A stretch of DNA of 32,598 nt from Betaproteobacteria bacterium (GTDB lineage Bacteria > Pseudomonadota > Gammaproteobacteria > Burkholderiales > Rhodocyclaceae). How positions within the stretch are numbered: position 1 is the stretch's first letter; every line of letters starts with the position of its first letter. The notes below the pieces were generated by a model. It worked only from the letters and a program-made list of their open reading frames with translations, was not told the origin of the DNA and did no database searches. The stretch spans positions 1 to 32,598 of the forward strand of contig VEPA01000192.1 of the NCBI GenBank assembly GCA_012026675.1. The letters are read 5' to 3'. This document shows positions 1 through 32,598 of the stretch, one piece after another. Made by a program: the position numbers and the translations under genes.

Positions 1-15
1 GGGGAGGGTGGTCCC

Positions 16-723
16 ATGAACGGCAGCGGCGACGAGGTTGCGGCAGAGGAGCGCCGCGCCAGCCACATCCGCAGCTTCGTCCTGCGCCAGGGCCGCGTCT
101 CCGACGCGCAGCGGCGTTTCCACGAGGAAGGCATGCCGCGCTGGGGAATTCCCTACCAGGCCGCCTTGCTTGACCTCGACGCCGTGTTCGGGCGCCAGGC
201 GCCGCGGATTCTCGAAATCGGCTGCGGCATGGGCGAGACCACGGCGACCATCGCTGCCGCACAGCCGCAAAACGACTACCTCGGCATCGAGGTGCACACG
301 CCCGGCGTCGGCAGCCTGCTGAAGGAAATCGCCACGCGCGAACTTTCCAACCTGCGCGTGATCCAGCACGACGCCGTGGAAGTGGTGCGCGACATGCTCG
401 CACCGGCATCGCTGTCCGGCATCCATGTTTTCTTTCCCGACCCGTGGCCGAAGAAGCGCCAGCAAAAGCGCCGTCTGATCCAGCCTGAATTCATCAAGCT
501 GCTGGCGACGCGCCTGGTGCCGGGCGGCTACCTGCATTGCGCGACCGACTGGGAAGACTATGCAATCCAGATGCTGGCGGTGCTGTCCGGCGAAGCGCTG
601 CTGCAGAACACGGCCAAGGGCTTTACGCCACGTCCGGCGTACCGTCCGCAAACCAAGTTCGAAAGCCGCGGCTTGCGGCTGGGACACGGTGTGTGGGATG
701 TCGTTTTCCGCCGCAGGAACTGA
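16..723 (+). CDS. trmB: tRNA (guanine-N7)-methyltransferase TrmB
   Basis: This 235-residue protein transfers a methyl group from S-adenosylmethionine to N7 of G46 in the variable loop of tRNAs, in the cytoplasm. The SAM-binding glycine loop [10 protein letters not shown] is at residues 65-74. The family hallmark [10 protein letters not shown] is at 139-148, and a basic, tRNA-contacting stretch follows. Length is normal for bacterial TrmB. A GGAGG ribosome binding site precedes the ATG. The stop lies two bases before the start of the downstream diguanylate cyclase, so the two are probably cotranscribed. The gene upstream is outside the window. Confidence 0.97.
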
Positions 724-725
724 GC

Positions 726-1883
726 ATGCTCGGCCTCGACGTTCGCTCCGTCATCCTGATTGCAGGCACCATGAGCCTGTTGATGGCGGTGGTGCTGTTC
801 TTCCTGCGCCGCAACTACCCGCCGACCATCAGGGGTCTGCGCGAATGGGCGGCGGCTCCGGTGATACTGTTCCTCGCCACCCTGCTGTTCGGCGCACGCG
901 GCGCGATCCCGGATTTTTTCTCGATCGTGATCGGCAACCTGTTCCTGCTGAGCGGCTTGGCGCTGCTCTATTTCGGCAGCCAGCGCTTTCTCGGTTTCAA
1001 GCCCTCCGTGGGGCTCTGGACCGGCGTGATCATCCTGGCGCTGGCGCCGCTGTTCTGGTTTTCGCTGGTCGAACCGCACTACGGTGCGCGCATCGGGATC
1101 ACCTCCTCCCTGCTGGCCACGATGTCCTTTGCCCATGCATGGGTGATTCTGCGTCATGCGCCACGCACCTTCTCCACCTACTTCACCGCAAGCGCCCTGC
1201 TGTCGCTCGCGCTGGCCCAGACCTTGCGTTTCCGCTCCGCCTTCGGCCTGTCCGCCCATACCGTAAGTCTCGACAACTTCCTGCCCGAGCAAACCGCCTA
1301 CATCACGGTCTATACCCTTGCCATGCTGACCACGACCATCGGCACGGTGCTGATGGCCACGGACAGGTTGCGCGGCGAACTCGAGCATCTGGCGACCCAC
1401 GATTCATTGACAGGCGCGTTCAACCGGCGCGCGCTAATCGAGGCCTGCGAACTGGAACTGTCGCGCTGCCGCCGCAGCCGCGGGAGCATGGCGCTGCTGA
1501 TGATCGACCTGGATCACTTCAAGACCATCAACGATACCCATGGGCATCCGGTCGGCGACCGGGTGCTGATCGATTTCGTCGCCCGCGTCAAGTCCCTGTT
1601 GCGGCAACCCGACCGGCTCGGCCGCTTCGGCGGCGAGGAATTCGTCGCTCTGCTGCCCGAGCCCGCGCTGGACGAAGCCCGCGTCGTCGCGGAACGGCTG
1701 CGCGCCACGATTGAATCCAGCGCCGGGGAGTTGCCACCATGCACGGTGAGCATCGGCATTACCGTGAGCCGGCCCGACGATGCCGGCCTCGATGAAATCA
1801 TCTCGCGTGCCGATGCTGCGCTGTACCAGGCCAAGCGTGCCGGGCGCAACCGTGTCGAGCTTGTTGTGCAGCGGCCGCAATGA
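726..1883 (+). CDS. Membrane-anchored GGDEF diguanylate cyclase
   Basis: This 385-residue protein is predicted to make cyclic di-GMP from two GTP. The N-terminal half (about residues 5-205) is six or seven hydrophobic segments, a membrane sensor module of no family I can name. The C-terminal GGDEF domain carries GGEEF at 302-306, a catalytically competent variant. Exactly five residues before it is RQPD (293-296), a canonical RxxD inhibitory I-site, so product feedback is expected. The reading frame is open further upstream, but the ATG at 726, two bases after trmB, gives a sensible membrane N-terminus. Its stop overlaps the start of nnrS (ATGA), implying translational coupling to a nitric-oxide-associated protein. 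Confidence 0.92.
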   Translation: MLGLDVRSVILIAGTMSLLMAVVLFFLRRNYPPTIRGLREWAAAPVILFLATLLFGARGAIPDFFSIVIGNLFLLSGLALLYFGSQRFLGFKPSVGLWTGVIILALAPLFWFSLVEPHYGARIGITSSLLATMSFAHAWVILRHAPRTFSTYFTASALLSLALAQTLRFRSAFGLSAHTVSLDNFLPEQTAYITVYTLAMLTTTIGTVLMATDRLRGELEHLATHDSLTGAFNRRALIEACELELSRCRRSRGSMALLMIDLDHFKTINDTHGHPVGDRVLIDFVARVKSLLRQPDRLGRFGGEEFVALLPEPALDEARVVAERLRATIESSAGELPPCTVSIGITVSRPDDAGLDEIISRADAALYQAKRAGRNRVELVVQRPQ

Positions 1884-3040
1884 GGATTGCCGCGCATCCC
1901 TTCTGGCTAGTCGGCTTCCGTCCCTTTTTTGCCCTGGCCTGCCTGTCGGGACTCGGCCTGCCGCTGCTCTGGGTGTCGATTCATCTTGGCGCGCTGCCTG
2001 CGCCGGACACTTCGTTCAGCGCGGTGCAGTGGCATGCCCACGAGATGTTCTTCGGCTTCGGCTGGGCCGTGCTCGGCGGCTTCCTGCTGACTTCGACCAA
2101 GAACTGGGTGCAGATCCGCGGCTACCACGGCGCGTCGCTGATCTTTCTGGTCGCGGCGTGGCTGTTCGAACGTGCCGGAATGTGGTTCGGCGCACGCTGG
2201 CCGGTCTTCCACTTCGAACTTTCCAGCAAGCTGTTTCTGGGCACTATCATCGCCATGCTGCTGTGGACCCTGGTGCGCCATCGCAAGGACGACAGCTACC
2301 GCGACAATTATTTCTTCCTGCTGATCCTCCCCGCTTTCCTGGTCGCCAAGCAGCTGATGCTGAGTGTCGAGCATTTCCAGATCGGCATCGTCATGGCCAC
2401 CGGCCTCTTCCGCGTCGCCTTCCTCGTCATGCTGGAGCGCACGCTGACCCAGTTCATGAAGAACATCTTCCAGGTGGACATCTTGCGCCACCCGTTGCTG
2501 GACAAGGCCATCAAGCTGCTTGCGCTGCTGTTGGTCGGCGCCGGCTTCATGCCGCCGCCACTGGCAGGCTGGCTTTCGCTGCTGCTGGCGACATTGCTGG
2601 CCGGCAGATTCTTCTTCTGGAAGCCGCAACTGGCCCTGCGCCGGCTCGATCTCGGCATCATGTACCTGGGCTATGCCGGCATCGTGCTGCAGCTGCTGAC
2701 CGAATTTCTCGGCCAGGTCGCGGCACCTGTCTGGGTCGGCGCCTTTTCGACGCACGTGTTCGGCCTGGGCGTCATGGGCCTGATCATTCCGGCGATGCTG
2801 ATCCGCATCGCCAAGGGCCACACCGGCAGGAAGGTGGTCTTCGAGCCCATCGACAAGGCGGTGCTCTGGATCATGATCGCCGCCTTCCTGCTGCGCGTCG
2901 TCGCACCGCAGTTCCATCCGCAGGGCTATGCCACATGGCTGATTCTGGCCGCCTGCGGCTGGTGCGCCGGCTTCGGCATCCTGGCCTGGCGCCTGATTCC
3001 GTTTCTGCTGCAGCCGCGAATCGACGGCAAGGAACACTGA
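1880..3040 (+). CDS. nnrS: NnrS family membrane protein
   Basis: This 386-residue polytopic protein has about twelve hydrophobic segments. It opens with HPFWLVGFRPFF, the typical NnrS start, and contains the conserved W-H-A-H-E-M segment near residue 55. NnrS proteins are heme- and copper-containing inner-membrane proteins found in denitrifiers and NO-exposed bacteria, and they relieve nitrosative stress, although their biochemical activity is unsettled. The start overlaps the stop of the diguanylate cyclase gene. No denitrification enzymes lie in the window, so the link to NO here rests on family membership. A hairpin at 3123-3140 lies downstream. Confidence 0.93.
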   Translation: MRIAAHPFWLVGFRPFFALACLSGLGLPLLWVSIHLGALPAPDTSFSAVQWHAHEMFFGFGWAVLGGFLLTSTKNWVQIRGYHGASLIFLVAAWLFERAGMWFGARWPVFHFELSSKLFLGTIIAMLLWTLVRHRKDDSYRDNYFFLLILPAFLVAKQLMLSVEHFQIGIVMATGLFRVAFLVMLERTLTQFMKNIFQVDILRHPLLDKAIKLLALLLVGAGFMPPPLAGWLSLLLATLLAGRFFFWKPQLALRRLDLGIMYLGYAGIVLQLLTEFLGQVAAPVWVGAFSTHVFGLGVMGLIIPAMLIRIAKGHTGRKVVFEPIDKAVLWIMIAAFLLRVVAPQFHPQGYATWLILAACGWCAGFGILAWRLIPFLLQPRIDGKEH

Positions 3041-3122
3041 TGCACTAACGCTCATGGTCAACTGAGACCACCCGCAGAGAATTAAACACGCGAGAAGCGA
3101 ATTGAAGGCCCGCCCCTCCCGT

Positions 3123-3148
3123 CCTCCCCTCGCGGGGAGGCTTCTATT
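3123..3148 (+). terminator. Candidate terminator after nnrS
   Basis: CCTCCCC (3123-3129), loop TCGC, and GGGGAGG (3134-3140) form a perfect 7-bp GC stem followed by CTTCTATT. The T content is modest, so it is a moderate rho-independent candidate. It would separate the trmB-nnrS transcript from the convergent dioxygenase gene. The remaining bases of the gap 3041-3199 show nothing else recognisable. Confidence 0.55.
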
Positions 3149-3199
3149 CAGCTCGCGTCGCTCGGCTATTACCCACCGCTCCGAACGAGTTATTTCACG

Positions 3200-3829
3200 C
3201 TAAGGCGCAATCACAATATCGAAGCGTAGCGTTCCCGGCGCATCGGCCTGCGCTACGCCGACCAGACGGGCACGCACCGCCGCGTCGACAGACATGAACA
3301 GGCCGTCGCGCTGATTCTGGCGACCGGCCTCGCCGGGCAAATACATCTGCGTCACCAGCAGTTCGCGCCCGCCGCGGCTGAGGCGGAAATGCACATGCGG
3401 CGTGCGTCCCGGATAGGCGACCGGCATCACCGTGCGGAAGCGGTAGTCGCCACCGCTGCCGGTGGTGGCGCGGCCGTAGCCGCGAAAATTCGGGTCTAGC
3501 GGCACGGGGCTGTCATCGTGGGGGTGGTGGTAGCGGCCATGGCCATTGGTCTGCCAGATCTCGACGAGCACGCCAGCCTGGGCGCGGCCGGCGGTGTCCT
3601 GCACGCGGCCGACAATGGTCAGCGGCGTGCCTAGCGCCTGCCCGCGGCCGTCGACAGTCGTCAGGTCGTTGCCAGCGGCTGTATCGGGCTGCAAGGGATA
3701 GAAAGGGCCGAGCATCTGGGCCGGCGTCGCCGGTGTCGCAGCAGCGCTGCAAAGCGACCACGGCAGGACCGCGAGCAGAGGCAGCGACAGGACAAAACGG
3801 CGACGGGTCGCCGCGGGCTCCGCGCTCAC
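3200..3829 (-). CDS. Tat-exported intradiol ring-cleavage dioxygenase
   Basis: This 209-residue protein belongs to the protocatechuate 3,4-dioxygenase/catechol 1,2-dioxygenase fold, which cleaves catecholic rings between the two hydroxyls using Fe(III). All four family iron ligands can be placed: Y100 (GRYHHP), Y139 (MPVAYP), H145 and H147 (PHVHF). The LDPNFRGYGR segment at 111-120 matches PcaH-type proteins. The N-terminus has TRRRF followed by a hydrophobic stretch to about residue 32, a twin-arginine signal, so the enzyme should be periplasmic and folded before export, unlike classical cytoplasmic PcaGH. The start is GTG, overlapping the TGA of the mlaF-like gene (GTGA), so the two are translationally coupled. 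The substrate cannot be read from sequence. Confidence 0.88.
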   Translation of the reverse strand: MSAEPAATRRRFVLSLPLLAVLPWSLCSAAATPATPAQMLGPFYPLQPDTAAGNDLTTVDGRGQALGTPLTIVGRVQDTAGRAQAGVLVEIWQTNGHGRYHHPHDDSPVPLDPNFRGYGRATTGSGGDYRFRTVMPVAYPGRTPHVHFRLSRGGRELLVTQMYLPGEAGRQNQRDGLFMSVDAAVRARLVGVAQADAPGTLRFDIVIAP

Positions 3830-4635
3830 GAGGGCAATTCGAGGGCGCTGGTGAAAGGCTTATGGGGATAGTGAAAAGCCACCGGTCCGTCCGGTTCGGC
3901 ATGGATGAACTGGTGCACCGGAGGATCGGCCGAACTCAGAAGTTCTTCCGGCGTGCCGGAGGCGACCACCACGCCGCCATGGATGAAGTAGGCATAGTCC
4001 ACCACCTTCAGGGTTTCCGAAACGTCGTAGGTGACGACGATCGACGTGCCGCCGAGCGCATCGTTGAGGCGGCGAATCAGCTCAGCGATGAGATTCAGCG
4101 AAATCGGATCGAGGCCGGCGAAGGGCTCGTCGTACATGACCAGCATCGGATCCAGGGCAATGGCCCGCGCCAGCGCCACGCGCCGCGCCATGCCGCCGGA
4201 GAGCTCGTTGGGCATCAGGTTCCGCGAGCCGCGCAGGCCCACCGCGTGCAACTTCATCAGTACCAGGTCGTGGATCAGGTCGTCGTGCAGGTCGGTCAGC
4301 TCGCGCATGGGGAAGGCGATGTTTTCGTACACGGAAATATCGCTGAAAAGTCCGCCGGCCTGGAACATCATGCCCATGTTGCGGCGCATTTCGTAGAGCC
4401 CCTTGTTGTCGAGCTCATGGACGCCGCGGCCGTCGACACGGACCGCCCCGCGGTCGGGACGCCGCTGGCCGCCGATGAGTTGGAGGATGGTGCTCTTGCC
4501 GGCGCCGCTGACGCCGAGTATGCCGACCACCTTGCCGCGCGGCACGGCCAGCTGGATGCCCTTGAGGACCTGGTTGGTCCCGTAGGCAAAGTGCAGGTCT
4601 TCGATTTCGATCAGGTTCTTCGAGTGGTCATTCAC
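3826..4635 (-). CDS. mlaF: MlaF-type ABC transporter ATPase
   Basis: This 269-residue ATPase resembles MlaF, which energises phospholipid (Mla) or related MCE-type transport at the inner membrane. Walker A GVSGAGKST is at 41-49, the Q-loop glutamine at 92, signature LSGGM at 145-149, and Walker B with catalytic glutamate at E170. The end (PDGPVAFHYP) is MlaF-like. The position normally held by the H-loop histidine is Y203 (VVTYDVS). The open frame extends to 4848, but the GTG at 4635 is chosen because AAGGAAG lies about seven bases upstream and the alignable ATPase begins a few residues later. No MlaE, MlaD, MlaC or MlaB gene is nearby, so partners must lie elsewhere or the protein serves another permease. 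Confidence 0.88.
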   Translation of the reverse strand: MNDHSKNLIEIEDLHFAYGTNQVLKGIQLAVPRGKVVGILGVSGAGKSTILQLIGGQRRPDRGAVRVDGRGVHELDNKGLYEMRRNMGMMFQAGGLFSDISVYENIAFPMRELTDLHDDLIHDLVLMKLHAVGLRGSRNLMPNELSGGMARRVALARAIALDPMLVMYDEPFAGLDPISLNLIAELIRRLNDALGGTSIVVTYDVSETLKVVDYAYFIHGGVVVASGTPEELLSSADPPVHQFIHAEPDGPVAFHYPHKPFTSALELPS

Positions 4636-4793
4636 GCCGTGGCTTCCTTGTCTGTCGATCGCGGTCGATCGCCGGGCATTATGGTGACACATTTCGCCTG
4701 GCTCGAAGCAAGCTCGAGGCCACGCCGACCATCGCGAACATGCCCGGCACGGGATGCGCGGCACCGCTGCCGGCCGGCGAGTCTGCGGCGTCG

Positions 4794-5720
4794 TCAGCGC
4801 AGGCAGACGCCGAGTCCGGGCTGGATTTCGTTGTCGTCCACGGCACAAGCCGGAAACGGCTCGCGGCGCATTTCCACGCCCTGAACGTCGCGATACACCA
4901 GTTCATCGGTATCGAAGACATATTCCGGATGGATGGCATTGTTCCAGCAGCTGAGAAAATAAGTATAGAAGGCGGCGAAGAATCCTCGGTTGGGCTTGGC
5001 CGGCTGCAAGGCGAAGACGTATTCGGGAAACTTGTCGCTTTCGCGACTGTTATGGCAGCAGCGGACCCAAACATGTTCCCCGGTAAAGATCAGCTTCCAG
5101 AAGGGTGGCGCCTCGTAGAAGCGGACGGTGACGTTCTTGCCGGCCATTTGCAACTGTCGCAGGCTGTCGATGCTGGTCCGGATTCCGCGGAGCAAATTCG
5201 TCTGCGCGGCAGGATCGGCATGGGCCGCGGCATAAGCCGCCGCCCCCGAACCTACGGGATTGAGCAGCATCACGCGAATTTCGTAGTACTCCTGCAGGAT
5301 GTCGTGCAGCGGGCTGTCCGGGGCGGCAAAGGTGCCGTAGCCGCTGATTGCCATGATATTCACATCGCGCTTCCAGGGCAGGCGGCGCAACTGCTGTTCC
5401 TTGCCCCAGCGCGACAGCCAATCGTCGCTTTCCCTGGCATAGACCAGGGAAGCGATGTTGCTGATGCGCGCCTGGCCACGAAAGTCCCATGCAATCTTGA
5501 TCAGATTGAACAGAAGCACCAGCACCGCAGCGAAGCCCAACTCCGTATAGAGCAGCGCTTGCGCATCGCCTTCAACTTTCGGCCACCAGTTGAACAGGAC
5601 GTAGCTGGCCGCGGTCGGCACCGAGAATGCAATGCCGAGGGCCAGCAAGGTGATGGCCGCATGGCTGGCAATATGGCTCAGGCCTTTCCAGAAATGTATG
5701 GATGACGTTTTGGGCAGCAT
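4794..5720 (-). CDS. Hypothetical membrane protein, possibly PLD-like soluble domain
   Basis: I do not recognise this 308-residue protein with certainty. Two hydrophobic segments lie at about 17-46 and 56-78, so the N-terminus forms a membrane hairpin. The remaining 230 residues look cytoplasmic and globular. Patterns such as VNIMAISGYGTF near 119, IRVMLLNPVG near 149 and NVTVRFYEAPPFW near 197 resemble the strand pattern of phospholipase-D-like or DUF5919-type domains. I see no HxKxxxxD motif, so catalysis is doubtful. GGAG about eight bases upstream supports the ATG at 5720. It is followed by a 158-base gap before the mlaF-like gene on the same strand. Confidence 0.75.
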   Translation of the reverse strand: MLPKTSSIHFWKGLSHIASHAAITLLALGIAFSVPTAASYVLFNWWPKVEGDAQALLYTELGFAAVLVLLFNLIKIAWDFRGQARISNIASLVYARESDDWLSRWGKEQQLRRLPWKRDVNIMAISGYGTFAAPDSPLHDILQEYYEIRVMLLNPVGSGAAAYAAAHADPAAQTNLLRGIRTSIDSLRQLQMAGKNVTVRFYEAPPFWKLIFTGEHVWVRCCHNSRESDKFPEYVFALQPAKPNRGFFAAFYTYFLSCWNNAIHPEYVFDTDELVYRDVQGVEMRREPFPACAVDDNEIQPGLGVCLR

Positions 5721-5819
5721 GGTTTCTCCATTGACAAGAAAAACCGATTAATGCAAGCCCGGGGCCAACAGGCGTAATTCTTTACAATCAGCTACTTGGA
5801 GCAAGACCCTGATCTCAAG

Positions 5820-5839
5820 CTGTCGTCATTCAACGACAG
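5820..5839. repeat. Short perfect inverted repeat
   Basis: CTGTCGT (5820-5826), spacer CATTCA, and ACGACAG (5833-5839) form a perfect 7-bp palindrome about 100 bases upstream of the 308-residue membrane protein gene. There is no T-run, so an operator is as likely as a terminator. The rest of 5721-5921 holds no gene or promoter that I can support. Confidence 0.35.
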
Positions 5840-5921
5840 GATTTGCGCAGCCAGGGACAAGGTGCTGTTCGTGGAGCCGATTTGATGTCGCGAATAGGCG
5901 ACATTGAGCGCCCGCAGGCGG

Positions 5922-6046
5922 CTATGGCAGAAAGCAGCCCGGCAAGCGATTGAGGAAGCGCCGGCCCTGCACCGTCGGTCGAATCAGTCCGTCCACGGTC
6001 TTCAGAAGCCCTGCGCGCCGTGGCTGCAGCGCCGACTTTTAGTTGC
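5922..6046 (-). pseudogene. 3' remnant of a second hemW
   Basis: Reading the minus strand from about 6046 to the TAG at 5922-5924 gives the C-terminal end of a HemW-like protein: RRAGLLKTVDGL, then RPTVQGRRFLN. The intact gene at 7196 ends RREGLLETVDGR, RPTAQGRRFLN. Over 5947-6023 versus 7221-7297 I count 62 identical bases of 77 with no gap. An in-frame TAA occurs about a dozen codons upstream of the matching segment, and similarity fades beyond about 6050, so this is a 5'-truncated, non-functional copy. The sequence differs too much for a very recent duplication. It may derive from a related strain or an old duplication that later gained the solute-binding gene. Confidence 0.82.
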
Positions 6047-6154
6047 GGCCGCTGCGCTTAACGCCGATAAAGCCGGCGTTAGCCTCCACTCAAAATTCGT
6101 TTTAGGTGGTGGTCAAATCCAGCCGTTGGCAGCATGACCGAGGCCACAATTGCC

Positions 6155-6183
6155 TTGACGCGCTTCGGCTGTCTTCCTATAAA
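6155..6183 (+). promoter_or_regulatory. Sigma-70 promoter of solute-binding protein gene
   Basis: TTGACG (6155-6160) and TATAAA (6178-6183) are separated by 17 bases, close to the sigma-70 consensus. Transcription would start near 6190, leaving a 5' leader of about 38 bases. A GGAAGG ribosome binding site at 6218-6223 precedes the ATG at 6228. This suggests the gene is an autonomous unit. Confidence 0.7.
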
Positions 6184-6227
6184 AGAAACATTGTTAGGGA
6201 ACAGTACCAACTTCACTGGAAGGCGCG

Positions 6228-7028
6228 ATGCGTACACTTAACTGGCCAAGCGCCATGATTCTTGGACTACTCATCGGCGGCTGCGCGATAGTGCAGACTG
6301 GCGCGAGTTCTGAAACCAAGGCGGCGTTGGCCCCTATGGGAAAGCTCCGGGTCGCATTCATCTCGGTGCCGTTATATGCGTCCAAAGACTCCGCGACGGG
6401 CGAACTAAAAGGCGTTGCGGTCGATCTCGGGAAGGATCTCGCACAGCGCGTCGGCGTGCCCTACGAACCGGTCGGCGATCCTAACCCTCCTGCCCTGATT
6501 GGCGGTGCGAAGTCCGGCGAATGGGACGTCGCGCTAATGGGAATCAATGCCGAGCGCGCGGCGTCGATGGATTTCTCGGCTCCTTTCATGGAAGTCGAAC
6601 AGGGTTACCTTGTCCGGGCCGGTGTTCCAATCGCCACGGCGTCAGACGTAGACAGGGCCGGCATTCGGATCGGGGTACTCGAAAAGGCCGGCGCCGACCT
6701 CCATCTTTCAGGCACTTTGAAGAATGCGGTGCTGGTCCGCATCAAGAGCCTCGAGGAAAACTATGCCCTGCTCGATGCCGGAAAGGCCGACGTGATTGCC
6801 GCAACCAAAACGGCCCTTTTCGCCGGGGCAGCGAGCCGGGCGGGTTCGCGAGTTCTCGACGGCCGGTTCCTGGTCGAACCGATCGGAATGGGAGTGCCAA
6901 AGGAACGCGATGCCGCGGCCGCTGCATTTGTCGGCAAATTCGTTGAAGATGCCAAAGCGCAGGGACTGGTCAAGTCTGCGATCGAGCATGCGGGATTGCG
7001 CGGTGTAGCCGTCGCGCCACTCAAGTGA
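6228..7028 (+). CDS. Lipoprotein amino-acid-type solute-binding protein (SBP family 3)
   Basis: This 266-residue protein has a lipoprotein signal with lipobox LIGGC (Cys19), then a two-lobe periplasmic binding domain of family 3. Recognisable features are KLRVAFISVPLYA near residue 39, the GELKGVAVDLGKDLAQRVG region near 58, the WDVALMGINAERAASMDFSAPF region near 99 and VGVPKERDAAAAAFVGKF-like segments near the end. Relatives bind polar amino acids for ABC importers or act as sensor domains. No permease or ATPase gene is adjacent, so this is an orphan binding protein with unknown ligand. It lies between the hemW remnant and the intact hemW, a position suggesting insertion. Confidence 0.85.
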   Translation: MRTLNWPSAMILGLLIGGCAIVQTGASSETKAALAPMGKLRVAFISVPLYASKDSATGELKGVAVDLGKDLAQRVGVPYEPVGDPNPPALIGGAKSGEWDVALMGINAERAASMDFSAPFMEVEQGYLVRAGVPIATASDVDRAGIRIGVLEKAGADLHLSGTLKNAVLVRIKSLEENYALLDAGKADVIAATKTALFAGAASRAGSRVLDGRFLVEPIGMGVPKERDAAAAAFVGKFVEDAKAQGLVKSAIEHAGLRGVAVAPLK

Positions 7029-7102
7029 CGCTCTTTGACCCGCACCAGATCCGACAGACCGATCAGATCAGCGAGTTGTTGTCGAGCTAAATGAGGATTC
7101 TT

Positions 7103-7138
7103 CCGTGCAATTCAATTCTTCCCGGATGATTTGCACGG
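7103..7138. terminator. Inverted repeat between convergent genes
   Basis: CCGTGCAA (7103-7110) and TTGCACGG (7131-7138) are perfect complements around a 20-base spacer. They lie between the convergent ends of the solute-binding gene and hemW. A bidirectional terminator is the simplest reading, but there is no good T-run and a protein site is possible. Confidence 0.4.
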
Positions 7139-7195
7139 TTAACTCATATCGGAAACTTTGAGCAGTGCGCCGCCATCAACACAGGGAAGAAGAAG

Positions 7196-8419
7196 CTACT
7201 TCAAGAACCCGGTCAACAACTGATTCAGAAAACGCCGGCCCTGCGCCGTCGGGCGCATCCGGCCATCCACGGTCTCCAGCAGCCCCTCGCGCCGTGCCGC
7301 CAGCACCGCATTTTCGATGGCCGCCAGCGGCAGGCCGGTACGCTCGGTAAATAGCCCGAGCGGGAAGCCGTCGTTGAGGCGCAGGGCATTCATCATGAAT
7401 TCGCCGGGCAGGTCGGCGCGGGCAATGTCTTGGCGGGTGCTGATGAAGTCGCCGCGCGCGGCGCCGGCCAGGTAGGCGCGTGGATTGCGGTGGCGGGCTT
7501 CGCGCCAGATCGTCTCGTGGTTCGACAGCTTGCCGTGCGCGCCGGCGCCGATGCCGAGGTAATCGCCGAAGCTCCAGTAGTTGAGGGTGTGCTGGCAGCG
7601 CGAGTTTATGTCACCTGCAGGTTTGGCGAATGCCGAGGTTTCGTAATGCCCGAAGCCGGCGGCGGCGAGTCTGGCCTCGATCATTTCCTGCATGTCGGCG
7701 GCCAGATCGTCGTCGGGCAGCGGCGGCGGCGCGTGATGAAAGGGCGTGTTCGGTTCCAGGGTCAGGTGGTAGGCGGAAATGTGGCTGACGCCGCTGCTGA
7801 TCGCCGTGGCAATGTCATGTTCGGCTTGCGCCAGGGTCTGCTGCGGCAGCGCGTACATCAGGTCGAGGTTGACCCGCTCGAAATTGCGCAAGCCCATTTC
7901 TATTGCGCGCTGCGCCTCGACGCTGTCGTGGATGCGGCCCAGCGTCGCGAGCTTGGCGTCGGCGAAACTCTGCACGCCGATCGACAGCCGGGTCACGCCG
8001 GCGGCGCGGAAGGCGGCGAACTTTGCCGCCTCGGCGGTGCCGGGATTGGCCTCGAGCGTGATCTCGGCGCCGGGGTGCAGCGGCAGGCGCATGCGGACCG
8101 CGGCCAGCAGCGCATCGACGGTTTCGGCGCGCATCAGGCTGGGCGTGCCGCCGCCGATGAAGACGCTGATCACCGGCCGGTTCCAGATCCGCGGCAGGGC
8201 GGCTTCGAGATCGGCGATCAGCGCGGCGAGATAGGCGGCTTCGGTTTCGGCATCGATCGCGCCACCGCCCTCGTGCGAATTGAAGTCGCAGTAGGGGCAC
8301 TTCTTGACGCACCAGGGCCAATGCACATACAGCGCCAGCGGCGGCGGTGCGGCCAGGCCGGAGGAAGCTGCAAGAGTCGGCGCCGGCGCAACGGCAGCGA
8401 CGGGAATGATCGGTATCAC
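7196..8419 (-). CDS. hemW: HemW-type radical SAM heme chaperone
   Basis: This 407-residue protein belongs to the HemN-like radical SAM family. The [4Fe-4S] motif is C37-x3-C41-x2-C44 (CVKKCPYC), followed by DFNSHE. GGGTPSL near residue 104 is another family motif. HemW inserts heme into target respiratory proteins rather than acting as coproporphyrinogen dehydrogenase, and the CxxxCxxC motif without an extra downstream cysteine fits HemW. The open frame continues to 8596. The GTG at 8419 is preferred because it overlaps the rdgB stop (GTGA) and gives the usual family length. The gene closes a run of five tightly overlapping genes. Confidence 0.93.
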   Translation of the reverse strand: MIPIIPVAAVAPAPTLAASSGLAAPPPLALYVHWPWCVKKCPYCDFNSHEGGGAIDAETEAAYLAALIADLEAALPRIWNRPVISVFIGGGTPSLMRAETVDALLAAVRMRLPLHPGAEITLEANPGTAEAAKFAAFRAAGVTRLSIGVQSFADAKLATLGRIHDSVEAQRAIEMGLRNFERVNLDLMYALPQQTLAQAEHDIATAISSGVSHISAYHLTLEPNTPFHHAPPPLPDDDLAADMQEMIEARLAAAGFGHYETSAFAKPAGDINSRCQHTLNYWSFGDYLGIGAGAHGKLSNHETIWREARHRNPRAYLAGAARGDFISTRQDIARADLPGEFMMNALRLNDGFPLGLFTERTGLPLAAIENAVLAARREGLLETVDGRMRPTAQGRRFLNQLLTGFLK

Positions 8420-9006
8420 GCCCCGGCTCGAAGTCGCGCCAGGAGTTGCGCCAGCGCCTTGCCGCGATGGGACAGACGGTTCTTTTCCTCGTGCGGCAAT
8501 TCGGCCACGGTGAGGCCGGTACCGGGCACCAGGAAGTAGGGGTCGTAGCCGAAACCGCCGGCGCCACGCGGCGCATCGACGATCTCGCCATGCCATTCAC
8601 CTTCGGCGACAATGGGTTGCGGATCGTCGGCGGAACGCATCAGCACCAGCACCGCGACATAGTGCGCGCGGCGATCGGCAACACCGGCCAGATCCGCCAG
8701 CAGCTTCGCGTTGTTCTTCGCGTCCGATTTCGGCTCGCCGCCATAGCGTGCCGACCATACCCCCGGCGCACCGCCCAGGGCGCTGACGCACAGCCCGGAG
8801 TCGTCGGCCAGCGCCGGCATGCCGGTCAGCTGCGCGGCATGGCGCGCTTTGGCGATGGCGTTCTCGACGAAGGTGATGTGCGGTTCCTCGGCTTCCGGCA
8901 CGTTGAAGGCCGACTGCGGCAGTACCTCGAAATCGAAGGGTGCCAGCAGTTGCCCGAATTCGCGCAGCTTGCCGGCGTTGCCGGAAGCGAGAACAAGTTT
9001 CTTCAC
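8416..9006 (-). CDS. rdgB: RdgB/HAM1 non-canonical purine NTP pyrophosphatase
   Basis: This 196-residue enzyme hydrolyses dITP, XTP and ITP to monophosphates, cleansing the nucleotide pool. Family motifs are [10 protein letters not shown] (8-17), [10 protein letters not shown] (46-55), ADDSGL (67-72), GVWSARYGG (82-90) and FGYDPYF near residue 151. Length is typical. The start is GTG and overlaps the rph stop. The rph-rdgB-hemW order is common in proteobacteria. Confidence 0.96.
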
Positions 9007-9734
9007 CGTAACGCCAGCGCCGACTCTTGAGTCTTGACAATGTCGCCAATGCCGGCCGCGGCGAGTTCCAGCAACGCGTCAAGCTCCGCCCGCGAGAAGG
9101 GTTCGCCTTCGGCCGTGCCCTGCACTTCGATGATGCCGCCGCCGGCGGTCATCACCACGTTCATGTCGGTGTCGCAGCCCGAATCCTCGGCATAGTCCAG
9201 ATCGAGCAGCGGCACGCCGTCGACGATGCCGACCGAGACGGCGGCGACCAGTTCGCGCATCGGATGGCGCGCCAGCTTGCCGCTGGAGACCAGCGTGGTC
9301 AGCGCGTCGTGCAGCGCGACGCAGGCGCCGGTGATCGAGGCGCAGCGCGTGCCGCCGTCGGCCTGCAGGACGTCGCAGTCGAGCGTGATCTGGCGTTCGC
9401 CGAGCGCCGCCAGGTCGGTCACGGCGCGCAAGGAGCGGCCGATCAGGCGCTGGATTTCCTGGGTGCGGCCGGACTGCTTGCCCTTCGCCGCTTCGCGTGC
9501 CGTGCGGGTGTTGGTCGAGCGCGGCAGCATGCCGTATTCGGCGGTGACCCATCCCGAGCCCTTGCCGCGCAGAAAGCCGGGCACCGATTCCTCGACGCTG
9601 GCATTGCACAGGACTTTGGTGTCGCCGAACTCGACCAGCACGCTACCTTCCGCATGGCGGGTGTAATTGCGGGTGATTCGCAGGCTGCGCAGCTGGGCTG
9701 CGGCGCGGTCCGTGCGTTGAGGCGGCCGGGTCAT
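9003..9734 (-). CDS. rph: Ribonuclease PH
   Basis: This 243-residue phosphorolytic 3'-5' exoribonuclease trims tRNA 3' ends using phosphate. It begins [14 protein letters not shown], typical of RNase PH, and contains [22 protein letters not shown]-type sequence near residue 47, [14 protein letters not shown] near 88 and the [15 protein letters not shown] phosphate-binding region near 115. The open frame extends to 10037. The ATG at 9734 is chosen because it overlaps the phosphatase stop (ATGA) and gives the family length. The C-terminus is intact, unlike the frameshifted rph of E. coli K-12. Confidence 0.96.
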
Positions 9735-10627
9735 GAGGATGCTCCATTGGGATTGAAGGGAATGCGACGGCGAATCTCGGAGACGGCAAGGTCCATCTCC
9801 TCGTCGCTGATCGGGGTGAGCGGGCGCTCCGCCGGTACCCCCAGGCTCATGTCGCGGGTCACGGTATCGAGATCGGGACTTCCCCAGCGCATGGCGATCA
9901 GGGTCAGATTGTCCGCCTCCGGGCCTGCCGCCTGTTCGGCGACGTCGAGCAGATGCGGCACGCTGGTGACAAGCGGCGCGCGCCGCAGCTCGGTCACCAG
10001 AGTCTCGCCCAGAGGCGACCAGGCGCCGTCGGTGCACAAGGCAATGAGATCGCCATCCTGCAGCGGGACGGCCGGCGAAACTTCGATCTGGGGTGGCATA
10101 TCGCCACCCAGACAGCTGAAAACGCGGTTGCGCCAGGGGTGTGTGGCCGCTTGCGCATGAGTGAGGCTGCCATCGTCGACCATGCGCTGGACCAGGCTGT
10201 GATCGCGGGTACGCAGGACACCGTTCGCGCTTTGCTCGCTGCCATGAATCAGATACAGCCGCGAATCGCCGGCATGCGCCCAGCGGGCCTGTCCGTTCTG
10301 CACCACGCAGGCAATACAGGTGGTACGCGGCGCGGTATGGGGCGGGATGCGGCCCTCGGTCGCGTAAGCGACTATTGCCCGGTGTACCTGGTTCAAGCTT
10401 GCCGCAAGAAAGCGCGCAGGATCGGCGAGGAGTGTCTTTGCTTCACCACGAAAGCGCTCGATCACGGTATCGACGGCGATCTGTGCCGCGATTTCACCTT
10501 GCAGATGACCGCCCATGCCGTCGGCAACTACCATCAGGATGGCGTCCGCGGTGGCCAGCCAGGCCACGCGGTCCTGATTGACCTCGCGACCACCGATGCG
10601 GCTTTCCTGGACGATGCTGTAGTTCAT
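9731..10627 (-). CDS. PP2C-family Ser/Thr protein phosphatase
   Basis: This 298-residue metal-dependent phosphatase carries the PP2C motifs: REVNQDR (14-20), ADGMGGH (35-41), AGDSRLYL near 149, CTDGAW near 226 and DNLTLIAM near 269. The metal-binding aspartates are therefore present. Its start overlaps the stop of the kinase gene upstream (ATGA), so it is most likely the opposing phosphatase of that kinase. The open frame extends to 10660, but the overlapping ATG at 10627 fits the domain start. Confidence 0.94.
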
Positions 10628-11556
10628 TTGAAGCCGGGCAGGCCAAGGCGGGAAAACCATGACCCCGGCGGCTTGTCCGCGTCCCCATCGGTGGCAAGCG
10701 AGGCCTGCAGGGCCCGGGCGTGCTGCGGTCGCCGTGTCGGTTCAAGGCGCAGGCACTCGTCTATGGTCGCCAGGAGGCGCGGTGAATACTGCGATCCCCA
10801 GCGTTGCCGGGCGGGCAGCAACTGGTCATCGACCATGCGCTCGTCGGCCGCCTGCGGCGCGCCACCGGCCAGGGCCGCATACATGCAGGCGCCGACGGCA
10901 TAGATATCGGTCCACGGTCCCAGAGTGAACTTGCCGTGGTACTGCTCGGGGGCCGCATAGCCGGGCGTGTACATCGCCCGCGGCTCGGGCGGGCCGATAT
11001 CCAGCGCATAGCGTGCCGCACCGAAATCCCGCAGCACCGGGCTGTCGTCGGTGCGCAGCCAGATATTGGCGGGCTTGATGTCCAGATGCAGCAGGCCGCA
11101 GCCATGGACCTCGCCGAGGCCGTCGAGCACGCCGCTGAACATTTTGCGCAGGAAGGTCTCCGCCAATCGGCCGCGATGGCCGCGAATGTGTTCGCGCAGG
11201 GTCTGGCCGGTTTCGAAGCGCATGACCAGGTAAACCGTCCCGTTGGCGCGGAAGAAATTCAGCACGCGCACCACGTTCGGATGATCCAGCCCGGTGAGCG
11301 CCCTCCCCTCTTCAAAAAACAGTTTCAGGCCATGATTGAAATCGGCCTGGAACTCGGGCGGGATGGTTGGCGCAATCTCGCCCTCGTGGCGCAAGGCGTG
11401 GGCATTGGGCAGATATTCCTTGATCGCCACCGGAGTGCCGGCGGCATCGTGTGCCAGGTAGACAATGGAAAAGCCGCCGACCGAGAGCTGCCGCTCGATG
11501 CGATAGCCTTCAAGCTCGTAACCGGCGGGCAATGCCTGATTGTTCTGCGAAACCAC
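10624..11556 (-). CDS. Hanks-type Ser/Thr protein kinase
   Basis: This 310-residue cytoplasmic kinase has a glycine-rich loop (LSVGGFSIVY, 24-33), catalytic lysine K46 (VAIKEYL), the catalytic loop HLDIKPAN (157-164) and DFG (177-179), followed by an activation segment ending GYAAPEQY. All residues needed for catalysis are present; the HRD arginine is leucine, so activation-loop phosphorylation may not be needed. No transmembrane segment or sensor domain is attached. The start is GTG with a poor ribosome binding site, so the exact start is uncertain. It heads the run of overlapping genes ending with hemW and is divergent from yicC. Confidence 0.92.
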   Translation of the reverse strand: MVSQNNQALPAGYELEGYRIERQLSVGGFSIVYLAHDAAGTPVAIKEYLPNAHALRHEGEIAPTIPPEFQADFNHGLKLFFEEGRALTGLDHPNVVRVLNFFRANGTVYLVMRFETGQTLREHIRGHRGRLAETFLRKMFSGVLDGLGEVHGCGLLHLDIKPANIWLRTDDSPVLRDFGAARYALDIGPPEPRAMYTPGYAAPEQYHGKFTLGPWTDIYAVGACMYAALAGGAPQAADERMVDDQLLPARQRWGSQYSPRLLATIDECLRLEPTRRPQHARALQASLATDGDADKPPGSWFSRLGLPGFK

Positions 11557-11719
11557 AGTGGAAGATGTCGGAACGGGTTATATACTGCCCCAATTTTCCT
11601 TGTTCGCCCTCTGGCTGTAAACCATTGCTTTTGCTTGCGGCGTCGGCTGAAGCTTGGCCATCGCAGAAAGAACGGGTTCAAGCCGGCGTCGGGGCAGCAG
11701 GAATGGAGACACCACTAAC

Positions 11720-12595
11720 ATGATCCACAGCATGACCGGATACGCCGCCGCCAGCCGCGACTTGGGCAGCGCAGTGATGAACCTTGAGCTGAAGAGCGTC
11801 AATTCGCGTTACCTCGATATCGGCTTTCGCCTCAGCGAAGACCTGCGCTTTCTCGAAATGCCGCTGCGCGAGAAAATCGCCGAACGGATTGCACGCGGCA
11901 AGATCGAAATGCGCGGCTATCTGCTGGCGCAACCGGCACAAGGCGTCGCAGCCCGCCAGCGCACGCCCGATGCGGCGCTGCTGGCCGAACTGGGTAAGCT
12001 CGATGATGCCGTACGCGCCGTACTGCCGCAGGCCGCCCCGCTGTCGGTAGCCGAAGTACTGCGCTGGCCCGGCGTCCTGGGCGACGATACACTCGGCGCG
12101 GAGGAGTTGCAGAGCGCCGCACAGGAACTCTTCGCCGGACTGCTCGACGAGTTCGTTGCCAGTCGCGAGCGTGAAGGCGCCAAACTGGCTGACGTGCTGC
12201 GCGACCGCGCGTCCCGCATGCGCGAGCGCATAGCGGCCGCCGAACCCTTGCTGCCGGCAGCGCTGGCCGCCTACCGCGAACGCCTGGCCACCAAGCTGCG
12301 CGAAGCCGTGGCGAATCTCGACGAGGACCGCATCCGCCAGGAAGTCGGCGTTTTCGCCGCCAAGATCGATGTCGCCGAGGAAATTGCGCGGCTGGTCACG
12401 CACATGGACGAACTTGACCGGGTTTTGAAAAAGGGCGGCGCGGTGGGCAAGCGGCTGGATTTCCTGATGCAGGAACTCAACCGCGAAGCCAATCCCCTGT
12501 CCTCCAAATCGGTCTCGGCCGAAGTCACCGCCATCGCGCTGGACCTCAAACTGCTGATCGAACAAATGCGCGAGCAGGTGCAAAACCTGGAGTAG
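11720..12595 (+). CDS. yicC: YicC family endoribonuclease-like protein
   Basis: This 291-residue protein starts MIHSMTGYAAA, the family signature. It ends with the conserved RLDFLMQELNREANPL region and SKSVSAEVT near residues 255-270. YicC proteins have been linked to RNA turnover, including endoribonuclease activity in E. coli. The open frame begins at 11654, but the ATG at 11720 matches the family N-terminus. In many betaproteobacteria yicC directly precedes gmk; here the two are 8.7 kb apart. Confidence 0.93.
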   Translation: MIHSMTGYAAASRDLGSAVMNLELKSVNSRYLDIGFRLSEDLRFLEMPLREKIAERIARGKIEMRGYLLAQPAQGVAARQRTPDAALLAELGKLDDAVRAVLPQAAPLSVAEVLRWPGVLGDDTLGAEELQSAAQELFAGLLDEFVASREREGAKLADVLRDRASRMRERIAAAEPLLPAALAAYRERLATKLREAVANLDEDRIRQEVGVFAAKIDVAEEIARLVTHMDELDRVLKKGGAVGKRLDFLMQELNREANPLSSKSVSAEVTAIALDLKLLIEQMREQVQNLE

Positions 12596-12624
12596 CTTCC
12601 ACGCGGAAGGCGCTCTGCCAACAC

Positions 12625-12666
12625 TTGAGGTAGGTCAAGGCCAGCCTCAATTTGAAAGTGTACCGT
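12625..12666 (+). promoter_or_regulatory. FNR-type box and -10 upstream of small ORF
   Basis: TTGAGGTAGGTCAA (12625-12638) fits the FNR/Crp-family arrangement TTGA-N6-TCAA. TACCGT at 12661-12666 lies where a -10 element would be if the box were centred at -41.5, the class II activator position. The geometry is exact, while the -10 matches only at its key first, second and last bases. Activation under low oxygen or by NO is inferred. Confidence 0.5.
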
Positions 12667-12670
12667 GCTG

Positions 12671-12694
12671 CTCCTATTTTAAAAATAGGAGGAG
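12671..12694 (+). promoter_or_regulatory. Hairpin overlapping the ribosome binding site
   Basis: CTCCTATTTT (12671-12680) is complementary to AAAATAGGAG (12682-12691). The right arm contains most of the strong AGGAGGAG ribosome binding site of the small ORF starting at 12697. In RNA, a stem of about eight pairs with a short loop would hide the site. This suggests translational control, for example by temperature or a trans-acting factor, but it is unproven. Confidence 0.5.
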
Positions 12695-12696
12695 AA

Positions 12697-12834
12697 ATGG
12701 ACAGGCTGACGTTACTGGAAGTGCGGCGCGGGTTACTTCAAACCTCGGTCGCGGTAATTGCAACATTCCCTGCCATGGTTTTCGCAAAGCAGAGCGAAAC
12801 ATTGATCAGCTTGGCAACTTTCCTGCTGAGCTGA
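12697..12834 (+). CDS. 45-residue Tat-signal-like small protein or remnant
   Basis: The ATG at 12697 has a near-perfect AGGAGGAG ribosome binding site and gives a 45-residue protein. It contains RRGLLQ (10-15) followed by a hydrophobic stretch to about residue 29 ending MVFA-KQ, which looks like a twin-arginine signal peptide with a cleavage site. Only about fifteen residues follow. It may be a genuine tiny exported or membrane protein, or the N-terminal stub of a Tat-exported enzyme truncated when this region was rearranged. The well-formed promoter and ribosome binding site show that expression signals are retained. I do not recognise a family. Confidence 0.5.
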   Translation: MDRLTLLEVRRGLLQTSVAVIATFPAMVFAKQSETLISLATFLLS

Positions 12835-12907
12835 CCCCGCACTCAATTCAGCCGCATCCTTAGCGGCGCATGACCGGGCGGTAAAAGGGCGCCTTGGCGC
12901 TTTGCCC

Positions 12908-12948
12908 TGTCAAAATAGTTGACAAACTTTGTCGGGTATTACCATAAT
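12908..12948 (+). promoter_or_regulatory. Promoter and palindromic operator of hemerythrin gene
   Basis: TTGACA (12919-12924) and CATAAT (12943-12948) are separated by 18 bases, a good sigma-70 promoter. The -35 box is the right half of the perfect inverted repeat TGTCAA-AATAG-TTGACA (12908-12924). It also overlaps a second palindrome, GACAAA-C-TTTGTC (12921-12933). Overlapping palindromes on a -35 box suggest control by a dimeric repressor, inferred only. Confidence 0.6.
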
Positions 12949-12998
12949 ATCTTAGGCAGTCGGTCTACTCTGATGCGTTTTTGCGGGCACGACTCAAT

Positions 12999-13415
12999 AT
13001 GACAACCTATAAGCAACTTGCTACAGAGGACATGAACCTGCGTGCTCGCGTCCTTGAACTCAAGGCTCTGGCCGAGCAGCTGGACCAATATGCGGGTCAA
13101 GCGTCAGCGTCGTCGCAGGCTGGATCTACAACGGTCAAAGACAGACTGGTTCAGCGGGCTGGAGACATGCTGATGTTCATGACCGAACATTTTTACCACG
13201 AAGAAGAGGCGATGAAGGAAATTTGCCCCATCGCCGACAGCGGCAGGTTTCTCTCCCATGCCGAGGATCATGCCAATCTGTCTGATAAGGCTTTGGACTT
13301 GGTTGTGGAGATTACCGAGACATCTACCGGTGGGATGCCAGCGTCGCTTGCAGAAAATCTGGCAAGCAAGCTCGAAACCCATTTCCAGCGCTTCGACAAG
13401 TACCTGGATTCCTGA
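12999..13415 (+). CDS. Hemerythrin-like protein lacking the helix-A histidine
   Basis: This 138-residue protein has the four-helix hemerythrin pattern. Helix B gives HFYHEEE (His and Glu), helix C HAEDHANL (two His), and helix D HFQRFD (His and Asp). These supply six of the seven usual diiron ligands. The N-terminal helix has TEDMNLRARV where bacteriohemerythrins have a D-x-QH-x-x-L motif, so the helix-A histidine is absent. Family members bind O2 or NO or sense redox state. A TTG at 12981 would add six residues; the ATG is preferred. It has its own promoter and is convergent with exbD. Confidence 0.8.
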   Translation: MTTYKQLATEDMNLRARVLELKALAEQLDQYAGQASASSQAGSTTVKDRLVQRAGDMLMFMTEHFYHEEEAMKEICPIADSGRFLSHAEDHANLSDKALDLVVEITETSTGGMPASLAENLASKLETHFQRFDKYLDS

Positions 13416-13449
13416 AGCTGAAGCCATTTGCCGTGCGACGGCTTGTGTA

Positions 13450-13489
13450 GGCGGCATGGCCGCCCCATCGCGACGCCGATAGTCGGCGT
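13450..13489. terminator. Two adjacent hairpins between hemerythrin and exbD
   Basis: GGCGGC-ATG-GCCGCC (13450-13464) and ACGCCGA-TAG-TCGGCGT (13473-13489) are perfect stems in the 112-base gap between two convergent genes. Neither has a T-run on either strand, so factor-independent termination is uncertain. Position makes a bidirectional terminator the best guess. Confidence 0.4.
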
Positions 13490-13527
13490 TGGCGCTACGG
13501 TGACGTTGCCATCATCGCCATGTCGGT

Positions 13528-13944
13528 TCAGTGTCCCGGATCGGTGACGAAGCCGATCCGTGTCAGCCCGGCCCGCGCCGCCGCGCTCATGACCTGCGCC
13601 ACGCTCTCGTAGCGCGCGTTGCGATCGGCGCGGATATGCAGTTCGGGTTGCGGCTGCTGTTTCGCCACTAGCGCAAAGCGCGACGCGAGTTCGGGCGGCG
13701 CGAGCTTCTCGCCGTTCCAGTAGAGTTCGCCATTCTCGCGAATGCCGAACTCGATGTGCTCGGGTTTCGTGATGTTGGCGCTGGACACGGCCTTGGGCAG
13801 GTCGATCTTCACCGAGTGCGTGAGCAAGGGTGCGGTAACGATGAAGATCACCAGCAGCACCAGCATCACGTCCACCAGCGGCACCACGTTCATGTCCGCC
13901 ATCGGAGCCTGATGGTTGCGCCCGTTGAAACTGCCAATGGCCAT
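13528..13944 (-). CDS. exbD: ExbD-type biopolymer transport protein
   Basis: This 138-residue protein has a short cytoplasmic N-terminus, one transmembrane helix (about 20-40) containing the essential aspartate D25 in VPLVDVMLV, and a periplasmic domain. ExbD works with ExbB to couple the proton gradient to TonB. The ATG at 13944 lies one base after the exbB stop and gives the normal MNVVPLVDVML context. It is the last gene of the ten-gene minus-strand run. Confidence 0.94.
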   Translation of the reverse strand: MAIGSFNGRNHQAPMADMNVVPLVDVMLVLLVIFIVTAPLLTHSVKIDLPKAVSSANITKPEHIEFGIRENGELYWNGEKLAPPELASRFALVAKQQPQPELHIRADRNARYESVAQVMSAAARAGLTRIGFVTDPGH

Positions 13945-13945
13945 G

Positions 13946-14641
13946 TCAGTTGCTCCGTACAGGTGTGCCAACCGTGGTCAGCACGTAGAGGTCATGGGCG
14001 AAGGCGTCGAGCCGCGCCAGCCACATGCGGTTGCGGCGGTTGAAGGCGTTGTAGGCCAGCACCGCGGGAATCGCCACGGCGAGGCCCAGCGCCGTCATGA
14101 TCAGGGCCTCGCCGACCGGCCCGGCGACCTTGTCCAGCGTACCCTGGCCGGAGAGGCCGATCTGCACCAGCGCATGGTAGATGCCCCAGACGGTGCCGAA
14201 CAGCCCGACATAGGGCGCCGCAGAGCCGGCCGAGGCCAGCACGGTGAGGCCGTGTTCGGCGCGTGCCGCTTCCTGGTCGATGCCGTTTCTCAGCACGCGC
14301 GTGAGGAATTCGCCGAGGCCACCCGCCGCGGCCAGTTTGTGCGGATGGTGCGCCTCGCTGTCGCTGGCTGCGCGCAGGGCCTGCTGCGCCAGGTCGGCAA
14401 AAGCGTTGTCGATGGGCCGGGCGGCGAGTACGGCGCGGACTTCGTCCAGCGAGGGCGCATCCCAGAAGTTGGTGAGGAAGGCCGTGGCGCGCTTTTGCGC
14501 CAGCAGGTTGGCGATACTGCGCGTGACGATCAGGTACCAGCTCGCGATCGACAGCAACAACAGGGCCGCCAGAACCAGCCGGCCGACACCGTCGGTGTGC
14601 ACGAGAAAGTGGGCGAAACCCAGGGCGTTCGATGTTTCCAT
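13946..14641 (-). CDS. exbB: ExbB/TolQ/MotA-type proton channel protein
   Basis: This 231-residue protein has three hydrophobic segments: near 15-36, 130-155 and 165-190. The family core APYVGLFGTVWGIYHAL and ALIMTALGLAVAIPAVLAYN-type segments are present. With ExbD it forms the inner-membrane motor that energises TonB. The ATG at 14641 starts two bases after the tonB stop; the longer open frame to 14725 is less likely. Dedicated tonB-exbB-exbD next to a receptor suggests a private energiser. Confidence 0.94.
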   Translation of the reverse strand: METSNALGFAHFLVHTDGVGRLVLAALLLLSIASWYLIVTRSIANLLAQKRATAFLTNFWDAPSLDEVRAVLAARPIDNAFADLAQQALRAASDSEAHHPHKLAAAGGLGEFLTRVLRNGIDQEAARAEHGLTVLASAGSAAPYVGLFGTVWGIYHALVQIGLSGQGTLDKVAGPVGEALIMTALGLAVAIPAVLAYNAFNRRNRMWLARLDAFAHDLYVLTTVGTPVRSN

Positions 14642-14643
14642 GT

Positions 14644-15291
14644 TCAGTTTCCTTGAAGGACAAATTTGAAGGCTTGCATGGCAACGGCGCGCACCGCCTG
14701 ACCGTTGCGCTGCGCCGGATTGCAACGCCAGTTTCTGACGGCGGCCAGCGCCGCCTCGTCGAGGCGGGCAAAGCCGCTGCTGGTGGCGACGCTGGCCGCA
14801 CTGATGCGGCCCTGCTCGTCAAGTTCGACGCGCAGCATCGTCGTTCCGCTTTCGTTCATGCGCCGCGCCGCCAGCGGGTAGTTCGGCGCCGGGCGCTCGG
14901 AACAGGAAACCGCCAGTTCGGCGCCGAGGCTGACCGGGCCGACGGGCATGGCCGGCCTGGCTTCGACGGGTGCCGCGACCATCGGTGCAGGAGTCGGCGC
15001 TGGTGCCACGGCGGTTTCGGCCGGTACGGCGGCGACCGGTGCCGCCAGTGGCGGCGGGCTGGGCTCGGGCCGCCGCATTGGCGGTGGCGTTTTTGCCAGC
15101 GGCCTGGTCTCCGGCACGGGCGGCGGGCTGGGCGGCGCGACCACGCTGACGAACAGCGGCACTTGGTCCACTTGGTCCTGCATCGGGCTCAGCAGCCGGT
15201 GGCTCCACAAGCCCCACAAGGCTGCGCCATGCAGGGCCGCCACCAGCAGCACGCCGGCAACTTTGTCAGCAGACAATCGCAGCTTCTTCAC
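14644..15291 (-). CDS. tonB: TonB energy transducer
   Basis: This 215-residue protein has an N-terminal membrane anchor (about 11-31) and a long Pro/Ala-rich periplasmic spacer (about 50-120). The C-terminal TonB domain includes APNYPLAARRMNESGT and LDEAALAAVRNWRCNPA. Two cysteines, just before the domain and in NWRC, could pair in the periplasm. The start is GTG with a weak ribosome binding site. It lies 12 bases after the thioredoxin-like gene. TonB carries energy from ExbBD to the TonB box of the receptor, presumably the one encoded at 16993. Confidence 0.92.
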   Translation of the reverse strand: MKKLRLSADKVAGVLLVAALHGAALWGLWSHRLLSPMQDQVDQVPLFVSVVAPPSPPPVPETRPLAKTPPPMRRPEPSPPPLAAPVAAVPAETAVAPAPTPAPMVAAPVEARPAMPVGPVSLGAELAVSCSERPAPNYPLAARRMNESGTTMLRVELDEQGRISAASVATSSGFARLDEAALAAVRNWRCNPAQRNGQAVRAVAMQAFKFVLQGN

Positions 15292-15303
15292 TTCAACGTC
15301 CGG

Positions 15304-15804
15304 CTATGGCCGCAGAAAATCGCGCACGGCCGGAGTCGGCGGCGCGCCGCTGAAAAACTGCGGCTCGCCCTGTGCCGGCACCAGGATGACGTAGGGCGTC
15401 AGTCCGCGCCAGCCGGGATTGACCCGGTAGCGCAAGCTGACGGCGGCGCCGTCGAAGGCATACAGGACATCGGCCTGGCGGTAGTGGCGATCCTTGAGCA
15501 AGTCCGCTTCCAGTCCGGCACCATCCATGACCACGACGACCAGGCGCGCCTTCGCACCTGACTTTTTGATCGACTGTGCCAGGCTGTCGATGACGCCTGG
15601 GCAATGCGTGCAGTCCCTGGTCGAGAACACCACGGCCTGGGGCCGCTGCGGCGCGCGCGCCAGTTCGTTCCAGGTATCCGCGGCGAAGGGCCGCAGTGCC
15701 TCCGGCGCCGCCAGGGCGCCGGAGGCACTGAGCAGAAGGCCGCTGGCCGCGGCGAGCAGGCGCCGAAGGTAGGTGAAGCGCTCAGGGAAGGACAGGCAAG
15801 ACAT
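15304..15804 (-). CDS. Periplasmic thioredoxin-like protein
   Basis: This 166-residue protein has a signal peptide (about 1-33) and a thioredoxin-like core. VVFSTRDCTHCPG carries the active-site C65-x2-C68. A cis-proline-like GLTPYVILVP lies near residue 140. It should be periplasmic and could reduce cysteines of neighbours, such as the CECC motif of the Asp-box protein, or manage copper-bound thiols; this is inferred. The ATG at 15804 lies 23 bases inside the 3' end of the preceding gene, consistent with coupled translation. Confidence 0.82.
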   Translation of the reverse strand: MSCLSFPERFTYLRRLLAAASGLLLSASGALAAPEALRPFAADTWNELARAPQRPQAVVFSTRDCTHCPGVIDSLAQSIKKSGAKARLVVVVMDGAGLEADLLKDRHYRQADVLYAFDGAAVSLRYRVNPGWRGLTPYVILVPAQGEPQFFSGAPPTPAVRDFLRP

Positions 15805-16999
15805 GGATTTCCTTTGCGGTGCGCCAGAGTACGCGAATTTCGGAGGGAGTCGCCAGCAGGCGCGGGTGGTCGTTTTCCTCGCTCGTCGCGGCGAGTTCGC
15901 GCAGGCTGAAATGCGCGCCTGCATCGGCGGACAGCCAGGCACGCAGCCGCGTCTTCTCGCCGTCGAAGCTGCGCCAGATCACGGCGACCTGCATGCCGGC
16001 GGCGCCGACATCGGCATGTTCGGCGTGCGGGTCGGGCAGTTCGCGCACCTCGCCCAGCGGCGCGCCGTCCGCCGCCAGCCTGCCGTAGCGCACCGCGGCG
16101 CGCCCGGCCTTCTCGCCGAACCACACGGCGTGGTAGCCGCCCTGCGCCGCCGGCGCCAGACCCGGGCCATGGTGCGGACAGGCGTCGAGCTTCCAGTCGT
16201 CGTGGCTCGCACGCATCGGCGTCTTCGCTTCGGCGCCGAGCACGGCGAATGCATGGTCGCGGATATTGGGGGCGAAGACATGGCGCCACATCGCGGCCAT
16301 GCCGCCCTCGGGCGTCGGCGCCAGGGCGATGCGGCAGCACTCGCAGCTGTGGTCGGCCAGTTTCAGGTCGGGGCCGAATGTGCGTCCGCCGTCCGTCGAT
16401 TCGTTGCGATAAATCGCCGCGCCGCGATAGGCGCTTGGCTTCCCTTCGCCGCCGCGCGCGGCCAGCACCTGGTCGCGCTTGTCGATCCAGACCGTGTGCA
16501 GCACCCCTTTGCGATCGAAGGCGAGCGACTCGAAGCGGTGGGTGATGAGCTGCCGGTCGCGATGCACGGTATAGGGCGCAGAAAAGGTCTCGCCGCCATC
16601 GTCCGAGCGCAGCATGCGGATCTCGCCGGTATAGGGCTTGGCCAGCGGCCGGGTGTAGGAGATCACCACCTGCCGCTCCGGGCCGAAGGCTATCTTGGGC
16701 CGGTTCTCGCCGTCGGCAGCCACCGTGTCGCCGCCGATGTCGAGCAGCCGTGTTTCGTTCCACGTGAGGCCGGAATCCCGGCTCGACTGGACGAACAGTT
16801 TGCCGTCGGAGTTCAGCCCGACCAGCCAGAGCAATCCGTCTGGCGAAACCGCGGCACCAACGGAGAGCCCGGCCTTGGCGCGAGGCGTCGCCTTGGCCGC
16901 GGCCTTCGGTTCGCCGGCGCCATGGCCCCCCAGCCCATCATGGGCAGCGAGTGCCGCCATCGATGCGAGGATCATTGCCGCAATGAAGATTCTCACCAT
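15782..16999 (-). CDS. Asp-box (BNR) exo-sialidase-like periplasmic protein
   Basis: This 405-residue protein has a signal peptide (about 1-19) and a predicted beta-propeller with Asp boxes SSRDSGLTW (72-80), RSDDGGETF (131-139), ESTDGGRTF (200-208) and a degenerate LSADAGAHF near 361. The fold is that of sialidases, but I see no case for sialic acid use in this setting. A SCECCR motif (218-223) and CPHHGP (274-279) offer clustered cysteine and histidine ligands. In a copper-themed operon this suggests metal binding or a structural role with the receptor. It starts one base after the receptor stop. Confidence 0.8.
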   Translation of the reverse strand: MVRIFIAAMILASMAALAAHDGLGGHGAGEPKAAAKATPRAKAGLSVGAAVSPDGLLWLVGLNSDGKLFVQSSRDSGLTWNETRLLDIGGDTVAADGENRPKIAFGPERQVVISYTRPLAKPYTGEIRMLRSDDGGETFSAPYTVHRDRQLITHRFESLAFDRKGVLHTVWIDKRDQVLAARGGEGKPSAYRGAAIYRNESTDGGRTFGPDLKLADHSCECCRIALAPTPEGGMAAMWRHVFAPNIRDHAFAVLGAEAKTPMRASHDDWKLDACPHHGPGLAPAAQGGYHAVWFGEKAGRAAVRYGRLAADGAPLGEVRELPDPHAEHADVGAAGMQVAVIWRSFDGEKTRLRAWLSADAGAHFSLRELAATSEENDHPRLLATPSEIRVLWRTAKEIHVLPVLP

Positions 17000-19164
17000 G
17001 TGGCTTCGAGGCTTGCAAAAAAGCTTCGCGGCAGGCCCGGCGAAAGGGTCGGCGCCGACCCTGTTCCGCCGGCGCTGTCGGCATAGCGCTTGTCAACCAG
17101 GTTCATGATGCGTCCCGCAACAGACAGGCCCTTCGACAATTGTTGGCTGGCGCGCAGGTTCCATAGGTTGTGCCCTTCGTATTTCCCCGTGTTTGCCGCA
17201 TCGAGCCAATAGGAACCCATTTTCACCCATTCGAGCTGGGCCGTCGTGCCTGTCGCCGGCATCCAGGTCAGGCGCGTGTTGCCGACCCGCCTCGGCGCCG
17301 ACTCGATCTCGTTGCCATTCAGATTGGCGCCGGTGAATGGGTTGGTGATCCAGGTTTCATAAATATGTTCTGCATACGAATACGCAATATCCAGTCGCCA
17401 TTGCGTGCCGAATGCCTTGCCCAGACCCACTTCCAAGCCTTCGTGCCTGGTGCTGCCATTGTTGGTGGAAATCGTGGTCTGGTTGGTGGGGTCGCGCTGA
17501 CTGAGAATGTCGTTATCCTTCTTCAGCAAATAGGCCGTCACGTCATAGCTCAAACCGCCGGCTTCGCCGCGCACTCCCAGTTCGTACTGGTCCGCGTCGA
17601 TGGGCTTCAGATCCAGTGCGTCGGTCGCCTTGGTACGCGCCCTGGCCAGCGTCGAATCCTGGCCGGCGCGGAACAGATTGCCTTCACCCGGGGCGCGAAA
17701 GCCCTGATTGTAGGACGCATAAATGTGGGCGGCAGGGGTCAGTTCATAGTTGGCCCCCAGTTTGGGGCTGGCCTTGGCAAACGACTGGGACGTATTTGCA
17801 TTCTGCCAATAATGCTTGGTACCGGTCGTCGTGATCACCAGGTCGCCGGCGGCCAGATGGTTGGTCGCCTTGTAGTTCATGGTGTCGTAGCGCACCGCGG
17901 TCGTCAGGCGCAATCCTTCAAGCGGCGAAAGCTCCAAATGCAGGTAGGGTGAAGCGCTTTGATAGGTCACATCGTAATCATAGATGCGCGTTCCCACGGT
18001 GTAGCAATTGAACTTCTGCGCCCTCGTTGCGGTACCGGCCACCGTGCAGCCGGTGAAATTGATGGCATCTTCGGTACGTTGGCCCGGGCTGTAGTCGTAA
18101 TCCAGGCCGGCGATCAGCCGCGCGCGCATGGCTTGCGGAAAATCCTTGCGCCATTTCAGCAGGAAGCCCAGCGAGTTCACCTCGGTCTTCTCGATCCGCG
18201 GATCGCCGGACGCAGCTGTGCTGAAATTGTAGGCGCCGTTTAGGTCCATATAGTTGTGGCGGAAATAGGGTGTCACCGAGAGCAATGCGTTGTCGCCGAG
18301 ATCCTTGTCGACATTGGTCGAAAGCCGCAATGCGTCGACCTTGCGGTAAGCGACGGGCCGCGCATTCACAGTCGGCGTGTGTTCGTATTCGAACGGAGTC
18401 AGCGCCGAATTCGCGCCGGTCTGCTGATCGATCTTCGTATAGCCGAGAATGGTCTTCAATACGGTGTCGTTGTTCGGTGCATGGTCCAAGCGCAGATTCA
18501 CGCTCTGCCGATCGTAGGCGGTTTTGTCGCGCCAGCCGTCGGTATGCGAGACATTCAGATCCGTGCGCAATGCACCCATGGCTTGCTGCCCGGTGTTGGC
18601 GCTACCGAGAAAGCGATACCAGCCATGACTGCCGAACTCGGCGGACAGATCCAGGCCGCTTTCCATGGTCGGCGGCCTGGTCAGGATATTCACCGTGCCA
18701 CCGATCGCATCCGACCCATACAGGGCCGAGCCAATACCCTTCACCACTTCGACGCCTCCGGCCTGAGGAAGATTGATTTCGTAAAGGGCGTTGTGGTTGA
18801 AGAAGCCCGTGGCGCGCGTCGGTATGCCATCTTCAAGATACAGGTAGACGGGATCGGTGCCGATCTTCTGGCGAATGCCCATGGTGTGGCCTTCGCCGTT
18901 CGTGACATTGACCGAGACGCCGGGGACTTGCCCGAGCAATTGCTGAGGGTGGGCCGGCGCCGCAAACTTTATGGCGCTGCGGTCGATGACGCCTACCGAT
19001 TCCGACGATTCCAGCAGCGGTGTTGCCTCGCGCGTACCGGTTACCGTCACTTCTGACATGACGGACTGCTGGGCCTGCGCCCAGGGGACGACAAGGGACA
19101 AAGCGACGGCAAGCGCGATGGGGCGCCGATCCATGCCCGGCAAGGGCGATGAACTGCGAAACAT
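16993..19164 (-). CDS. TonB-dependent outer-membrane receptor
   Basis: This 723-residue receptor has a signal peptide (about 1-31), a TonB box EVTVTG (38-43), a plug domain with VYLYLEDGIPTRATGFFNHN and GSDAIGGTVNIL-type motifs, and a 22-strand-type barrel ending in an aromatic residue (W). It imports a ligand across the outer membrane using TonB-ExbBD energy. The open frame extends to 19398, but the ATG at 19164 has CAGGAG eight bases upstream and starts the signal peptide. Linked PCu(A)C and DUF2946 genes make copper or a copper complex the best guess for the ligand. Siderophore or cobalamin genes are absent. Confidence 0.92.
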   Translation of the reverse strand: MFRSSSPLPGMDRRPIALAVALSLVVPWAQAQQSVMSEVTVTGTREATPLLESSESVGVIDRSAIKFAAPAHPQQLLGQVPGVSVNVTNGEGHTMGIRQKIGTDPVYLYLEDGIPTRATGFFNHNALYEINLPQAGGVEVVKGIGSALYGSDAIGGTVNILTRPPTMESGLDLSAEFGSHGWYRFLGSANTGQQAMGALRTDLNVSHTDGWRDKTAYDRQSVNLRLDHAPNNDTVLKTILGYTKIDQQTGANSALTPFEYEHTPTVNARPVAYRKVDALRLSTNVDKDLGDNALLSVTPYFRHNYMDLNGAYNFSTAASGDPRIEKTEVNSLGFLLKWRKDFPQAMRARLIAGLDYDYSPGQRTEDAINFTGCTVAGTATRAQKFNCYTVGTRIYDYDVTYQSASPYLHLELSPLEGLRLTTAVRYDTMNYKATNHLAAGDLVITTTGTKHYWQNANTSQSFAKASPKLGANYELTPAAHIYASYNQGFRAPGEGNLFRAGQDSTLARARTKATDALDLKPIDADQYELGVRGEAGGLSYDVTAYLLKKDNDILSQRDPTNQTTISTNNGSTRHEGLEVGLGKAFGTQWRLDIAYSYAEHIYETWITNPFTGANLNGNEIESAPRRVGNTRLTWMPATGTTAQLEWVKMGSYWLDAANTGKYEGHNLWNLRASQQLSKGLSVAGRIMNLVDKRYADSAGGTGSAPTLSPGLPRSFFASLEATW

Positions 19165-19226
19165 GTGAATCTCCTGAACATGAGCGAGGCACGAGCGGAT
19201 GCCCGGGCCGGACTGCGGCGAAACGG

Positions 19227-19610
19227 TCAGGAGAAGACGGGCGGCGCGCGCGATGGCGGCGAAGTGCAGGCGTGAAGCGGGCCAGACGAAGCGAAGGAAC
19301 AACGGGGCAATGCCGCACCAGCGTCGAGCGGCAGCGAAAATTCCAGCGGCGTTGCCGGCAAGCCGAAGTGACCGGCGTGGTTGAGGCAGAAGGGGCAATG
19401 CGCGGACAGCTTCCCTTCGTGTTCGCCGGAGCCACCGGTTGGCGCGGGATCAAGCCGGAGCTGCGTTCCGGCAGACGTGCAGATTTCGATCCACGGCGTC
19501 GCCTGCGCCTGCGATGAAGCGAAGGCTTGCGAAATGCCCGGCGCGAGCGCCGCCAGGAGGACCGCGAGAATCGCGATCCATGCGGTGAAACGGCTGCGGG
19601 AGAACTTCAA
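19227..19610 (-). CDS. DUF2946 family protein (second copy)
   Basis: This 127-residue protein has a hydrophobic signal or anchor (about 8-30), the ICTSAGTQ segment near 43 and the cysteine motif CPFC with HAGHFG near 72-82, as in the DUF2946 family. Members are small secreted or membrane proteins often encoded beside copper genes; their function is not established. The start is TTG at 19610, 19 bases after the PCu(A)C stop, with no strong ribosome binding site. No ATG gives a complete signal peptide. Confidence 0.75.
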   Translation of the reverse strand: MKFSRSRFTAWIAILAVLLAALAPGISQAFASSQAQATPWIEICTSAGTQLRLDPAPTGGSGEHEGKLSAHCPFCLNHAGHFGLPATPLEFSLPLDAGAALPRCSFASSGPLHACTSPPSRAPPVFS

Positions 19611-19629
19611 CGGAATTGCCGAAAAACTG

Positions 19630-20085
19630 TCAATGCTTGTGTTCGGCTTGCGGCTTGCTCGCGGTGGCCAGCGGCTTGACCGGCGCCTTGACTTCCACCG
19701 TGCTGCGCTTCTTGTCCTTGCCTTCGACGACGAGCGTCAGCGGCACGGTATCGCCTTCCTTCATCTGCTGCTTCAAATCCATCAGCATGACGTGATAGCC
19801 GCCGGGCTTGAGTTCGACGGTCTTGCCGGCGGGCAGGTCAAGGGCCGTGACGGCGCGCATTTTCATGATGTCCTTTTCCATGGTCATTTCATGCACCTCG
19901 ACCACGCCGGCGACCGGCGAACTGGCCTCGACCAGGCGCGCATCCTGGACCGAGGTGATCTGCATGAAGGCCCCGGTGGCCTTCTGCGCCGAGACGGTGG
20001 CGCGCACCCATGGATCCTTGACGGTGACCTGGGCCATGACGGGAAAGGCGGCGAGAATCAATACGGCGAAGGTAATGCGTTTCAT
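19630..20085 (-). CDS. PCu(A)C periplasmic copper chaperone
   Basis: This 151-residue protein has a signal peptide (about 1-18) and the copper-binding pattern H-x10-M-x21-H-x-M, found as H65, M76, H98 and M100 (VHEM ... YHVML). PCu(A)C proteins bind Cu(I) and help load the CuA or CuB sites of terminal oxidases, often with a thioredoxin-like partner. The histidine-containing tail (AEHKH) may add metal affinity. AAGGAG upstream supports the ATG. It lies between the regulator and second DUF2946 gene. Confidence 0.93.
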   Translation of the reverse strand: MKRITFAVLILAAFPVMAQVTVKDPWVRATVSAQKATGAFMQITSVQDARLVEASSPVAGVVEVHEMTMEKDIMKMRAVTALDLPAGKTVELKPGGYHVMLMDLKQQMKEGDTVPLTLVVEGKDKKRSTVEVKAPVKPLATASKPQAEHKH

Positions 20086-20130
20086 GTGATCTCCTTGGGA
20101 GTGGGGACGGGGTGATCCGCTAACGGACGA

Positions 20131-20733
20131 CTAGATGGCGAATGCAGGATCGGCGGCGACCAGCACCAGGCCGTGGCGGCGACCCTGGCGCTGCAGCATG
20201 CCAAGCCGGCACAGGCGGCTCATGGCGCGAGACACCGTTTCTTCGGTGAGGTTGGTAATCGCCGCCATGTCGCGCAGTTCGGGAATGGTAATTTCCTTGC
20301 GGCCTTCGTCGCAATAACGCGCCAGCAGCAGACACAAGCGGCGCACGCGCTCGAAGGCCTCGCCCGCGCGCAAGGCCAGCGCATCGGCGGCGCGGCGTTC
20401 GGCACCGGCCAGTGTCTGCAGCAGGCTCTCGCCGGAGAGCTCCTTGTCGGCCGCGAGCCAGGGTTCCAGTTCGCAATCGCCGATGGCGCAGGCCGCGAAA
20501 CTGTACTTGCCGAACAACAGCGTTTCGGCGCCGATGACGTCGCCGCGCAAGGCCAGCCCTGCGTAATTGCTGCCCTCGGCTGTGACGCGGTCAAGACGTA
20601 CCGCGCCGCTCTTGACGCGCCAAGCGATGCCTTCGGTCCCGGCGGCATGGATGCGCTCGCCGATCGATATCCTGCGTAACTGTACGGTCGGCAGCGTGTT
20701 CGCAGCCGCCGGTGTTGCCATGGCTGTATGCAT
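20131..20733 (-). CDS. Crp/Fnr family transcriptional regulator
   Basis: This 200-residue protein has a degenerate N-terminal cyclic-nucleotide-type beta-roll (about 15-95), a dimer helix (about 100-142) and a C-terminal winged helix. The recognition helix TEETVSRAMSRL (163-174) has the E-x-x-S-R pattern of FNR-type proteins, which read TTGA half-sites. It lacks the N-terminal cysteine cluster of FNR, so it does not carry FNR's iron-sulfur cluster; C82 and C87 are present. GAGGAG upstream supports the ATG at 20733. It probably controls its own operon through the box at 21250-21263. Confidence 0.88.
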   Translation of the reverse strand: MHTAMATPAAANTLPTVQLRRISIGERIHAAGTEGIAWRVKSGAVRLDRVTAEGSNYAGLALRGDVIGAETLLFGKYSFAACAIGDCELEPWLAADKELSGESLLQTLAGAERRAADALALRAGEAFERVRRLCLLLARYCDEGRKEITIPELRDMAAITNLTEETVSRAMSRLCRLGMLQRQGRRHGLVLVAADPAFAI

Positions 20734-20818
20734 GATCCTGCTCCTCGTTCGTCGTCGATGCGCCCGGCTTCGTGCGGGCGCGACTTTGTCCGCCGCGGCT
20801 GCGGCGCAATGCGGAGGG

Positions 20819-21211
20819 TCAGGCTTGGGGTGGCCCGCGCGGCGGGTGCGACAGCCACGCAAGGGTGGCGGGCCAGAGGAAGGCAGCGGCGACAAAGACG
20901 TCGCCGAAAGTCGGTGCCGGCGGCACGCCGAGTGCGGCGTCGGCAAGCAACAGCGGCGCGCTGGCGGCGCATAGCGTGCAGCAATCCTGATGGCCGCTTT
21001 CGGGCAGCGACGTCCGGCCGGGCTGCAGCGGAATGGCGAGTTTTCCGACGCCCTTGCTGGTGCAGATTTCCATCTGCACGCCGCCCGCGGCGGTAACGCG
21101 CGGCATGAGTCCGCTGCCGCCCATGGCCTGCAGCGCCATGGCGAACAGCCCGAAGGCGAGCAGCCAGGCGGGGGAATGGCGAAACGGGCGGAAACGGGCG
21201 GATCGACGCAT
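20819..21211 (-). CDS. DUF2946 family protein (first copy)
   Basis: This 130-residue protein has a hydrophobic N-terminal segment (about 14-34), MEICTSKGVGKL near 47 and the cysteine motif QDCCTLC near 75-81. A second hydrophobic stretch follows at about 100-120. It resembles DUF2946, as does the copy at 19227. It is the first gene of the minus-strand run. There is no ribosome binding site before the ATG at 21211, and a TAGTAT -10 (21226-21221) would start transcription only about three bases upstream, so the message may be nearly leaderless. Confidence 0.75.
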   Translation of the reverse strand: MRRSARFRPFRHSPAWLLAFGLFAMALQAMGGSGLMPRVTAAGGVQMEICTSKGVGKLAIPLQPGRTSLPESGHQDCCTLCAASAPLLLADAALGVPPAPTFGDVFVAAAFLWPATLAWLSHPPRGPPQA

Positions 21212-21219
21212 AGGCCGCG

Positions 21220-21263
21220 TATACTAGTACAGGAGCAGTTCACTCAGGATTGATCAAACTCAA
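21220..21263. promoter_or_regulatory. Divergent promoter region with FNR-type box
   Basis: TTGATCAAACTCAA (21250-21263) fits TTGA-N6-TCAA. On the minus strand TAGTAT (21226-21221) places this box at about -42.5, near the class II activating position for the DUF2946-to-exbD operon. On the plus strand TATACT (21220-21225) is a good -10 for gmk, although no -35 is evident; for gmk the box would lie inside the leader. The assignment of regulator is inferred from the recognition helix of the adjacent Crp/Fnr protein. Confidence 0.5.
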
Positions 21264-21275
21264 GTTTGGAACACC

Positions 21276-21893
21276 ATGCCCTCAGGTACTCTGTTCATCG
21301 TCGCGGCGCCGTCGGGCGCCGGCAAGACCACATTGGTCGGTCGCCTGCTGGCCGAAGATGCCAACGTGCAGCTCTCGATTTCCTTCACCACGCGTGCCCC
21401 GCGACCCGGCGAAGAGAACGGTCGCGAATATCATTTCATCGATGTGCAGCGCTTTCTCGCCATGCGCGAGAGCGGCGAGTTTGCCGAATGGGCCGAAGTC
21501 CATGACAACTTCTACGGCACCTCGCGCCTCTGGCTGGAGCAGCGCATGAAGGAAGGCTGCGACATGATGCTGGAAATCGACTGGCAGGGCGCACAGCAGA
21601 TGCGGCGGCAATTCCCCGAGGCCATTGGCATATTCATCCTGCCGCCATCGATCACGGAACTTGAGAACAGGCTGCGCCGCCGCGGCGCCGATAGTGAAGA
21701 TGTCATAGCGCGCCGAGTGGCCAGCGCCCTGGGCGAAATGCGTCACGTGGCGGAGTTCGATTTTGTTATAATCAACAATGACTTGGATGTGGCGCTCGGC
21801 GAGCTCAAGGCCGCCGTGCGCGCTTCGCGTCTGCGTTTCTCGCGTCAACGCGCCCGTCACCCCGACGTCTTCCGTTTTCTTGATCAGGACTGA
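21276..21893 (+). CDS. gmk: Guanylate kinase
   Basis: This 205-residue enzyme phosphorylates GMP to GDP using ATP. The P-loop [10 protein letters not shown] is at 11-20, the GMP-binding region includes [11 protein letters not shown] and YHF at about 36-54, and [12 protein letters not shown] lies near 99. Length is normal. It heads the gmk-rpoZ-spoT cluster; linking guanine nucleotide supply, the omega subunit and (p)ppGpp metabolism is a conserved proteobacterial arrangement. Confidence 0.97.
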
Positions 21894-21898
21894 ACCCC

Positions 21899-22105
21899 AT
21901 GGCCCGTGTCACCATCGATGATTGCATCAAGCTCATTCCCAACCGCTTCCAGCTCACCCTGGCGGCGACCTACCGCGCCCGCCAGCTCACGCTGGGCAGC
22001 ACGCCACAGGTCGAAGCCGGACGCGACAAGCCGACGGTCATTGCCCTGCGCGAAATCGCCGCGGGCAAGGTCGGCATCGAAATTCTCAACCGCAGCCAGT
22101 CGTAA
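21899..22105 (+). CDS. rpoZ: RNA polymerase omega subunit
   Basis: This 68-residue subunit assists RNA polymerase assembly and forms part of a ppGpp site. It begins [19 protein letters not shown], typical of omega, and has the [10 protein letters not shown] segment at about 50-59. It lies five bases after gmk. Confidence 0.96.
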
Positions 22106-22130
22106 GACCATGCGCACGGGGTGAAACGTG

Positions 22131-24386
22131 ATGGCGGCGCTCTTGCCAAACCAGCCCACCCCTGCGGCATTCCCTGCCATCGACCCCGGCGTGGTGCCGG
22201 GCGCGCTTGACGAGCCGCCGCTGATTTCGGCGGACATGCATCCGCCGGTCGATCTCGCCGAAGACCTGGAACGCTTCAACGGCCGGCTTGCCACCTATCT
22301 CAAGCCCGAGGAAATCACCCGCGTCGGCGCCGCCTATGTGTTTGCCGACGCCGCACATCGAGGCCAACTGCGCATCAGCGGCGAACCCTACATCTCGCAT
22401 CCGCTGGCCGTGGCCGAGACCCTGGCCGGCTGGCATCTCGACACACATGCCCTGATTGCCGCGCTGCTGCACGACGTGATGGAAGATACGGCGATCACGA
22501 AGAACCAGATCGCCGAACGTTTCGGCCAGGTTGCCGCCGAACTGGTCGATGGCGTTTCCAAACTGGATCGCATCGAGCACCAGAGTTTCGAGGAAGCGCA
22601 GGCGGAGAACTTCCGCAAGATGCTGCTGGCCATGGCGCGCGACGTACGCGTGATCCTGATCAAGCTCGCCGACCGCCTGCACAACATGCAGACGCTGGAC
22701 GCCATGCGGCCCGAGAAGCGGCGCCGCATCGCACGCGAGACGCTCGACATCTATGCGCCGATTGCCAATCGCCTGGGCCTCAATGCGCTTTACCGCGAAC
22801 TGCAGGAACTGGCCTTCCGCCACGCCCACCCGCTGCGCTACCGCGTGCTGGCGAAGGCGGTCAGGGGCGCGCGTGGCAACCGGCGCGAAGTGGTCGGCAA
22901 GATCCTCGACGCCATCCGCAAGGCGCTGCCGGCCGCCGGCATCGACGCCGACGTCAAGGGCCGCGAAAAACATCTCTACGGCATATACCGCAAGATGCGC
23001 GACAAGCGCCTGTCCTTTTCCCAGGTGCTGGACATCTACGGCTTTCGCATCGTGGTCAAGGACCGGCCCACCTGCTACCTGGCGCTGGGCGCGCTGCACG
23101 CGCTGTACCAGCCGGTGCCGGGCAAATTCAAGGACTACATCGCGATCCCCAAGGCCAACGGCTACCAGTCGCTGCACACCACGCTGATCGGCCCCTTCGG
23201 CACGCCGGTGGAAATCCAGATCCGTGACGCCGACATGCATCATGTCGCCGAATCCGGCGTCGCTTCGCACTGGCTGTACAAGGATGAAACTTCGATCGAC
23301 CAATTGCAGAAGAAGACCCACAAATGGCTGCAGTCGCTGGTCGAACTGCAGTCGACCAGCGGCGATTCCTCGGAATTTCTCGAACACGTCAAGGTTGACC
23401 TGTTTCCCGGCGAGGTCTACGTGTTCAGCCCCAAGGGCAAGATCTTCGCCCTGCCGCGGGGCTCGACACCGGTGGATCTGGCCTATGCCGTGCATACTGA
23501 CGTCGGCGACCGCTGCGTCGCCTGCCGCATCAATTTCGAAACCATGCCGCTGCGTACCGAACTGCGCAACGGCGACCGGGTCGAGATCGTCACCGCGCCC
23601 AACGCCGCGCCCAACCCGGCCTGGCTGGGCTATGTCAAGCGCGCGCGGGCGCGCTCCAAGATCCGCCACTTCCTCAATACCAAACAGGCCGAAGAGTCCG
23701 CCGCGCTCGGCGAGCGGCTGCTGACGCATGCCCTGCGCGATCTCGGCCTGGCGCTGGCCAAACTGCCCGCCCAGGCCTGGGACCGCTTCAAGCGCGCGTC
23801 GGGCGCCCGCTCGCAGCGCGCGGTGCTGGCCGACATCGGCCTCGGCAAACGCCTGCCGGCCATTGTTGCGCGGCGACTGGCGGAAGGCGTCGAACCGAGC
23901 GAGGCAGGCGCGGCCGTGGAAGGTCGCGGCCAGCAGGCGATCCTGATCCATGGCCCGGAGGGCGTTGCGGTCAAGCTCGGCAACTGCTGCCGGCCGATTC
24001 CGGGCGATCCCATCGTCGGCCTCATTCGCAAGGGCCAGGGCCTGGTGGTGCATACGCACGATTGCACGGCCATCGCCAAGCTGCGCAGCGAGCGCGGCAA
24101 CTGGGTCGACGTCGAATGGGAAACAGGCATCACCGGCATGTTCGAAGCCAGCATCCGCGTCATCGCAAAGAATGTGCGCGGAGTGTTGGCGCGGCTCGCC
24201 GCCGGGATCGCCGAAGCGGATTCCAATATCGTCAATATCAGCATGGATGACGACAGCGGCGAAGCCACCACCCTGTTCTTCACCCTGCAAGTGACCGACC
24301 GCGTTCATCTCGCCCGCATCCTGCGCGCCCTGCGGCGCATACCGGAAGTGGTGCGCATTGCCCGTTACGTCGACAAGAAACACTAA
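22131..24386 (+). CDS. spoT: Bifunctional (p)ppGpp synthetase/hydrolase
   Basis: This 751-residue Rel/Spo homologue has an N-terminal HD hydrolase domain (LLHDVMED near 113, and LADRLHNM), a synthetase domain with DIYGFRIVV and GYQSLHTTL (about 300-355), TGS (about 420-480), a zinc-finger/helical region with NCCRPIPGD near 620, and a C-terminal ACT domain. The HD signature is intact, so hydrolysis is expected; synthetase residues look mostly intact. In the synthetase motif KFKD (before YIAIPKANGY) lysine takes the first position where many relatives have arginine. A GTG at 22128 immediately before the ATG could also be used. Confidence 0.95.
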   Translation: MAALLPNQPTPAAFPAIDPGVVPGALDEPPLISADMHPPVDLAEDLERFNGRLATYLKPEEITRVGAAYVFADAAHRGQLRISGEPYISHPLAVAETLAGWHLDTHALIAALLHDVMEDTAITKNQIAERFGQVAAELVDGVSKLDRIEHQSFEEAQAENFRKMLLAMARDVRVILIKLADRLHNMQTLDAMRPEKRRRIARETLDIYAPIANRLGLNALYRELQELAFRHAHPLRYRVLAKAVRGARGNRREVVGKILDAIRKALPAAGIDADVKGREKHLYGIYRKMRDKRLSFSQVLDIYGFRIVVKDRPTCYLALGALHALYQPVPGKFKDYIAIPKANGYQSLHTTLIGPFGTPVEIQIRDADMHHVAESGVASHWLYKDETSIDQLQKKTHKWLQSLVELQSTSGDSSEFLEHVKVDLFPGEVYVFSPKGKIFALPRGSTPVDLAYAVHTDVGDRCVACRINFETMPLRTELRNGDRVEIVTAPNAAPNPAWLGYVKRARARSKIRHFLNTKQAEESAALGERLLTHALRDLGLALAKLPAQAWDRFKRASGARSQRAVLADIGLGKRLPAIVARRLAEGVEPSEAGAAVEGRGQQAILIHGPEGVAVKLGNCCRPIPGDPIVGLIRKGQGLVVHTHDCTAIAKLRSERGNWVDVEWETGITGMFEASIRVIAKNVRGVLARLAAGIAEADSNIVNISMDDDSGEATTLFFTLQVTDRVHLARILRALRRIPEVVRIARYVDKKH

Positions 24387-24419
24387 TCCAGCATTTCAAC
24401 AACCCGGAAAGGACACACC

Positions 24420-24608
24420 ATGGCCCTCTATGAATCCGAGCACACCAAGTTCATGCGCGAATGGATGGAAAAGCACCCTGAAGAGAAGGTCGAACAGCAA
24501 AAAGGACGCGCCCTGTGGTGGGACAAGCCGCCGCAGGCGCTCGATGCCATGAAAGAAACGGCGGCGGCAACGGTGCCGAGCAAACCTTATTACTACGACG
24601 CCAACTAG
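24420..24608 (+). CDS. DUF3460 family small protein
   Basis: This 62-residue protein contains the SEHTKFMREWMEKHPE segment and ends with a tyrosine-rich PYYYDAN. It matches DUF3460, a small family that I know almost only from betaproteobacteria. It is soluble and charged; function is unknown. AAAGGA upstream supports the start. It lies 33 bases after spoT and may be cotranscribed. Confidence 0.85.
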   Translation: MALYESEHTKFMREWMEKHPEEKVEQQKGRALWWDKPPQALDAMKETAAATVPSKPYYYDAN

Positions 24609-24680
24609 CCGCGTCGCCCATCTGCCGGCATCACCCGATTCACAGCTATGCCAGAGCCGGCGCCGGCAAAACGGCGCCAA

Positions 24681-25709
24681 TCAGGTTGCCAGGCAGGCTG
24701 TCAGCAATTCCTTGAGTTCAGGATAGCGCACGACTCTTGGCATCAGGACTCTGTACAGCGGTTTGACGTGCTCCGTCATGGCCGTCGGGGCGGACTTGAA
24801 TGCCTCCTCCAAAGCAGGTGCATCCGTTTCCATAAGCACCGCAGCCAGTACCAGCGCCTGCCTGCGGTCTTTTTCCGCCTTCTCCGGAGACCCGCTTCGG
24901 TTCGCACTGGCGTAGAGCTTGTGCCAGACGAGACGGGCCGCTTGGGGCAGCAGAACAGGAATGCAGTGGCCGCCGGCCAACATAGCGGCAGGCTCGGGAT
25001 TTTCCAGCAGATAGTCGTAATAGGGTATCGCTTGTGCCGCCCAATCCATTTCCGGCACGGGAATCGCGGTTCCCAGAGTTTCACCGGGGGCAAGCATGTC
25101 GATCCGCAATCCCTGCACACCCGGCAGTTTGACCGACGTCGATGGCGCCCTCGATGGAAATCCGGGTACGGCGACGAACGGCAGCCCCGTCGATTTTAGG
25201 GTGTTCAAAAAGGGAAGCGGAGCCGCCAGTTTCAGTCTCTGCCGGCGGGCCAAGTCGAAGTCCTGAGTCCGCGCACTGATTGCAATGGCGCCCAGTTCGT
25301 TCAGCCAGGCCATATAGCCCAAAGTCCCGACCAGAACCAGGCCGGCGGTGAACGCGCCCCGGTTATGAAGTTCGACCAGCACCCGGGCGACGGCCTTGTC
25401 GGCAACCTGGAAGCCCAACTTGCGCAGGCTTGCTACCTGGCGTGAAACCCAGGCGCTAAACTCGATCCGGTCCCTCATGGCCTGCAGGGCATCGGCAGCG
25501 TCCTCCCGCCCCACCAACTCTTCGGCCTGTCTGTTCGGTACGGGGTAGTAAACCCGATACCAATAGGGAAAACCAGTGCCGGTCCTTAGCGCCAACGACC
25601 CTGGCGTGCCCGGCAATAGTTGCGACTCGGCACGCACGCGTTCCTTGAGCTCGCCATACTGGGTGCGGAACGCCAGTTCGTGATTGCGGAAAAGCTGCTC
25701 TGCATCCAT
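24681..25709 (-). CDS. GSU2403-type nucleotidyltransferase-fold protein
   Basis: This 342-residue protein resembles the GSU2403 family of nucleotidyltransferase-fold proteins. VLVGTLGYMAWL near 128 followed by RTQDFDLA near 150 gives the G-S/T...D-x-D pattern of the fold's active site. A helical N-terminus (about 1-110) and C-terminal helical region surround it. Related folds occur in antitoxin-like and abortive-infection proteins, but no partner toxin gene is adjacent, so the role is unknown. The ATG at 25709 follows GGGGTAG; an in-frame start six codons upstream (25727) is possible. A strong inverted repeat lies 46 bases upstream. Confidence 0.75.
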   Translation of the reverse strand: MDAEQLFRNHELAFRTQYGELKERVRAESQLLPGTPGSLALRTGTGFPYWYRVYYPVPNRQAEELVGREDAADALQAMRDRIEFSAWVSRQVASLRKLGFQVADKAVARVLVELHNRGAFTAGLVLVGTLGYMAWLNELGAIAISARTQDFDLARRQRLKLAAPLPFLNTLKSTGLPFVAVPGFPSRAPSTSVKLPGVQGLRIDMLAPGETLGTAIPVPEMDWAAQAIPYYDYLLENPEPAAMLAGGHCIPVLLPQAARLVWHKLYASANRSGSPEKAEKDRRQALVLAAVLMETDAPALEEAFKSAPTAMTEHVKPLYRVLMPRVVRYPELKELLTACLAT

Positions 25710-25754
25710 AAAGCTACCCCACAGCACACAAGATCACCCTGTCAGGATAGCATT

Positions 25755-25789
25755 ACTTACCCCATTGTTTTAAGCAATATGGGGTAAGT
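25755..25789. repeat. Long imperfect palindrome upstream of nucleotidyltransferase-fold gene
   Basis: ACTTACCCCATTG (25755-25767) pairs with CAATATGGGGTAAGT (25775-25789), with 11 continuous matches, a two-base bulge and a 7-base loop. It lies 46 bases upstream of the start at 25709. It might be an operator, an attenuator, or a terminator of read-through. The remainder of the gap 25790-25914 contains an 80-codon open frame that I do not accept as a gene. Confidence 0.55.
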
Positions 25790-25914
25790 TTTGAGATTGG
25801 CCACACACCGAAACTCAAGGCGCCGTACTGATATGCGTTGTTGTAGTAATAATCAGTTTCGAGTTCTGATAGCGGAAACTTAAAACTGCGTGCGCACGGC
25901 TGGATGCACCATAG

Positions 25915-25938
25915 AAAACGGCCACCCGAAGGTGGCCG
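25915..25938 (-). terminator. Rho-independent terminator of the porin-cytochrome operon
   Basis: On the minus strand CGGCCACC, loop TTCG, GGTGGCCG and TTTT form a perfect 8-bp GC stem with a stable UUCG tetraloop and a T-run. It lies about 55 bases after the porin stop. This is the strongest terminator in the window. Confidence 0.85.
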
Positions 25939-25991
25939 CTTTAGTGAATGCTGCGTTCGATCAGGAATCAATCTCGATTGAGATCGCCCGA

Positions 25992-28172
25992 TCAAAAGTC
26001 ATACTTGTAGCGAATGGCGACGAAACTCGCGGATTGCTTGTTATCGACTGACGCCGTAGTGCCGTCTGTTGCGTAGGCCATCGGAATCAGCCCTGTTTTT
26101 GTGTTGTTCCACATCATCCACGACCAGTCATCCGTGTCCCATTTATCATAAACAAAATCCATGCGCACGCTGCTCTTCTTGTCCAGTTGATAGGACGCGT
26201 TGAGAGCCAGCCGGATTGTCTTGTTGGTGATGTTCGGCAAATTCTCCTCCAGGGTAGCGCCGGCATCCTTGATGTTGGACTGACGATATTTGCCCACCGA
26301 CCGGTTCCACTCCAGGTCGGCACCGACTGTGATGTCCGCCGTGGCCTTGCCTTTGACGCCTATGCCAACGGACTCCCCGGTGTCTTCCAGATTGATTTTC
26401 CGGTTCGGACTGGGGCCAAAAGTTGCCTGAAAGGCGTACTGTTTTGCCTTGCTCTCGTCGTAGGAATACCAGGCAGTCAGTTGCCAGTTGTCGTTCAGCT
26501 TGTAATCGGCATCCAGCGAAAACAGCTGTCCGCTGCCGTCCGTGATGCCTGTCCCGCCCAACTTCCGGCCATTCGGGGCCACGTAATTCGCATTCAAGCC
26601 GTTGTCGCCGTAGTCATCCCTCGCCTCGGCATATTGAGCCTGAAGGGAAAGGTTTTCCAGCGGCGACCAGTCGAGCTTCACGCCGACCTTGTCGCGATCC
26701 CGGTCGGCCATGTGCAGGGGGTTGATCAGGTTCATTTGATCAGCCCAATAGAAGTTGCTGCCGTCACGCTCGCTGTGGGCATAGGTCAGCTGACCGTTCA
26801 GCCCTTCGGTCAGGGTCTTCGTGGCCTGGGCCTTGAACGTGAGTTCGTTCGTCTCGGATCGAGCAGGCACTTCCCGTTCATCCGTGGTAACGGTGGGTAT
26901 CGTCCAATTCCCCCCGGCATTGGTGGGGTTTGCCGGCTTGTTGTTTTCGTGATGGAAGACGACCGTGCGCTCCCTGACCTCATAGTAGACCCCGCCCAGC
27001 AGCCTGAAACCCTGATCCACACGATAGTTGGCTTCCAGCTTTGCATTCGTGTTCCTGAAGGAGTGCGGCGTCGTTTCGTCAGGTTCCGCTTGATTGTTGT
27101 ACGGTACATGCGGAGTCTTGTCGTTACGATCCTGATAATTGACATTGGCGAGCAAGGTCAAATCCTTCATCGGCTTGCTTGTAATGCCGAATTGCCCCTC
27201 GGTGGTGACCATTTTCGCCTTGACGCCGTTATAACCGGACCAGACCAGAGCTGCAGGAAGGGCTTTCAGCAGGCTGTAGTCATCCTGGGTGGCCGTGGTC
27301 TGCGCCAGTCGAAATGTGGTTTTGGTGGTGGGGGAAATTGTGTAGGACCCGTTTACGTATAACTGATAGGCCTCGTTGTCGGGGGGCAGGGATAGATAAA
27401 ATGGAGCTCCCGCCCCCACTCTTGCCGTGATGAGATTGTTCTCATTCTCATACCAGCTGCCGTAGTACCCACCCTGGAGCTGCAGGTCCTTGCCAACATA
27501 ATTCAGGACGACATCCAGCTGGCGCGTGCTGCTGTTGATGGGTTCGACAAGGAATACTGCCTGAGCCCCGCTGTAGGTGCCGTAATTGCGCCGGCCATCC
27601 TTGTTTTCGTGACGATACTTGACGCTCAGGTCCAGGGAGCCGTCCAGTACGCCTTCGATGATCTTGTTCAGGCCGAAGGTATAGCGGTCGCGATGCATGC
27701 CCATCCATGCATTTTGCGGCGAGGTACCGGGCCGCGTGTTGACGTTCACCGTCTGGGTTTCGCTCCCGATCCCGCTAAGGCCCGTATTAAAAATCAGCTC
27801 GCTTTCACGCGGAATCCGGCTGTATTCGAAAGACGCGCCGTAATCGCCCTGACGGCTGTGGTTTATCTCGAGTTCCCGATTCTCCAGGCCGAAATTGGTG
27901 ATCCGGAGTTGATTCCAGGTGCCCGTTGCATCGTCACGCTTGTTGATGTCGGCATCGAGCATGAGCTTGACGTCATTGTCGTTCCTGCCGTCAAAGCGGC
28001 CAAGCTGGCGGCGGTCGTTATCCTGGAAGCCGACGCCTACCGATACCGAGCTTTCCGGCGTAATCCACTCCGACAGGTCGGCGCCCTCGGCAAAAGCCGG
28101 ACTGCCATAGACCATCATCAGCGCGGCGCTCAAGGTCGAAATTTTGAAAGCTGTGTTTTTCTGCGATTTCAT
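25992..28172 (-). CDS. MtrB/PioB family decaheme-associated outer-membrane porin
   Basis: This 726-residue protein has a signal peptide (about 1-28, ending AFA) and a large beta-barrel with alternating aromatic strands, ending RYKYDF with a C-terminal phenylalanine. In MtrAB/PioAB/MtoAB systems the barrel encloses a decaheme cytochrome and lets electrons cross the outer membrane. The adjacent upstream decaheme gene gives the classic pair. I find no cysteine in the protein, so it lacks the N-terminal CxxC found in Shewanella MtrB. Base composition looks less GC-rich than flanking housekeeping genes, consistent with transfer. Confidence 0.92.
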   Translation of the reverse strand: MKSQKNTAFKISTLSAALMMVYGSPAFAEGADLSEWITPESSVSVGVGFQDNDRRQLGRFDGRNDNDVKLMLDADINKRDDATGTWNQLRITNFGLENRELEINHSRQGDYGASFEYSRIPRESELIFNTGLSGIGSETQTVNVNTRPGTSPQNAWMGMHRDRYTFGLNKIIEGVLDGSLDLSVKYRHENKDGRRNYGTYSGAQAVFLVEPINSSTRQLDVVLNYVGKDLQLQGGYYGSWYENENNLITARVGAGAPFYLSLPPDNEAYQLYVNGSYTISPTTKTTFRLAQTTATQDDYSLLKALPAALVWSGYNGVKAKMVTTEGQFGITSKPMKDLTLLANVNYQDRNDKTPHVPYNNQAEPDETTPHSFRNTNAKLEANYRVDQGFRLLGGVYYEVRERTVVFHHENNKPANPTNAGGNWTIPTVTTDEREVPARSETNELTFKAQATKTLTEGLNGQLTYAHSERDGSNFYWADQMNLINPLHMADRDRDKVGVKLDWSPLENLSLQAQYAEARDDYGDNGLNANYVAPNGRKLGGTGITDGSGQLFSLDADYKLNDNWQLTAWYSYDESKAKQYAFQATFGPSPNRKINLEDTGESVGIGVKGKATADITVGADLEWNRSVGKYRQSNIKDAGATLEENLPNITNKTIRLALNASYQLDKKSSVRMDFVYDKWDTDDWSWMMWNNTKTGLIPMAYATDGTTASVDNKQSASFVAIRYKYDF

Positions 28173-28193
28173 GATTGCATTCCTTGGGCAAGA

Positions 28194-29195
28194 TCAGCGG
28201 GTTAGACGATCGCCGGAAGTTCCAGTGTTGGCCGGGTTGTTGCTGCCATGGATATTGGTGTGGCAGTTCACACAACCGCGACCCACTGCCGCCATCACTC
28301 CACGCCCGCCGGGGCCAACGCCTGCAGCATTTGTCGCCACCGGCAAGCCGCCGGGCGAAGAACTGCTGGGGTGCTGGGCGCCTTCATGACACTCCTGGCA
28401 CAGGAAGGGCGGGCGGCTCTTCAACAAGTTGGCTACCGTCGTGCCGTGGGGGTTGTGGCAGATGCCGCAATCCTCGGATACCGGCTGATGGTTGTTGAGG
28501 AAGGGACCACGCTTTTCCATGTGGCAGGTGTAGCAAGTCTCATTGACGGTTCCCCGGGTAAGCTGCTTCTGGCCGGGCGATCCGTGCGGGCTGTGGCAAT
28601 CGGAACAGCTCATCTTGCCTTCGCGCACCGGATGGCGGCTGGGCTTGCTCATCTCGGCGCGCTGCTGCTTGTGGCAGGTGTAGCAGACCTCTGCTTGCGT
28701 CCTCTTGTCGCGCACTTTGTCGCCGCCTTTATGGACCTGGTGGCAGTCTGAACAAGCCACATCGTTCGCCGAATGGGTGCTGGTCGCCCAGAACATGTGG
28801 GTGCCGCCCTTGTGGCATGTAGTGCAGGCCTCGTTCCTTACCTCAGCCGAACTCCGCCCCGGCCCCTTGGCAAAAGAGCGATCCACCTTCGGCGGCTTGT
28901 CGCTGCCCTTGTGATTGACGTGCTTTTCGCTCTCGCCGTGGCAACTGGTGCATTCCGGAGTGCGCTTGTCGGCGCGGGTGCCATGCTTGGTCTTGCCAAT
29001 GGCCAGCAGTTCCGGGCTGTCCGCCTCGTCGTGACAGGTCGTGCATTTCGCGTCGTTCTTAAGGACGATATCCTTGGCGGCCTCTTTTTTGGCCATCGCC
29101 GGCTTGGGCGCTTCGGCGGCTGCCTGCGCCGAGGTCGCAACGACCAGTGTGCCCATGACAAACATCACGGGCAGAATTTTCTTCAAAAATCGCAT
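28194..29195 (-). CDS. DmsE/MtrA-type decaheme cytochrome c
   Basis: This 333-residue periplasmic cytochrome has a signal peptide (about 1-26) and exactly ten CxxCH heme sites: CTTCH, CTSCH, CTTCH, CSDCH, CYTCH, CSDCH, CYTCH, CGICH, CQECH and CVNCH. Length and heme count match MtrA/DmsE. It should sit inside the porin barrel and pass electrons between periplasm and cell exterior. The open frame reaches 29219; the ATG at 29195 is chosen because AGGGGAC lies about seven bases upstream and a signal peptide follows. It precedes the porin by 21 bases. Direction of electron flow cannot be deduced. Confidence 0.95.
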   Translation of the reverse strand: MRFLKKILPVMFVMGTLVVATSAQAAAEAPKPAMAKKEAAKDIVLKNDAKCTTCHDEADSPELLAIGKTKHGTRADKRTPECTSCHGESEKHVNHKGSDKPPKVDRSFAKGPGRSSAEVRNEACTTCHKGGTHMFWATSTHSANDVACSDCHQVHKGGDKVRDKRTQAEVCYTCHKQQRAEMSKPSRHPVREGKMSCSDCHSPHGSPGQKQLTRGTVNETCYTCHMEKRGPFLNNHQPVSEDCGICHNPHGTTVANLLKSRPPFLCQECHEGAQHPSSSSPGGLPVATNAAGVGPGGRGVMAAVGRGCVNCHTNIHGSNNPANTGTSGDRLTR

Positions 29196-29728
29196 CGGAG
29201 TCCCCTTTGGCCAATTCATTTGGAGCTTGAATCACGCAGCATCTGCGCTTCGCAGCCTCGCTGGTTGTCGCGAGAAAGCCCCTAATAAGGCGTGGAGTAT
29301 CCATCACCGTAATTCTTCAGTGAAGCCCCCCTTTAAATTGACCTGCAATAAGATATTTACAAATACTTACAAAATGCATCAGAATGCGCAGACAAGCTAA
29401 AGTGGGCCTGCACTGATACAGCCGATCCATTGTTGATCGTGCCCCGCCACAAACCCAGATTCGTTCTTAAGATTGCCTGTTACTGATATGTAAATACACT
29501 GCTATTACTTTCATATTCTTGACTCAGCAATATTTGCACGCTCATGCAAGCGTATCGCCGGGTAAGCTTGACAAAATTGCTCGGTATTGACGCAGTTCGC
29601 AAATGTAAATTATTGAAAGTTGTTTCTCTGCAACGTGGCATTTTTCTCCCTTGTTCGAGCGGCTACCGGTGCAACCACAAGGCCGGAATCTTGGCCTCGT
29701 GCGTAATTAGCTTCGGCGGAATGCATTG
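29196..29728. other. AT-rich divergent intergenic region
   Basis: This 533-base gap separates the decaheme gene (-) from the OmpR-type regulator (+) and is visibly richer in A and T than its surroundings. It contains two TTACAAA repeats one helical turn apart (29357 and 29367), and TTGCA-N6-TGCAA (29534-29549). A possible plus-strand promoter is TTACTG-N17-TATTAC (about 29479-29507). A 61-codon open frame ending at 29729 has no supporting features. It probably holds the regulatory sequences for both genes. Confidence 0.5.
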
Positions 29729-30424
29729 ATGGAACAGAAACCCCTTGTATTGCTGGCGGCGCACGACGTCGTTCGCTGCGAAGTCCTGTCGAAGTACCTT
29801 GCGGCACAAGGCTTCGAAGCGGCTGCCTGCCATGACGGCGAGGCGGTCCTTCAGCTCGCGACCGAGGGTAGCTACGATATCGTCCTGCTCGACGACGCGC
29901 TCCCCGGCATTACCGGGATCGAGGTACTGCGGCACATACGCCGCCACGGCGAGCTGCCAGTCGTCATGCTCTCGGCTACAGCCGATGCGGTCGAACGCAT
30001 CGTCGCCCTCGAACTCGGCGCCGACGACTATCTGGCGACGTCCTGCAACCTGCGCGAACTGGTGGCGCGACTGAACGCCATCCTGCGCCGGACAAGGCAT
30101 GCCAATGTCGCTGAAAAGACCCGCCGCGGCGGCCAGGACAGCCTGAGTCTTTCGCCGGCGGAGCGAAGCGCCCGCTGGCGTGGCAAACCGCTGCCGCTGA
30201 CCAGCACGGAATTCGACCTGCTCGAACTCCTCTTCAACCACTCAGGCCGCACGCTGGACAAAAACCACCTGGCGCTCACGGTGCTCGGCCGCGAGTTGAA
30301 GCAGTTTGATCGCAGCCTCGACATGCACATCAGCAATCTGCGCAAAAAACTCGGCAGGCTGCCCGATGGCCGCTCGCCGATACAAACGGTACACGGTTCA
30401 GGCTATCAGTTGCTGCGCAAATAA
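29729..30424 (+). CDS. OmpR-type response regulator with degenerate receiver
   Basis: This 231-residue protein has an N-terminal receiver (about 1-120) and a C-terminal OmpR/PhoB winged helix, with LTSTEFDLLELLFNHSGRTL near 155 and DMHISNLRKKLG near 195. The receiver keeps D55 as phosphoacceptor and a serine in MLSA. However, the acidic pocket reads AAHD (10-13) in place of xEDD, and the conserved lysine is lost: DDYLATSC instead of DDYLAKPF. Phosphorylation or its coupling to activation is probably altered. No histidine kinase is adjacent. Being divergent from the decaheme-porin operon, it is the obvious candidate regulator, inferred. Confidence 0.9.
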   Translation: MEQKPLVLLAAHDVVRCEVLSKYLAAQGFEAAACHDGEAVLQLATEGSYDIVLLDDALPGITGIEVLRHIRRHGELPVVMLSATADAVERIVALELGADDYLATSCNLRELVARLNAILRRTRHANVAEKTRRGGQDSLSLSPAERSARWRGKPLPLTSTEFDLLELLFNHSGRTLDKNHLALTVLGRELKQFDRSLDMHISNLRKKLGRLPDGRSPIQTVHGSGYQLLRK

Positions 30425-30430
30425 GCCGGG

Positions 30431-30458
30431 CGGCGTCGTGTCACCGGCGCCGACTTTT
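30431..30458 (+). terminator. Terminator after the OmpR-type regulator
   Basis: CGGCGTCG (30431-30438), a 6-base loop and CGGCGCCG (30445-30452) form an 8-bp stem with one G-U pair, followed by ACTTTTAT. It lies seven bases after the stop, between convergent genes. Confidence 0.65.
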
Positions 30459-30459
30459 A

Positions 30460-30804
30460 TCAGAGCGACAGAATCCAGAGCGCCAGATTTCTGAGTTCGT
30501 CCGGATTCGTGGTGTCGATGATCCTGTGTTTCTCGTCGGTACCATCTTCCAGCCGGACCATGTGGCCGCTGGTAACGTGCTCGACGATCACTTCGACCCC
30601 ATCGGGCTTGGTCTTCAGCCGCGCCGCTATCCTTTTGTAGGGAGGGGCCTTCTTGGTCTTGTCGATGGCGTGGCACTTGAAACAGTCGTTCCTCTTCGCC
30701 AGCGCCTGGGCCGCTTCGGCATCGACTTGCGCATACGCCGGGACCGCTGCGGCAAGGGCAAACAAAAGTGCCGCGGCGAGAATGCAGGTGACTTCTGTTT
30801 TCAT
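30460..30804 (-). CDS. Periplasmic monoheme class I cytochrome c
   Basis: This 114-residue protein has a signal peptide (about 1-25), a single heme site CFKCH (41-45) and a candidate axial methionine M82 (SGHM). Size and pattern fit a c551/c552-like electron carrier. It could shuttle electrons between the decaheme conduit and inner-membrane enzymes, which is inferred from location. The ATG at 30804 follows AAGGGG. The gene is convergent with the regulator. Confidence 0.9.
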   Translation of the reverse strand: MKTEVTCILAAALLFALAAAVPAYAQVDAEAAQALAKRNDCFKCHAIDKTKKAPPYKRIAARLKTKPDGVEVIVEHVTSGHMVRLEDGTDEKHRIIDTTNPDELRNLALWILSL

Positions 30805-31094
30805 CAAACCCCTTCGCTGGAGACCGAAAACACGCTGCTTGTCCCGTCGCTGCCGCACGCGGCAGGCGACGCATTAACGGCTACTTCCGACCGGGCGACA
30901 CGCGTTACCGACGCTCGGTGATGCACGCGGCCTTGAGCGCAGCGGCAGTCAAAAGGGTGCATACAAAACCTATACGCACCTTGAATGGATATCTTGCTGA
31001 TTGTTCTAAACATTAATAGACGAAACGGGATTGCGCTGCATATTCTGCATGTACTTCGACCCGCTCGGTGAAAGTCCGGCGGACAGGCGACTGA

Positions 31095-31113
31095 TTGCGA
31101 TCAAGCATCGCAA
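31095..31113. promoter_or_regulatory. Palindromic candidate enhancer site
   Basis: TTGCGAT (31095-31101), CAAGC and ATCGCAA (31107-31113) form a perfect 7-bp inverted repeat. It lies about 75 bases upstream of the predicted sigma-54 start site, where enhancer-binding proteins commonly bind. The rest of the gap 30859-31152 shows no gene. Confidence 0.5.
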
Positions 31114-31152
31114 ACAATTGAAAATCATGTGAATAATCTTTCCAACCGAATG

Positions 31153-31169
31153 TTGGCACAAGCATTGCT
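31153..31169 (+). promoter_or_regulatory. Sigma-54 promoter of the receiver gene pair
   Basis: TTGGCACAAGCATTGCT matches the -24/-12 consensus (TTGGCAC-N5-TTGCW), with ten bases between the GG and GC elements. Transcription would start near 31180, and a GAGGTGGG ribosome binding site lies just before the ATG at 31210. Sigma-54 promoters need an ATP-dependent activator, not visible in the window. Confidence 0.75.
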
Positions 31170-31209
31170 CGTTGAAGGGCAAGCAAGAGAAAAACAAGAG
31201 GTGGGAAAA

Positions 31210-31638
31210 ATGAATGCAAAAGCCAAAGTTCTGGTCGTCGATGATGAAGAGGTCGTAAGACGTGCCTACATCAGAACGCTATCGGGCGAGAGTTGCAGTG
31301 TCGAAGAGGCCTGGAACGGCAGCGAAGCACTGCTGGCGATGGAAAAGCAGCCGTTCGACCTCGTCCTGCTCGATCAGCGCATGCCCGGAATCGACGGCAT
31401 GGCGGTGCTCAAGACCATCAAGGAAAACTGGCCCGAGAGCGAAGTGATCATGATCACCGGTTACCCGGCGATCGAGGCCGCAAAGCAGGCCGTGGCGCTG
31501 GGCGCCAATGACTACCTGGCAAAGCCGGTAGGACCCGACGAGGTCATCAACGCCGCAAACGCTGCCGTAATGCACAAGAAGTGGGCATTGCACGGCGACC
31601 GGAAAGACGGAATCAATCTGGGACGATCTGCCGCTTGA
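31210..31638 (+). CDS. Single-domain response regulator (receiver only)
   Basis: This 142-residue protein is a stand-alone receiver. Conserved residues are present: VVDDE acidic pocket, phosphoacceptor aspartate in LVLLDQRMPG, threonine in MITGY and lysine in LAKPV. There is no output domain; a 25-residue tail follows the receiver. The open frame begins at 31129, but that start overlaps the sigma-54 promoter, so the ATG at 31210 with GAGGTGGG is used. It is followed after 33 bases by a second receiver gene, so a phosphorelay or shared kinase is likely. Confidence 0.9.
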   Translation: MNAKAKVLVVDDEEVVRRAYIRTLSGESCSVEEAWNGSEALLAMEKQPFDLVLLDQRMPGIDGMAVLKTIKENWPESEVIMITGYPAIEAAKQAVALGANDYLAKPVGPDEVINAANAAVMHKKWALHGDRKDGINLGRSAA

Positions 31639-31671
31639 GCAAACCGGACCAACGACATTAAGGAGAACATC

Positions 31672-32517
31672 ATGAGCGCATTACTTCACAAAGTGTTGGT
31701 CGTAGATGACGACCCGGTGGTTGGAAAGAGTTTCAACCGTGTTCTTTCGCAAAAGGGCTATGTGGTGATAACCGCCGCCAACGCCCAGGAAGCGCTGAGC
31801 AAGGTGCAGGAAGGCGAGTACGACGTCGTCTTCACGGACATCAAGATGCCCGGCATGAACGGCATCGAACTGACCGCGCGCCTCCGGATCGAGCGCCCCT
31901 GGACACCTGTGGTGATCGTGACTGGGTACGGCTCCAAGGCCCATCAGGATCAGGCCGCGGCCGCAGGCGTGTCGTCCTTTCTGCAAAAGCCCCTGTCGCC
32001 GGAAATGATCGAGGAAAGCCTAACCAAGGCCTTGCTCGAGTCCGTTCCAGCGGTTCTTCCGGGCCTCGAGGAAGCTGCCGCGCCGGACGCCGTCGAACAC
32101 GAAAGTTCGCTGAAGAAAATCGGCCTTTTCATGGCGGCGCCCTTCGTCGGCCTGGCCTACGCCGTGGCACTGCCTTTCGCCGGGCTGGGTGCGCTGGCCT
32201 ACGTGGGAATCAGGGCGTTTGCGAAGTCTTCGGCGCCCGCAAGGCTGCTGGCCTTCGCCAAGAATGCCGCGCTGTTCTTTGCCGCGCCCTTCCTCGGACT
32301 GGCCTACGCACTCCTGCTTCCGGTCGTCGGTACCGGAGCCCTGGCCTGGATGGGAATCAAGGCATTGCGGCGCAACGCAGCAGTGATGAGAGTAGTCTCG
32401 TTCATCGGCGCACCCTTCGTCGGCCTGGCCTTCATACTCGCCCTCCCGTTCGCAGGCTCGGCAGCGATGGTCTGGATCGCGGTGCGCGCAGTGATCGGGA
32501 AAGTTCGAACCGGCTGA
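31672..32517 (+). CDS. Receiver domain fused to three hydrophobic repeats
   Basis: This 281-residue protein has a canonical receiver (about 7-120: VVDDD, phosphoacceptor in VFTDIKMPG, threonine in IVTGYG, lysine in LQKPLS). A linker (about 121-147) leads to three related hydrophobic units beginning APFVGLAY (near 156), APFLGLAY (near 206) and APFVGLAF (near 248). Each continues with a proline-glycine-containing turn (LPFAG, LPVVG, LPFAG) and a second hydrophobic stretch, then a basic segment. The units look like membrane hairpins. No DNA-binding or enzymatic output is present. AAGGAG precedes the ATG. It appears to be a membrane-associated phosphoreceiver of unknown output; I know no named family for it. 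Confidence 0.85.
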   Translation: MSALLHKVLVVDDDPVVGKSFNRVLSQKGYVVITAANAQEALSKVQEGEYDVVFTDIKMPGMNGIELTARLRIERPWTPVVIVTGYGSKAHQDQAAAAGVSSFLQKPLSPEMIEESLTKALLESVPAVLPGLEEAAAPDAVEHESSLKKIGLFMAAPFVGLAYAVALPFAGLGALAYVGIRAFAKSSAPARLLAFAKNAALFFAAPFLGLAYALLLPVVGTGALAWMGIKALRRNAAVMRVVSFIGAPFVGLAFILALPFAGSAAMVWIAVRAVIGKVRTG

Positions 32518-32598
32518 TGCACATGGCAACACAGTAGCGCCCGACTCCGGTAGCGTCATCCGCCGGGATCCGGCAGGCGCCCAAGGGCAAATAAGACC

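Follow-up and report, generated by a model that had tools for sequence, protein, structure and literature searches.

A betaproteobacterial response regulator whose C-terminal module is a hydrophobic repeat, with a shared sigma-54 promoter signature near cytochrome genes

We describe the computational analysis of a gene close to one end of a 32,598-nucleotide stretch of DNA (hereafter the window, meaning the whole stretch that was analysed) from a betaproteobacterium of the Rhodocyclaceae. The open reading frame at 31672..32517 of the forward strand starts with ATG, has an AAGGAG just 5′ of it, and encodes a protein of 281 residues in which a receiver domain (REC) is followed by three hydrophobic units, as judged by Pfam and by an HMM of the units (built from the unit family, with the window protein among its sequences). 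The first-pass annotation had read the N-terminal part as a fully canonical phosphoreceiver, and this is borne out: Response_reg (PF00072) covers residues 8–116 (31693..32019, forward strand) with an E-value of 5.7e-30 and 104.2 bits against a curated cut-off of 30.2, and the active site is complete (D12/D13, D56, T84, and K106). A linker of about 25–30 residues leads to the first of the units, which occupy residues 148–185 (unit 1; 32113..32226; E 2e-17), 197–233 (unit 2; 32260..32370; E 1.5e-19), and 241–274 (unit 3; 32392..32493; E 6.6e-13), all on the forward strand. The units are about 38 residues long, and their APF motifs, with onsets at residues 156, 205, and 247, are spaced by 49 and 42 residues. 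Identity between the unit pairs amounts to 22, 17, and 14 of 38 residues, levels that none of 20,000 shuffles matched for any pair, and the Kyte-Doolittle mean over 19 residues exceeds 1.6 in each unit, which is above the usual membrane threshold. Both inter-unit linkers hold basic residues and no acidic ones. By spacing, shuffling, and the HMM, which finds all three copies, the triple hydrophobic repeat noticed earlier is confirmed, as are the basic stretches between the copies; the suspected internal duplication also gains support, because unit number varies between one, two, and three among relatives of the protein.

Immediately upstream lies the gene of a CheY-like single receiver protein (31210..31638, forward strand), the first gene of the operon; its reading frame was listed from 31129, and the start at 31210 is preferred because the promoter sits at 31154. 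That promoter, TGGCACAAGCATTGC (31154..31168, forward strand), is the only sigma-54 site in the window with zero mismatches, sites with up to two mismatches occurring there at the chance level (47 against 47.24 expected). A putative enhancer for an NtrC-type regulator, GCATATTCTGCATGTAC (31038..31054, forward strand), is found 116 bp 5′ of the sigma-54 site with two mismatches to the repeat GTACA-N7-TGTAC; its weight comes from its position and from the composite of the two elements, because on its own the repeat turns up in the window no more often than expected by chance (3 matches against 3.61). Further upstream is an OmpR-type regulator (29726..30424, forward strand; PF00072), which is also present upstream in a same-genus relative (L037) and whose membership of the REC-unit system is uncertain. 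In the alignment its receiver appears to be without the acidic pair and the conserved Lys, and the protein is possibly phosphorylation-independent. At 25992..29219 on the reverse strand, about 2 kb from the operon, the gene of an MtrB/PioB-type outer-membrane barrel stands beside that of a DmsE-family decaheme cytochrome, both scoring above the NCBIfam cut-offs, and the pair probably forms an extracellular electron-transfer conduit. MtrA/MtrB-like genes were considered as a part of the system and rejected: since only the window and L067 have them among the 101 sequences scanned, they are treated as mere neighbours.

Of 199 genomes from its taxonomic family, the genome of the window included, 11 proved to hold units in a search with the C-terminus, with up to five unit matches per genome. 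The unit profile matched in 3 of 300 genomes of the order and 1 of 274 of the class (own genome counted in both). Among named genomes, a scan with a two-unit profile returned 118 relatives, of which 80 were fetched; it used one ten-residue peptide pattern and was not exhaustive, so that relatives without the pattern are missed and that stretch looks over-conserved. Among those listed, the titles are of metagenome-assembled genomes, labelled mostly as Betaproteobacteria or as members of that group (Sterolibacterium, Rhodoferax, Polaromonas, Burkholderiales, and Rhodocyclaceae), together with a few labelled only as Proteobacteria, two Gammaproteobacteria, and one Steroidobacteraceae; for many of them the isolate names hint at lakes and groundwater. 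The fetched loci comprise 52 that encode REC plus units and 28 that encode two-unit proteins without a visible REC (one of the latter, L077, is truncated 5′ and may or may not have had a REC, and L058, L059, L093, and L099 are also 5′-cut but resemble full-length receiver-less proteins). One unit is present in 4 of the 52 REC proteins, two in 38, and three in 10, as counted after removal of weak extra first units from L078 and L096. The REC active-site residues (the acidic pair, the acceptor Asp, the Thr, and the Lys) are invariant in 46 of 46 proteins—that is, the window protein and 45 others, the remaining seven REC proteins of the 80 loci being 5′-cut and left out—which argues that phosphorylation matters. 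The exception is the divergent relative L019 (genome G071, contig C85), which stands outside the set of 46 and is a pseudo-receiver with the acceptor Asp replaced by Ala; its contig also carries a nine-heme cytochrome.

The history of the units can be followed in part. When two-unit proteins are compared with one another, the closest counterpart of a unit has the matching position for 123 of 128 units, and the duplication therefore looks old. In the unit tree, the nearest relative of unit 3 of the window protein is unit 2 of L080, a protein from the same genus; a middle unit may have been added in the window protein, or one may have been lost from L080. Among unit-only proteins, a receiver remnant around the fourth strand is clear in L065 (0 of 200 shuffles, z 9.1) and weak in L081 (1 of 200 shuffles). 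The other 26 of 28 have none (at least 10 of 200 shuffles), which gives no support to a general origin of the unit-only proteins by loss of REC. At G116:C1:617152-618630, a unit-only gene lies directly 5′ of a gene for REC plus one unit (L021 and L029), which shows that the two kinds can be neighbours.

As the first-pass annotation had called for, the C-terminal region was searched with profiles, and no consistent soluble or enzymatic family was found in Pfam, NCBIfam, or the PDB. With the C-terminus of the window protein, Pfam gave one match at 11.9 bits against a cut-off of 24.4, NCBIfam gave none, and the PDB sequences gave three GPCR entries at E 0.1–0.18; the unit profile matched nothing in the PDB sequences at E≤1. 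A search with 56 related unit segments at E≤0.1 gave matches to 22 Pfam and 10 NCBIfam families, none of them in more than 6 segments and some in just 1; the best Pfam E-value was 0.00036 (in 3 of 56 segments, from output without cut-offs), and all these matches were judged to be chance. The plasmid and phage sequences searched held no unit match. A fold search with the model of a unit-only protein returned two matches, the best at E 4.8, and nothing convincing; with the full-length model, the 50 matches listed of 1747 were all receivers. In the literature searched, seen in part and mostly outside subscription journals, no description of the unit family or its regulon was recognised.

The window contig stops 81 bases 3′ of the REC-unit gene, the assembly consisting of 267 contigs, and a longer gene order is available from the same-genus locus L037: OmpR-type regulator, CheY-like REC, REC-unit protein, nine-heme cytochrome c, and cytochrome b561, followed on the opposite strand by an NtrC-type sigma-54 regulator and a HAMP histidine kinase. 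The cytochrome c has nine CXXCH motifs and a C-terminal hydrophobic stretch, the b561 gene (PF01292) adjoins, and to judge from these features the two probably form a quinol-to-cytochrome complex. Contig C254 of the window's own genome starts inside the matching cytochrome (74% identity to the relative) and continues with b561 (85%), a convergent NtrC-type regulator, the kinase, and a cytochrome-b561 fusion, the order being as in L037; there being no overlap between the contigs, synteny is the basis for placing them side by side. The fusion gene, beyond the kinase gene (L145:5558-7597, reverse strand), encodes a 680-residue protein in which an eight-CXXCH cytochrome is joined to a cytochrome b561 domain, an architecture that resembles CbcL.

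This arrangement recurs in part of the family. The CheY-like gene is immediately 5′ of the REC-unit gene in 24 of the 42 loci that extend far enough to tell. The nine-heme cytochrome follows directly, on the strand of the REC-unit gene, in 21 of the 52 REC loci and is present anywhere in the fetched flank in 26, the other 26 having no such cytochrome there, and it occurs in the flank of 2 of the 28 unit-only genes (the 5′-cut L120 and L123 being reassigned to the REC class for these counts). At the level of genomes, the cytochrome (E≤1e-40) is found in 10 of 199 family genomes, all within the 11 unit-positive ones when kinship is ignored, with G050 as the only unit-positive genome without it at this cut-off; the distribution is nevertheless patchy inside the genus, where two of the six genomes searched (G000 and G181) have both units and cytochrome, and the other four have neither. 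Some cytochrome-less REC-unit loci lie near a FIST-domain gene (L083, L096, L107, L114, and L118) or a PCu(A)C copper-chaperone gene (L083, L105, L107, and L118), both assigned by sequence cluster with one member of each domain-scanned. Downstream of the REC-unit gene in L110, a gene at 7352-8467 (forward strand) encodes a receiver fused to a glycine-cleavage H-protein (lipoyl) domain, and the same sequence cluster is present in L076 and L115 (the domain scan covering L110 alone).

Sigma-54 sites, called where at least 9 of 10 consensus bases agree in sequences that are related and not independent, precede the CheY-like gene in 18 of 25 loci, whereas only 28 of 1000 440-bp pieces drawn at random from these loci contain one. 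The window, with a score of 6, is among the misses here because the start codon used for it was too far upstream, although its exact site exists. Unit-only genes are preceded by such a site in 22 of 23 cases. An own site was found for one of 25 cytochrome entries (two loci being entered twice, as L037/L080 and L043/L130), which fits co-transcription with the REC-unit operon; the REC-unit gene and the cytochrome gene would then share a transcript. When short palindromes were counted with no preset pattern, GTACA-N7-TGTAC came top in both promoter sets, with exact copies in 4 of 18 CheY-operon promoters and 5 of 22 unit-only promoters. With up to two mismatches, 35 of 51 promoters have the repeat 102–129 bp upstream of their sigma-54 site, a distance range that was picked after viewing and a set of non-independent promoters from which those without a sigma-54 site were excluded; these 35 divide into 12 of 18 CheY operons (the 18 being the window and 17 hand-listed of the 24 loci), 8 of 11 other REC genes, and 15 of 22 unit-only genes, and 16 of the 51 have no repeat at the usual distance. 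Occurring anywhere, the repeat was found in 183 of 3060 random 250-bp pieces of the same loci and in 249 of 2550 shuffled upstream regions. It may be the binding site of the NtrC-type activator.

Across the 199 family genomes, a strict composite of repeat and sigma-54 site occurs at 13 places in 7 genomes, all of them unit-positive, and at none in the 188 unit-less genomes or with the reversed control; because the pattern was built from unit-family promoters, its absence elsewhere is the actual test. Eleven of the 13 composites stand just 5′ of unit-family genes or precede the CheY-like gene, and the other two, at contig starts in G017, run into unit-only N-termini cut by the contig end, so that all 13 precede unit-family genes or their operon. 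The genome of the window (G000) holds a single match, at 31038-31168. The exact composite is missing from 4 of the 11 unit-positive genomes (G006, G071, G181, and G183), in which either the strict pattern misses sites or the genes are without them. Two unit-only genes of G017 (L160 and L161, on contigs C51 and C56) are identical over the first 135 bases from the sigma-54 site, and each is interrupted by the end of its contig, which suggests that they duplicated recently and thereby disrupted the assembly.

The units themselves are strongly patterned. Anchored on the first Pro, 168 of 169 family units align without gaps (one was unplaceable), with the consensus K-N-V-A-L-F-L-A-A-P-F-I-G-L-A-Y-A-V-A-L-P-F-V-G-L-A-M-L-A-W-x-G-x-K, in which the positions from the Y to the second Pro are variable. 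The first Pro is universal (168 of 168) because the alignment was built on it, and the anchor also constrained positions +1 to +4 in part; the second Pro, at +11, is likewise present in 168 of 168, which the anchor did not demand (the unit-finding HMM may favour it), and a Gly stands at +14 in 156 of 168. The uncharged core measures 31–32 residues in 113 of 169 units. Inter-unit linkers are net positive in 88 of 88 cases (with means of 3.9 Lys+Arg and 0.5 Asp+Glu), and so are the C-terminal tails of 4 of 4 one-unit, 56 of 66 two-unit, and 9 of 11 three-unit proteins. Under the positive-inside rule, positive charge marks the cytoplasmic side, and a caveolin- or oleosin-like re-entrant hairpin is a hydrophobic segment with both ends in the cytoplasm. 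Since the linkers are net positive, the charge pattern of linkers and tails favours re-entrant hairpins, in which both ends of each unit would be cytoplasmic. AlphaFold2 places each unit within one long continuous helix and not in a hairpin, both for the window protein (pLDDT 83, pTM 0.50; helices 146–185, 189–234, and 247–280) and for the unit-only protein L112 (pLDDT 79, pTM 0.45; helices 4–57 and 60–116). Because the predicted helices are continuous while all linkers are positive, the units may be either hairpins or crossings. A single conserved packing face was considered and rejected, as the 100-degree periodicity of conservation is absent (3250 of 5000 shuffles reach the observed power). 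The units would be inserted in the inner membrane, and action of the REC-unit protein at the membrane would fit its sequence and the neighbouring cytochrome c and b561 genes. The first-pass interpretation is thus supported in part: the altered insertion, oligomerisation, or bilayer shape that it proposed is conjecture, and it had not noticed the receiver-less sister proteins, the sigma-54 regulon, the redox locus, or the kinase with heme motifs.

The kinase of the locus offers a hint of the input. In the region before HAMP, all 16 kinases of cytochrome-holding loci carry CX4CH, and 13 of them also carry CXXCH; among 5 kinases that belong to this cluster but come from cytochrome-less loci, 2 have CXXCH. 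The kinase of the window's own genome has both motifs. Its sensor region matches neither sCache nor Tll0287; in relatives, matches below the cut-off were seen to sCache in two and to Tll0287 in one. Heme-bearing Cache sensors with NO-sensor or redox properties have been described in a 2026 preprint (PMC12889525, partial text), and because the locus kinase also bears heme motifs, redox state or NO is a plausible signal. As far as the available part of that source goes, its sCache_heme sensors are alike in combining a kinase sensor with CXXCH, and they differ in that the locus kinase adds a CX4CH and has sCache and Tll0287 scores that are below the cut-off or absent. The shared locus suggests that this kinase would be the partner of the REC.

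The reading that we prefer, and to which we give an even chance of being correct, is that of a membrane-inserted response regulator with a dedicated sigma-54 regulon that acts post-translationally at the inner membrane near the probable cytochrome complex and the receiver-less sister proteins. The kinase with its c-heme motifs would sense the state of the electron-transfer chain and phosphorylate the NtrC-type activator, which would switch on the dedicated regulon; the products would be the CheY-like REC, the REC-unit protein, the nine-heme cytochrome c, and cytochrome b561, and scattered genes of the regulon would supply the receiver-less two-unit proteins. The units would anchor the REC in the inner membrane, where it would be phosphorylated by the same kinase, and phospho-REC would alter the packing of the units with sister proteins, with the cytochrome complex as a candidate target, or with both. 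One kinase would thereby have two actions, one through transcription and one directly at the membrane. Since receiver-less paralogues have the same promoter type, the units presumably have a function of their own. A bolder version, which we consider quite improbable, holds that REC-headed and receiver-less unit proteins together would form a phospho-switchable scaffold that reshapes or organises the inner membrane around a quinol-to-multiheme-cytochrome complex; with the heme-motif kinase and the dedicated activator calling up these proteins on demand, phosphorylation would govern the architecture of the membrane directly.

The main rival is a phosphate sink, in which the units would serve to park the REC by the kinase, and the REC and the CheY-like protein would drain phosphate with no output at the membrane. 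With three complete receivers (CheY-like, REC-unit, and NtrC-type) for one kinase, negative feedback on the NtrC-type activator is conceivable, and the CheY-like and REC-unit genes sit in an operon that the NtrC-type protein probably controls, as such feedback needs. A sink would, however, leave the receiver-less two-unit proteins with the same promoter type unexplained (that sigma-54 site again being present in 22 of 23), and the motifs that are invariant within the units would be superfluous in a mere anchor; we regard it as unlikely. Slightly less probable is a system whose primary business is the membrane itself, in which unit proteins would assemble and bend or partition the inner membrane, for instance into intracytoplasmic membranes with a larger respiratory area, with the REC on some of them controlling assembly. 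Repeated hydrophobic units, numbering 1 to 3 per protein and with up to five matches per genome, would suit such a role, and Geobacter forms intracytoplasmic membranes under thermodynamically limiting conditions by a folding mechanism left unexplained in the available part of the source (PMC10082016); a structural match for the unit model was nevertheless not found by the fold search. A little less likely again is that the units simply form a regular transmembrane subunit of the cytochrome c/b561 complex or help to assemble it, with the REC as an accessory: the adjoining cytochrome and b561 genes and the long AlphaFold helices would agree with this, but all five REC active-site residues are invariant, unit-only genes are mostly away from a cytochrome (2 of 28 with one in the flank), and all-positive linkers fit alternating crossings poorly. 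An artefact (misassembly, a non-gene, or a soluble helical domain) is hardly credible, for although the assembly is fragmented into its 267 contigs and the window ends 81 bases past the gene, REC plus units recur in 52 of 80 fetched loci from many assemblies, and the hydrophobicity exceeds the usual membrane threshold.

Response regulators usually act via DNA-binding, enzymatic, or soluble binding outputs. Regulators that act on membrane proteins are known already, and a sigma-54 regulon of a scattered gene family has a precedent. For example, EpsW (PMC12802240) and PorX (PMC5005315) are response regulators that, in the available parts of these sources, bind membrane proteins and not DNA; EpsW is single-domain, and PorX is CheY-like and docks on its target. 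Unlike these, the membrane-inserted regulator preferred here would bring its own hydrophobic segments. Another case is archaeal MetOD3, in which a REC is fused to an uncharacterised membrane-anchored region, and the MetODs of its group are described from one or two methanogen genera (PMC5847659, partial text); by that description, the present family differs in having a repeated bacterial unit that also occurs without REC and goes with one promoter type. The PEP-CTERM/PrsK-PrsR system is alike in that scattered genes of one family share an activator and sigma-54 sites, and in its membrane kinase and NtrC-type regulator (PMC1569441, partial text). It differs, according to the same partial text, in the protein family, in an upstream motif with TTTACA against GTACA-N7-TGTAC in the unit family, and in a motif-to-sigma-54 gap of 32–92 bases against 85–112 (PMC1569441). 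Membership of the Prs regulon was rejected because the locus activator scores 403.3 bits, below the 502.6 cut-off of the PrsR model TIGR02915, and PEP-CTERM targets were rejected as well, no PEP-CTERM model being among the families at E≤0.1 for the 56 unit segments. As for the cytochromes, CbcBA is made up of a multiheme c-type and a b-type cytochrome, and we know of no counterpart of the REC-unit protein in Geobacter. At the level of make-up, the cytochrome pair resembles Geobacter CbcL, a bc-type inner-membrane cytochrome (PMC12307469, partial text).

What is new is a response regulator in which a hydrophobic repeat takes the place of the usual output and which has its own promoter signature, undescribed in the libraries and literature searched. 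Its output module is a repeated hydrophobic unit that also exists without a REC and stands beside a probable electron-transfer complex, and the system can serve to test whether phosphorylation acts directly on the assembly of membrane proteins. The promoter signature, with 13 places in 199 genomes, is specific enough to find more members. If the preferred reading is true, the system would show how such betaproteobacteria control respiratory electron flow.
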